Part shown: one piece after another, positions 1 through 64,000 of the stretch
How the letters are laid out: every line of letters starts with the position of its first letter
Numbering within the stretch: position 1 is the first letter of the stretch
Source: Polychytrium aggregatum
Taxonomy: Eukaryota > Chytridiomycota > Chytridiomycetes > Polychytriales
Length of the DNA: 64,000 bases
Reading direction: 5' to 3'
Assembly (NCBI RefSeq): GCF_025602895.1
Contig: NW_026516374.1
Span: forward strand, 1-64,000
The notes under the pieces: generated by a model
The model's database searches: none
The model's input: only the letters and a program-made list of their open reading frames with translations
What the model was told of the DNA's origin: nothing
Position numbers and translations under genes: made by a program

Positions 1-149
1 CTGACTCATCCTCCAACTTTTGCTTGGGACAACACGAACGATGTTTATGGCGACAATCGCGGCACCAGCTCTTACGGATGTTATGCAGTACAAGATCCAG
101 CTTGCCGCACAGGAACAGGCCAAGGAGCGCACCAAGGCCTGAGCTCTGC
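1..149 (+). CDS. Possible 3' end of a plus-strand gene cut by the window edge
   Basis: A short open frame reads into a TGA at 147-149 and ends in a charged, helix-like tail (DVMQYKIQLAAQEQAKERTK). A CAG suitable as an intron acceptor lies just upstream near 66. The composition resembles the C-terminus of a real protein, but too little is present to name a family. If real, it converges tail-to-tail with the Tonsoku-like gene on the other strand. Confidence 0.25.
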
Positions 150-350
150 AACGTCCGTGCGCAAGCAGGGCTCCGCTATGCGATCAAAGCGACCCTCGGC
201 AAAGACAAATCCGGTCGTCTCTCAATACAGCATTCCCATGCCATCCCGCTATCGACACCTACACAGTAGCGATGGAGCTGACATAATATTTACAGGAACA
301 TCACGTCGCAGCATCAGACCGTCATGGGGACGGTCGGTTGTTTCCAGCGG

Positions 351-3300
351 TTATGGCACAGATTGTGGTGGATTTGGTAATGGATATGTGTATGCAGCCC
401 CAGAGAGAGAGCGGCGATCGCTCGTGTCGTTGTGGACGGCCAATGTGTTGTTTTCCGAACGCCCTAATTCAGCCTGTTCGTGATGGCTAGTGACCTTTTG
501 GTTGGGCTTCAGGACATCGCTCACAGCATCGTTCTTGAAGAGAGTCTCGTCCTCGTTGGTCTCTGGATCGTGGAAGACCAGCTTTGCGATCGTCCACCTG
601 GATAGAGTCGGCGAAGGGTGAGCAGCGCGCACATGTCCCAAACCACAATCGGCGCAAAGGTTCAGGTATCGCCGTCAACCAGACAGCATACTTGCCTGCT
701 TGCCGTTGATGTCCTTGTATCGCCGCTGCGCTTCGTCGGTGAGCCAGCGAATGGTTTTGGGTGTGCCCATCGGGCCAAAATGGCAGGGGATCCCCCAGGA
801 CCTCGCCCTCCACCTCCACACGGACTTTGAAGACCGGCGACGACTAAGTAGAGCAAAATCCAATACCGCGGGGGTGTGAGCCAGAATTCATTTATGCAGC
901 CGCCGCGACGTCGAGCGGCGGAATGCTGCAAAAACGACAATCAGTCGATACCCACCGGCTTGGGTCGTCTCCGGGTCGGTGTCCGAAGAATCTCGGGCGT
1001 TTCGCTTCCCTTTTCTGGGTTGCTGGAAGTATGACCATAAGCAGCGAACTGTGGCATGACCAACGGAAGCAAGCCTTGGATCTCCATTGGCTTGCTTGAG
1101 CATGACGGGATCGGCGGGGTTGTCGAGCGGCTCGGTGGAAGTGAGGCGAGCGGCGAGACGTCGGTCGCTGCGCTTGAAGGAACCGCTCGGCTATCGCGAC
1201 GGCTATCAGTCGAAGCTGGCGAGACCTTTTCAGACTTGCTGTCAAGCGGGTTGTCTTGCACAGGGCTCATTATAGGAAGCGTGGGCTCTTCATGGGTATC
1301 AAAGGCGTCAAAGGCTGAATTGCTGTCAAACGGGTCCAAATGAGCATCGACATCGACATCGATATCGACATCGCAAGTCGCGGCCCCGGAATCATAAATT
1401 GCGGTGCTGGATGACGACGGTAGGTCGTTTAGGCTCGACGAGTCCAAGCGTATGAACTTTGGCTTTCTGGATGGAGTTGGAGCAATGGTGGTTTTTGCCG
1501 CGGCGGATTCTGGCTCGGTGCGAATCGGAGACGAGTCGATTCGGATTGTCTGCCGCTGCCAACTTGGCTCTTCGTCGTCCAGGTCAAGGACATCGGTCGC
1601 TGCTGGGCCAGAAATCGAGTTGGTGATGAAAACGGATGCGGAGCGCTGGCGACAGCCAGCCCGAGTAGATACGCAACGGTGTGTTCGGCCAAACTTACGA
1701 TTTGAAACGGCATCGATTTTGCGCTTTGGAGAAAGGGATCTGAGGCCCGTTGCGTTAGCAGTACGATCCGGACTCGATAGTGTGTTCATTTCACAAGAGG
1801 CTGCTGCTGAGGAACAGCCGCGCAGGACACAACAGAGGGAGCTCGCATGCCGGACGCATCTCTCGATACAACAAACGATGCACGCGGAGCGATCGTGATC
1901 AAAGACTTACTGGGGCCCTTCCAGAGGCGAGGAAAGAATGAGATTCGACCTGGGCGCGGGGGAGGCATGCACAGACATGATCCGGCGCAGCATGGCCGAA
2001 TGGCGCACATGTTAGCTTACATTCGATGCAAACGCAATGTGCGGGCTGAAAGGTGTTGTTGCTACTGGGTCCCAGCAACAGCGGTGGCCAACAGCATCCT
2101 GAGCCCTGTGAGCGCCCGGACGACAAACCTCCGTTTCTGCTTCCGTCGCTGCTTGAGTTTCCCGAGCGCTTCCTCTCGTCCCGAGCGGGGCGACAGCTCA
2201 TAGTCGTACCCGTCGTCATCGGTCGCCTCGTCCTCCTCGACGTCAGAAGCAACATACTGTGGCCGAGGAACGAGCTCCCCACGTCGCAAGTTCCGCGTCT
2301 GGGCACCCGCTCGGTCTTCGGATTTCCGGTCGCTAGATTTGTCTGATCCGGATTTCTAAACACCAAATTGCGCTCATGAGCCAAACAAGCTCGATAGAAT
2401 GCAGCCGTCCCGGTGCGAGCCCGCTCCTGTACCGCCTGGTAGATGCCATGATTGTTTCGTGATAACGGGATTGTGTAGTCATGCGCTGGACTCACCGGTC
2501 GTACTCACCAGTCGTACTACCGAATACACAACCTTCTTGGCGGGAGTGGGACTGAGCTACATATGCACGGCGTCAGTATGATAAAAGGTTGATCCTGTCA
2601 CAAGACGAGACTCTACCTCAGGGGCCCGGAGCGTTTCCGCTGTCGGGGTAGCAGGTGATATTTTGTCCTTTCTTGGGTTGGGCACTGCAATCTGGATACG
2701 GGGTGCTGATCAGCGTTTCGTGGCGACCAGCATGTCTGCCGCGCGGAATCACGGGCGCTGCTCGAAAGACACCAGGTAGCACCTTGGCCACGCTGCGATG
2801 CAGAGCAGGAACCGCATCTACCTTGAGCTGGACTCGACGGCTCCGCGTTGCTGCCGCCGGTGTGTCCGCGAGATCAACGTCAATCTCTTCGTCCTCGGCG
2901 TTGCTATCGGAGAACTCATCCAGCACCTCATCCTCCTCTTCTTCCTAGTGACCCCGAGGCATCCGGTGGCACCCCGAGAGAAGAAGGTACCCTCAGTAAT
3001 CGACAAAAGTGCCCGCGTCGCAGGACAAGAGTGCATCAGGAGGCGCACACCGAGTCGCCAAAGTCCCAGCCCTGCCATGCTATCGGCACAAACATACGCT
3101 GTCCAAGTCCTTGGTCAGAAAATGCCCCGACTGTCTCTCAAGCTTCTTTATCTTCATGCGTATCTCCCGGGCACGGTCTTGGTAGTTATACTGCTCGTAT
3201 ATGCTCTCTAGCTGTGAAAGTGCCTCCAGCTGCTGTTTCACACTTCCAAGCAGCTTTGCCGCCGACAGCATCTCTTCAAAGGTCGCGACAATGTCCTTGC

Positions 3301-5868
3301 ATGCCTGGAAGCCAAAGCGCAGGAAAGCGCGATCGGTGAGCTCACCTGCGGCAGTCAAAGCGCGGTCAATCCATGCGAGTAAAATCAACATACGTCTCCG
3401 TCTTGCACCATCGCATCGCCAAGACACTCGAGGCAGTTGACTCTTGCGGCAAGATCGGAGCTCGAAATCATGTTGAGCGCATTCCGGAACGAGGTCTTGG
3501 CTTCGGCGTACTGCTTCAGCCCAAGCCTTGCCTGGCCTGGACAACAAACACCACATATAGGCGATCGTTAGATCGCAGGATAGATCTGGCTTGAAATGCC
3601 GCACACACTAAGCAGCCGAGGACGAGAGACGGAGCCCCATGTGTTGGCAACGAACCAGCAGCTGCACCCAGCAGCGCCAAGGCCATTACCCATATTGATG
3701 TGAAGCTTGATCACGTCAGGGGTCGAGAAGACCGTGGTACGGGAGATTTGAATTTGCTTGGCAAAGTCATCGGCGGCCTCGGCGTAGTTTTCCAGCCTCC
3801 TGTTGATCAGCAGCAATGCAAATTAGGCACCCAGTCCGAGAAACAACGTCCCGCACAAATAGTCGGCGAACGGGCAGGCTTACAAATGGGCTTCGCCACG
3901 AGATCCGCGCAGAGCAAACACAAGCTTGGTGTTGCGCTGCTGCGATGCTCTCTGTAAGTCTGTGGTGTACTTTTGGATATCCTTTGTCAAGCTGATTTCA
4001 GCCTTGGTCTTCTGTATCTCTTCCTGGTGGGGTTGAGGTAGATGATCAGCTCGTCTCTCGATGTCGCTCGCAATGAGTGTTTCTCAAGAGGTCGGGAGTG
4101 GGTTGCCTCAACGCTACCTCGACCGCCTCTCGATTGTCTTCAATAACGACATTTCGTTTCGCAACGTCTACGAATAAACCCACGAAGCCGTTAATGACCG
4201 TGGATGTGGGTGCCTTTGTAGAACGAAAGGACTGCGCGGAGCCAGCATATGCGTGTGTGCTGTCGTACCGATATATCGCTGATACTGCTCGAGGGCTGCC
4301 TCATAATTTTTGATCTTTCTGTATCGAAGCGCTGCAGGACAAATCGCCAAGAATGAGTGAGGAGGCGCACATTACGGACACGCATCGCTGCGCAAATGAC
4401 AAGCGATGCTATCGCGGGCAGTGATGCTGAGCCCGCGCAGCCATGATGGAGATAGACGCACCCAAGTCCCAGAGAACACGAAGCAGCTCCGAGTCATCGC
4501 CCATCTGCTTGATCATATGCATTTCCTTGTTCGTAAACTGGGCGGCAAGCGTGAATGTGAGCAAGACAGCGACTCTTTGCCGCTGTGAGGATCTGGCGGT
4601 GCATACAAAGCGCATTGCGAGCAGTTTCGGGTCGTTGCTGCCCTCTCGTTTCCTCTCCGCACGAATGCTTACGTCCAAGGCAGTCTTGAAGTCTCCCTTT
4701 TCTTCGTATGTCAGCGCCAAGTTGCAGTATGCAAGTCGTCTCTGGGGAACACCGTCGTCTATGGTGATAGCGGAGGATATGCGAATGTCAACAAAGGCCT
4801 CGTAGATCGGCCGACAGTGCGCGGATCAATCTACTGTCTAGCGCAACTCTGCTACACCTTGGTACCCAAGGGACCCATGTTCCGATACACACCATACGTC
4901 ATGGCACTCTTAAGCGCGGCGTTCAGACAGTGGATGGCCTTGTCAAACCGCTCCTGATACCGAAAGGTAATCCCCAGATTCAAAAGAGTGTCGATCTTGA
5001 ATGAGAGGTGTCTCTCTCGCTCCTCTTGATTTCCTGAATGATCGAAAGCCACGGGTGAGAACGCCGAGAGGCACAGCTCCAGCACTGCGCTGATCTTACG
5101 TGAGGTTTGCGCGCTGTCCTTGATAGCCTGGTACACTTGCGCAAACTTGTCGTGAGCCTTTTTAATCTCCTGCTGGACAAGCTCTGGATCGTCGTCGGTG
5201 TGGTTTTCGCTGCAGATTCAAGAATGGATGCCCACACGAGCATATCGATAATCAGAGCAGAATGAAAGCGCATCAGTCGGATAATCGAGCTCTGTCTGCG
5301 GCCATGCCGCAACAGCTGAGTGGCCAATCAAATCCCAGGCCAGGGTCGGTGGCTTGTCTTGGACACAAGCTTCGAGAATGCTCAGGTCGATCGACGGTGA
5401 CGGGATGGACGTCGCAATCCCGGTGGAGCAGCCAGATCCGCATGATGCACAAAGCGGCTCTGTGCGTCCCTTGGCCTGCTAACGAGTCCACATACGCCAT
5501 GATGCACTCTGGTTGTTTCGGTGCAGCAGAGATCGAGGGCCCGGTTACCTCATTGCCAGATAGGTCAGCCCGGTTTCAAAGTCAGCCTGTAACTCATCCT
5601 CCTTCGCGGAGCAGGGGAACGATGGCTTCAGCGGCGGACCCAGACAAATATACACGGCTTGGCGATGGCGATGGCGTGGGCATGGTCCTGGTACCTACCT
5701 GGGATTGCAGCTTCCGAGCACAGACACGATAATCCCGGGCCATGGCAAGCGACGCTGCATAGTTGCCGATCCTGTGTTGATGCAAGTGCGATGGTTTGTC
5801 TGGTGTTCTCGGAACGATCTGTCGTTTCGGATGATCCGGGCTGCGTCTCCTCCGCCCATTGATGTGGT

Positions 5869-5909
<41 letters not shown>

Positions 5910-6491
5910 CAGAAGCAGCAACAGTCTCAAATAGCTTACTGCCGATATGCCTCGGCGAGATGGTAAAACGCCCTGGGTGCACAGAAAGTCGAAGTGTCAG
6001 AGATTCAGGCCGCTGGGATGAGCAATCCTTGAGCCCAGGTGCTTTGCTGATTCTGCTGTCCATCAGACGACGCTAGCACGCCGCTGAAGCCACTGTGAAT
6101 CCAGTCCAAGTTCTGTGATCTCGATCCGATTCTCTCCTGGGATGGATCCCATCGGCGATGGCGGCGAGGCAGGGTCATGAGGAGCGAGAAGCCGGTATCG
6201 ATGCGCACCGGCGAGCCCCTCCGTCACTCACTTGGATTGCCCCTGAAGACCAAACTTTCCCTTGACTTTTCCCCAGTACATCAGGAGCTTCTTGGCGTAC
6301 ATCTCGGTCTTGCCCACGTCTTGGGTCTCGACCATGATGTCCACAAGCTTCTCGGCGGCGACGGCGGCCCGCTGGAAGTTGTGCTGCTGTTCGGCACACT
6401 CAAGCTCTCGAAGCAGCTCCCGGGTGATTGCCGGATAGTTCTTCTTCGCCTCCCATCCAATGGCGTACGTCGTCGTCTGTTTGCGGCCCAT
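351..6491 (-). CDS. Tonsoku/TONSL-like TPR protein with C-terminal ubiquitin-like domain
   Basis: Multi-exon minus-strand gene. The likely ATG is at 6491, and the first exon (to about 6230) is TPR-like (QQHNFQRAAVAAEKLVD). Further TPR exons follow: near 5770-5700 (IGNYAASLAMARDYRVCARK), 5190-4860 (DTLLNLGITFRYQERFDKAI), 4720-4600 (ALTYEEKGDFKTALDVSIRA), 3816-3700 and 3330-3090 (QLEALSQLESIYEQYNYQDR). An acidic linker follows (EDEEIDVDL near 2900; DVEEDEATDDDGYDYE near 2230), then a serine-rich segment (1789-941). A ubiquitin-like segment comes last: VRVEVEGEVLGDPLPF at about 823, RWLTDEAQRRYKDI at about 745, and DETLFKNDAVSDVLKPNQKV near 540-485. The order TPR, acidic linker, Ubl matches animal TONSL, which acts with MMS22L in replication-fork repair by reading new histones. 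I see no ankyrin repeats and no leucine-rich repeats, and the two halves of the first Ubl exon are in different frames (about 777). The 3' end is not defined, so the frame shift could be a sequence error or decay. Confidence 0.68.
5866..5911. repeat. (GCA)n trinucleotide tract
   Basis: About a dozen near-perfect CAG/GCA units, followed by diverged units. The tract lies between the first and second recognised exons of the Tonsoku-like gene, so it is probably intronic. It would read as poly-Ala or poly-Leu if translated. Confidence 0.9.
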
Positions 6492-6748
6492 CTGGATCCG
6501 ATCTGGCTGTCCTGGACTTGGAAGCGCGATGGGCTGATGCAAGCAGGAAAGCGACAGGTGCGAAGGCGAGATGGATTTGGGCGGCTGGGCGCTTTGGCGA
6601 TCATGTGCCAGTCACATTTTTTCTGGCTGCTGCGCTCCTGCTGGGTTTGGGGCTGTGCTGTGGCGACGATCCAGCAACGACCCCACTCACATTCCAATGA
6701 TCAACCCAGCCCTCAGTCCAGCAAACGATCCAACGATCGACCCCAGTG

Positions 6749-8260
6749 TCACGGAAACGGGCCGCTCATTTCCCCCAAAGCATACACATCCTCGAACCAA
6801 GCAGGCCCCTCGCCAGAGTCGCCAAGGTCGTCGAGGGCAAACTCAAAGCGCGAGCCAGGTGTGTCGTTGTCGCTCGGAAAGAAGCCCTCGAGCGGCCAGG
6901 CCGAGCTCTCTGAGCCCAGCCCGTGCTCGAGCTCATGGCCAGATCCCCAGGGCTCGACGGCTTGATCCTGAACAGGTGGGGCCTGGGCCATCAGATGAAG
7001 ATCCGTCAGCAACCAGCACCGACAGACGGATGGATGAACATGCGGCATGGGGATGGTTCCGCCATGGGTCAGGGCATATTCCGTACCGCAGATCGAGCAA
7101 GCCCGTTGCGATACCGGGCGATGCGCTCCAGCTTGTGCTGCTCGGCAGTTGCGATGATATCCTGGATCTGATCAGAGATGGACTCAGCAGTAAGCCCCAG
7201 CCGGGATTGGCTGGAGCTTGAGCGCAAAAGGCTTGATTTGAGGGCCTCGTAGTCTTGGGCAATCTTGATCGCCGGCGCCATCTGCTCGTTCTCGCAGCCG
7301 CCCTGGGTGAGCGACAGGAAGCCGGATTTAGCCTTCAATGCCTCGACGGGCAAGCCGGGCCGGTGCAGCATCGACGGTGCCGAACATGGTACCATTGAAT
7401 ACGAGGCAGCCTTGGTTCGGATTGTCGAGAGCTTCTCGGGAAGAGGCGGGACGTATCTGTGCGAACCAGTCCGGGACAAGAGCATTCCGAGAGCACACTG
7501 CGTCAGTCTTGGAATCCGGTCGGATGACTCTCGAAGACTGCGAGACAGCCAGCCTCTGCAACAGAACAGGTCTCATATCCAGGAATCGGGCATCATACCC
7601 CGAGTCGATGGCGACACCATCGCCTGCACGGATGGTGAAGAGGAAGCAGTCATTTTGCACCAGGCTGTCCATGATCGTCAGCACCTCGGGATGCTGGCCC
7701 GTCGATGCGCAGGTATCATAGAGTTCCTTGAGGATCTGAAATTTGTCTGAGGATCCACAAGGGCAGATTAGACCCAGGAGAATGACAGCCAGGCACTCAT
7801 CTGCATTTGCTTGGGCCCGAGGGCCATCAAGGGCCACTTACTGGGCGATATCGAAACCGGGACCAAGGCAGAATCGTCTGGCTGCGTTCCGAAAGCCAGA
7901 TGGATGAAATAGACGACCCCGAGCCTGACCACCAGCATCGATGATGGCGACAGCCAGGCTGTGAGAGCCACCCAAGGAAAGGGAAGGAGTGAGCCGGCGT
8001 GGGGCATCGGCATCAAAGGAAAGCGCAGGGGTTGCTAGCGAATTCGTACCCAAGATGGATTGATAAAGCGAGTCCATGAAGCCAGCACGGCCGCTTCGGT
8101 CGGTGCAGGCGAGGTGGATCTTGGAAAAGTCCATCTCGTTCCAGACGGCTCCAAATCCTTGGAACGAAGCATCGGCCCTCTGTTCCTCCCAGATCACAGG
8201 TTGGGGGCATGCAGTTCGGGATCGCACCAGGGGTATCAGCACGGCGCGGTGATATCATGA
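6749..8260 (-). CDS. Unrecognised multi-exon protein
   Basis: Minus-strand segments look protein-like but match no family I can name. In gene order they are: MDFSKIHLACTDRSGRAGFM near 8140-8080; DKFQILKELYDTCASTGQHP with AIDSGYDARFLDMRPVLLQR near 7740-7565; a helical segment KIAQDYEALKSSLLR with SDQIQDIIATAEQHKLERIA near 7270-7105; and an acidic tail ending DVYALGEMSGPFP with a stop at 6749-6751. Intron-like gaps separate them. The stop lies about 260 bp upstream of the Tonsoku-like start on the same strand, so the two are neighbours rather than one gene. The 5' end is not defined. Confidence 0.4.
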
Positions 8261-9157
8261 GCAAGGCGGGCAAACGATGGAAAGCAGATGCACTTCGGCG
8301 ACAATCTGGAGCGGCAACGGATGGACGAGAGCGGTGGATGGGCTGGCCATGCTGACAAGACCAGCGATCCTGACCATGATGAAGAGCTCGAACAGCGCAT
8401 GGACATCATGCTCGCACGCCAGCCTGAATGCGAACGCCGAGGCCGATGGTTGTATCGCTGCTGATGACGACGACATCGGGACGGGCTCAGGCCAGAGGGA
8501 CCGCCAGAGGACAAGCGCAGAGTCGGCTTGGATCGATCGGCTCCGGGGCCATCCTCTTGTTTCCATCGCGCCGCATCTGCGATCCCAGCGACCCTGGGAG
8601 TTGTCCCTGGTCCAGCGGCCGTGTGCCAAGCCATGAACTTCCATGAACTGTCATGAGCTGCCATGGGCTGCCATGGGCTGCCAGCAATGCAATGGCATGC
8701 CAGGCGGGAGTCTTTGATCTCCTTGGCCCTGTTGCTCCTCCTCGCAACCCAGCCTCGGACGAGCTGCTCCTCGTCTGCAGCGACATCGCCCGCACCTCCA
8801 CAGAGACAATGGGCAGTGGTATTGTTGGCCCTGATTGGGATGACGGCCTCGATGATTGGCAATGCCCAAAGAATGCGTCGCCGCCCGATTGTTCGTCCGT
8901 CGCTTGGCGATTTCGCAATCCCCTTCTTCGAAGCGGGCCTGTGTGTCTTTCTGCCTCCGCCGTCGACAGCCCCCACGCCAGTCTTTGAGCCGTCGATTGC
9001 CTCCGCTCTTGCCGGCATCGGTCCGCTCTGCTCTGTTCTTCTCTGTTCTTCTGTCCTGTCGCCTGTACCAGCACCCCAGGCTATTTGCGGGTCACTGTCC
9101 ACTAGTCTCTACCTCGCCTCCAGCGTTCCCTACTCCATAGGGCCTCAAGCCGCAGCT
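8261..9157. other. Intergenic region between divergent genes
   Basis: No supported gene. It should hold the promoters of the unrecognised minus-strand gene and of PDE9. It contains an 11-bp tandem repeat (about 8632-8685, variants of CCATGGGCTGC). Long open frames on both strands here have composition typical of GC-rich non-coding DNA. Confidence 0.6.
8632..8685. repeat. 11-bp tandem repeat
   Basis: Four to five imperfect copies of CCATGGGCTGC / CCATGAACTTC in tandem, within the intergenic region upstream of the PDE9 gene. Confidence 0.8.
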
Positions 9158-11934
9158 ATGCCAGTCATCTATCTGTCCATCGGTGGCTCACGAGACGAGG
9201 CCGTCGAGCTCACTCCAGACCTGAGCGAGAGCGAGGTTCGAGAGCTGCTGTGCTCCGCCGCCGATACCCCTGAATCGAGCGATATCATCATCAAGCTATA
9301 CAACTCGGCCGGGGCACTGATTCCCATCGGGTCGAAAATCGCGGCCAACACCCCGTCAACACGCTACAAGCTCGTCTTGGCAAAGAGTAAGCCGGCATTG
9401 CTCCTCTGCGACCCTTCCTTTGCGATAGCCTTTCTCTCGCCGCGACCTCCGCCACTCCTCTTTATGCCCAGCACTTGCATTTGCACTCACGCTCCTGCTT
9501 GCGCTGCCGTTGCCCATTCACAGGTCCATTCGTGTCCAAAGACTCTTCGGCCGGTGCTTCCCGAGACGGCGCGATTGACCAGAAACATGCGGCCGTTTTG
9601 TCTTCGTACATCAAGGAACTGAATGCCAAAGTGGAGGGCATCCAAAAGCTGGTTGCCGAAACCTCCGTCAGCAAGCCCAGGACCCCTAATGTATGTCTGC
9701 CACCCGGTTGCTGCATTCGCAAATGCCGAGGGCAGTGTTCTCCGATCCTGACCATTCTGTAGCTGCATGCCACTCGATACGGTTGTTCGTTCTGATCTAA
9801 CTGTAACGTCTCTCCGTGCTTGGTTCTGTCGGATGCCTCCGGTTGGTGCCGATTTGGCTGGCGAATGCGGGCGACACTCTCACGGCCCAGGATCTCGGTG
9901 ACGTATGTCATGGTTTGACACCAAACCCAGCGACCCGGCGAATCAAGGAAATCTCGCTTCCCGAGGTCGAGGTATCGGACTTTATTCAATTTAGCCCCGA
10001 GGTGACCGAGAGCCTCAAACACCCAACCTTTGACATCTGGAAATACAGCGAAGAGGACATGATCAGCCTGCTGGCCGAGATGTTTTCCGTCTTTGGGCTG
10101 ATCGAGCATTTCAAGATCAACAAGAAGGTCCTCTATCGCTTCCTGCAGTGCATCCGCCGCAGCTACAACGTCAATCCGTTCCACAACTTTAGGCATTGCT
10201 TCTGCGTGTCGCAGATGGTATGGCGCAGAGTGGGCAGTTGACCATTTGGCAGCCGTTCCTGGACAGCTGCCGGTTGTCGCTCGCGGAAGAAGATCCTGCG
10301 TTTGGGAAAGGACGGGAATGCGGTGTGCTGCAGATACCGGCGAGCTCTGGCACTCTTCGAGCAGTCCTCGAGCAGTCCTCGAGTATCGCTCGAGTATCGC
10401 TCGAGTCTTTCAAAGAGCTAGGCGAGCGAATAGTCATCGGCTAGTCCAACACTGACCCCCTGTATTCGGTCTCTGCATCGATCCCGTATGCGTATGCAGA
10501 TGTACGGGCTTTTGAACGTTACAGGTGTCCACACCAAGTTGACCCACATGGAGAAGCTGGTTCTGCTCGTTTCTTGCATCGGGGTAGGTTGTCTTGATTT
10601 GGCTGTGGACCCAACCTACCCATTGATAGAGGGGCCGCTCGTCCAGCGACGAATGGATGATTCTCACATCCACGGTCTCGCCGCCACACCAGCACGACCT
10701 CGATCACCCCGGCTACAACAATGCCTACCAGATCAATGCATCTACCGAATTGGCCATCGTTTACAACGACGGTTCGCCACTAGAGAGCCACCATGCCGGT
10801 AACGATCTTGTCCTTCAATATTACTCGCACGGCTACGGCTGTCTTGCTGCTGTTTTGTCACTGCTATGGCCATGTCCAATATCCCCCGTTTCAAGCGCCA
10901 AGGTACCTCACAAAGCACGCAGTTGTTGATATCCATATTCACTTTGCGCTGACTGGCGACTAGCGGTCCTCTTTACGATTCTAAAGTCGCCCGAGACCAA
11001 CATATTGGCAAACCTGTCCGAGGGCGACTACAAAGAAGCCAGGAAGCACATCATCAACTGCATCTTGGCCACGGACATGGCCAAGCATGGCGAAATCCTG
11101 GGAAAGTTCAAGAGCGTGGCCGATAGCTTCAACTTTGACGACCAGAGCCAGCGACAGTTGGTACGTTTGTGACTGTGAGCGCAGATGGTGGTGCTGGTGC
11201 TGGTGGTGAGGGTTGGATCGCATGATCAACAGCCTGGATCACCGGAATGGCTCAAACGCCTATGGAGTAGCTGGGCTGGTACTTGAAGCAAATGCCATGT
11301 CGTCGGCGATCACCTCGTGACTGACAAACCGAGACGCCGTTGCCCAGCTGCTCCAAATCATCATCAAGTGCGCAGACATTTCAAACGAAGTCCGGCCAAA
11401 GCACGTTTCAGAGCCTTGGGTAGACAATCTCTTGGAGGAGTTCTTCACGCAGTCTGATCGGGAGAAGGCCGAGGGCCTTCCGACAGCCCCCTTTATGGAT
11501 CGCCAGAAGGTCACCAAAGGCAGCGCACAGGGTAAATCTGACTCGACCGTACATGCCCACGGTGCCGCAGATGCAGCATTTAGAGGGGGGATATGTGGCC
11601 GATGGCTCCGTGGCGTTCACTGATGATCACTGCTCTGATATCTTCATCCTGTCTGCACCGAATACCAACAAACAACACCAACAAACAACAACAACAATCC
11701 ATGCCATTCGCATCATCTCTGACTGCCTGTTGCCAAATTGACACCCATCGGAACGAATGCCTTCCCTGCATGCATCCACGACCGGCCGCGACAGTTGGAT
11801 TTATCGGGTTCGTGATGATTCCGTTGTTTGAGCTGGTTGCCAAGGTACTCCCAAATATGGATGAGCCTGTCATCCAGCCCATCAAGAAGGCTCTGGAGTA
11901 CTACAAGACGCTCCTGGAAAAACCGGCCGCCTGA
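9158..11934 (+). CDS. PDE9: PDE9-type cyclic nucleotide phosphodiesterase
   Basis: Class I phosphodiesterase that hydrolyses cyclic GMP in the PDE9 family. ATG at 9158. Exon 1 ends at 9386 and exon 2 starts at 9524. The N-terminal module ([18 protein letters not shown]) is also found in animal PDE9A. The catalytic domain is spread over several exons. It has [10 protein letters not shown] at about 10172-10201 (HNxxH), [10 protein letters not shown] from about 10701, [25 protein letters not shown] near 11075, [13 protein letters not shown] near 11370 and [12 protein letters not shown] near 11420. [13 protein letters not shown] near 11500 carries the invariant glutamine, and the TGA is at 11932-11934. 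All four metal ligands (His, His, Asp, Asp) are present. HHA stands where animal PDE9 has HHC. No regulatory GAF or PAS domain is visible. The protein looks intact. Confidence 0.92.
10348..10408. repeat. CTCGAG-based intronic tandem repeat
   Basis: Repeated CTCGAGCAGTC and CTCGAGTATCG units inside an intron of the PDE9 gene, between the HNxxH and HDLDH exons. Several XhoI-like CTCGAG palindromes recur every 11 bp. Confidence 0.75.
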
Positions 11935-12279
11935 GCGGCGTATCCAAAGCGGACTAACGGGGCTCTCTCTGGAGAGATCAAATGGAGGCCGCCGAGGCCG
12001 AAATGAGTTTTCCTGGAGGAGCAAATGGAGAGTGAGCGAATATGTGGTTGCGGTGCATTCAGAGCTGATGCTTTTGTCTGAGGAAGGACGGCTATCTAGT
12101 TAGAATGCACCGACACCCACTCACTCGTTTGTTCTTTCCTTTGAGTTTCTCTGAACAGCTTTTGTGGGCTCCGCTTCTCTCGATGCCCGTGCTTGCGTCT
12201 GTGCCTCTGATTGCTTCTGCCTTCCCTGCAAGCCTGTCCGTCCGCTCACTCATCTGCTCATATCCTCCGATGCAGAAAC

Positions 12280-12289
12280 AATAAATAAA
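12280..12289 (+). terminator. Double AATAAA polyadenylation signal
   Basis: Two overlapping AATAAA hexamers lie about 350 bp after the PDE9 stop codon, in an A-rich stretch. They probably mark the 3' end of that transcript. The rest of 11935-13191 holds no gene I can support and is probably the 3' UTRs of the two converging genes. Confidence 0.5.
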
Positions 12290-13191
12290 AGTAAACCGGA
12301 AACGGGGGGGCCTTTGGATTGGCTACATCTTTGCCCGATTGCACTCATCATCAGGCAAGATACGCCACCAGTCCGTGAGGGACTTTCCAAACGAACCGAA
12401 CTCGTGCGATACAATTCGTCAATCTAACATCAGCACGGCCATGATCTTGGTGTGCCCGGTCGGTCATCCACCCGCGGATGTCAGTTGGACATGCGTTGGG
12501 ATGCTCTCCCTTTGCTATAAGCGAGACCGCTATTGATCGTGTAGAGTATATGCAATCGGCTTTGTATTGCATCGACTGTTATCAAACAGAATCGCAAGAG
12601 TTCATAGAAATCAAAGACTGACGAGTGGGGTCCACGCTCCTTCGCGTGGAGAGCTGGAGGGAAGGAGGAGAGGCATGCATGTGCTGAATCTGGTTGTTCT
12701 GGGTAAAAGGGACGAGCAGCGACGAGACAGAAATGCGGTGGATGTGCTGGAGGCAGACGACCAAGATTAACAGGCAACCGAGTAGAGAGACGAGCGTCAT
12801 CGAACTCAAAACTGGGACCATTGGTGGAAGGAAGAAGGGGGGGGTGAAACAAGGTAGGTAACCCCGGAGACAAAACAGAGTAAGGGAGCCCTGAGGAGCA
12901 ATCGGGAACCCCCCACAAGAGAAGAAGAAAATAATGAAGCGACAAATGGATATTCTTGGTGAGGGGTAGGGATATACAAACGGCAGCGCTGGCTCTGCGA
13001 TAGTGAGCCGTGCATATGCAGAGCCGGCGGCGTATTCGGATAGCAAGGCCGTGGGAATCGAGCGAGACAAGAGGCAAAGACAATAGCGACGATATTCCAA
13101 GACAAACAGAAGAGATTGGATAGTACGGAGCCGTCGAGCAAGCGCGGCTGGGGGGGGGTATTACCACGGCTACAGAAAGCCAGTGCTTCGA

Positions 13192-14833
13192 CTAGCGATG
13201 TCTTGGGCTTCCTGTCCTGGGAGTCGCATATAAGGCGTGGGCCGCATCTGGGGTTTGATAGCATCGGCCAAAGCCGCTTTTAGAGGCCTGGGCAAACGGC
13301 GACACGGATACATTCATCTGGGTTGCGTTCCAGTCCCGAAGGCTTTCGCGACCATGGCCCAGCTCGGCCCCAGGCATATGGAATGAGGACACATGCACTG
13401 GAGAGTGCACTTCTTCGGAGCCGTAGCCTGTGGGCAGGACTGCTGGTGACAGAGGCGCCATTGCACCAGGTCGAAAACAAGCGGACGATGGCCCACCAAA
13501 CTGATAGACGGCGGCGCCCGCTGAATAGGGTACATCGGCGCTGGAGGGGTTCGAGGGCCAGGCCGAGCCGGTTTCACCATAGTTGTGCCTTGAGGACGTC
13601 TGGCGTCCATTCTGGATGGCGCCGCTGGGCAGCGAAGGATGATGTGGATACGGATAGTGCGGCGGCGAATGCTGCGAGGAGTGCACACCGTGAATTCCGT
13701 GTGCTGAGCCGGACTTTTGGGGCCGAGGGGTTACTCCGGGCGGGGCCGGCCCCTTGCCGTGCAGGAACCGGCACTCTGGCCCCCGGGTGCAAGTGCCTGT
13801 GAGCCAGTAGCGGCAAATGGTGGTGCTATGAAAGACACCCGAGCCCGTCTTGTTGAGTGCGGCAAAGGATGACTGGTTTGCGGCGACGTTGGGAGCAGAG
13901 TGCTTTGACGGACGAGGACTGGTGGGGCTTCGGGAAGTGCCCGTGGATCCATCTGGATGGGCACTTGGGCTGACGGTGCAAGCCGAGGTTGGGGGGCTGG
14001 GGCTGTTTCCGGTCCTGACGACAGCTGTACTGATTTTGAGATTATGCGAGGATTGAGAGGCTTTGTTGGGATGTCCCGTTGGCGAAATTCTGTTGTTCGA
14101 GGCCGGATGTCTTGTCTGCATGACCGAGGGGACAGGCTCCAGGGAGGAACAGTCGGTGCCCGACTCGTCCGATGAGGACTTGGAGCGACAACGACCAGCA
14201 TCGACCATGCGGAGAGCTGCTGGCGGGTCCGGGTGTGACTGTAAGTCAGCTTGGTGACTGAACCAACATGAATCGCTGTACTTGCAGTGCCCCCGTTTCC
14301 AGTAGCGACACACGATGCTGGACCCGTTTTCGCAGTGGCCGGTGCCGGCGCCCGTGGAGACGGAAGCTTGAGCTTGAGCTGGAGCTGTAGCAGGAGCGAG
14401 TGCGGGTGCGTTCTTTGGGGGCGAGGGCTTGGGTCTGGGGTATGTGGCGGCCGCAATGAGCTGCTTGATCTCTGGGGTGGTTGCATGCGCAAGGGCGTCG
14501 CCGGCAAAGGCTGTTGGGGCAAGGACATGACGAGAGACGACAGGGGTGAGGAAGGGCATATCAGACATCTCAGACAGAGCAGACATATCAGACAGAGCGG
14601 GGCCGAGCCCAGGGAACGGACGAGAGGCTCCGCTACTTACACTCGTGGTGCGGGTTGGCTCCATACCGCAGCAGCTCGACAACGCAGTCAAGGTGGTTGT
14701 ATTTGGCAGCTTCGATTAGAGGCGTTCTGCCCATCGCATCTGTCCACTCAAGCTCCAAGGCACTCGCGCTTGGCAGCAACACCCTCAGCTGCGAGACATT
14801 GCCCGAGTTGGCAGCACACCAGATTTGAGACAT
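13192..14833 (-). CDS. Ankyrin-repeat/CCCH zinc-finger protein
   Basis: Two exons. Exon 1 is 14833-14641 (ATG at 14833; donor GTAAGT) and exon 2 is 14510-13192 (acceptor after CCCCAACAG); the frame is kept across the 130-bp intron. The N-terminus has ankyrin repeats (MSQIWCAANSGNVSQLRVLL; DAMGRTPLIEAAKYNHLDCV). Two CCCH fingers follow, both spaced C-x7-C-x5-C-x3-H: CRYWKRGHCKYSDSCWFSH and CRYWLTGTCTRGPECRFLH. The rest is low-complexity Pro/Ser/Ala sequence. Ankyrin repeats joined to paired CCCH fingers suggest an RNA-binding regulator, as in plant TZF/AtC3H proteins. The function here is inferred. Confidence 0.85.
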
Positions 14834-15244
14834 GTACGGGTCGCAGTCGAGATGAGACGGGGACGAGGTGGGAGGAGACAAGCTGGGGAAAGGACGAGGC
14901 GGAGCGGGATGGCAGGATGGGGCCGGACGATGAACCGAGGCGAGCGACGGAGGTATTGGACCGAGTCGATGGAAAGGTTGGCAGCCAAGTCGGCGAACAG
15001 GTCGATAGATAGGACCAGACAGTTCGAGAAGGGACCGAGAGACAGAAGCAGCGAGGGTATAAGACGGCGACTCTGGAAAGACACAACTGAACAGCAATCT
15101 CCCAAACCGCCAGGCAGACGTGCGGGCCGGCAAGACAGGAGAGCGGCCCGCCCGAACGTCTTTATAGACGGCCTCATACCGGTCGTTTGGCGGTGTGTTG
15201 GACTCCCGCGAGGACGACAGCACCCCCTTTCCGGAGGGGCCAGC

Positions 15245-15245
<1 letters not shown>

Positions 15246-15276
<31 letters not shown>
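15246..15276. repeat. (CAG)n trinucleotide tract
   Basis: About ten uninterrupted AGC/CAG units, about 410 bp upstream of the ankyrin/CCCH start codon and possibly in its 5' UTR or promoter. Confidence 0.9.
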
Positions 15277-15277
<1 letters not shown>

Positions 15278-15654
15278 CGAAGGCCAGAGCCACCCGCAAG
15301 TGACCCTTGCTTTCTTGTTCGGCAGCCAACGCGGGGGGGGGTCGAAGCAGGAGACGCAGCAACAGGCGGACAAGGACAGCGAGCAGCTCTGCGACTTGCT
15401 TCTGTTGCTGCTGTTGTTGCTGTTGCTGTTGGGCAGTGTCAGAGTCGCTGTCGGTGTGGCTTTTGCAAAGACATCCGCCGCTGCTCGTGGATGTTGTTCG
15501 CGATGCTGTTGGTCTCGACGGCCGGTCTGCTGGGTCGCAACAACGGACTGCAGACGAGCAAGACGGCGCCGTCTGGCCATTGGTGTGCGGTTGGAGGGTC
15601 CACCGCCGGTGGTGGCAGCAGCATCGATAGAGTCGCAGCATCGACAGCACCGAC

Positions 15655-15745
15655 AGCAGGACCATCAGGCAGGACCACCAGGCAGGACCACCATCAGGCA
15701 GGACCATCTGGCAGGATCAACTGGCAGGATCAACTGGCAAACCGA
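15655..15745. repeat. Minisatellite of CAGGACCA/CAGGATCAACTGG units
   Basis: Imperfect 9-15 bp units (GCAGGACCACCAG, GCAGGACCATCAG, GGCAGGATCAACT) in head-to-tail array. Confidence 0.8.
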
Positions 15746-15914
15746 CCTGCGGACATAAGAGTGCAACCTGCGACGCGATTGGTGCAGCGCGCTGATTGGC
15801 CCGCGTCGGCCCAGGCGTGCGCAAATTTTCGCAGCCGAGGGGCACAAGGGTGCCTCGGCACACCCACCCGCGTGTCTGCGTCGCAGCGGCTCGATCCCTG
15901 TGGAGGGCACGGCC

Positions 15915-15965
15915 GATGCCGATGCCGATGCCGATGCCGATGCCGGTGTTGGTGCCGATGCCGAT
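15915..15965. repeat. (CCGATG)n hexanucleotide tract
   Basis: Five to six CCGATG units followed by degenerate GGTGTTGGTGCCGATG units. Confidence 0.9.
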
Positions 15966-16354
15966 GACGGCGATGGTGTCGGTGTTGGTGTTGGTGGTGA
16001 AGGCGGTGTTGATGACATGTCGTGCCAACGTGGATAAGTGCCGCCGTCGATACAAATGTCACGATGCAAATGTCATGTCGCCGATACAATATCACGGCGC
16101 CAACACGATATCGCTGTCGATACCAGTGCGAATATCGCTGTTCCTGTGGCTCCTGCTCGGACCAAGCCCGCGCTCCACCACCAGCTCAGAACCACCCCCC
16201 AGAGGGCCCCTCTCGCGCTGGCCTGCAGATACGGGTGCAGAAGCACCCGTAATGCTTGCGCGGCCGCCGTCGGACGACCCGCGGACGACGCCGTCGCATC
16301 GCTCGAGCGGTGCAAGCAGCCGTCAGCCCTGGTCTGCTGGTACGGAAGACGTAT

Positions 16355-16400
16355 CGGCTCGCATATCCGCTCGCATATCCGCTCGCATATCGGCCTGGCG
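16355..16400. repeat. 12-bp tandem repeat GCTCGCATATCC
   Basis: Three to four head-to-tail copies of GCTCGCATATCC/G, within the repeat-rich intergenic region. Confidence 0.8.
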
Positions 16401-17510
16401 CCCGTCAGCCCAGCGCATATCGATCTTGCGCCCTGTTCGTCCGGTCCGGGGGGCGTATCGGTCCTGCATTACCCCCCTGCATTATCGCCCCACCACTGGT
16501 CCCCCTCTCTCCTCACCCATGCCCAGCCCGCGCTTTGGCTGTGTCCAAGTCCATCCGCTGTCTCCTGCATCTCTCCTGCAGCTGCCTCGCCGAGCATTGG
16601 CCAGTAACCTGCACCCCGTTTCTCCGAGCCCCGGCATCCCACACCCCGCACCCCGAAGCCGCTCGTGTGGGTGGACACCAGCGCACAGCTCGTGGGCAGA
16701 TTCCGAGGCACCCCAGCTCAGTGGGGGGACAGGACGTCTCCAGCATCCATCTTTTGTCGCAAGAGGATGCATCCACCAGCCGCGACTCTGCGCGGCCGCC
16801 CAGCGTGTCCCCATGCCGACCTGGCTCTGCGCCCCAAATCCAATCTTGCTGCTTGGGCTGTGGAGCGGGAAAGGGGGTTGGTCAAATGACCCGCCAGCAG
16901 AACACCGCGCCGGCCCATTTCATCCCGAACGGCCACTCCCAGGCTGACCGGGGCTGTTTGCTGGGGTCGGTGCGGGCTCATGCATCCCACCAAGCAGGGG
17001 GCGACCCATCCGCCGCTGAGCACGCCTTTCCGCTATCGCTGCAGCACAGGCGGCCTATCCTGGACCCATGGGCGACACTGCGGCCGGCTCGTGCCGAAGC
17101 GGATCCACAATTTGCCATCCATCGCTCTCCCGCTTTCTTCCTGTCTTGCCTCCTGTCCCGCTTCCTGCCTCGCTCGTTCCCTGCACCGCTTTCACTCCAC
17201 CCTCGGCGCTATCCACTTGCCGAGGGTATTGTCATCCGGGACTGACTGGCATTTTGTTCCACTTGCCGGTCTCGATCCAGCCCAGTTGCCCCATATGCGT
17301 GCTCAGTAGTAATACATGTTCGCTGTCGAGTGTCCTTGGAATCAGTGCTCAGCGGGCATGGCCTTGCCTCAATCAGACTCGGCCTGGATCACATCCCATT
17401 GCATCCCTTCAATTCCGGCGGGCTGCTAGATGCGCTCCCCCCCCCTCCCTCACCATCGGATTCTGCCATCGCTGCCCTGCAAACTTTAGCCAGAGCGCAA
17501 GCGGGTCCAG

Positions 17511-19737
17511 ATGAAGCCATTTCTGTCCCAGATCACTTCATATCCATCCTTCGAGGACCCGGCCAAGCATATCGCGTTCGAACCGCCGCGCTTTCTCACG
17601 GCCGGTCAAAGTCTCTCGAGCAGCAGCCATGTCGAAACCATCAGCGCGGCCTGCATCGAGCAAAGACTTGACGGCCTGCCGCTCGAGATCTGCGAGACCA
17701 TCTTCGTGTATGCTTCCAACCCGCAGCTGGCTCATGTCTGCCGACGCTTCCGCCGCATCTCGCAGTCGGCCTGGATCCGAGCACGCTTTCTTCTCCAAAA
17801 GTATCCGACGAGCGCGCTCGCAAAATGCTGGGGCTATCCGTTCATGCGTGCCCTTGGCGACAGGCCCTGTCGGTGCGGAGACCGTAAAGTTCAAGCAGCC
17901 GGGCTCGCTCGCATCCACCCACGCCTTGGCGGCAGTTTGCTCAAACCAGATGTGTGCCCTCTGGAACAGCACCAGATCAAGGTGTGCTCGTATCTGATCG
18001 ACTTGGGTGCCGGCGTCGACCGAGGCGGACAGCAGTGTCTCCGGCATGCTGTCGCTGATGGACACATGTGCCTACTCGACTTTTTCCTATCGCTCGGGAT
18101 CGACCCGGATGTGCAACTCCTTCCCAAGATGACGATCGCAAAGCGCGTCCTGGGGGTGCTCAAGCCCCAGTCCCGCTCTTTGGTTGTGGACGAGGCCGAC
18201 CCTGCGGTGGACGACGCTGGCCCGGCTATGGAAGCGGCATTCACTCCCCAATTCGGCACAGCTGGTCCAGCAGCCTCGGTACAGATCGTGGTCGAGGTTC
18301 AGGAGGGCCCAGGACCGAGCGCCTCTCATCCTCCACAACCACTGCCATTACCTCTGCCACCGCCACTGCTGCTGCCCGCACCGACACAGGTCGCCTTGCC
18401 TGCCGCTCCTTTGGCCCGGAATTCACGACGCAGGCCGATGAAAAATACCCTTTTGATCCAGGCCGTACAGAGCCGGAATGTCCCACTTGTTCGCAAACTT
18501 GCATCCAAACGGCATGTCATCCACAGATGCACGCTGACTCGGCCCCAGCCGACCGCCACGCAGGACACTGCTGCTCCGTCAGCCAGCACCTGGGCCGATC
18601 CTACCTCGACACTGATGCACAACCCGGCATCGCTCGAATCACCCAAGCCAGACTTGCGCATTCGGGTCTCTCAAATCCACCCGCTGGCTCTGTCCGAGGC
18701 TCTCGATGTGGCTCTGATGGCGAGAAGTATCCAGATTGCCGAAATTCTCGTGTCTGAAGGTGCTCGAGCCACAAGCCGGACAGTCCAGAAGCTCATCCGA
18801 CGAGGCACGGCATGGCGTCTCACCCTTGGAGTACGCGAGCGGTATTCCGGAGCCCTGGTGCTGGCGATTCAAACTCTGCCGGATTCTGAGTTTCGACGGC
18901 TAGGTAGGTCACGGGAGTATGTAGGAGTCTGTGTCGGTGCGTAGAACGCATGTGAGAGCGTGGAAGAGTGCAAGAATATGTGAGCATCGATATGTGGCTG
19001 ATACGCATAGGGATGTCATCCGCTCGGTTGCATCGATGGCAAGGAGTCCACTGCCATCCAAGCAGCCAGGCGCTAGAGGCCTGGCTGTGATGCATTGCTT
19101 CGACAACCCTGCCGTCCTAGCGCATTAATCTATCTGGACCGGACGTCTCTCAAAACGTGTTGGCTGAACAACTCGATCGACGCACCCCTGTACCCCCATC
19201 ACAGAGGGATTCTTGATGCGGTCGTGCGCTGAGATTGGGGCAGTCTCGGCCGTAAAGGCCTGTGTCGACCGCGGCGGCGATGTCAACGTCTGGGACGGCA
19301 TCCCGCTCTACACAAGCATCTATAACGGCAACCTCGAAGTCAATCGATATCTGTTGAGCGTCAACGCCACCACCGACTACTTTGACTGGCGACAAAAGCT
19401 GTTTTGTCTGACCCTCATGAGCATCGAGGCCTTTGCCATCGCGCTGTTTCTCATCCTGGCATTTATCTGGATCACAGGCGTCGTCTGCAGCCTCGGTCAA
19501 TGGGTTGGCGTCACCCCCGCAACCGGAAATCGCCTCCTGAGCGGGTGGGGCGGTGATCCCGGCACAACCATGGCCGAACTCACCGCCATGGCAACACCGT
19601 CGGCGCTGGCTCTTATTCTGATGTACCGTCTGGCGCCCTTCCATCGGATGTGCATCGGATTTGTGTGCACCTGTCGCGAGGACCGGCGCCGGAAGATCAT
19701 GCGACGACGAAACATGACCACTCCAACGATAGAATAG
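17511..19737 (+). CDS. F-box/ankyrin-repeat protein with C-terminal membrane segment
   Basis: ATG at 17511; a large first exon runs to about 18900. An F-box lies at residues about 53-85 (LDGLPLEICETIFVYASNPQ, then LAHVCRRFRRIS). Degenerate ankyrin units follow: KVCSYLIDLGAGVD, CLRHAVADGHMCLLDFFLSL, IQIAEILVSEGARA. A GTAGGT donor lies near 18904, and the frame resumes by about 19170-19216. A further ankyrin unit there (AVSAVKACVDRGGDVNVWDG) is followed by a hydrophobic helix (SIEAFAIALFLILAFIWITG) and a stop at 19737. F-box proteins recruit substrates to SCF ubiquitin ligases, and ankyrin repeats would bind the target. The membrane helix is unusual and implies a membrane-tethered adaptor. The exact acceptor in the intron is unclear, since all frames just after the CCTAG at 19121 carry stops. 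Confidence 0.6.
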
Positions 19738-19785
19738 AATCAAAGGGCCGACTCTGGGCACATGGCCACTTTGTTTTTGGTTTGC

Positions 19786-19820
19786 TTTTTTTTTTTTCTT
19801 CTTCTTCTTCTTCTTCTTCC
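19786..19820. repeat. Poly-T/(CTT)n tract
   Basis: A run of ten or more T followed by about seven CTT units, just 3' of the F-box/ankyrin gene. The following 19821-20400 holds nothing else I can support apart from short (CA)n near 20265. Confidence 0.9.
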
Positions 19821-20439
19821 CAAAACACAGAGCCATAAGCTGTTCCGATCTCGATTTCGTGCTGGGGGATTGCGCATTCTAACGGCGTTATGAGACAGAG
19901 ATCTATTGTGTGTGCCTGATGAGCAAGTGCTTCCAGTGGACCACTCCTGCTTCAGAATACAGTTGATGCAAACGAAGGGGGCGACCAGCTTATTGCTCAA
20001 CGGCGGAGGCTGCCGAGGTCTTTGGGTTGGTTTCATACGGATCCGTTGGACGCAGGCGGTCGTCGGTTCTGCTGTCAAAGTTGGAATGGGACGGCGCCAC
20101 GTGTCTGGATCTGGGGGGCGGCAGATGGATGCACTATGAAAAAATTTCTTGTTAATAAAATGAGCGAGAACGAAAAAACGCGCTCTCGGAGCCACCTCGG
20201 TCGGCGAGAAGAGCAGTCTCTGGCGAGAGACCAGCGAGGGAAGGCGAGAAGCCTCTCGCCGTCACACACACACACACTCTTTGCAAGGGAGTCAACCACC
20301 TCCCATCGACCATCCCAAGAGGGATGGCAACCCCGAAGTGGACTGCCCAGAATATGGGCGACCCGGCATCCACTGTCGAAATACTCAAGGAACAAGATAC
20401 TTACAGTCAATCCAGAAAGAAACGGGACAGTCACTTTCT

Positions 20440-21345
20440 GGCTTCTGAAGCCCGCTGACTGACTTGTAGGCCCAGCGGGTAGGCCATGGCATTGCACTCC
20501 TGTCTTCGTTGGCAATCGAGTGGTTTTGGTTGGTTTGGGAAGCATGGTCTTGAATACACCCGGTCGATCTCCTGTGGCGATGATCGACTGGCATACCGAG
20601 ATCATGTTCCGTGAGGCATTGATGTCTCGATCCCACAGCGTATGGCAGCTTGCACAGCTCCGGACAAAGTGTGGTTTCTCGACATCAAGATTCTCGACCT
20701 TCTCGAGTCGCTTGGCTTCCCGGCAATGTGAGCACACCTGGGATGTGTTGAACTCGTTCACCGAGCACACATGGATCTTGGAGACGGATCAGTCTGGTGG
20801 GCGTCTCTGGTGGTGGTGGAACTGCTCAAAGTACTTGGCAAACCTGAGTCTCCTGGGACTGGATGCATATCCCTCCCCTGCTTCCACGAGGCATTCCCAA
20901 AGGCAATCACCACTTCGGTCTCCTTTGGTGCCTGGTCGATGACTTGCTTGCACATCTCGTGGACGGTGCGCTGTCGCTTGCTGTGGAGATCGAGTCGCTT
21001 GAATCGCCGTCGCCGGGTCAGGCTGAAGTACAGCTGTTTGTCCAGCATGTCTCCAGTGAACACATGGCGAATGTATTGCAGGAAGGAAGCCAACCCGGGG
21101 ATCTTGGGACTTGGTGTGGTGCTCATCCATTCCTGCAGACCAAGGATCTTGTGGGTGCTCTGGATCCACTTGGTCGCCTGGGTGGTGTCTTTCGCTTGTG
21201 GGGAGCCATCTGGCGAGAAAATAGCGACGATGGCTGGTTCTGCCCTTGGGGAAGAAAGAATCTCCTCAAAACCAGCGCATTTTTGGGCTGGCAGAGATAC
21301 TGCACAGTGGCGTCCTTGATTCAGATCCAGAAACGCATCGCTCGC
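20440..21345 (-). pseudogene. Degraded Fanzor (eukaryotic TnpB-like) gene, copy A
   Basis: Fanzors are eukaryotic relatives of TnpB, RNA-guided RuvC nucleases carried by transposons. The middle part reads LASFLQYIRHVFTGDMLDKQ and LTRRRRFKRLDLHSKRQRTV, followed by VIAFGNASW. The C-terminus has a zinc finger and RuvC-III motif (NEFNTSQVCSHC ... RSCASC ... LWDRDINASRNM). Two lesions kill it. One is a one-base loss near 20865, where QGKGYASS would read on, compared with copy B. The other is an in-frame TGA between RRPPD and SVSKIHVCSV near 20792. No helix-turn-helix start like that of copy B was found, so the 5' end may be deleted. RuvC-II lacks the classical glutamate; the Glu in NEFNTS lies about 45-50 residues downstream. 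Element ends and any guide RNA are not identifiable. Confidence 0.85.
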
Positions 21346-21738
21346 TCAATCAGTCGTGGGAAGACATCTTGTCAAGGTGAGTCTTGCCTGATAGCCAAAC
21401 GATCATGTCATCTCGCTGACACACAGCCACGCTTGACTAGGTTTCCAACCAGAGAGATTCAGATGGTGGTGGTTCTTGTCCGCAATCGGAGTGGAGCTTC
21501 CAACAATGATACAATTGGTCATTCCTCCGCACCAATTGCCCACCACCACCGTCAATCGGCTCAAGGTGATACCAAATGCCGTCAACCGACCATGGCCGGA
21601 TTCCAACTTTTGCTGCGCTACATACAACGTGACTTTCAGGTGACCGAGATGAGCAGCCGCGAGGGGCCGGATAAAATTGATAGTGTTGGTTTCCAGCGCT
21701 AGTCTCCTCCTCCTCCCCACCACCACGTCATTCGCCCG

Positions 21739-24700
21739 ATGGGGTCTTCAGCAGAATCGTTCTTTACCCGGCTGCTTGAGGACCAGCCCGACCGCCAGAG
21801 CGGCGTCGCCGTGGTCCTGGGCATCTGCAAGATGGTCGCCGAGGGCAAAGAGAGCTGTGGCCTCCCCCAGCGCAAGCTCCCATGCATGCTGCTCCTGGCG
21901 ACGCTGGAAACGAAGCAGTATGTCCTCGACTTTACGGCCTCCAGCATCCACAGCGGTGCCGCCAAGGAAAAGACGGCGCAGAAATGGGCGTCGCTGGAGA
22001 GCAAGTCGATCGACCTGCTCGGCGAAATCCGCTTCCCGATTCCGGCCGCCAAGCTCATCCAGCTGTGGTCCGAGTCAGGCGTCTCGCTCGAGCAAGAGGG
22101 GCCGGGCCTGCTCGATCTCGCTGGAACCCAGCTCGCCAACTACCTCCAGATGGTCAATATGGTCTGGGCCAGCCCAGCCTCGCTCGAGGAATCGTGGGTC
22201 ATCAGCATGTACACCCAGCTCGCTCGGATGCAGGCCGTCAAGCGGGTCGTCAACATTGCCGGAGACTGGATCCCGCTCTCCATCTCCAAGATATGCTCGG
22301 CCAGAGACAAGTTTGATGTCTCGCTGCTGACCTCGACGCCTTCGCCGCTGCAGCTGACGCCGTACGACCAGCTCTCGGTCGCCTTTGAGGACCGCACCCG
22401 TCGCGAGCTCCAGGAGCATGTGTCGCAGACGGCCCTGTCGATCATGCAGCTCCAATCGGGCTACGACCGCAAGCTTGGGGAGGCCGACTCTCAGATCGAG
22501 TGCCTGAAGCTCGAAAACAAGCAACTAAAGGACCTGATCGAGCAAATCGTGCGACGAAACTCCAAGACCCTTGAGGAGCGGCAGCAGCAGATCAAGACGC
22601 TGGAGCAGGCTCTTACGGAAGCCCGGTCAAAAGCGATGCCGATATCGGCTCGCGGCGCATGGGAAAACGACACCGTTGATCTCGAAAGCGGGCTCGGTTT
22701 GCCGCTGGTGTCCAGTTCCGGTCCCAGCTCCAGCTCCAGCTCCAGTTTCAGCTCCAGTTTCGGCTCCAGCTTTGAGCACGAACGGGTCCGCCGGGCTGCA
22801 GCAGTCTCGCTCTTTGGCGATGCATCTCCAGCTAGGCAAGATGCCTGCCTGGATTCGCCGCCTCTGTCGAGCCTCGATCGCCATCTTCTCTCAAAGGAGA
22901 TGGACAAGAGCACGCGCATCAAGAACCTGGCTCGGCTGGTCGAGCAGGCTTTGCTGGAGCTCGAGCAAGAAGAACACGCCGAGATGGGCCTTGGGCTCGA
23001 GGACGGTTTGAACAAGCTACTGCTGACGCACGACCCGCCCGAGAAACGAGAAGCCTCAACGGCCGACGTCTTCCACATCACCCATCTCGAGAGCCAGATC
23101 AAGCACCTGATCGAGGCTTACAAAAGGCGCGCGGCAAACCTCAAGCAACGAGCACGAATTCACGCCATCAAGACGGCCGAGGAAGATCCCATTCCCGTGC
23201 CCGTCCCGATCCCGGTTGTCGCCGCCACCGCCACCACCACATCAAACCGACGGCGCAAGAACAAAAGGGTGCCCCAAAACAGCAACCCAAATAGTGCAGC
23301 TTCAGCCGCAGCGACAGCGACAGTGCCCTCGCTGGGGTCGTCTGAATCAGCTGATGCGACACAGTCCACATCGCTGCCTACTGCAGCCGCATCGTCGGCG
23401 CAATATGAAGCATCGCTCCGGAACTGTAGCCTCGTCAAGAAGATAGAGGAAGAGTGCCGGCGTACGTACACCAAGAAGATCGAGAACCAACGCGACGAAC
23501 TCAACCGCTCCGAGCAGCGCATCAAGGAGATGACGGGCACAATCGCAAAACTCAAGACACAGGCGGCCGAGAGCGAGTCCAGCCTGGTGACCTTGAAGCA
23601 GCGCTACAAGGAGATCCTTTCGCTGATTCTGCGACACCCCGAATTTGGCTCCTACCGACCGGAGAAGATGCCCCAGCCAGCCAGCAGCGATTGGATCATC
23701 GACTTGCTTTCGAGCACGGACGCAGATGTTGATCTCGCCCAGGTGCGGGCTGATCTCGAGTATGCCACCGAGTTTGGTAGTCGTGCCCAGATACAGCAAG
23801 AGAACAACGCCCTCAAGCACAAGATCCAAGAGCATCAGGACCACATCGACCGCATCAGGGAGACAGCAACGACCAAGCAATCGGAAAACGACGCCCTGCG
23901 AGCGGAGCTAGCGGCAAAGTCCGACAGACTCGCACAGGTATCTCGCGAGCATGCGACGGCAGTCCAGGAGCTCGAGACGGCATCGCACGAGCTGGTGTCA
24001 AGATGCAAGGAGCAGTCCGCCTTGTCGGAAGCCCTGGCGAGCCGTTCGGCCGAGCTCGATGCAGCAAATCGCGCGATTGAAGAAGAACAAACTGGCTCGG
24101 CTGAACTGGCGCAGGAGAACGCGCAGCTACAGAGCAAGTCTGACGAACTCACAGCCGAGATTGCCGTGCATCAAAAGACCATCGACAGCCTCGAGGCAGA
24201 GCTGGTACGCTGCAAAGGCGAGACTCTAGCCCTTCAGCGACTCGTGGACGAGTCACAAGAGTATATCAGCCAGCTGCAGCACGAGATTGTTCACTTGCAG
24301 GCGCAACAACGGCCAACAGGAGCAGGGTCCACAGGGTTGCCGGAGGAGGCATGCTCAGTCGAAGCCGCGGATCTGCTCGAAGACCGGACCAATCGAATCT
24401 TGTCGCAGGTGTTTTCTGAGATGGCCGAGATCCTCAAGAGCCGGCTGGCAGACAAGCCGACACATGCTATAGCACCTCCGATCCGGTCACCGGCGCCCAT
24501 CCATAACATCAGACCGAGCCATGCCGCAGTCCAGCGCGCGGAAGTAGCCCCTGCTCGGCGCGGAGGCAATGACATGCTGCTGACCGAGCCGTTTGTGTCG
24601 CCCGCCCCTGGTTACCCGATAGCCAGCCCTCCCACAGGCGTTCCCGGGTTCGTGCCCCACTATCCCGTGGGTCTGCCGTATCTCCCGCCGTCTCCAAGCA

Positions 24701-25155
24701 TTGTGAAGCTTCCCTTTGACCATGGCAACGACTTTGAGTCCTCCGAGATGATCAACCAATTCAATCACGCCGTCCGAAGCCACCCATGGCACAGCCCGGC
24801 AATGATGCGGATGGACGCAATGGCTGGCTGGTGGGAGCCTCAAGGCTATCCCCAGCTGCCGCCACACTCGCCGATGCCGCCGCGGACGCACACGCTTCCG
24901 CACGGACAGCTGCTGGACCGGCAGTTGCCCGTTGCGGCTCCTGCTGCAGACACAGAAGTGGCTGTCGCTCAAGCACGCTCAACTCACGGCAACGCCAATG
25001 ACTCGATGCCGGACACAATCGACAGCCACATGGCCGGAGCCGCAAGCGACGAGACAGAGAGCGAAGGAGACAGCATAATAATTGACTGCGGGAGCGCCAA
25101 TGTTGTAGACGATGTTGTGTCGGCCGCTGCATCGAGCCGTCGCTATGGTGTCTGA
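21739..25155 (+). CDS. Large coiled-coil protein, family not recognised
   Basis: Single open frame of 1138 codons from an ATG at 21739 to a TGA at 25153. The first ~210 residues look globular and helical (KLPCMLLLATLETKQYVLDF; SLEESWVISMYTQLARMQAV). Coiled-coil stretches follow at about 230-300, 565-635 and 690-880, rich in E, Q, L and A heptads (e.g. HKIQEHQDHIDRIRETATTK). A Ser-rich run lies at about 326-340. The C-terminal 250 residues are Pro-rich and disordered, with an acidic end. Codon use and uninterrupted length support a real gene. The architecture fits a structural, centrosomal or trafficking scaffold, but no signature domain is visible. It is unusual locally in having no intron. 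Confidence 0.85.
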   Translation: MGSSAESFFTRLLEDQPDRQSGVAVVLGICKMVAEGKESCGLPQRKLPCMLLLATLETKQYVLDFTASSIHSGAAKEKTAQKWASLESKSIDLLGEIRFPIPAAKLIQLWSESGVSLEQEGPGLLDLAGTQLANYLQMVNMVWASPASLEESWVISMYTQLARMQAVKRVVNIAGDWIPLSISKICSARDKFDVSLLTSTPSPLQLTPYDQLSVAFEDRTRRELQEHVSQTALSIMQLQSGYDRKLGEADSQIECLKLENKQLKDLIEQIVRRNSKTLEERQQQIKTLEQALTEARSKAMPISARGAWENDTVDLESGLGLPLVSSSGPSSSSSSSFSSSFGSSFEHERVRRAAAVSLFGDASPARQDACLDSPPLSSLDRHLLSKEMDKSTRIKNLARLVEQALLELEQEEHAEMGLGLEDGLNKLLLTHDPPEKREASTADVFHITHLESQIKHLIEAYKRRAANLKQRARIHAIKTAEEDPIPVPVPIPVVAATATTTSNRRRKNKRVPQNSNPNSAASAAATATVPSLGSSESADATQSTSLPTAAASSAQYEASLRNCSLVKKIEEECRRTYTKKIENQRDELNRSEQRIKEMTGTIAKLKTQAAESESSLVTLKQRYKEILSLILRHPEFGSYRPEKMPQPASSDWIIDLLSSTDADVDLAQVRADLEYATEFGSRAQIQQENNALKHKIQEHQDHIDRIRETATTKQSENDALRAELAAKSDRLAQVSREHATAVQELETASHELVSRCKEQSALSEALASRSAELDAANRAIEEEQTGSAELAQENAQLQSKSDELTAEIAVHQKTIDSLEAELVRCKGETLALQRLVDESQEYISQLQHEIVHLQAQQRPTGAGSTGLPEEACSVEAADLLEDRTNRILSQVFSEMAEILKSRLADKPTHAIAPPIRSPAPIHNIRPSHAAVQRAEVAPARRGGNDMLLTEPFVSPAPGYPIASPPTGVPGFVPHYPVGLPYLPPSPSIVKLPFDHGNDFESSEMINQFNHAVRSHPWHSPAMMRMDAMAGWWEPQGYPQLPPHSPMPPRTHTLPHGQLLDRQLPVAAPAADTEVAVAQARSTHGNANDSMPDTIDSHMAGAASDETESEGDSIIIDCGSANVVDDVVSAAASSRRYGV

Positions 25156-25402
25156 GCTATTCGACCATACAGAGCCGCTTGTGGGACGCTGGATGGCCTG
25201 CTCCCTATTATTTTTGGTACTTTTGGTGCATCAATAGACAACGACGCCGCGAGTTGCGTGCCCGACAAGGCGAGAGCATGGCTCTCTACCGAAGTGTGAT
25301 TGCCTCGATGGACGGATAGACGGATGGATGGCGGATGACTGGTACCAGCGGTGGCGCTTGTTGGTCAATTGCGCATCTTGGAGATCGACGACAGCAAAAA
25401 GT

Positions 25403-25481
25403 GGGTGCGTGGACCAGGAGTCGAACCTGGGTCTTGCCCCGGACAGGTCACATGTTCTAACCGTTGAACTACCCAACACCC
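25403..25481 (-). tRNA. tRNA-like gene or tRNA-derived relic (identity unclear)
   Basis: On the minus strand there is a D-arm with a perfect GTTC/GAAC stem (A-box-like TAGTTCAACGG). There is also a perfect T-arm (CCAGG/CCTGG stem, B-box GGTTCGACTCC) and an acceptor-like GGGTG/CACCC end pairing. A TTTTT pol III terminator follows at 25396-25400. The anticodon arm does not fold: no five-pair stem around a seven-base loop can be drawn. The span is 79 bases, longer than a class I tRNA. It is therefore either a decayed tRNA, a tRNA-derived SINE head, or a tRNA I have misparsed. It sits about 55 bp from Fanzor copy B. Confidence 0.5.
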
Positions 25482-25536
25482 GGGGTTTTGACCATTGATC
25501 GAATATTTTGTTATCCAATGTTATCGCGCGCTGGCC

Positions 25537-26030
25537 ATGACCATTCGCCACACATCCGACTTTCGCACCGCCGCATTGCGATGCTACGACCTCATCCATG
25601 GCTTGCGTAAGGTTGCCTCCATATTCAGTGTGTCCAAGAGCACCATCCATCGCTGGCACTCCGAGACCAGCGCAGCGGCAAGGCAAGGGCTATGCATCCA
25701 GCCCTCGGAGGCAGCGGTTTGCTCAGTACTTTGAGCAGTTCGAGCACCACCGACGCCGTCCCAATCACCCTCACGGAAGCGTCAAGGTGGCCTCAACGAA
25801 CGAGTTCAACACCTCGCAAGTGTGCTCCAAGTGCCTGGAGCCAGTTCGGTTGGAAGGACTCGATGCGCCCAGTGTTGCGAATTCCCACTTTGTCAGGAGC
25901 TGCAAGAATCCCAGCTGCCGGACTGTGGAATCGCGACGTCAATGCGGCGCGCAACATGATCACAGTATGCAAGTCGATTGTGGAGACCGGAGAGCGACCG
26001 GCGGTCTTCACTCGGAGGCTGCCAAAGTGA
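25537..26030 (+). pseudogene. Internally deleted Fanzor with helix-turn-helix start, copy B
   Basis: Begins at the ATG at 25537 with a helix-turn-helix segment (RKVASIFSVSKSTIHRWHS) of the sort found at the start of Tc1/pogo and some Fanzor proteins. It then jumps directly to the C-terminal part shared with copy A: GKGYASSPRRQRFAQYFEQF, NEFNTSQVCSKC, and RDVNAARNMITVCKSIVETG, with a stop at 26028-26030. The central region (LTRRRRFKRL to VIAFGNAS in copy A) is missing. The join leaves the two parts out of frame, and a further one-base loss near 25918 breaks the RuvC-III motif (expected LWNRDVNAARN). A poly-T run and AATAAA (26123) follow within 100 bp. Confidence 0.8.
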
Positions 26031-26598
26031 TCTGTTTTATTCCTTATGGCTTTGCTTGACACAAGCACATCACATACTACATGTTCATGGAAACGGCTGT
26101 GTTATCCCGTTTTTTTTTTCTGAATAAAGTGTAAACCATCCAGCGCACCCAAACCACAACCCCCAACCCGACTATTTATCAATACCTGGAGCCGACCAGC
26201 TATCCACACAACGCAGCCATGGTTCGGATGATGAATACACCCGCGACGCACATTGCAGCCATTCCGGAAAACAGGGGTGTGTATCCAGGACCAGAAGTCA
26301 ACGACAGCCCGACTCAAACCTGGGCGACCCGTTTCGAGATATGCATTGTAATAGTGCGGCATCCACATTCCGACCTATCCGACTCGGCAACATCGACAAC
26401 GCCAGCCGCAGACACAAGCCCACACCGTCGACAACCGGCATGATCCGCGGCGCTGGCCCAGGGGGAACCCGGCTGGCGTCCTTGGCGCTCCGCGAACGAA
26501 CGAGTGGGCAAGGGGGGTCGTCGTTTTCCTCAGCGCCGTCCCAACGATCATCGGCCTTCGCCCCTGTCTCCCAAACCCTCTCCCGATTCTGCTGCCTC

Positions 26599-27120
26599 AT
26601 GGATCCGCATGCCCTCCCGGCCCTGGCCCTCGTTGCGGGCTGCCTCGGGCTGACTGCGGCTGCCCCGCTCCACAAGCGAGACCCGAGTGAGTTGCCGACT
26701 TGCAACAGGAACCCACCAGCTCCGCTCATGTTGTATCCCCTTTGCCGACCCACCCTGATATCGGCGCTGACGGTTGCCTCCACTCCGCCCCTTTGTTCCG
26801 CAGCGGGCAACGCCATCGGAAACGTATCCATATTCGTTGTCGGCCTCATCATCGTCATCTGTTTGATCATCGTCCGCCTGAGACTCGGTAGCGTCGGGTT
26901 CCTCCGAACCCCTCACGACCAAACGAACCTGACCAGCATCGCCCTCCAGTACACCAACAGGGCCGAAGCAGGAGCCGCTCCTCCCGCCGAGGCAGCCGAA
27001 AACCTTCCGGCATATGAATCGCCAGAAGCCTCGCCTCCGTATGCAGAACAGGCCGAGGCCGAGCCTGCTCCTGCCTATGATGATAACCCGACCGCCGAGC
27101 CAGCACCTCCCTATGTCTGA
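26599..27120 (+). CDS. Small secretory-pathway membrane protein with PPxY-type tail
   Basis: Two exons: 26599-26686 (donor GTGAGT) and 26804-27120 (acceptor TTCCGCAG); the frame is kept, giving about 134 residues. The N-terminus is a signal peptide (ALPALALVAGCLGLTAAAPL) followed by KRD, a Kex2-like site. One membrane helix follows (VSIFVVGLIIVICLIIVRL). The cytosolic tail carries several Pro/Tyr motifs: LPAYESPEASPPYAE, PAPAYDD and a terminal PPYV. PPxY/PAY motifs are bound by WW domains of Rsp5/Nedd4 ubiquitin ligases, so a role as an Rsp5 adaptor or sorted cargo is inferred. Family not recognised. Confidence 0.75.
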   Translation: MDPHALPALALVAGCLGLTAAAPLHKRDPSELPTCNRNPPAPLMLYPLCRPTLISALTVASTPPLCSAAGNAIGNVSIFVVGLIIVICLIIVRLRLGSVGFLRTPHDQTNLTSIALQYTNRAEAGAAPPAEAAENLPAYESPEASPPYAEQAEAEPAPAYDDNPTAEPAPPYV

Positions 27121-27631
27121 CCGTTCTGCGAGCCTCGACACTCTATGCAACCCATAATTATGCCCGTTTCTATGAGCAGCACAATCAAATGTTGCATGTT
27201 GCGGCTGTCGGCGTAGATGACAGTCCTGCCGAATCGTCTCGTTGGCGCTGCCTCTGTTTCAAGCGAATGCAGCACTGCGACCTCCGAATCTCCAGAGCCC
27301 TTGCTCCAATTCGATCAACAGCCGGCTGCACCGTCGTCACCGCTGCTATCGCCCCTGCTGCCCCTGCTACCCTTCCTTTCCCCTCCCTCGCGGGATGTAT
27401 AATATGCTGGTCACAGCCGGTCGATGCTCGTGATAATACACTTCCCCGGCCCTGCGGGGTCCGGATTGTGATCCATCGACGACAATCGCTCGCTCAGATC
27501 CGAATCTATGCAGATTCGCATTTCCCCCGAGTAAATGTGGATGCGAGCGTGTGTTCGGGGATAGTGATATTGGTCTCGGCCGCCGACGATCAAGCAGCAG
27601 ACACACCAATACCCGCCCGGCTCACAGAGTA

Positions 27632-30600
27632 TCACTTCATATAGGTCTCGCGGATGCGGCTGCGGAGCAGCAGCCGATTGACGAGCTTGGTCCAGTTTCC
27701 GAGCGCCCGCACCGCCTTTTGCTCTGCCTGCTTTCGGTCCTTGGCAATTGTGATTTCTCGATATGCCTGAAAGAAAGCCGATGGGTCGGTTACCGGGCCT
27801 GGGTCGCACTCGTGGGACAATCCAGTCACCAGCAAGCGCCATCGGCTGGGCCCTACCTCGAGCAATATCTCTTGGTACTCCTCGGCGACAACGATTCCCT
27901 GATACACTGGCGTGGATTTACCCTTGTTGAATTCGAATCCGGTCTGGCCAGCAGGAAGAGCTCGTCAGCTGGTAGCGCGGGGACTGGTTTTTGGCTTCAT
28001 TGTTGCCCAAATGGCTCGGCCCAAGCTCCAGGTTGGAAGCGACTTACCACAGCGTTTGCATAGTCGATATTGAGCTTCTGCGCGACTTTACCAAGCCCAG
28101 ACACTAGGATCACATACGATAAGCACCAGGGATCGGTGGCCGTGAGAGCAGCCATGCATTGCCCATCTGTAGCTCAGTCGTTGCGTACCTTTGATGTGGA
28201 CGCCACCAATCGGTACCATGCTTTCGTGCAGGATTTCAATATTGCCGAATTGGTTCTTTGGAATTATTCCCTGCCATAAGGTGCATCTTAGTAAGTGCTC
28301 CCGATAGATACACCAGCCGGTATTGCAGTGACGCCAGACCCGGCGTGCCAGCGATCGCGACTGTCGCTGGCAGCTGCCAGAGTGCATCGTGCCGCTAGAG
28401 ACTCTCCTCTTACATCCTCGATAAGGGGGGGCTTGTACAGCTCCGTCTGCCAAATGCCAAAGAGCCCAATCTTGGAGCTGTCGATCAGGACATCGCCCTG
28501 CTCATCGTCTAAAAGCTGCAGCTCGCGATTGCTGGCTTCGTGCTCGATATCGCGCCTCCGCTGGATCGACGCTTGTCTCACAGGTACGATCTTGGCCGGC
28601 TTCTCATCCGGCTTGATTGACCTTCCACGGCGGAGCCAGCCATTGACCGAAAGAGCCTGGGAACATCCCAACAAGAAAGGGGATTTGTTATACCGATGCT
28701 GGATGTCCACTCGGGCACATCGCCCGATCCCTCGACTGCCCGTCTTTGCCCGTCTTACCTCTTGCACATTTCGTCGCGGGTACACCGGCTCGCCCTTGTA
28801 CTGGCCGATCATGTTCTCTTTGCCAGCAGGCCAGATCACTTCGTTGCGTTTGCAATGCTTCTCCAGGGCAAAGAGAGGGTGGTTGTTGAATCCGGCAAGC
28901 CTCGTCGGCATCTTCTCGGACCGCAACTGCTCCCGGAAGAACTGTTCTTCGCGGGCGTCTTTGTCGGTGTCTCGCTCCGACATGGACAAGAGCCACAGCG
29001 CCCGATTCCACCATTCTTCGCCTTCGAGGCCAGCAGGAAGTCGGTTGCGTGATGTCTGAGCACCCCAGGCGGGTGCATATCTGCGAGTAACATCTTTGCA
29101 CTCGTGCAGAGGGCCATACGCAACAATGTACGAGAGCTGTAGTTGCAGGGGCTTGTTTGGTCCTGGAGCCATATCCAGTGGTCGGTCGACCATGCCCTTG
29201 TTCGGATCAACCGGAATCCATTCATCGCAATGCGGCGAATGGACCTCGCACCAGAGCGTAAGGGGATATGGCACCATGATGAAGCGATCGTCATCGAACG
29301 GGATCTCTCCAGCGTCCTTAGCTGTCCGGATATCCAGGTACAAAATGAAGGTTTAGCAGCCGAGCATCCATCAGCATGAGGATCACAGATCACAAATACG
29401 GCCGATTCGGTTCTTGCCGGCGACTATCGCCGCCCATTCCGGACCCATGCCAACCAGGCTGCTACCTCGGTCCTCACCTGAGTTGGTTTTGCGCCGCTTC
29501 GTTGGACGCCGATCCGAGGCTGGGGCGGTGACGCTACCCTCGACGTCGTTCGGATTGCTGCCGCCCGGATTGTTGTCGGGAGATTCATCAGCCTTCCGCA
29601 TGCGGCCAAGCTCGCCCGAGAACGACAGGGGTATGGGATGGAGCGAGACGGCTAATCGAGCGTCCAAACCAATGCCCCGCATGGCGGCGACAAACAGAAT
29701 TGCTGAAACTTCTGGCGACAGCGCCGTCTTGGAGCCTTCCTGCGATGGCGGTCGACTCAGAAACCGACCGAATTTCTCCATTACCGAGCCCACGCCTGAC
29801 GGAGGCGCTTCGTCAGGGTCGAACGAGGGTTTGATGTCGCGCTTCCACCATATGGCCAGGAGCCGGAGATAGTGGATCAGATACCGATGGTTGGCCACAT
29901 TCTGTTGACCGCTGATGCCGGAGGCGCGGCTGGAGAGTCTCGTCAGAGATTCTGCGATCTGTCGTGGTATCGCCGAGCGAGCGACGTTCTGCGGACGAGG
30001 CTGCCGTTAAGACCACATTGAGGCACTGTCCAGGATGCAAGATGGGCGATCTGACCGTTGATATGCATCCGCCCGCATCTGCTACCGACTCACTTGCAGC
30101 TCGGGGTCGTGGCACCAAATGTTTCGATTGCTACCGCAGATCAGAAGACAGAGCAAATGGGCTTTGTGCATCGCCATGCGCAGATCTCTGTCTTCCTTCG
30201 TGATGCCTTTGGTTTTGGGCGAGGCCCGCTGTTGCTTCCGGGCATCCTTGTCGCTGCAGACGATACGACGTCAGGAAGCTGAGGCCGTAGTACACACAGA
30301 TACAGCATGAGGGCTGCATGTTGCAGAATGCTTACAGAAACGCTTTGAGCTTGGGAATGGCGATCTCTAAAGGACCAGAGGACGAGCTGGTGCCGAGCAG
30401 GTCCGAGCCAGAGCCTGTATGCCCTGCATCATCATGGGACGCAACCGCTTGTCGTCCAGCACGAACCACGACCAAATGCTTCTGATTAGACTACAAGCCC
30501 ATTCGCCTGCAGTCCAGTCGCAAGCCAGCATCCCATAGCCGTTTGTATATCTATCATCCTGTCCACTCTCCCGAGTCGCCGGATCGTCAAAGGCCAGGTT

Positions 30601-31098
30601 GTTCCGGGTTCGGCTGGAGAGCGGGTCGCTGAACGTACCATGGACCACATCGATCTGCATCCATTCCTCTTCGTCTTCGTCATCGTCGTCGTCGTCGCCC
30701 TCGTCAAAATTGAGGCCGGAAGAAGACGACACAGGCCCCGTGGCATCGCCAGGATTGACATGCCCAAGAGTGCCAGGGGAGAGGATACAGGCTGGCGTAT
30801 AGGGCTCGTTTGTTACTCCGTATTCCGAGGAGAACAGACGGCCGGGACCAGGCAGCGGCGATGATGATGACGGTGCCGACGGCCCAGATGGCTTGCTGTT
30901 GTTGGCGCTCATGTTGGCACGATCGGCGGATGAGCAGCGAGCGGTTCCGGCGTCTGGGCGAGCCTGATATCCTGCCAGCGCTGCGCAGTCCTGGCCATGG
31001 CGGCTTCCTGATGCCGTGGGCCGCTCCATGTTCTGCGAACGACCGTGGCACAGCGAGACGGAGGGATACAACGCACCCAAGCCAAACGGGATATCCAT
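27632..31098 (-). CDS. RAD4: XPC/Rad4 nucleotide-excision-repair damage sensor
   Basis: Multi-exon. The N-terminal region is acidic and Ser/Pro-rich (DDEDEEEWMQIDVVHG near 30670). An exon near 30240-30120 reads MHKAHLLCLL and RNIWCHDPELQ in one frame, as in the start of the Rad4 transglutaminase fold. Next come YLIHYLRLLAIWWKRDIKPS (29890-29830), VYLDIRTAKDAGEIPFDDD, LWCEVHSPHCDEWIPVDP (29250-29200) and DVTRRYAPAW. The DNA-binding beta-hairpin domains follow: BHD1 MPTRLAGFNNHPLFALEKHC (28905); BHD2 GLFGIWQTELYKPP (28460) and PKNQFGNIEILHESMVPIGG (28260-28200); BHD3 YQGIVVAEEYQEILLE (27905). The stop is at 27632-27634. The protein recognises distorted DNA and recruits TFIIH with Rad23. Start chosen at the ATG at 31098; another in-frame ATG lies at 31029. 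Confidence 0.92.
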
Positions 31099-31395
31099 GG
31101 CCGCATTGCGATTGTGGGGACCCGGTGTCTTCACTCGGAGACAACCGAGGCGATCCCTCGGATCTATAGACGCAGGAGATCACAGACCACGCTGTCTCGT
31201 TTCTCTTGGGTGGAGTGTACCACATGTTGTATTTGCGCCGAACGCACATCGCAGAACTGACCACACCAATCGATGGCGGCGATGCCCTTTGATTCCCGGC
31301 CCAACTGGCTTCGAATGAAATGCACCGCCATTATCGCCGGGCTGAGATCCGTCTCACCGGGGCCGTGCGGGCAGATCAGTGGCCATGACCGTGGC

Positions 31396-34109
31396 CTAGA
31401 CGATTGCATTCACCGGGAACAGGACCACAGGCGAATAATCCTTATCGCCGAGCAGGAGCTGCAAGTTCTCCTCCACATGCTCGTCAATGCTGCCCTTCGA
31501 GTTGGCGGCACCACCCAGGTTGGAGTAGAGCTGGTTGATCAAGTCACGGACCTTGCGGTCCTGCTTGGGCTTGGCCTGAGGTTCCATCAGCGATGCAAAA
31601 AGCAAATCAGCAGTCCGAACAATACACGCAGCTGTTTGCAACGGCATAGCTCCACGACTCGTCGCCTGCGCTGGAATGGCTCGTCGGTAGTTCGGCGAAC
31701 CACCGCTTCGTACCTTGACGATCATAACCTGGAAATCGGGTGGGAGGCCGTATCGCAAGACCGACTCGACGCAGGCGCGGATAACCTTGATATGGAGCCA
31801 GGATGCATAGACCTCTCCAAAGTTGGTTTTGCAGAGGCGCAGGACTTGCGACTGCCAAAGTGAGCGTGTTGCCAGGGATTAGAATGCGAGGACCGCACAA
31901 AGTTATGGGCTCTGCAGAGCTCTTGCATTCGTAAGGCTCTCTGGGCCGGTGTCCATTTCATCGTGGGGTAATGGAGGGCACCATCGGCCCAGTCAGCCCT
32001 GCACGCTGCTCCTGTCGCCGCTGTGTCTCTCGGCCCTACGTACCCATAGCCCCTTCTCGGACGCGCCAATCTCGGCCAGTTCCTTCTTGTCCTTGGCCAT
32101 TTGAGACTCATCCCACTTGAAGTCTCGTACAATGAACCTGGAAAGTGACGCCACCGAAATCAGTACTCTTCCGATCAGTAGAGCGCAGCAGGTTGACAGA
32201 CTCTCGCGCTGCGGCGATCTCCCGCCCCGTTCTGCTACACCGCAGGCTACGTTACTTGAACTCTCGCGCCTTGAGAGTATAGTCGTCGACGATTCGTTTG
32301 AAGAGCGTCACTGTGTAAATGATGTATTCGTCGTCCTCGGTGATCTTTCTGCAGCGAGAACAATAATGGGGCAGTGTCAGTTCGGGGACTATTGGGATGA
32401 CTCTGACGACGGATTGTCGCGCACCAAGCGCCAGCCGCTCACTAAAGACGATGGGCATGGTGGCCATAACAGAGAAACGCGGCATCGGGCCAGAGATGCC
32501 TCGATGCCGGACGATTGTTCCTCACGACACCGCACGATCATCAACAACGCCTCGAGACTGCTGTTGCCGAGGCGGGCACACTCACTGCGTCGATCGTGGC
32601 ACGACCATTTGGGTCAGGCTTTCGTAGTTGTTCAGCCAGTCGCGCTCTGACTGCCTGTAAATCAAGAGCGTGAGTGCAGGTTGATGCTGTGCAAACATAA
32701 CTTGAGCGGGCTGTGTAATGGGTCGCTGTTTCCGGCACAACCAATCGCATGCCGCTTACTTTGGAACAGCCACGAGCAGCGTGGTCAGGTACTCCGAATC
32801 GAGGACAAAGTGCTCCTTCTTGACAACGTCGTTCAGGCTGCGAACCGAGAGGTTTCCACTGTGGAGCGACCATCCAACATAACCGACGCAAACCAAAGTT
32901 GTTAATGATCGGTGCTCTCTTCGCCTTGTTTAGACCATCAGTCGGCGAACAGCGCAGCGGCTGGCGACAAACGATAGACATACACTTGTTTGCGCTGAAG
33001 TCCTTGAAGCTGGCCCTTTACGGTTGCGTAATTCTGCATTTTGTTCTTCATCAAGGTGTCGATGGAGGTCACCTCCTGCCAGGAGCATCGTACCGGGTAG
33101 AGTTTACCAAAGGCCGGGCTGGTCAGTAAGCTTCTGGGCACGACAGAGGATACAAATACGAGGCACGGGTCGTCGAGTCGCACCTGAGTGATCAGGTCCG
33201 TAAGCTCGCGCAGGGACTTGTCGGTGCGGTACTTCATGGCGTTCCACTGGAAGCCCCTGAGATAGTTGTCGATGCTCTCTGTGCCGCAGACCAGTTACCG
33301 AAACAGGGGGCATCAGCGCAAGATGCCAACGAACGCATCGCCTCTGGTGTCCCACTGAGAGAAACAGGCGTCGACAGGGCTCCAACGCTGCCGAGCGCGT
33401 CCTGCATCCAACCATTCCTCCCGGGCACCAAGGATATGCTCATCAACCCAGGAATCTACGCCTCGCTGGCCTCGTGCCATCGGCGACTGGCGCTCAGCCC
33501 CATCGAACTTACTGTCCGTGACAGAGAGATTCGACCTCCACTGTTCGACGTCGTTGTTCAGCAGCGACTTCATGTTGTCGGAAAGCTTGCAGGCAATTGA
33601 TTCAAAGTTGCTGTCGAGCTTGCTGAGGTCATCGCTGAGGACGACCAGCGTATCGAGTGTGCCGACCTGGTCGGAGCGATACGATCAGCAGCGAGTCAGC
33701 CCGAGCCGATTCGAGAATCCAACCTCGCGATGCCAGTCTTTGGAGGGCCAGCCCGAGGAACGAGTCATACCGACTCGCTGCAGCCCGCTGGGCGCACATG
33801 TGCTTCAAACCAACGCCTGCATTCGCTACGCTCCGCTCTCCCAAGACGGTCGACTCTTGCGTCATCCGCTTCATCCTCATATGTATCGGGCCGCTCGCGA
33901 CTGAGCAACAGCCGATCCGGGACTCTGCTGCCGCTGCCCCGCACACCACACACAGAGCCCACCTTGAATTCAGGCAGATTGACCGCAAAGACTTCGGCGT
34001 AATCGCCGCCCCGCGAGGCGATCTTTGCCTTGAGTTTGTTCACGGCATCGATCTTCTTTGGGTCTGCGGGCGCAGAGACGATGTAGAACGTGCCGCTATT
34101 CTCGGACAT
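31396..34109 (-). CDS. VMA5: V-type H+-ATPase subunit C
   Basis: ATG at 34109 ([20 protein letters not shown]). Exons in order include [15 protein letters not shown] and [20 protein letters not shown] (about 33660-33600), [13 protein letters not shown] (33550), and [20 protein letters not shown] with [20 protein letters not shown] (33237-33090). Then come [20 protein letters not shown], the [15 protein letters not shown] region near 32800, [20 protein letters not shown] (32340-32290), [20 protein letters not shown] (32135-32080), [18 protein letters not shown] (31760), and [20 protein letters not shown] ending at TAG 31396. Subunit C links V1 to the membrane sector and controls reversible V1-Vo assembly during vacuole acidification. 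All expected blocks are present, split by many introns. It lies about 300 bp upstream of the XPC start, same strand. Confidence 0.93.
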
Positions 34110-34776
34110 GGGTCAGGTGTCAGGCGAAACTCGGCGGCGATGGACGGGTCGCGAGGAAATAGGTATTGGCGCTGGTCGGAGGGGGCGGTGGGCGACTTGC
34201 AGCAATCGGCGGCGAGTCCGGGTAGGTGTGAGCTCGGCGACAGCAGTCCAGGGGCAGGGCTGAGCGGTTGGTGACAAAAGACGAAGGACAGGACTTTCGG
34301 GGTGCGGGTTTTGACGCGCGGGGAAGCCTGACCGGGAGGGCTCGGCGACTCGTCCCGGATACACCCTTGGGATGCGACTGCCGATCCGCTCGGCGATCGG
34401 GATGATGGACATTCCCACATGAGTCGAAGGGCTCATGCTCGTCCGACAGGCCATGGCCCTGGTACATTCCAGGCACACCTGTCTCCGGCGCATTTGCCAC
34501 AGCACGATGCCCTCTGTGTACCCGTTCGGATCTCCCCGAGCGAAAGCGAGCGGTGAACTTGAGCGCAGTATTCGTGGCATATCGACTGCCGGAGGGTGCG
34601 ATGTGCTCAAAGCACTCGATATCGTGTTATCCAACAAGGCTCCGGCTCCATCAAACGACAAACGACAAGCGGCAGGAACAGGCTCGATTCAGGGGCCGTG
34701 CACGCCCAGATCTCGCTCGTTCATGCAATGTGCCTCGCTGGAAGGCCTCTGGCCAAGATCGAACGGCCCCGAACAC

Positions 34777-35866
34777 CTAATGCGCATTCTCAACAGCGGT
34801 CTCGTCCGCCTTTTCTGTCTCGGTCTTTGGCTGGTGGGGATGGGAGCAGCACGAGTTGAAGATTGAGGATTCGACAATCCATTCACGACAGCATCAACCA
34901 AAATCGTGGGACGGGCAAGCCATAGCAATTAGGAGAGGAGGCAAAGGCGGCACTCGGAGGGCAGCCACAGGGCAAGCAAGCATGGTGCACCAAAAGCCCG
35001 ACAGATGCAATCTCTCCATCCAGGCCCATTTCCTACCTGCTTGTTTGTTGTGGCGGCCTGGCCAAAACGCTCCTCACGCTTGCGCTTCTTCTCCTCCTCC
35101 TCTGTAGACATTCGAGGTGTCGTTCCGTAGCATTTTGAACATGTCTGGTCAGATCAGCTGCATGCAGATCGCAGTCGCAGTCACAGTCCAGCGGGCAGAG
35201 ACAATCCCATCGAATCGAATCGGTAGCCGGGCGCACACAAGCCCAGCTTCAACTGCCGGGCTCTACGGCGATGCACACTGAGGGGGCATTCAGCTGCGGA
35301 CAGATCGAGCATACCAGTAGACGGCTTAGGCTTGCTCGTCTCCAGCCCAAAGCGCTCTCGTCGCTTGGCAACAGCGGGATCGACCTGAAGCCATACAGGG
35401 AACGAGGGTCAGTTTGCGGTGAGCAGAGCTTTGATCTCGGTCGAGAGAGCCGAACCGCTGTATCTTGAGCCTCGTTTCGGCAGGCCTATGTACGAGCGAT
35501 CGGCTTCTGGGCAAAGTTCTGTGCGGGGAGGCTTGCCTGCTTGGTCTTCCTGCCCTTGGCTGGCTCCTCGACTGTGCCAAAGCGAGCTTGTCGCTGAAGC
35601 TTCTTGTCGGTGTCATCTTGGCTCAAGGCAGCTTTCTTCTCTGTGCTCGGTGCCTTCTGATCTGGCTGCTTCTTCTGGGCCGGCTCGCTGCCAAATCGAG
35701 CCTCTCGGGCCTTTTTTTTGTCGACAAAGGTGGTTGGGGCCTGAACTCCAAAGCGCTCCTGGCGAAGCTTCAGCTTCTCCTGGTCGGTCAACGCCGATGC
35801 GGAGGCCGCCTCGGGCTTGGCGGAGGGCACGGCCGGGGCCGGCTCGTCCTTGACGTCGGCAGTCAT
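34777..35866 (-). CDS. Tho1/MOS11-like RFG-repeat protein (mRNA export)
   Basis: ATG at 35866. Exon 1 carries repeated basic-RFG motifs (KLKLRQERFG, KKAREARFG, KLQRQARFG). Exon 2 near 35395-35320 has AVAKRRERFGLETSKPKPS. Exon 3 near 35110-35035 has EEEEKKRKREERFGQAATTN. The last exon ends KTETEKADETAVENAH with TAG at 34777. RxxRFG repeats define the C-terminal region of yeast Tho1, human SARNP/CIP29 and plant MOS11, which bind the DExD helicase Sub2/UAP56 in TREX mRNA export. No N-terminal SAP domain is visible before the start, so the protein is either SAP-less or an upstream exon was missed. An acceptor-like CTGCAG at about 35906 leaves that open. Confidence 0.75.
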
Positions 35867-36300
35867 TGGCGATGCGGTGTTTGTGGGTACGGGTGGCAGG
35901 ATTCCCTGCAGGCGATCAGATCGATGCAGAGGCGGCGGCCAGGGCAAGCGAGCCAGGCCCGTCGCGCCATACCGGACGCTGCCGATCACAGCGCGTCCGG
36001 CGATGCCCATCGCAGCACCTCAATCACAGATGCGGTCCGCTGGGACAAGGTCCGCATCTGTGGTGGTGGAGAGTCCATGCATCGGATAGAATGTGTATTC
36101 GGGATCCAGAGGGGGCAGCCATCGGTACCGAACCGGGGCGGGTCATTTCGTTTTATGGATGCAGTATCGTCTATTGTCATCACATTGCTTTCACCGTCGC
36201 AGTCACCATAGCTGTGGAATCACAATCATCACGACTGCGCTTGCATATTGTCTTGCTTTGATTGCCGCAAGTAGCAAAGGGCATATCAAAGCTGAGGGCT

Positions 36301-38996
36301 TCATGTTTCACTTGCGAGATCCTCCATGGGCACCTGTTCCTGGTAGCCCTTTGTCCTCATGAACCATCGTCGAATCCACGAGACATGCTCGGGAGCGCCA
36401 GGATGAGCCTCATCTGATCGTGCTGAGACGCCGATGTACTGGATGTCGCCGCCTGGGCACCCCAGGCGGGTGCCGAAGACTCGGTAGAGCCCGTCGCCGA
36501 TGCCTAAAGGGGTTGACAGTCCGCCGGTCAATAAGCCGGTCAGGGGCCGTGAGCGACCCGTTCGGTTCGTCCGTTCGCCGCAGTGTGGAAAGAAGATGGA
36601 GCCGTTAGAGTGTGTTGCCAGGGCCAGGACATGTGTTGTATACGACTCGGGGTACGGGTAGCCCCACACAGATGATCGCAGCGACGGTGCAGTACTTACG
36701 TTCCCACGTCATACCGAGTACTTCGCCGACATACCAAATCGGCACGCCGCTCGCAAAGAATAGAAATGCCGCCAGGGCTTCCTTGGGTGCCTCCATGACA
36801 CTGAATACGATCAGGAACAGTGTGCTGGCACAAAAGATCACTGGGACAATGATCCAAACCCGGAACGGGCGCTCCAAGTTGGGCGCACGGTACCGCAGCA
36901 GCAGCAAACCAAGGACCGCCAGCAGATAGAATGTCCAAGCAATCATCGAATAGAATGTCACCAGAGACGTGAACGAGCCCACGCTGACAAAGAAGACGGA
37001 GATGAGGCCTTGGATAACCAACGCATTCAGCGGTGTCTTGAAGCGAGGATGCACTTGTGCAAAGACCGGCGGTATATCCCCATGCTTCGCAGAGGCCATA
37101 AGCACCCGTGCACTTGTGAAGACGGAGCCGTTGGCAGCGCCAAAGGTCGATCCGATGACGATGATGGGGATGATGATTCCGCCGACATGGCCAAACACGT
37201 TTTTACCAAAGTCCTGATAAAGCAGAGGACATCAATTTGGCGATGGTCAGCGCAAACAACGATGAAAGCACGACCGACGTCGGGTTCAGCCATGGAGCAA
37301 GGGAAGCAAGAAAGACAAACTGCTCAGGACCCAGTGAATATCGTGAGCGCGCCGCTTCATGATATGACGGCATCAGATGATCACACAATCAGCACCAATT
37401 CATCGAAGCCCACAGTCTGGCCAGCCTAGCCAGCCTAGCCAGCTAGCCTCGACCGGCCGACTGTCTCGCTCGCTGATTCATACCATAGCAACTGACGCAG
37501 ATTTGACAATCACATCTTCGGGAAGGACGGCGTAGTAGGCCAGATTTGTCAAGAGGTAGCACACCATGATGATCAAGGGCCCTGCTATCGTGGCCTGCGG
37601 CAGGGTACGGGTTGGGTTTCGCAACTCCCCAGTGACGATGTTGAGGTTGTTCCTGCGTTGGCAATGCCCCGGGTCCACATCAGCATCAAGAGTGGCAAGG
37701 CTACCGATGATGCACAGGAAAGAGGCAGCTTCGAACGTCTGGCCAGACACACACAGTACCCAAGCCGCTGCTTACCAGCCATCGTACGCCCACAGGGCCG
37801 AATAGAGTGCCAACGCATAGTCACCCGGGTTTGTGGAGCTCCCTTGGAACGGCTCGCGGTCATAGTTGTGGCTCTTGGAGGCGCCCTCGGCCAGGATCAC
37901 GCAGCCGATGCCTCCGATAACCAACAGACTGACCAGCTTCAAGGACGTAAAGATGTTTTGGACCCAGGTGCCCAGGCGAGTCGATAGGCAGTTCAGCAAC
38001 GTCAGGACGGCGATGCACAGAGCGGCAATCAGCCGAGTGAGCCACACCGGGGCTACACCCCCGGGGTGTCCATAGTATATCAGTCGGACGACATACTCGG
38101 CAAAGATCATAGTGATGATGGCGATCGAGCCCGGGCGGGTGCACACCACCCCGGTCCAGGAGAACAGAAACGCGGGCAGGGTGCCATAGGCCTTGAGCAG
38201 ATAGGGGTGTTCGCCGCCCGATATCGGGTACATGGTGCCAAGCTCGGCATAGCACAGCGAACCCGTCAGTGCCAGCAGGCCCGCGATGAGCCAGACAGAA
38301 AGAGCGGCGCCTGGGGTGGAGTTTCGTTAACGAAAGAGTCAGCGATCGAGTTCATGCACACTGGGCAGCCCTGGCGGTTGAGACGACGACCTGGTCGACA
38401 TAAACCTCGCCGGCGGCTCGATCGTCCCCATCGCAGACCCTTGAATGCTCTTCCAGTGCCGAGAAAGGCTGCTCCCACTGCATCCATAACTTGGACAGTC
38501 CTCGATATCCCTTGGATGTCCTCTGCTGTCCTCGATTGCGCTCGATTGTGCTCGATGGACCCCTGGCCCTCGACGAAAAAGTGGACGTTGTTCACATACC
38601 GACGCTTTCTGTGTAGCCCAGGACCGGTCCAGGACTCGCAAAGATTCCGCTGCCGATGGACATGCCTATGATGATGGACAGGCCCTCGAACAGCCCCATG
38701 TTGGTTTCCAGGTCTTGGTCGTCCTTTGACAGTGAGATGGAGAGAGGGAAGGACTGCGACAGGGGAGTAAAGTCGAACGACGAGCTGGCCGCCTTGGCTA
38801 TTGTCGGGTGCTCCATGTCGTCCAAGTCGTCGTCGTCGTCGAAAGGCGTGGACGGCACCGGAAAGCGCCCCGTCCTGGATCCTGCTGCGTTGCCTTCGAG
38901 GTCGCTTCCTGTCGACACATCAGACTCGAATGATGGGCGGATCGCGCTCGAAGACGCCTGGGTCCTGTATAGGCTCTGGCCGGCGGTGCTCTCCAT
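36301..38996 (-). CDS. LAT-type (SLC7-like) amino acid permease
   Basis: ATG at 38996. The cytosolic N-terminus is acidic (TPFDDDDDLDDMEH). The first helix carries the family motif IIIGMSIGSGIFASPGPVLG (38675-38615). The following helices read LSVWLIAGLLALTGSLCYAE, YLLKAYGTLPAFLFSWTGVV, LTRLIAALCIAVLTLLNCLS, TSLKLVSLLVIGGIGCVILA, DYALALYSALWAYDGW, then NNLNIVTGELRNPTRTLP in the next exon. Later exons give IIIPIIVIGSTFGAANGSVF, ALVIQGLISVFFVSVGSFTS, YSMIAWTFYLLAVLGLLLLR and VWIIVPVIFCASTLFLIVFS. A hydrophilic tail ends at 36301. About twelve membrane helices are present, as expected for APC-superfamily light chains. It probably moves neutral or cationic amino acids across the plasma membrane; substrate is not readable from sequence. 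Six or so exons; intact. Confidence 0.9.
37415..37450. repeat. 9-10 bp tandem repeat CCAGCCTAG
   Basis: Four near-identical CCAGCCTAG units inside an intron of the permease gene. Confidence 0.8.
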
Positions 38997-39539
38997 GAGG
39001 GGTGCTGGCGGACGGCCAAAAGGCAGAAGGGACGGAGCGGAAGGGCACTTGGTGGAGGGGAGGTGTGCCGGGGGTGGGGCCAGGACCGAGACTCTTGGCT
39101 GCTTTGGTTGACGATGGCCGATCGATGGAGAGAAAGGCTTGGGGAGCCAAAAGTCGCACGCTCGACAGAGAGTTTGTGGCAGCGCCGCCGCACACCTTCC
39201 GCCCACACCGCCTTTGGCCCCTTTCGCTTTGCTTGGCTGCCATCCGGACCAGCCCACCAGCACCTCCGCCTGCCCATGAAGCCGTCGCAGCCGTCCGCGG
39301 CCCATCCAGAGGCCCATCCAGAGGCCCACCCAGAAGCACATTCGGTGGGAAACAGCAATCATGTCGTCCTGAGGTGGGCCCAGAGCATCAATCCATCGGG
39401 CCCGAGGCCGGCAGCTGGCATTCGCTTCGGACCCTGGTAGCCCTCGTCTCGGATGCCGCCCAACCACAGACTTCCTGCATATTCCCGTCTCGACTCACTT
39501 GCTTGTGTCCGTCCTCCGGGGGCTTTTCGCCTCCACTCC

Positions 39540-42500
39540 ATGCACTGTCGTTCTACTCGCAACATTTCTCGCCACAGCAAGTTTACTCTCTATGAAACCA
39601 AAGCCGTAAGTGTCTCGCTTTTGTCTCTGTTGCAGGACAACAATGCGACCTGCAACCTGCAACCCATCCGGCGGCCCGCCCCTGTGATAAACTAACTGAC
39701 GCTGCCGGCACTCTCGTCCAGCGGTTCTATATGGTTGGCTCCAACCAGGCCGACGACCATTTCCGGGTTCTCAAGATCGACCGAACCATTCCGACCGAGC
39801 TCAACATCACCGAGGATGATTATGTGTATTCGAAGCAGGAAATCCGCGAACTGCTGACAATGATCGAGGAAGGCAACAAAGTATCGGGCGGTTTGCACCG
39901 AGTGTCGTCATTTTTCGGGATCGTAGGTGCGTTTCGTCGGCTTGGCGATGCGTACGTCCAGAGCAACACCGATTCGAACAGGACGCTGTCCGATTTGTCT
40001 AGTGGGGCGGCGGGCTCCTTGGTTGGGCTGAGGAGGAACAAATCACGACAGACATCAGCACGGACGAAGCATGCCAGGCGTGGTGCAGACATACTAGCGA
40101 CATGGACTTGTTACATACCGCAAGGCGATGCAGCGCAGCGAGCGAGCGTTGACGCAATGTGCATCCTGCTGTCGCTCAAGCCGCCAAAGCTGCGTTTGGC
40201 CGAAGGAAAACGGCATTCACCAGCGCTTTGAATTTTCCGCTTCTCACTTTTTCTATCCGCTATGGCTTTCCTGGCTTACCTGCATTGGTCTCTGCTCCAT
40301 CCATCATCAGGATTCGTCAAGTTCCTTGAGGGCTACTACATCATCCTTATCACCAAGCGGAGCGCCGTCGCACTGCTGGGCGGCCATTACGTTTACCACA
40401 TCGACGATACGCTGCTGATCAGCGTGCCAGGACCGGGATCGAAATACGACCGCAAGCCCGACGAGTCGAGGTCGGTGCTTATATGACTGTGCAGCAGTGT
40501 GCGACTTTGTTCCCAAGTGCTTGTCGAGCGACTTCTTGAATCAAATAGGCCGTAACCCGCTGCGATTTTGTCGGCTTTGAATACCCCAGATACCTCCAGA
40601 TCTTTGGGCAGGTCGATCTCAGCAAGAACTTTTACTTCAGCTACACGTACGACATCACTCAATGTCTGCAAAACAACTTGGCTCGGCCGCCAGGTCGGTC
40701 CAACTTCTCTCCCAACGAGATGTTTGTATGGAACAAGTACTTGCTCGAGAATGGATTCAAATCCTTGACTTCGGACTGGTCGCTTCCGATCATCCATGGC
40801 TTCGTGGATCAATCAAGTACGGCGTGTGCAGGCTGACATGATTCCGGTCCACACTTGCATCGCCACGTGTCGTCAAACAAGTCTTCCCAAGCTAACCCGT
40901 TGGCTGTCATAGGAATCAGCGTCTACGGACACAATATCTTCGTCACCCTGATTGCCAGACGGTCGCGCTACTTTGCTGGGGCGCGATTTCTCAAGCGGGG
41001 CGTCAATGACAAGGTAGTCCGAGAAGAGATGATTCGTACGAGCGACTTGGGCAACGGGTCATTTGCAGCCAAGCCCATGTACTGACCGGCTGCATATCCC
41101 GTCGATCAAACGACAATAGGGCTATGTCGCCAACGATGTTGAAACCGAGCAGATTGTACACGATGCCACCACGACCTCGTTCTATCGCCCGACTGGACGA
41201 TCGGGACGAAAGCCGGCATATACTTCCTTTGTCCAGCATCGCGGCTCGATTCCACTTTCGTGGTCCCAGCTTGTTTCCAACATGCAGCCCAAGCCCCCGA
41301 TCAGCTGTAAGATTATTGCCACGTCGCCATTTGCGCTGATGTAGCACCAAGCATCGAGCAGATCACCGCTTACCCATCCTGGTTCTCTTTCTAGTGGACT
41401 GGATCGATCCCTTCTTTCACATGGCCGCACTCCACTTTGACAACATGTTCAAGCGCTATGGATGTCCAATCATTGTGCTCAATCTCATCAAGGTAGGGTT
41501 GATGCGAAGCAGCGGTTGAGGTGTGAGCTAGTCAGGGGAAGCTTGCCAGAAGGAAAATCCGTGCAATCGGCAAGGGCGCGGATTGAGCAGTGCTGATACG
41601 TGTATAATGGGGCCCCGCTTGTAGGCCAAAGAAAAAACACCTCGAGAATCTGTGCTGCTGGAGGAGTTTTCGCAGTCCATCGCCTACCTGAACCAGTTCC
41701 TGCCAGCGGACAAAAAGATTCGATATATACCGTGGGACATGGCGAACGCATCAAAGAGGTATGCAGCAGTACTGCTGGGTTGCCCACCCAATGCCGCTGG
41801 GCTCCACCCAATGTCGGCCGACGAGAAAGCGTGGCTTGCATGGGCTCCGGGTCTATCCTTGGCAAAGCGCACCTGCGCAGAGATGTTTTCCCTGGCAACT
41901 GTGCAGTTGGTGGTTCTGGCAACTGGTTGGTGCGCAAGGTCTGATTGAGTTTCCACCATCAGCAACGCGGAAGACGTCATAGGAGTGTTGGAAGATCTGG
42001 CTGAGGAAGTACTGGCCACGACTGGATTCTTCCACAGTGGCCCCGAGCCCTACACCAACGCTCTGAAGCGGGCAAAGTCGCACGGAGATCCCAACCAAAA
42101 GGTCAATCGGATCCTGGGTCGTTGCCAGAACGGCGTTGTGCGCACCAACTGCATCGATTGTCTGGATCGAACAAATGCCGCGCAGTTTGTGATTGGCAAA
42201 TGTGCCCTCGGGTATCAGGTGGGTCCAGGCCTCTTGGCAATGGTTTGAACCCATTCGGCGATAGCACGGTCGAGAGCAAGCCATATTTGGATCCAACAAG
42301 TAGCAAGCGCTAGAGTGGGCATTTATCAGTGGGGCAGTGCCGCTGTAACTCGCGCTCAGTGCCAGCAGGAGTAGTCGCCTGACTCGCCATCGGCATCATC
42401 ACTCCTTCTTGCAGCTTCATGCCCTTGGGGTCTTATCCCATCCTTCAGTGCCTTTTGACTCCGACGCCATCAATTTGCTGAATGCCATGTACCACGATCA

Positions 42501-44312
42501 CGGCGACACAATAGCTTTGCAGTACGGCGGCTCACATCTGGTCAACACCATGGAGACATACCGCAAGATCAGTCCCCTGACAAGTCACTCGCGAGACATG
42601 ATCGAGAGCATTCGCAGATACTACAGCAACTCTTTCACAGATGCCGAGAAGCAGGTGGGTTGATTATGGCCGTTTCTTTGTCAGGGCAGGGTTGTTTCGT
42701 GATGCTGTGGCAATACTCTGTCTCTAATGCGGCTGAGGCATCCAGGACGCTATGAATTTATTCATCGGCAACTATGTGGCTGATCCCTCAAAGCCCATGC
42801 TCTGGGAGATGAACAATGACTTTTATCTGCATAACGAGGATCCACGGCGTCGAACGCCGACCATCAGGTTTGCATCGCTGTCGGCGGAAGGTTAGACACA
42901 GCGCCATTCGCGGTCATGTTCGGGGTTTGCTTGCCTATTTTCTTCTAATACGTTCATTTGTCGCTCTCATTCGTTGCCCAGCTATACGATGTGGTGGACA
43001 CGGGAGCATCTCAACGAGCACAAAGCAGTCACCTTCTCGCGGTCTGGTGGCGACCGATATATCTTGGACGACGGGTTTTTCGAGGACTACTATCGACCCA
43101 AGGTGTATACCTCGTTTGCGCGCCTGTTTGCCTACAATATGATCAGTACATATAGCCGCAGCGGCACCAGTGACGAGAGTTGGATCAACGCCAGTCCCTT
43201 CATGGTGCGGGCCATGCAAGGCCCCCAAAACCGGTAAGGATTGCGAAACTATTGGATGCCCGACCACGCCGATTGTAATAGGCGTGTCTTGACTACACGA
43301 GGCACTGCTGCATGATACGCCATCTAACTCAGTCCGAGTCCCATGTTTCGCGTGTATGATCGGATGATCTTTTCTCAATCCTGCTGCGGCTTGTGATGAA
43401 TGGCGCGACTGTAATCTAATGGCACGGTTGTCTCGGTTCGGTTGTCCCTACCCCCTTTCCCCTTCTTCTCTGTGCACTCGTTTGTGTCTACCCCTTTCTC
43501 TACTCCTGTTTTGATAGGGTCATGATCTACAATCTGAACATTGGTGGAGTGCGTCGTTGGCTCAACCCCGCAAACAAACCTGTGGAGGATACGAGCGACT
43601 TTGACCGCTCAGAGCCCACTCCCGAGACCGCCCACGAAGCCGAGGTGCAGACCGCGAATCGCGACACTAACGAGCCAGCAACCGATGATTTGGTGCCTCC
43701 GTGGTATACGGCCGGTTTGGCGACCAAGCTATTGGAGCCCGAAGTGCCAGCAAACGAAATGAAAGAATACAAGCGGTAAGCAGCTTTAGCGACACTGTTT
43801 CCTTGTCTGCACAAGAAAGATGCGTCGATTTTACCGAGAAAATATGCTGTGGGCCGGATGCGGTCTGTTCAGTTGCCGGAGCTACTAATAAGTCGTTGGT
43901 GTGCAGGTATGTCAACAACTTCAAGCCCTCGGCAATCACTCTCTCGGCCGGAAACGTCATGATGCTGCTGCGACAGTCAGCGCTACTACCTGCGGGCACG
44001 GCCGCGAGTGCTCCAAGCCAAGTGTTTGTGGATCCACATGCCTCGTCGCATCCAGACTACCAAGTGTTCCAGAGCTTTTTGGAGAAGAATGGCGAGGATC
44101 CACACCTCTCAAGCGCCTCTACCTCGGACCAGCATCTCTACCAGACGTACGCTACGACCTTGGGCAAGTGGAGCTACTACATCGGCCCTCCCTCCTCCAA
44201 GAGCAGACAGCAGCAGGACCTGTCCCGCCAAAAGTCATATTCCCAGTGGCTCGAAAAGGGGCGGTTTGTTGGCACGCGGCCGCCAAAGAGCCACAAGCCC
44301 CTCCACATGTAA
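39540..44312 (+). CDS. FIG4: FIG4 SAC-domain phosphoinositide 5-phosphatase
   Basis: ATG at 39540; exon 1 ends 39605; exon 2 is 39722-39926; exon 3 is 40311-40470; exon 4 starts 40590. At least ten exons. SAC-domain blocks are in order: [100 protein letters not shown] and [20 protein letters not shown]. The catalytic loop [16 protein letters not shown] (Cx5RT) is at about 42139-42186, followed by [20 protein letters not shown]. The C-terminal FIG4-specific part ends KSHKPLHM with TAA at 44310. FIG4 works with Vac14 and the PIKfyve/Fab1 kinase on endolysosomes to control PI(3,5)P2. All catalytic residues are intact. The first intron has a clear branch-site-like ACTAACTGAC (39691). Confidence 0.95.
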
Positions 44313-44682
44313 ACCTGTCGCCTGCCTGAGCCGCGAGACTTGGAGATGGCAGATTGTCTTGGCGGGTGCATGCACGGTACCGGCAAGGACCGCAGAAAGC
44401 GCAGACGCCATACACTGTATTCAGAAATAAGCCGAGACCTGCCCCCATTTCCATGTTGATGGCGTCGTCTGTGAAAGCCAGCACCCGTGTTTCTTGTGGT
44501 CGCTGCGCCGCTGTGACGTCACCGCTGCTGCGCGCCGGCCCGCGCAGCCGCACTCGATCCGCGTCCGCCGCCGGATCGATCCGCGAGGCTCAAAAAAAAA
44601 TTTGTTGTGGGTGGCCGAGCCACGGAGCGGACACACCGGACACCCGTCTCTGGTCTGCATCTCCCGCCACCACCCCATCACC

Positions 44683-46814
44683 ATGCCCAAGAAGATCGTC
44701 GAGGACGACATTGTCGTCGAGAACATCGAGGACGGCGAGGCCGCCAACAAAGAAGAGCCTGTCGAGGACGCCGGAGCCGTAAGCATCGTCCCCGAGGCAG
44801 CCACTGCAGCAGCGGGCTTTTGGGCGAGAGACCTTCCAAAACGGAGCAGCAATCACAGGGCACAAGTCCGGCGGTGGGAGGCCATGGCCCGAGCAGGACA
44901 AGCTTGCGGGACGGATGCGAGGATTCCCGGAAAAAAATCAAGCACTATGATATACGGAGACCTCCCCCTGGAGCTGCAGTGCATCGGCGCCCTGCTTTGA
45001 GCCCCTGCCGCAAATAGATCTGTCTGAAGCTGAAGCCTTCGATGATCTGCAGCCCGCTGTCCTGCCGTCGATGTCGCGATCGACGGAGGCTGGGAAGTAG
45101 CCGGGGGGGGGCGGATCACACTCGGCCTGGTTCTCGAATCATTCCAGATCACCAACCGCGGCGCAGATGCGGGCACGGCCACGAGGGCAATGCTTCTGAT
45201 CTAGCGAGTCAGCTTGATGCTGTGGTATGTCGCTGAGCTTTCACCTCTTGCTCTGCAGGGTCTCTTCGATGGCCTGAAGAAGAAGAAGAAGAAGAAGAAG
45301 GCGCCTGCCTTTGACGACATTGCTGTGGAGGAGGCTCCTGCTGAACCCGAGCCTGAGCCCGAGCCTGAGGTCCAGCCTGAAGCTGCTGAGCCGGTTGCCG
45401 ATGAGGACGGCGCTGCTCTGTTTGCGGACCTGAAGAAGAAGAAGAAGAAGAAGAAGGTTGTGCTCGAGGGCGACGAAGAGGCTGCTCCTGTCGAAGAGGC
45501 CCCTGCTGAGGAGGCCCTGGACTTTGGCGAGAAGAAGAAGAAGAAGAGCAAGCGACCGAACTTGGCCGAGTTTGAGGCCTCACTCAAGGCGGACGAGGAG
45601 GAGGGTGCCGTTGATGTCGATGGAAACGATGAGTCCACCGGCGGCGCGGGTCAAGGCCAAGATGCTTGGCTCGGCTCGAATCGCGACTACACCTACCAGG
45701 AGGTAATGGCGATGCGCTTGCTTAGCAGGCTGCCGAGGCCGTAGGGACAGGGCAGCGTGCCCACGGACAACGATCCTTTTCAATCCAACTTTACCGCAGT
45801 TCGACTATATAGCCCGAACACATCCCGACTGACAAATCCTTCCTCCCGCCCCGCCTACCAGCTCCTCACCCGCGTCTTTGCCATCCTGAGGCAAAACAAC
45901 CCCGAACTGGCGGGCGAGAAGCGCAAGTACACCATCGCTCCTCCCCAGGTGTTCCGCGAAGGCTCAAAGAAGTCCGTCTTTGCCAACATCACCGACATCT
46001 GCAGAAGGTAACCTGGTCGCTCACCCAGTCCGAGCCATCTGCACAAGCAACCTGGCGTCAATCTGCCGATCCCAGCGCTCGATAGTGTCGATCCCTTGGG
46101 CCTGGACCGTCGCGTGTATGCTCGAACAGCCCTCTGCACCCTGGCACTACGCGCACTAACCTCATGACTGTTATCTCCACCTCGCTGCAGAATGCACCGT
46201 CAGCCCGATCACGTTATCCAGTACTTCCTTTCTGAACTCGGTACCACTGGCTCCGTCGACGGCAGCCAGCGGCTCGTGATCAAGGGTCGCTTCCAGCAGA
46301 AGCAGATCGAGAATGTGCTGAAGCGCTATATCAGTAAGTCGACGGGCACCGCTCACGCCATGTCACATTGTCTCGTTGCTGCATTGTTGTGTCGACCCGA
46401 GCCTTGAGCCTCTTTGTTCGGCTGATCTTGACTGTGCCATTAATTTACCCACTGCAACTTGTTCTACACAGTGGAATATGTTACCTGCAAGACCTGCAAA
46501 TCCCAAGATACCATTCTGATCAAGGAAAACCGCTTGTTCTTTGTCCAGTGTGAATCTTGTGGATGCAGACGATCTGTTGCCGCCATCAAGGCTGGTTTCA
46601 AGGCCCAGACTGAGAAGAGAGCTGGTTCGTATCTGTCACCGAATCGTGTGGCTGCCTTGACTTTGCTATGGCTTTCCTATGGCGTTGCTTTGGTTGCCGC
46701 GCATTCTCCTCGGGCTACCAATGTGTGTGGAGCCAGGCTGTTGCTGTTTCGTGTCACTAACTCTCTTTGATCATGCTTTGACACACAGCCCAGCGAGCTG
46801 CTGCCGGTGTTTGA
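44683..46814 (+). CDS. SUI3: Translation initiation factor eIF2 subunit beta
   Basis: ATG at 44683 ([20 protein letters not shown]). Exon 2 begins near 45260 and holds three lysine blocks ([32 protein letters not shown]); in eIF2-beta these bind eIF5 and eIF2B-epsilon. The central core is [20 protein letters not shown] with [20 protein letters not shown] (45850-46010), then [20 protein letters not shown] (46194). The C-terminal zinc ribbon is CKTCKS ... CESCGC (46487-46568). The final splice gives [10 protein letters not shown] with TGA at 46812-46814. The factor is part of the eIF2-GTP-Met-tRNA ternary complex. Five or six exons; complete. The gene starts 370 bp after FIG4 on the same strand; 44313-44682 is its promoter and holds nothing else I can see. 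Confidence 0.95.
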
Positions 46815-47445
46815 AGGATTATGGGAGGCAAACCGTCGAGGGCGCTTCTTTAGCGATGAGGCTGTTCAGATTGCTGTGCTTGTTGCTGTGCTTGTTGCGA
46901 CATGTTGCTTTTCGCTGATTTTGTTACAGCGCTTTTTGAAACACATTGATCACTCCTGCAAAACACTCTCTGTCCATTGCACTTGAACACATTCAAGACA
47001 TGCTTTCCGGGATCAGGCACATGGATTCGCGGTTAGGCTAGGAGGCGCGTGCATACAGCTTCCCTCCCCCTTAATGCTCTTCGTAGGCCGCAGCGAGTGA
47101 CCAACGACAACATGGCGCCCACGTCTCAAAGCAATATGAGCACATCCTCGATGATGGGTCTATTGGTGGGATTCTGGGGCTCGGGGTGAGCACCAACTGG
47201 CTGTTGTGTCGTCGAGGACCCTGGCGGTGCTGGTGAACGTGCACAGACTGCGGATGGGGGGCAGCCGCAGAGTCACCGGCAGGTGTCGTATGGGCAATGC
47301 ATGGATCGAGGATGTCTTTGCATTCAGAGGAGTGTCACATGCCGGGCTCAAGACAGGCCGGAAAAACACGTGGTCGCTCGGTCTGGCTTCTTCGTCCATC
47401 AACCACACCGTCCCTGTCGCTCGTTGCCTCCGTCCAGACACCATC
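46815..47445. other. Intergenic
   Basis: Region between eIF2-beta and the alpha/beta hydrolase. A short frame from 47112 could be an alternative upstream exon of the hydrolase, but no family evidence supports it. Nothing else is visible. Confidence 0.5.
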
Positions 47446-49695
47446 ATGGTCATTACCGACTACGCCGTGGTCGCCAAGACCAGATCGAGCGAGCCCATCA
47501 GGCTCTACTACGAACTGCATGGAACCGGGCCCACCAAAGCTATTCTCATGTGAGTTGCTCTCTATTCCCCCCCGCGACATTATTTCTTCGTTAGTTTCGC
47601 AACCTTTCGATATGCATATGTGGGATCCGCAGTGTCTGGCATCGCTCGGTGAGCCTGTTGCCGGGGGGGGGCACGCTAGTCTCTGCTCTTTTAATCTTCA
47701 TATGCTGCCACCAGCCGAGACCGCTCGTTTCTGCTGGGCCCGCCCATGCTCTGCAATCGTCCCCATTCCCGCTTCTCAACTCGTTCCCACTGACGACTCT
47801 GTACCTCCCCCTCCCTGCAGAATGGGTAGGAACAAATCTCTTTTTCGTTGCCGCCACTTCGTATAGGATGGGTGCTGAGCTGGTCTGTCGATTAACGCAG
47901 CACACGCCGCCTCTGATATGCTGACAACTGCACTCGTTCGATGATGATCCAACATCACCCTGGCCACCAGGCCTCAATATGACGTGCGATTCTTGGGTAA
48001 GCCAAGGACGCCGCTTGCCAGACGTTTGCAAAACCATGGACTCCCAGTGCTCTTCGCCTTGACAGAGAGCGCCAACAGTCCGCGTCGATCGTATCTAACC
48101 CTCCATTGCATCTGGCACCATATATTGCTGGCCCAGGACAACCAGGTGGGAGAGGCTCGGTGCGCGGCGATGATGAGAAGGACGGTGCTCGCCACGAGGG
48201 CCACGGAATACCATCGGCCAGCGGGGACTTGAATTGCGGCTGCCGAATCAAGCCCGCGATCGACTGCAGTGTTGCGTTGGTCTTCTGACCTTGCATGCCA
48301 CAATCGCCCCCCTTCAGTCGAGGTTCTTCGACTCTCACCCCGACTATCAATGCTGTGTCTTCGATAACCGCGGAGTTGGAAGATCGTCAACGCCGTCTTG
48401 CCGCTATACGTACGAACCAAGGCTCTTGCAGTTCGCTCTGTCTGCTGATGCCGCCTGTTGATGGGCGACTTTGTTGGGAATTGTTTCCTGAGCAGTCATC
48501 TATGCATTTGCAGGACCTCGGATATGGCCAAGGATGTCTACGAGCTTCTGATTTGGCTCGGATGGAAGAGTGACATCCATTTGGTTGGAATTTCCATGGG
48601 TGCGTACTCAACGGTCAGCACATGTCTCGCTTTCAGCTTGGGTGGTGTCCTAATCCAGACTATATTTGCTCCCGCTCAGGTGGCATGGTAAACCCAGTCG
48701 ACGCAACAATACCGCTCGTGACTCGGATACTCATCATGGACAATTGATTCACATTCGATGCGACTATTCCAGATTTCCTTGGAGCTGGCGCACTTTTCCC
48801 CTGAGATGTTCACATCTCTCACGCTCGTCTCCACCACTGCGGGATTGACGATACCTCCGGTAAACGCCAGCCCAGCTGTCGAGCTGCCCACCGCCGACAA
48901 TGTATCTAAACCGCCACTCGCCTGCCTTCTTGATTCAGGTCACTGCCATGATCGAAATTCCGCGCCTGCTTGTCATCAAGGACAGAGGAGAGAGGTTACA
49001 GCGAGTCCTTCGGCTGATCTTTCCGCAGTCGGTGCTCGAGGCACCTCCGCCAGCACACAGTTCGCCTGAATACAAGAACATGTTCGAGTACATGTTCGAG
49101 ACGAGCCGCCGGAAGGCAGAAGCCTATCCTCCCCAGAATCCAATTGGCGCCTTGGCACAGCTTTCTGCTGTCATGACCCACCATGTCAGCTCGACGCGCC
49201 TGAAGCAGATCGGCGACGCCATGAAAGGGCGCATCCAGATCGTCACCGGGACATGGGACCAGGTACGGACGGATCTGGGTTTGCATCGGAGCGCAGTCTC
49301 GAGGCTCTTGGTGGTCGGAAGTGTTCGGGTGGTAGCCCAAATACCATCTTGCTGTATCGTGCAGCCAGTTCACCATCGTGCAGCCCGTTCACCATCGTGC
49401 AGCCCGTTCACCATTGGTGCAGCAGCGCCCATGGTCGATTCTATCGTGAGCAATCCAGGCTGCCGGTCACCTCCCACTAATCTCATATCGCCCATCGCAA
49501 CACTTGGTGTGGTACCAGCTCGTCCGGCCGTCAAACTCGACCTATCTTTCTAAGCAGCTCTCGTGTACGATGCACGTTTACGAGGGCGGCGGCCATGCCC
49601 TGCCTTCGGAGCGGCCTGCTTGGTTCAACGACCTGCTCGTGTCTCATTTCGGCCAATGCGCACGCTTGGTGCAGAGCATGGACTCTGCTCTGTGA
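47446..49695 (+). CDS. Alpha/beta-hydrolase fold protein
   Basis: ATG at 47446 (VITDYAVVAKTRSSEPIRLY, then YELHGTGPTKAILM). Later exons give FDSHPDYQCCVFDNRGVGRS (48330-48390) and MAKDVYELLIWLGWKSDIHL. The nucleophile elbow is GISMG at about 48590, with the serine expected to be catalytic. Next come ISLELAHFSPEMFTSLTLVS (48770-48835) and a cap region near 48950-49260 (EYKNMFEYMFETSRRKAEAY). The last exon, HVYEGGGHALPSERPAWFND, supplies the histidine (GGGHAL) before the stop at 49693-49695. Nucleophile, oxyanion motif (DNRGVGRS) and His are all in family order. The substrate cannot be read; related fungal proteins include esterases and lipases of the TGL family. At least seven exons. Confidence 0.85.
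49366..49418. repeat. 19-bp tandem repeat in an intron
   Basis: Three copies of GTTCACCATCGTGCAGCCC (last one diverged), inside an intron near the 3' end of the alpha/beta-hydrolase gene. Confidence 0.85.
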
Positions 49696-50105
49696 CCCAA
49701 AAGCCCCGACCTCCCCGACTCGCTATGCTCAGGGGCCAGCCGAGGCTATCCCATCCGCTTTTATCCATCGTAGTTTCCGGCTACTGCCTTGTTCCAAAGA
49801 TGCACGGTCGCAACTTTGGGAATTCCGGACAGAGCTCTTGAATGACGGTGTTTACAGGGCACTGTGCCGCCTGTAGCTATGACAATGTTCCGTTAGTCCT
49901 GAACAGCTATGTGGCGTACATGTCTTCCTGAGATGATTGAATGAATAATGTCGATATATGATTGCAAACAACATGGCATGTACTTGTTGCACGGACATAT
50001 CCGAAACAGCCCAAAAAATGCAACTGGAGCTTGAGCCAAAGCGAAGGGATCCAGGATTCGTGCTTGGATGCTGCTCCTCCCCCGGTTGCATGAAAAAGAG
50101 CCATT
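49696..50105. other. Convergent intergenic region
   Basis: Lies between the 3' ends of the hydrolase (+) and PDRG1-like (-) genes, probably their 3' UTRs. No gene seen. Confidence 0.5.
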
Positions 50106-51081
50106 TCACGAGTGGTCGATGATGCCGTAGAGATCTTTGGCCTGCATGCCCTTCAGATCAAACCCTTTGATCCTCTTGGTTGAGCCTCGCTCCAGCTGTT
50201 CCAGATCTGCCGTGTGCGATTTGATACTGTCCCGCAGCGACTCGATTTCCTTGGTCAGCGTCTCGCCGTCTGCATTGATCAATGATCATTGTAAATGCTG
50301 CAGACAGGACGACGAGCCCGATAGGATGCTCACGAGGACCAAGCAGCTACCGAGATCAACGTACCTTTGGCGATGAGTCCTTTGGCTGTGTCTTGCTCCA
50401 TCTTCATGAAGATGCCTCCCATATTATACCACACTCGCTGGTCTATGCGGAGACGCAAGATGAGTCAAGTAAATGGGCCGCTCGCACGGGAATCGGTCCG
50501 ATCGATATGCTGATGTGTATCAGAGACAGATTGATGGTGTCCTCGCTCGCCGACTGCAGCTGTAGATGCGTTTGGACACTCGAAAGCATCGCTCAGCTGC
50601 CAGCTAAACAGCATCCTCACTCCACCTGGCTCAAACTGCTTCTTGCGAAAGCATCCAAGGGCTTCTCTATTTGAGTTCCGCCTCCGGTCGAGATCCAGTA
50701 TCTATGTGTGGGACATGCCGGAGACCAATAGGGGCCATATACTGCTTTAGAAGCTCGTCTTTGACATTGAGTCTCGGCCAGAAAGACTGTGATCGGCATG
50801 GCCCTGCTCTTTCGCGGACAGGGAGCGTCGGTCCAAGGTTTGAGGATCCTCCAACGGTAGATGCTTGTTGATCATTGGCCACATACCAGCTGCTTCTCGG
50901 TCAGGATATCCTCGGCAATCCGCTCCCGCTCAGCTTGCGCTGGAGATGGATGGTTGATATCGAAAAAGAGCGAGTCGAGTTTAGCAGACCACCTAACAAA
51001 CGATGGCAGCGACCGCTTCCACAACTGTATGCGCATTCGGCTGCGGCCTGCGCTGCCTCGCCCACCTTTCACAAAATCCAT
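50106..51081 (-). CDS. PDRG1-like prefoldin-family protein
   Basis: Four or so short exons. Exon near 50965-50890: SPAQAERERIAEDILTEKQL. Exon near 50693-50620: DLDRRRNSNREALGCFRKKQ; this DLDxxRNxNREAL block is diagnostic of PDRG1. Next, the KMEQDTAKGLIAK region (50415-50370) and GETLTKEIESLRDSIKSHTA (50275-50200). The end is RIKGFDLKGMQAKDLYGIID with TGA at 50106. PDRG1 is a beta-type prefoldin-like subunit of the URI/R2TP module that assists assembly of RNA polymerases and PIKK kinases. The sequence is a two-helix coiled coil, as expected. The start is uncertain: an ATG at 51081 is in frame, but a shorter first exon is possible. Confidence 0.8.
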
Positions 51082-51441
51082 CTTGTGCAGCTCGGTTTTG
51101 GGCAGAGTCGCTCTGGTCGGTTCGGTTTGGAGACATTTGCGAGAGAACAACAGCGGCACACGTGATGCCTGGCGCTGGACTCTGGTGGCGCAGTGCCAAG
51201 TGACCTCCACATGACCGAGAAGACATCCGTCCAGCCGCCGCCTCTCGCCCATGCCGAGCCCAGATCAGTCTCTGTTGTTGGCATCGTCACGACCAGCATC
51301 GTCACGACCAGCACCGAGGCCGCAGTCCTCCCGAATCCACACCGCAACACCAGCAACAGCAGCAGCAGCACCAAGCGCCAGACGCCACAGCGCTGTTTGC
51401 AAATCACATCGGCGACAGATCACCCAGAAACACCCGCCAAG

Positions 51442-52419
51442 ATGGCTATGGCAGCAAAGTCCCGGACAAATGGTATGTCGTCCTCACCATCAAGCTCGGC
51501 AGCATGGGTCATTTCTAACGATGTGACGACGGCATATGCTTTGCAGTCCGTCTCCCCCCCGAAGTCAACCGGGTTCTCTTTATCCGGAATCTGCCTTTCA
51601 AAATCACGGCCGAGGAGATGTACGATCTCTTTGGAAAGTGAGTTAAGCCCACCGGGTGTCTCAAAGCTCACGTCCTCTGGATCTAGTTGTACCGATCTGG
51701 CCCAGCCAATCGGTGTGCGTCTTGGCAACGATGCTTGCATCCATGGACGAACCGATATCGGGCTGATCCGCTCTCATACCGCCTCTTCAGATATGGCCCT
51801 ATCCGACAAATTCGGGTAGGAAATGCTCCAGATACCAAGGGCACTGCCTTTGTCGGTAAGCGCGACAGGAGTGGAGGATCCGATCCTGTCATGCCAGATG
51901 CTTGCTCGCCATGGCATTCGGCAGCTACAGCACCACTGCTGGACCTCCTACTTACCATCTGCGCACGACCAGTATACGAGGACATCTTTGATGCCAAGGC
52001 CGCTTGCGACCACCTGAGTGGATTCAACATCATGAACAGATACCTGATCGTCCTCTACTACCAACCCAACAAGGCGACAAAAAAGAAGGATCTCGACAAG
52101 CGGGTCAGTGTCGATGCCTCGATCGATGCGGTGCTCCTGCAGAGAGCATTGGATTTCTGCTAGGGCGATGCCTGCTCGGTCCGCTAACAATTCTTTCGTC
52201 GACTTTTCATTCGCCTGGTCGGGCTTGTATATAATTGCGGTGCCAACTGCACTCTCGCTGGACTGCTGCTGGACTGCTGCTGGACTGCTGCTGGACTGCT
52301 GCTGGACTGCTGCTGGACTGCTGCTGGACTGCTGCTGGAATATCGCACACCCTTTTCGGTTATTGCAGGAGGAGGATCTGGAAAATCTGAAGCGCAAGTA
52401 CGGAGTCGACGACGAATGA
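51442..52419 (+). CDS. SF3B6: Splicing factor SF3B6 (p14), branch-site RNA-binding protein
   Basis: ATG at 51442 ([10 protein letters not shown]). The RRM is split over exons: [20 protein letters not shown] with [10 protein letters not shown] (51552-51640), [20 protein letters not shown] (51790-51855), [20 protein letters not shown] (51973-52035), and [20 protein letters not shown]. The last exon is [16 protein letters not shown], stop at 52417-52419. SF3B6 sits on the branch-point adenosine within U2 snRNP, bound to SF3B1. RNP1- and RNP2-like stretches are conserved and the protein is full length (about 125 residues). The last intron carries an 11-bp minisatellite. The gene is divergent from the PDRG1-like gene, sharing about 360 bp. 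Confidence 0.95.
52257..52338. repeat. 11-bp minisatellite (GGACTGCTGCT) within the last SF3B6 intron
   Basis: About seven perfect head-to-tail copies of GGACTGCTGCT ending some 25 bp before the final exon. Because 33 bp equals 11 codons, the array is open in at least one frame and produces a repeating [11 protein letters not shown] peptide if read through. The array contributes CTG-rich sequence close to the acceptor. Confidence 0.95.
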
Positions 52420-52537
52420 GCCTTTGTGGACTTTGGAAGCATCGCCTTCGAGCAGCTCTCACAGCGACGGCCGTGCGTTGATGCCATCACTTAGGTTGGA
52501 GACCCGACCGGCACGGCTACTCTCTTACAGCCAATCC

Positions 52538-52543
52538 AATAAA
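52538..52543 (+). terminator. AATAAA polyadenylation signal of SF3B6
   Basis: Canonical hexamer 120 bp after the SF3B6 stop and about 45 bp before the Fanzor copy C start. Confidence 0.55.
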
Positions 52544-52584
52544 AAGCAGGTTTTGGCCGTTGGTGACTGATATCACTCAACACA

Positions 52585-52770
52585 TCGCGCGCTGGGTATG
52601 ATCATTCAGTGATGCGTTTCTGGATCTGAATCGGGGACACTGTCTCACTCCGATGGCTCCCCGCAAGCGAAAGGCACCACCCAGGAGACGGCGATTCAAG
52701 CGACTCGAGAAGGCCGAGCATCTTGATATCGAGAAACCATGGAGCTGTCCAGGTGGTCGAGCGAATGCAC
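52585..52770 (+). pseudogene. Heavily deleted Fanzor relic, copy C
   Basis: Starts with CATCGCGCGCTGGGTATGATCATT, where TCGCGCGCTGG and the following ATG region are shared with copy B. It then jumps to GTGATGCGTTTCTGGATCTG, shared with copy A. Further jumps lead to ATGGCTCCCCGCAAGCGAAA, to GACGGCGATTCAAGCGACTC, and to the zinc-finger exon (KRLEKAEHLDIEKP). At least four internal segments are missing relative to the copies A and B combined, and the frame changes. Only about 190 bp of recognisable element remain. It cannot encode a nuclease. Sequence from 52771 to 53168 shows nothing I can assign. Confidence 0.75.
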
Positions 52771-53169
52771 CACACAGAGTGATTGCCAACCAGGACGGGA
52801 AACAATCGCATGGCTTGCTCACATTGCACACATGAGCGACCCAAAATGCAACTTCTGACAGACAGAGCGAGACAATCCGTCTATCTGCTGGAATCAGGAG
52901 CCATGCATAGCGGTGTTGGGTGCGCCGGACAGACTGCGGATACATGGAATTCGGAGGGAAACGACCATTTTCCTCGACAACGGAATAAAGCTCGGTGTGC
53001 GAATCACATGCGCGGGAGCGATGGCTTGCGATAAGCTTATTTGTATAATCGCCTAGTCTACCGCACACCAGTGGGCTGTCCAGCAGGAGCGCTTTGAGAT
53101 GCGGATAATGCCAACAGATCGACATGCTGGGTTGCATACGTCGATGTGAATGCGGGGATCCGGCGGACG

Positions 53170-55059
53170 CTACGTATACAACTTGCGACCAATCTTGACA
53201 AGTTCTTCGTACAGGGTCCATGTGATTGCAGCGCTGCAAGCCTTTCGCACGAGTCGCGGACTCAGGCCTGAGAAAAGTCCAAGTAGCCCTTCCTCCTATC
53301 GAAGGGCAGCGTGGGGGAGTGAGCCGGCGCCTGCTTGTTATCGACTTCTCGCCAAACCCGCAAACGCTCTTGGTTGCGTCTATTCAGCCGATCATTCTCG
53401 GTGAGACCGATACAATCAGTGTTCCCATCGATACTAACCTTCATGATGAGTGCGATGCTTTGGGTCGTGGATTTGTACAGATGCGGCTTGATCTGCATCC
53501 GCGTTTTGATGACATCGAACGGCTGGGTGAGAAGCGTGGCGACGATGCTACTTGACGTCGCAGACGTAAAGTTGATCGAAACCGACTCTTGCAGGAACGG
53601 CAAGCGAGCAGCTAGCGGATGTGCATCCAGTCAAGCATGCGTCATGGTGAGCCAACAGTCCCTGAGTGCACAGGCAGAAGCGTGGATCAAGAGGCGGACA
53701 GCACATTCCAGTGCCCCCCCTGTGCGTCTTGGACGGATCAGCGATATCGGGCTTCGAATGAACTGAGCAAGCCCGGAGCCATCCAACGAATCCGATGCAA
53801 TCGATGGGTCACTACCCACCTTTCAACATCGCCTTGCTGTTTTCATAAAAGAGGAGATAGAGGCCAGCATAGGGTGCATCGCGTAGGGCTGTCGCCGTGA
53901 AGCCGTTGAAGAGCCCGCGGATGCCTTCCGTCTTGCGAATTGAAGTGAATGCCTCCCATAGGCTCTTGTAATTGTAGAGATCGCTCTGGTTCGCAGAAAG
54001 GCAGGGGTGTTGAAATCAAAGCTCGCTTGAAATCAAAACTCGCCAGAATCGACTCCAGCAACCAACTTCCAGCATTTGACAAGCACACGACTGACCTCGT
54101 ATCTCGACTTGACGACCGAAACCGGCATCATCACCAACCCGATGGACTGGATGGCCATTAGCAAAGACACAGACCGAGCAACGTTCGTGGAGGTCAGATT
54201 TGTTCAGCGCAAACGACCCCCCCCCCTGACGGCTGCAGACATCAAGGAAAAGTAATTCACATACTACCCTAGTCAAGGCACCAGAAACCATGTTGATGGT
54301 ACCGTCGTTCATGGTGATGCCCATCAATCGATCTTCCTGAAATCCGTGCTTCAATAGCTTGCGGACCTCGGTCAGCGAGGTCATATAAATGGCGCTGCCT
54401 GGAGCCGCCCGGAGCATGGTCGCCAGCGTTCCTCTCCATAGGGTCCACACAGACTCTTGAACGACTATCTGTCTGGCTTTCGAGAAGATGGCAACGGAAT
54501 ATAGCCGGTTCAACGAGAACCACGGACGGTGGAGCGTTGATGTCGTCGATCCCGAAACCGATGATGCGGAGGGGTGGGGCTGGCGCTCTTGCTGCAGCCT
54601 CTGTGCACAGAGCCGGCCAGGACAGCGTCGGGATGTCAGGATCATGCACGATGCAAGGGCGCTTTACAGGCAGCCAATGCGATCGATCTCGATGCTGGGA
54701 TGAATCCAGTCGAGTGTGAGCGAACGATGACCGCTACTCACGGTTTTGACCTCAGGCAGCCGATAATAATTGGGTCGAGCGATGGTGGCGATAGCGGTTG
54801 ACGGCGATCGAGCGTGGCGGATGATAAAGGACGGTGAGGATATGCCTGAGACGACAGTGGGCGGACCAGGAGGGGCCACCGCCCTGGTTCGTTCGAGGCT
54901 GCGGGATTGACCGAGCAAGACGAGAACACTTACAACATCCAGCGGCTGGAGTACCAGACAGCTCACCAGGCCTGCTATGCCGCCGGCAAAGAAGTGGATG
55001 TGCGGCTCGGTCGGGCGCTTGGTCGAGGCCGAGGCCGAGATATGGACGGTTGTCGCCAT
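53170..55059 (-). CDS. HEM25: Mitochondrial glycine carrier Hem25/SLC25A38
   Basis: ATG at 55059. Exon 1: [20 protein letters not shown], then QPLDVV, the first carrier signature. Middle exons: [20 protein letters not shown] with [15 protein letters not shown] (54440-54340), [13 protein letters not shown] (54130-54095, second signature) and [20 protein letters not shown] with [16 protein letters not shown] (53945-53840). Then [12 protein letters not shown] (53530-53495, third signature) and [20 protein letters not shown], ending [12 protein letters not shown] with TAG at 53170-53172. The [14 protein letters not shown] block is typical of SLC25A38. It imports glycine into mitochondria for 5-aminolevulinate and so haem synthesis. 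All three PxxVxK/PxDxxK repeats are present. Introns of 80-400 bp; intact. Confidence 0.9.
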
Positions 55060-55310
55060 TGGCAAAGATGATGGGGAGAAGAGCGCAGATCCCGGCCAGG
55101 CGAGACACCGCCGGGCAAAACGCACCTTCTGGATTTCCAATCGTGGGTCGCAGAGCCATCCGCGACCCCAACGAGGAAGTGTTTCGCCCTGGATCGCACG
55201 AACCTGCTCGTCACGATGACCACCACGGCCGCGATGAGGCGGATGGAGCCTCTCACACAAATCGTACCCAGATAGGACGACCAGCGACCTCGAAAGTGAG
55301 GGATACTGTT

Positions 55311-56762
55311 TTACTTTGCGGATGCTTTGAAGTAGTCGTCCAGCGTGGCCTGCACGCTCGCTTTTCCGCTCTGACTGTCGCTCTCGCGGGCGTCGTCGAC
55401 TTTGCGCCTCTTGCCTCCTGGTGCTAGCCCGCAACCCGGGTCGTCCTGGGAGTCGGCGTAAGGCGATGCTGACGTTTTCACCAGCGACATTCGGTCTCCG
55501 GTGGCAGGTTTCCGACGAGATGTGGGCCGCGCAGGCTTGTTCGTATCCTCGGGCCCCGAGATTTTGCTGTACTCGCCTCCGCAGGACATTTGGTGATCCG
55601 CCCACCATCGGTCTGCCGGCTGGGGCGGTCGGTTCATCGCTCGACGGACGATTCCAAAGTACGGTGGTTGGTTCTGGCAGGGGCCGTTGCATTTCCAAAC
55701 ATGCACACGATAGTGATCGACTTCGTCGTGAAAGCTGCGATGAATTGGGAGGTGGACAGTACCCGCGAGTCGGGTCAGAATCTGCAAAGCAGCAGCAGGC
55801 GGAGCGATATTCAACGAAGAGGCGCAACAGATACCCAGAGGCAAGAGCCACTCGTCGGTCGATACAGCGAGATTGTCGTCCTACCTGTGGTACACAGTAA
55901 TGTTGGTGAGCTGGCTGTCATTGATGCGGTTTGCCTGCTTCATGAACTGCGGTCCATGTCCATCTTTGTGAGAGCGATGACGTTTCGTTAGCAACATCGG
56001 TGTCTGGCGTGTGCATCCTAGCGACGGCTAGGGTTCGGCAATGAAAGCAACGGAGGACTCCGGCCGATCGTGAATGGCCAGGAAGTTATCCGAGTCAATA
56101 GAAGGATACCCTGCCGCTGCGTACCATGATCGTCGTTGTTCTCCGTGACAAACAGGTAGGCATGGATCATTTCGTGCAGCAGCGTGTCGATTCGGTCTGA
56201 TTTGGATCGAAACTTGAGCAGCGGTTCGCTCAACCGGATCTTACAGTATCCGCCTTTAAAGAGCCACGCACATGGCGAAGCAGTCAGCGACAATATGAGA
56301 TTATCAGGGAGGCAAAGTCATCAGGTCCGTTGCAGCGTGCGTAGCTCATCCAGACAGATTGGTCAAGAGCGCAGAGCTGACCTCGAAAGTAGGAGCACAT
56401 CCCTGCGCACAGGCTGCCAAGGAGTCGGGGCAACTGAGAAGTTAAAAGGCTCCGTAGAGATGCTCCCAGCCATGTCAAAGCCCGAGGGTGCAACATATTC
56501 GACCTACGTCATTTTGGGGCTCCAGCCAACCTCGACTGCGTCCAGTGCGTTGCCGAAACATGCCGAGTTGAAGTACAGGAACATTTCGTGCAGATCGGGG
56601 TTGGGGTCGTCGGAGAGGTGGAAGGGCGAAGCCATCTTGCCTCGAGTGATGCGCAGGTGAGGGAGATGCCACGGGGGGCTGGGGGATGGCACCGAAGAGA
56701 TCGCTTTCGTTCTTGCTCAACACCCGATGACGATGTTCGTGGATGCTGGCCAAGACATCCAT
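55311..56762 (-). CDS. SPRTN: SPRTN/Spartan DNA-dependent metalloprotease
   Basis: SprT-type protease that degrades DNA-protein crosslinks at replication forks. Exon near 56605-56510: DLHEMFLYFNSACFGNALDA with VEVGWSPKMT. Next LCAGMCSYF (56420-56390). Active-site exon near 56255-56130: GGYCKIRLSEPLLKFRSKSD, then LLHEMIHAYLFVTENNDDHG with the HExxH zinc motif. Exon near 55730-55540: FHDEVDHYRVHVWKCNGPCQ and PPYFGIVRRAMNRPPQPADR, then WWADHQMSCGGEYSKI. The C-terminus has a basic KRRKVDD, a putative nuclear signal, and ends QATLDDYFKASAK, a match to the PCNA-interacting PIP box (Q-x-x-L-x-x-aromatic-aromatic). TAA is at 55311. Start chosen at the ATG at 56762; an alternative is 56635. It is divergent from the TIR-NACHT-WD40 gene. 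Confidence 0.92.
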
Positions 56763-56782
56763 GAGAACCGGATCAACCAAAG

Positions 56783-56855
56783 CGAGAGAGCCGAGAGAGA
56801 GCCGAGAGAGAGCCGAGAAGGTGCCGAGAAGGTGCCGAGAAGGTGCCGAGAGAGA
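56783..56855. repeat. 10-12 bp minisatellite (GCCGAGAGAGA / GCCGAGAAGGT)
   Basis: Six to seven head-to-tail units in two variants, in the short intergenic space between the SPRTN start and the TIR-NACHT-WD40 start. It lies in the probable shared promoter. Confidence 0.9.
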
Positions 56856-56976
56856 GGGTGACACTGCCAAGCCACACATGGCATCGCCGCATGTCCATTC
56901 GGCCCCTCCGACAGCTTGTCCTTCATCTCACCCGTTCGACATTCGATTTGCTGCTGTCACAACAAAGGCGCTCACG

Positions 56977-59900
56977 ATGGGCGAAGGTGGGTGATGCTGT
57001 CGTTGCCGATCAGTGACTTCCTTCACCGACTAATTTGCGGTTTGCCTGGGCCGAATGACTCGAACCCTCCTTGGCCATCTGCTGCCTCTGCCTCTCTTGT
57101 TGCTCCAGTTGCTGCTGCCACCCCTGTTTCGGCCCTCACTCATACTGCCACCGAGCGAGAATACAACCGTCCTGTCCGGAACCCACGATGGAAATGCGTC
57201 AACGGCTTCCGAATCCACGACATCTTCATCAGGTTTGTTGGTGGCGATTGTTGTTGCCGATGATCCATTCACATCAGTCTCGCATCCATCTCACCGATAT
57301 TACATCCGTCCAGCTATCGTGTGGCCAGTGAGGAGGTGACTGCTGTCAAACTCCACTCGGCCCTCAGTGTTGGCCGTGTTGGTGAGCAGCACCCCTCCCA
57401 TGTCTACCTGGATGTCCGCTGTCTCGAGAGCGGACTGAGCTGGGAGGATGGTTTCATGAACGGCCTGGCCAACTCCAAGGTCATTGTGCTCCTCCTTTCC
57501 GAGGCTGGACTCGAGAGAACCAAGACTGCTGGCACCCTTCCAGACAACCAGTTCCTCGAGGTGAGTGCCGTCGATCGAGACCAACATCACCATCACCATC
57601 CACTCGCCATCTACTCACCGACGATCCTGTCACAGATCGAGCTGGCTCTGAAGCAGATGAAGGAGACCCAGAACACCCGCTCGCCCGTCCAGATCCTGCC
57701 GATCCTCATCAAGTCCAAGGAGATTATCAACGGCACCAAGTACATCAAGGACTGGTTCCCCAACACGAACGACTTTCCCAATGCCATCCACTGCCACAGA
57801 GCCAGTCCCTCCAAACTCGGCCAGATCAGCCCTCCCCTCACCGTGCGCCAGACTCTCGAGGAGTTGCTCAAGTTGCAGGCGCTGATTGCTGCCGACGACT
57901 ATGCCGTCACCAAGTGAGTGTGTCTGTGGAACTTGCTGATGGCATCCGTCTCATCCATCAGTTCATTGATGCAGACCATCCAGATGCTGACTCACACATC
58001 CACAGACTCGTCCCCGAGATCCGCGAGACCTGGAAGAAGACCAGCCTCGTTGCCACCGTGCCAACTTATCTCCCGACTGGATCGACTGTCCTCACTGCCA
58101 ACGAGAACCACGCCCTGCGACTCCTCCTCAGTCCCATCGACTCGGCCCTGGACAGACGAGCACTCGAGAAGCTGTTTGTCGAGGGCACCCGCCAATGGCT
58201 GTTCGACCAAACCACCGACTGGGTCAACCAGGACACCACCGACACTGTCCTGTGGGTCAATGCCGTTGCTGGAGTGGGCAAGTCTGTCGCTGCCGCCCAG
58301 ATCGCCAACATCCTCCAGGCAAACGCACAGTTGGTGGCAGCGCTGTTCCTCAAGTACAACGACACCCGCAAGAACAACCCTCGATCGGTGCTGAATACTA
58401 TCGCATACGGTCTGTGCAAGTGGTACTCGCCGATCGGCCTCAAGCTGCTCGATGCTGGCCACACCAAGGACAGTCTCGACAAGATGAACATCAACGATCT
58501 GTTCAAGGCTGTGATAGAGAGACCATTAGGGGCTCTGGGTGGCTACAAACCACAGGAAGCGATTGTGATCATGGTGGATGGACTGGACGAGTGTCATCCC
58601 CGTGACGAGATCCTCGGGTTCCTGGCCAGTGGACTGCAGCGACTGCACACGAAGCATCCGTGGCTCAAGTTGCTGCTGACATCCCGACCCGAGGACGACA
58701 TCAAGGCAGCATTTGATGGAGTCCCAACCAAGACGATCGAGCCGTCGAGCGAGGAGAACGTCCGTGACCTCGAGGTGTTCATCCGCCACCGACTGCGAGT
58801 GTATGACACTCTCAGTGACTCGGACCGCACCGAGGCAGTCGCCATCCTGCTGGACCAGTCCAAGACATTCGTGTGGATCAACCTGATCCTCAACACCGTC
58901 GACGCAGCATCCAAGGACGGCCCAGTGACACTCGCCACGATCAAGGACATCAACGACAGCGCCGCCGATGTCGGTCAGCTGTACCACAAGACATTCGCCA
59001 AGATTCACTCGCAGTCAAGCCACCCGGCCGAGTCGGTCACGGTGGCGTCGGCGATCGCCACGGCCCAGTCGATCCTGACCCCGCAGATCATCGCCGATGT
59101 GTTTGGACTCGAGATCGGCGTCGTTTGCGAGTGTCTCAAGAGCCTCAGTCTGGTCCTCGATCCTGGCGCCAATGGACTGGGTCCCCGAGGCAGCCAGTCC
59201 ACCAACACCGAAGTCAAGTTCAACCACAAGTCGGTGGCGGACTATCTCCTCGGCGATGCATCGGCTGGCTATCCGTGGCATGTGTCGGACTCGTTCCACA
59301 CGGTGTTTGCCAAGGGATGTCTCGGTGTGATCCTCTCGCACGACCCAGTGATCAACATCTGCGACATCTACGACTTTCACGACAAGATCGCTGACCTAGA
59401 GGACAGGGTCGCAGCCAAGATCACACCGTCGCTGCGATACAGCGTCGCCCACTGGATCACACACTTTGTGTGGTGTGTGGAAGGAGTGGCCGAGTCGAGT
59501 CCGGTGTGGCAGTCGTCCGAGATGGTCGATGTGGCAGCGGTGCTCACTCGGTTCGTCAAGACGCATGTGTTCTTCTGGCTCGAGTGTGGGTCGCTCACAC
59601 ATGTGGTCAAGCCGATCATCGAGCAACTGGCTGTGCTGCGAGGAGTGATCACCAAGGCACCCAGCACCATCGTCGACGACACCACGAAGGAACTGGTCAA
59701 GGACACGTATCGATTCATCCGCGAGTTTGCCGACCCGATCATTGCGAGTGCACCACAGGTGTACAACTCGGGGTATGCATTCACACCAAAGGAGACGGCG
59801 ATCTACAAGACATATGCCACCCAGCTCGAGGACAAGATCTCGTTCCTGGTCACGGCTGGTCCAGCACCCACCTGGGATCCGTGTGAGATGACATTGACTG

Positions 59901-61844
59901 GTCACTCGAGCCAAGTGAATTCTGTGGCAATCTCGCCCGATGGCAAGTGGATTGCCTCTGCCTCAGACGATGAAACTGTCAAGGTGCGTAGTGTTACCAC
60001 GGGTCAAGTCAGTCGTAGCCTTGAAGGGCACATCAAGCCCGTAACCTCGGTGGCGATCTCACCCGACGGCAAGTGGATCGTCTCTGGCGCGGCTGACAAG
60101 ACCATCAAGGTGTGGGATATTATCACTGGCCAGCTGAATCGCACTCTCGAGGGACATGTAAGGAATGTGAACACAGTGGCGATCTCACCTGATGGGAAGT
60201 CAATTGTCTCGGGCTCGGATGACAAGACCATCAAGGCGTGGAGTGTCGCGACAAACCAGGTGGAGTACACCCTTGTGGGACACACAGGAGGCGTGACCTC
60301 GGTCTCGATCTCACCCGACGGCAAGTGGATTGTCTCTGGTTCTAAGGACAGGACCATCAAGGTGTGGGACGCCACGACAGGCCAATTGAAGCGCACATTG
60401 GATCAGCATACCGACTGGGTGCTCTCGGTGGCCTTCTCTTCCGATGGAAGGCGTATCGTATCCGGCTCTCTTGACAACGCCATCATGGTCTGGGATGCCG
60501 TCACTGGCCAGGTCAAGCACACTCTCAAAGGGCACACAGAAGGTGTGAGCTCTGTAGACATTTTGCCCGATGGCGGGTCGATCATCTCTGGCTCTGGTGA
60601 CGGCACAATCAAGATCTGGGACTCCACCACAGGCGAGGTGACGCGCACTCTCAAGGGACACGCAGGCACTGTGAACTCCGTGGCGATATCGGCCGATGGC
60701 AAATGGCTTGTTTCTGGCGCGTGTGACGAGACTGTCAAGGTGTGGGATGTTGCCATGGATCAGGCAAAGTGCACTCGCGAAGGACATGCCCACTTGGTCC
60801 TCTCCGTGGCCATCTCACTCGATGGAAAGCTGATCGTCTCCGGCTCCCGGGACAAGACCATCAAGGTGTGGGATGCCATCGCGGGCCAGTTGAAGCACAC
60901 ACTTGAAGGGCACGCTAACTTGGTGCTCTCGGTGACAATCTCATCGGACAGCAAATCGATCGTCTCTGGCTCAAGTGACGAGACCGTCAAGGTGTGGGAT
61001 GCCACCACGGGTCGATGGAAGCGCACTCTCAAAGGACATGCCGGCGCTGTGTTTTCGGTTGCCATCTCGCCCGATGGCAAGTGGATTGTTTCTGGTTCCC
61101 GGGACACAACCATCAAGGTGTGGAACTTGGGCACAGGCCAAGTAAAGCACACACTTGAAGGACATAGTTGGGATGTGAACTCCGTGGCAATCTCACCCGA
61201 TGGCCAATCGATTGTGTCTGGTTCGGGTGATTGCACCGTCAAGGTGTGGGACATCAACACCGGTCGGCTGAAGCACATCCTTGAAGGACACTCAGGATAT
61301 GTCAGCTCTGTAGCGATCTCGCCGGATGGCTTGCTCATCAAGTCTTGGTCCAATTGTGAAGTCATCGGCTGGGTCCGTCGGGGCAACACGTTCGTCCGCT
61401 CCGATGACGATCTTGCCAGGTTCGCCGTCGCCGCTTCGCCACCTGTCTCGCCCCAATGGGTAAAGAGTGGGGACCTGCAATCCGAGTGGATCTGCCACGG
61501 CAAACACAGTGTCAAAATCCCGCACGCTTCCCTCGGTGACTGGTGGAGCCGGTTCTCAACTTCTCCCGACGGGATTGCATTTTGGACCATGCCTCCATAC
61601 CGTCCCGTCGCCATCCTGGTAAGTTCAAGTCAGACGTCACATCGCTCCTCGACTGCAGCTGACATCTCGTTTCCCATAGCCAATCTACCTCGGCACCCCA
61701 CGGATCCAAGTAGAAGTTGCCTCCTACCTCAGAAACTCTCCTGATCCCGAACGACGGTCTCGTGCGGAAATCATTCTATCAAGTCCGGTAGTGACTGCCT
61801 TCCTTGAGAAGGGGCGAAAGACTAGAAGCCAAAAATACCCCTGA
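56977..61844 (+). CDS. TIR-NACHT-WD40 NLR-like (STAND) receptor
   Basis: Model of six exons: 56977-56986, 57109-57232, 57314-57560, 57636-57913, 58006-61618, 61680-61844. They sum to 4437 nt, 1478 codons plus stop, with every junction in phase. TIR domain, residues about 38-190: DIFISYRVASEE, VYLDVRCLESGLSWEDGF, KVIVLLLSEAGLE. FLEIELALKQ forms across the third intron; its Glu 127 aligns with the NADase glutamate of SARM1-type TIRs. NACHT: P-loop NAVAGVGKSVAA (about residue 304), Walker B IVIMVDGLDECHP (about 405), LLLTSRPEDD. Twelve WD40 repeats of about 42 residues lie between about 847 and 1335, highly alike (AISPDGKWIVSGSRDKTIKV). The C-terminal exon adds IYLGTPRIQVEVASYLRNSP. By analogy with fungal and animal STAND proteins it should sense a ligand with the WD40s, oligomerise through NACHT and fire the TIR, in self/non-self or cell-death signalling (inferred). 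The tiny first exon is the least certain part. Confidence 0.9.
59887..61375 (+). repeat. Array of twelve 126-bp WD40-coding repeats
   Basis: Each unit is 42 codons with near-identical blocks (GTCTCTGGTTC/CCGG, ACCATCAAGGTGTGGGA, GTGGCGATCTCACCCGA). Ten of the twelve end in [IV][KM][VAI]W. DNA-level likeness between units is high enough for slippage or gene conversion, as in the fungal HET-D/HET-E family. Confidence 0.9.
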
Positions 61845-62093
61845 TGCCAAGCTCAAAGACTCGCTCCAGTGCCTCCGCAGGCAGAGTGCTTGAGCCATCC
61901 GGATGCAGTGCCGCCAAATGAGATCGATGCATTGCAATAGATTGACTGAATCATGAAGCCAGCTCGTTCCGCGACGGGCTGCGGCAATGCGGATGAGTGA
62001 GTCTCGCGCGTGGGGCTCACGCAACTCGACGGGGTTGGCTCTGTCGGGGAGAGTGCGATGTGATGAAAGCGATTTAGTGAATGTGGCGTACAT
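61779..62093 (-). other. Open frame overlapping the NLR 3' end in antisense; possible last exon of the gene to its right
   Basis: This minus-strand frame looks protein-like (LRRHWSESLSLASGV; TSWLHDSVNLLQCIDLIWRH) and is preceded at 62094 by a good acceptor (CGACCAG). The neighbouring gene has a GTAATA donor at its stop (62174), but joining the two gives the wrong frame by one base. It overlaps the last exon of the TIR-NACHT-WD40 gene. I leave it unresolved. Confidence 0.3.
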
Positions 62094-62170
62094 CTGGTCG
62101 CAGTAAGTGTTGGGCCAGCCTTATCCTCTCATCGCCGAGGGGCGTCAGCGATGGGAGGGTGTCGCATTTA

Positions 62171-64000
62171 TTACCGAGCTTTCTCATGCCAGATTTCCAT
62201 CAACTCCCGCCTCCCACCCATTCCCAACTGCTCGTACATCCATTTCATGGCTTGGATGTCCTCCAGTCCCGGCTCAAACCCTTCCACTTGCATCTCAGTG
62301 AAGATCCATTCGCACGCCTGACATAGCAAGTCGCGGATGTGTGGGTCCCGATGATGCTCCGGCCCAGACTGAGGAGCCAGTTGACTGTGTTCGGTCTTGG
62401 TTTCGGAGTCGATGAATCTTGCATACAGGCTAAGTGCCCCGCCGTAGAGCTCGACACTTGGGGCTTGCTGGGCAAGCTCGCTCGTGTCCCTCAGGAACTG
62501 CTTGAATATTCTCTTGACGCTGTCGAGCTCAAACGGCCGCAGCCTATTTTGGTATGCTAGATAGGGCGACTGGAACTGGGACGGCGGCAGAAGCCGCTGT
62601 CTCATGAGAATCGCATGCGGCTGGTGGGGGTGGTAGAATCGTGTCTGCAGTCGCTTGTCGTAGAGCGACAGCTTTCCAGACGACCGAGTACTTTGGAGCG
62701 AGAGTTCGTGATAGACATGGTAGATGTTCATGTAGTCTTGTCGGGTCCATCGCTGTCCCTTCAGATGGGCGCAATCGATCTCGAGAACGTCTCGGATCTT
62801 CACCCGGTTCAGCGATTCTTTATCACCGTTGCAACTGTCGCTGGGAAGCAGTCGCAGAATGCTCAGTGCGGCGTCGAGGCTCAGATCGCTGCAGAATAGC
62901 TGGAGTAACTTCGAGAGCACTGACTTTGGCACCCTGATCTCGAGCGGCTCTGTGCTGGCTGACCGAAGCAACGCCTGGATATCCTCGATGCGCCGGTCGC
63001 GGCCCAACTCGACAACCATGTGCTCCAGCATCGTCTGTAGCGCTTCGTCGTGGCGGTGGATTTGTATCCGAAGATCGTCGAGATTGTGGCAAGAGACTAC
63101 GGCCGAGAGCCGGCTACTGGCCCCATTGTGTGACTTTGGGAGTTCTGTGGGTGTGACTGCTGTCGACTGGCTTTCGTGTGTCTTGAGTTGGCTTCGGAGC
63201 GAGGTCATGGCGGCGTGGGTGCTGAAGAGAATGTCTTCTGCACGGGCGAAATCGCCCATCGCTGTGTAGAGGCGTAGCATATCGGTGCGCTGCGAGAGGC
63301 TGAGCTCGGTGATTGCTTGTGAGTGCGCATCATTTGGCGGGCTCCTGGGCCGCTTCCGTCGTCGAGCGCCTCCTCTTAGGCCTTGGTTGGTGGGCGATGA
63401 GGGTCCGGCAGCTATTTTTGCTTCGAGCACACCGAGTAGTTCGCCAGCCACCTTGGCTGAGCTACTCAGAATCGAGGCGGCTGCCCACAGAATCAAGTAT
63501 CCTGGGTCCAGCTGCGTCGAAGGAGGCTCTCGGCGCCTGGCACTCGGCGTCGCTGCAATAGTTCGGAGAATTTGCAGGGCCGAGGCTCTCTGGCCGTTTT
63601 GCAGAAAGATCCGCGTCAGTGTCTTGAGAAAGAACGGCGTCAAGTGCGCCTTTCTGCTCCTTAGGAACTTGAGAATGTCGACGGCGATGAGGAGGGCTTT
63701 CGAGTGGTTGGTTCTTGTGAGGTTGTGCAAGTACATTGCCAAAACATCTGCGGGTATCCCCGCGGTGCCCGGGGTTTCCTTGGAGAGCAGGGCAAGCGTA
63801 ATGTCGCTGGAAGGCAGTGTCTGAGTGTCCCAGTGATGTTTCAGAACCTCCCAGCGAGCCTGGCTGGCTTCTCGCGGGCTGGTCGATGCACGCTCTTCAA
63901 TCTGGTTGTAGATTGAATTAGCTTCGTGGGATCGTCCGCGCTCCAGTGACGCAACCATTTGCCACTTGAGACAGCCCGTCGGAATGGACAGGCCTGTGGA
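62171..64000 (-). CDS. TPR/PPR-like helical-repeat protein, 5' end outside the window
   Basis: The open frame runs from the right edge (first ATG inside the window at 63958, but the frame stays open to 64000) to a stop at 62171. It is uninterrupted for about 610 codons. It consists of helical hairpins (RGRSHEANSIYNQIEERAST; NHSKALLIAVDILKFLRSRK; LTRIFLQNGQRASALQILRT; RLYTAMGDFARAEDILFSTH), with a basic stretch (GARRRKRPRSPP) and tryptophans in the C-terminal part (DIQAMKWMYEQLGMGG). The pattern fits pentatricopeptide or TPR proteins, often mitochondrial RNA factors. No specific member is recognised. A stop directly follows a possible donor, so a further 3' exon may exist. Confidence 0.7.
   Translation of the reverse strand, partial: STGLSIPTGCLKWQMVASLERGRSHEANSIYNQIEERASTSPREASQARWEVLKHHWDTQTLPSSDITLALLSKETPGTAGIPADVLAMYLHNLTRTNHSKALLIAVDILKFLRSRKAHLTPFFLKTLTRIFLQNGQRASALQILRTIAATPSARRREPPSTQLDPGYLILWAAASILSSSAKVAGELLGVLEAKIAAGPSSPTNQGLRGGARRRKRPRSPPNDAHSQAITELSLSQRTDMLRLYTAMGDFARAEDILFSTHAAMTSLRSQLKTHESQSTAVTPTELPKSHNGASSRLSAVVSCHNLDDLRIQIHRHDEALQTMLEHMVVELGRDRRIEDIQALLRSASTEPLEIRVPKSVLSKLLQLFCSDLSLDAALSILRLLPSDSCNGDKESLNRVKIRDVLEIDCAHLKGQRWTRQDYMNIYHVYHELSLQSTRSSGKLSLYDKRLQTRFYHPHQPHAILMRQRLLPPSQFQSPYLAYQNRLRPFELDSVKRIFKQFLRDTSELAQQAPSVELYGGALSLYARFIDSETKTEHSQLAPQSGPEHHRDPHIRDLLCQACEWIFTEMQVEGFEPGLEDIQAMKWMYEQLGMGGRRELMEIWHEKAR

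Follow-up and report, generated by a model that had tools for sequence, protein, structure and literature searches.

Gene structure at the locus

In the window, that is the whole 64,000-nt stretch of DNA analysed here, the forward strand carries an intact spliced TIR-NACHT-WD40 gene at 56977/56994-61844 (Table 1). With a start at ATG 56994 (first exon 56994-57232) the five exons are separated by GT-AG introns that keep the frame and encode 1513 aa, bearing out the original prediction of a spliced gene in phase at every junction. An alternative start at ATG 56977 would give a 10-nt first exon, an intron at 56987-57108 and a protein of about 1478 aa, which by arithmetic only fits the residue numbering of that prediction. 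ATG 56977 appears at least as good a candidate, since its second exon would begin at the onset of homology to the linkers of the paralogues, and either codon may be the start.

Table 1. Features of the TIR-NACHT-WD40 gene (positions in the window)
Feature	Position	Strand	Remarks
5' coding region	56977-57232	+	Start ATG 56977 or 56994; ends in TIR strand A (HDIFIS); no SAM exon
Intron, 81 nt, 5' region to first full TIR exon	57233-57313	+	GT-AG
TIR exon YRVASEE...NQFLE	57314-57560	+	Last codon 57558-57560, putative catalytic Glu E162
Intron, 75 nt, directly after putative catalytic Glu codon	57561-57635	+	In frame, stop-free in window copy
Second TIR exon IELALKQMK...	57636-57913	+	Spliced model, paralogue alignment
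Intron before NACHT-WD40 exon	57914-58005	+	GT-AG, shared by all 13 near copies aligned
Exon: nucleotide-binding (NACHT/NPHP3_N) domain, linker, WD40 array	58006-61618	+	Spliced model, profile matches
NPHP3_N-type NACHT NTPase, GVGKS P-loop	58184-58687	+	104.1 bits on DNA; 100.6 bits on protein
WD40 array of 42-aa repeats, 11 of them regular and the twelfth degenerate	59900-61411	+	Pfam and repeat analysis
Last intron	61619-61679	+	GT-AG
Last exon and stop	61680-61844	+	Spliced model

Could the exon model merely string together frames that happen to be open upstream of a NACHT-WD40 gene? The second intron, open and in frame in this copy, would allow such a reading. However, the paralogues use the same splice sites: of the 13 near copies, all but L014 have both the donor and the acceptor of the 57233-57313 intron. 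In other copies the 57561-57635 segment carries 11-nt deletions (L031, L036, L011), 9-nt deletions (L040/L041) or in-frame stops (L044/L045), which shows it to be an intron. Moreover, the exons are under constraint (see below), the TIR_2 profile scores above its cut-off and the genome holds 127 further TIR exon matches. A chance chain is thus already contradicted and is extremely improbable. The recurrent splice sites, the indels and stops in the intron and the constraint on the exons instead support a live gene, as had been proposed.

The TIR domain and its putative catalytic glutamate

Excised residues 71-246 of the window protein match Pfam TIR_2 (PF13676) with 31.4 bits, above the gathering score of 28, which is the outcome expected from the profile check proposed at the outset; the SAM-TIR region of paralogue L040 scores 30.8 bits. 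On genomic DNA the same profile gives 16 matches, none of them at the window locus, and this is attributed to the introns and to the distance from the model. The PF01582 TIR profile matches nowhere in the genome. When a profile of nine family TIRs is compared with the PDB, the best match is SARM1 (E 4.9e-5). At E up to 10 it retrieves 22 sequences, the first 17 titled SARM1, with a SARM1/tir-1 chimera and tir-1 lower in the list and no plant-titled chain. The link to SARM1 is found only by this family profile, the window TIR as a single query having no PDB match at E up to 10. At the level of sequence profiles, the front part of the protein is thus supported as a TIR domain of the kind found in SARM1, an animal enzyme.

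The FISYR and FLEIELAL motifs are present as claimed. The segment announced as SxxWE also exists, its W and E invariant in 9 of 9 copies, but its spacing is SxxxWE (SGLSWE). In the family profile E162, the first Glu of FLEIELAL (codon 57558-57560), aligns with the catalytic Glu of SARM1, which in SARM1-type TIRs lies in helix C. This is the residue predicted as Glu127 (a numbering shift of 35), and all 9 aligned copies keep it. The second Glu, replaced by Gln in 2 of 9, was considered as a candidate and is ruled out by the paralogues and the SARM1 alignment, which favour the first.

In many Toll-like adaptors the TIR mediates assembly only. The TIR here might likewise be a mere scaffold, with the output coming from partners and the conserved Glu playing a structural part; such a reading draws on a SARM1 resemblance that is at profile level only. 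Nevertheless, the best PDB match is an NADase, and the Glu at the catalytic position is invariant while its neighbour varies, so that a purely structural role is unlikely and a SARM1-type, NAD-cleaving TIR is preferred.

The NACHT domain and the WD40 array

The nucleotide-binding domain of the protein scores as NPHP3_N (100.6 bits, cut-off 24.8), while the PF05729 NACHT model reaches 19.4 bits, under its own cut-off of 26.7. All 20 retrieved loci from L031 to L050, a set that includes allele and haplotype copies, have the GVGKS P-loop. Compared with the PDB, the NACHT region gave two unrelated matches (E about 0.5) and no NLR. Pfam recognises 12 WD40 stretches in the window protein, and WD40 repeats are found in all six paralogue frames tested. 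Of the effector-NACHT-repeat layout of fungal NLRs, both the NACHT-type NTPase with its P-loop and C-terminal superstructure-forming repeats are found here. With TIR_2, NPHP3_N and WD40 matches in one spliced frame, the predicted order of a TIR preceding NACHT-WD40 is supported.

The most variable positions of the WD40 repeat are 5, 23, 4, 25, 33, 32 and 7. In Podospora HET-D/E positive selection acts on four WD40 positions (codons 7, 9, 25 and 27; PMC1805685), and with a numbering offset of two all four are among the variable positions here. Their pN/pS is about 1, with the silent sites of the repeats saturated (pS about 0.6), for which reason diversifying selection on the array could not be shown. 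Surface positions of this kind may vary in any WD40 protein.

A large family of TIR-NACHT-WD40 genes, many with SAM

The assembly holds both haplotypes here and genome counts are lower bounds that include broken copies; on this basis a family TIR exon lies upstream of 92 of the 101 NACHT places, and SAM exon matches lie upstream of at least 55 of the 128 TIR places. Among the fetched loci SAM precedes TIR in 17 of 21. No SAM match under E 0.34 is seen in the window, and both the window copy and its allele are devoid of this exon. SAM-TIR-NACHT-WD40 is a common architecture of the family, and the window copy is a member of it without SAM. The original prediction is thus confirmed as an observation, and in its interpretation the TIR architecture, the SARM1-type Glu and the live gene are supported; the presumed rarity of a TIR in front of NACHT-WD40 does not apply within this genome.

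The family SAM profile matches the SAMs of Caskin, EphA and tankyrase, and no SARM1 chain is among its matches at E up to 0.1. A HET (PF06985) profile finds no match in the genome, though its control matched nowhere either. Matches to the chitin-synthase N-terminal family, which is fungal, speak for a fungus as the source of the genome. Searches with two peptide patterns each in prokaryote and viral contigs found no relatives of the TIR, which does not prove their absence.

The window copy and its allele differ chiefly in patches within TIR-NACHT, with 140 of 153 differences. This is as expected from ectopic gene conversion, which we infer to be the cause.

Constraint and possible decay

In eight comparisons with paralogues, which are mutually non-independent, dN/dS of the TIR exons is 0.25-0.48, with p<0.05 in seven (the comparison with L039, p=0.068, is not significant); for the NACHT it is 0.25-0.41, with p<0.05 in all eight. 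The signal could come in part through conversion from working paralogues. Some members of the family look broken: in L032 the NACHT frame stops after 403 aa and the matches shift frame.

Is the window copy itself such a case? Lacking a SAM match, and with a 5' end common only to its allele among the aligned copies, it could be derived or impaired, perhaps as a decayed or dominant-negative product of a family whose working members bear SAM. Its frame, however, is intact across 1513 codons, and per site silent changes outnumber replacement changes in both TIR and NACHT. Decay or dominant negativity is accordingly rather doubtful, and a functional SAM-less receptor is the preferred interpretation.

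Proposed mechanism

The gene probably encodes a receptor of the STAND/NLR type, a SAM-less member of a large family with SAM-TIR-NACHT-WD40 as a frequent layout. The likely sensor is the WD40 array, the NACHT NTPase would be the switch that oligomerises, and the effector would be the N-terminal TIR, cleaving NAD in the manner of SARM1. Binding of a ligand would release the NACHT to assemble, bringing the TIRs together; the consumption of NAD, or nucleotide signalling, would then kill or arrest the cell, in a presumed immune or allorecognition role. In the SAM-bearing members the SAM may serve as a further means of clustering, as it does in SARM1.

More tentatively, and at somewhat less than even chances, SAM-TIR-NACHT-WD40 may be the standard NLR of this fungus: a SARM1-like SAM-TIR module set on an NLR switch at about 90 gene places (both haplotypes), with segments of TIR and NACHT exchanged among them through ectopic gene conversion. 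The way the NADase is clustered would then differ between members with and without SAM, and the two kinds could be partners in one network.

Comparison with known systems

SARM1, an animal NADase of ARM-SAM-SAM-TIR layout, resembles the family in the SAM that precedes the TIR and in being the first match of the TIR profile, with the catalytic Glu aligned. Differently to SARM1, the family continues into NACHT and WD40, and its members show one SAM, not a tandem pair, or none in the window copy; no ARM family is among the 25 listed of the 59 matches of the window protein. Plant TNLs (TIR-NB-ARC-LRR) also place a TIR effector on a STAND switch, with NB-ARC where NACHT stands here and LRR in place of WD40. 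The suggested comparison with them holds to that extent, but the PDB matches make it weaker than the SARM1 link. Bacterial TIR-STAND defence proteins exist and follow the same general TIR-plus-STAND logic; they are set apart in that two peptide patterns found no relative of the family TIR in GTDB species genomes, a result that does not prove absence.

TIR NLRs in Chytridiomycota have already been published. In the available parts of those sources SAM is not described before TIR, whereas here most NACHT places in the genome also have a TIR in front of them, and the SAM-TIR-NACHT-WD40 architecture was not found in the literature searched. A survey from 2014 that covered 198 fungal genomes reported NLRs to be absent from microsporidia, chytrids and mucorales (PMC4986451). 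If the present genome comes from such an early branch, a large NLR repertoire exists there, with TIR as its main effector.

A natural SAM-TIR-NLR would join the SARM1 and NLR modes of TIR activation. An engineered fusion of human SAM to a plant TIR is reported to trigger a hypersensitive response in tobacco (PMC10487714). With this family one could ask directly whether clustering through SAM and assembly through NACHT replace or reinforce each other as triggers, and whether NAD is cleaved by fungal TIRs.

A fungal parallel in layout is given by HET-E/HET-D/HET-R (HNWD) of Podospora anserina, which share the effector-NACHT-WD40 order, the 42-aa WD repeats, the variable positions and exchange between family members. 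Their effector is HET, in contrast to the TIR found here. Furthermore, high conservation has been described for the repeat units of HNWD genes (PMC2873952), whereas the WD40 repeats of the window gene average 66% nucleotide identity.

Gene Structure

Splicing of the open frames in the window gives a product of 1513 aa from the ATG at 56994, with the frame kept through all GT-AG introns (see the table), in agreement with the original prediction that phase is preserved at every junction. A start at 56977, which adds an intron whose last base is 57108, fits the residue numbering of that prediction, and the second exon of this model starts at the point where homology to the linkers of the paralogues sets in. 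Either ATG, 56994 or 56977, may be the translation start.

Coordinates of the receptor exons, neighbouring features and places combining TIR and NB-ARC matches
Feature	Position	Strand	Remark
Exon 1 (ATG 56994 model)	56994-57232	+	open frame, GT-AG splicing
Exon 2	57314-57560	+	open frame, GT-AG splicing
Exon 3	57636-57913	+	open frame, GT-AG splicing
Exon 4	58006-61618	+	open frame, GT-AG splicing
Exon 5	61680-61844	+	open frame, GT-AG splicing
Rad4 DNA-repair domains	28291-29352	minus	ordinary neighbour of receptor
CCCH zinc-finger protein	13195-14715	minus	ordinary neighbour of receptor
Frame with LHEMIHAYLF	56018-56317	minus	ordinary neighbour of receptor
TIR + NB-ARC place 1	C113:228885-230145	same strand	exon and NB-ARC matches
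TIR + NB-ARC place 2	C134:9542-10802	same strand	exon and NB-ARC matches
TIR + NB-ARC place 3	C146:143093-144832	same strand	exon and NB-ARC matches

Judged by sequence comparison, the receptor is indeed a gene, and its earlier description as live holds up on recurrent splice sites, on indels and stops in an intron of some copies, and on dN/dS below 1 in TIR and NACHT. In an alignment with 13 genome copies, the splice sites of the last TIR intron are kept in all 13 and those of the other two introns in 12; the exception, locus L014, retains the acceptor at 57635 despite losing the other sites of the first two introns. The donor at 57232 in loci L037 and L038 was observed separately from this alignment. 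Against eight paralogues, whose comparisons are mutually non-independent, dN/dS is 0.25-0.48 in the TIR exons (p<0.05 in seven; p=0.068 for L039) and 0.25-0.41 in NACHT (significant in all eight), with no stops in the codons compared. Some copies appear broken: the NACHT frame of L032 stops after 403 aa, and its matches shift frame.

Several copies are altered in the intron at 57561-57635: 11 nt are deleted in each of L031, L036 and L011, 9 nt are deleted in both L040 and L041, and L044 and L045 contain in-frame stops. This intron directly follows the putative catalytic Glu codon, its length is a multiple of three, and the window and several paralogues have no stop in it. If retained, it would put 25 extra residues beside the putative active site; retention is possible in some copies and impossible in others, so no functional claim is made for it.

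Domain Architecture

Excised residues 71-246 match TIR_2 at 31.4 bits (cut-off 28, E 3e-7), as expected of the TIR domain originally proposed. When a profile of nine family TIRs is compared with the whole of PDB, 22 sequences match at E up to 10. SARM1 is the title of the first 17, the best of them at E 4.9e-5; the remaining five comprise a spermidine acetyltransferase, tir-1, a SARM1/tir-1 chimera, TcpB and an uncharacterised protein. As a single query at that threshold, the window TIR has zero PDB matches. In the profile alignment the first Glu of FLEIELAL sits on the Glu of SARM1 KEIVTAL, which we take to be the catalytic Glu642; it is invariant in nine of nine aligned copies (the second is Gln in two), and would be the catalytic-type Glu predicted in this motif. 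The domain in the switch position scores 100.6 bits and is NPHP3_N/NACHT-like, PF05729 falling under its own cut-off, and the WD40 array has eleven 42-aa repeats and then a degenerate twelfth.

Motif patterns place SAM halves 5' of the TIR in 16 of 20 loci (L031-L050), 7 of which have both halves, and find none in L035 (the other allele), L044, L045 and L049; in L051 a SAM upstream of the TIR was recognised by eye. All five spliced SAMs score above the SAM_1 or SAM_2 cut-off; in the longer L040 SAM-TIR protein the SAM is below it (12.1 vs 20.5) and the TIR passes. With a seven-SAM profile, 21 PDB sequences reach E 0.1 or better: 20 SAM proteins, including Caskin, EphA receptors, SHIP2, ANKS and tankyrase, and one designed protein. 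The SAM-TIR order of these relatives resembles SARM1, whereas their SAM profile matches no SARM1 chain at that threshold; the resemblance is one of arrangement and does not by itself imply descent of the pair from a SARM1-like protein. Genome-wide, a SAM exon match lies within 1.5 kb upstream at at least 55 of 128 TIR places. All 118 SAM match intervals have a TIR exon downstream, a figure in which many intervals overlap on one exon and which is uninformative on other SAM proteins, the queries having come from the receptor family itself. In the window the best SAM match is no better than E 0.34, and among the copies aligned its 5' end is common only to the allele L035.

WD40 Variability and Proposed Mechanism

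The most variable WD40 repeat positions are 5, 23, 4, 25, 33, 32 and 7 when pooled, and similar in the window alone. Positions 5, 7, 23 and 25 correspond, at an offset of two, to codons 7, 9, 25 and 27, given as positively selected in Podospora in PMC1805685. The seven permutation-tested positions were picked after inspecting the window repeats, so the permutation value is not independent. In the window pN/pS is 1.08 at the four positions and 0.34 elsewhere, and the pooled values are 0.90 and 0.44, with silent sites saturated among the repeats (pS about 0.6); these ratios show less constraint at the four positions and do not demonstrate diversifying selection.

By analogy with STAND proteins and SARM1, a ligand on the WD40 face would act first, followed by nucleotide exchange and oligomerisation of NACHT, clustering of the TIRs and NAD cleavage, ending in cell death or arrest. 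This sequence is likely; its established part is the anatomy alone.

The Receptor Family in the Genome

In the 64.7-Mb assembly the 83-aa TIR exon query has at least 128 matches at E<=1e-3 and the NPHP3_N query at least 106. With pieces joined first, and a TIR exon counted as paired when it lies upstream of a NACHT on the same strand and at most 2.5 kb away, 92 of 101 NACHT places are paired and 35 of 127 TIR places lack a paired NACHT. Of the nine NACHT places left without a pair, three (contigs C90, C320 and C223) have a TIR_2 match upstream, compared by eye. WD40 repeats follow in six of six paralogue frames tested. A neighbour gene of the receptor is present twice (C82 and C372); both haplotypes are therefore in the assembly at this locus, and the receptor number per haploid set is below these counts.

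Sixteen dispersed TIR exon matches share a score of 75.2 bits and a seventeenth has 74.3 (C241, C303, C252, C322, C371 and others); all 17, L051 among them, are accompanied by a SAM exon match. Such uniformity suggests a recent duplication burst or strong homogenisation. In two NACHT copies, L014 (C179:611395-614682) and L011 (C179:599763-603053), the second TIR exon and NACHT are preserved (86-88% protein identity), and the first TIR exon has either diverged or been split. Three places pair a distant TIR exon match with an NB-ARC match some 0.7-0.8 kb further downstream; these are possibly TNL-like TIR-NB-ARC genes alongside the TIR-NACHT family.

Allelic Divergence

The other allele, L035 on C372, aligns as a single match over 55863-64000 at 97.8%. 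Of 153 differences, 140 fall within 57233-59880, which makes up 2647 of the 8115 aligned sites, and the other 13 lie outside it. Divergence is 9-11% in exon 57314-57560 and in the introns on either side of it, 0.4% in exon 57636-57913, 5.2% in 58006-59880, 0.3% in the WD40 part, which is nearly the same in both alleles, and 0 and 0.2% in the flanks. L037 agrees with L035 at all 14 of the allele-differing sites in 57400-57635, and L031 and L038 each agree with it at 13; across the 40 such sites in 57233-57635, no donor is conspicuous among the fetched copies. The stretch 58113-58412, where the alleles are 8-13% apart, is 100% identical to L032/L033. L046 has a TIR only 51% identical in protein, yet 88% DNA identity over 58114-60144. 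This patchy divergence and sharing would be best explained by ectopic gene conversion; an assembly switch between paralogues is a possible but less favoured source.

The first shared intron of L037 and L038 (oriented 1026-1452 in L037) holds an insert of about 350 nt with a B-box-like GGTTCGACCCC, an A-rich tail and flanking CATCTCGCAT repeats, which we take, by eye, to be a tRNA-derived SINE-like element.

Relation to Known Receptors and Genomic Setting

Passages of PMC9815663 mention TIR in NLRs of Chytridiomycota and SAM_Ste50p among fungal NLR N-termini; in PMC10197012 fungal TIR NLRs are a small group, and the survey PMC4986451 reports chytrids without NLRs. The words TIR-NACHT and WD40 occur in PMC2575513 (amphioxus). 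TIR NLRs in Chytridiomycota are already known; for SAM-TIR-NACHT-WD40 no description was found in the literature searched, most subscription journals and preprints lying outside it.

The chitin-synthase N-terminal family, presumably fungal, has 13 matches in the assembly and none in 14 control genomes, a coarse test that supports a fungal source. Among the neighbours of the receptor, the frame with LHEMIHAYLF resembles a SprT-like protein on inspection by eye.
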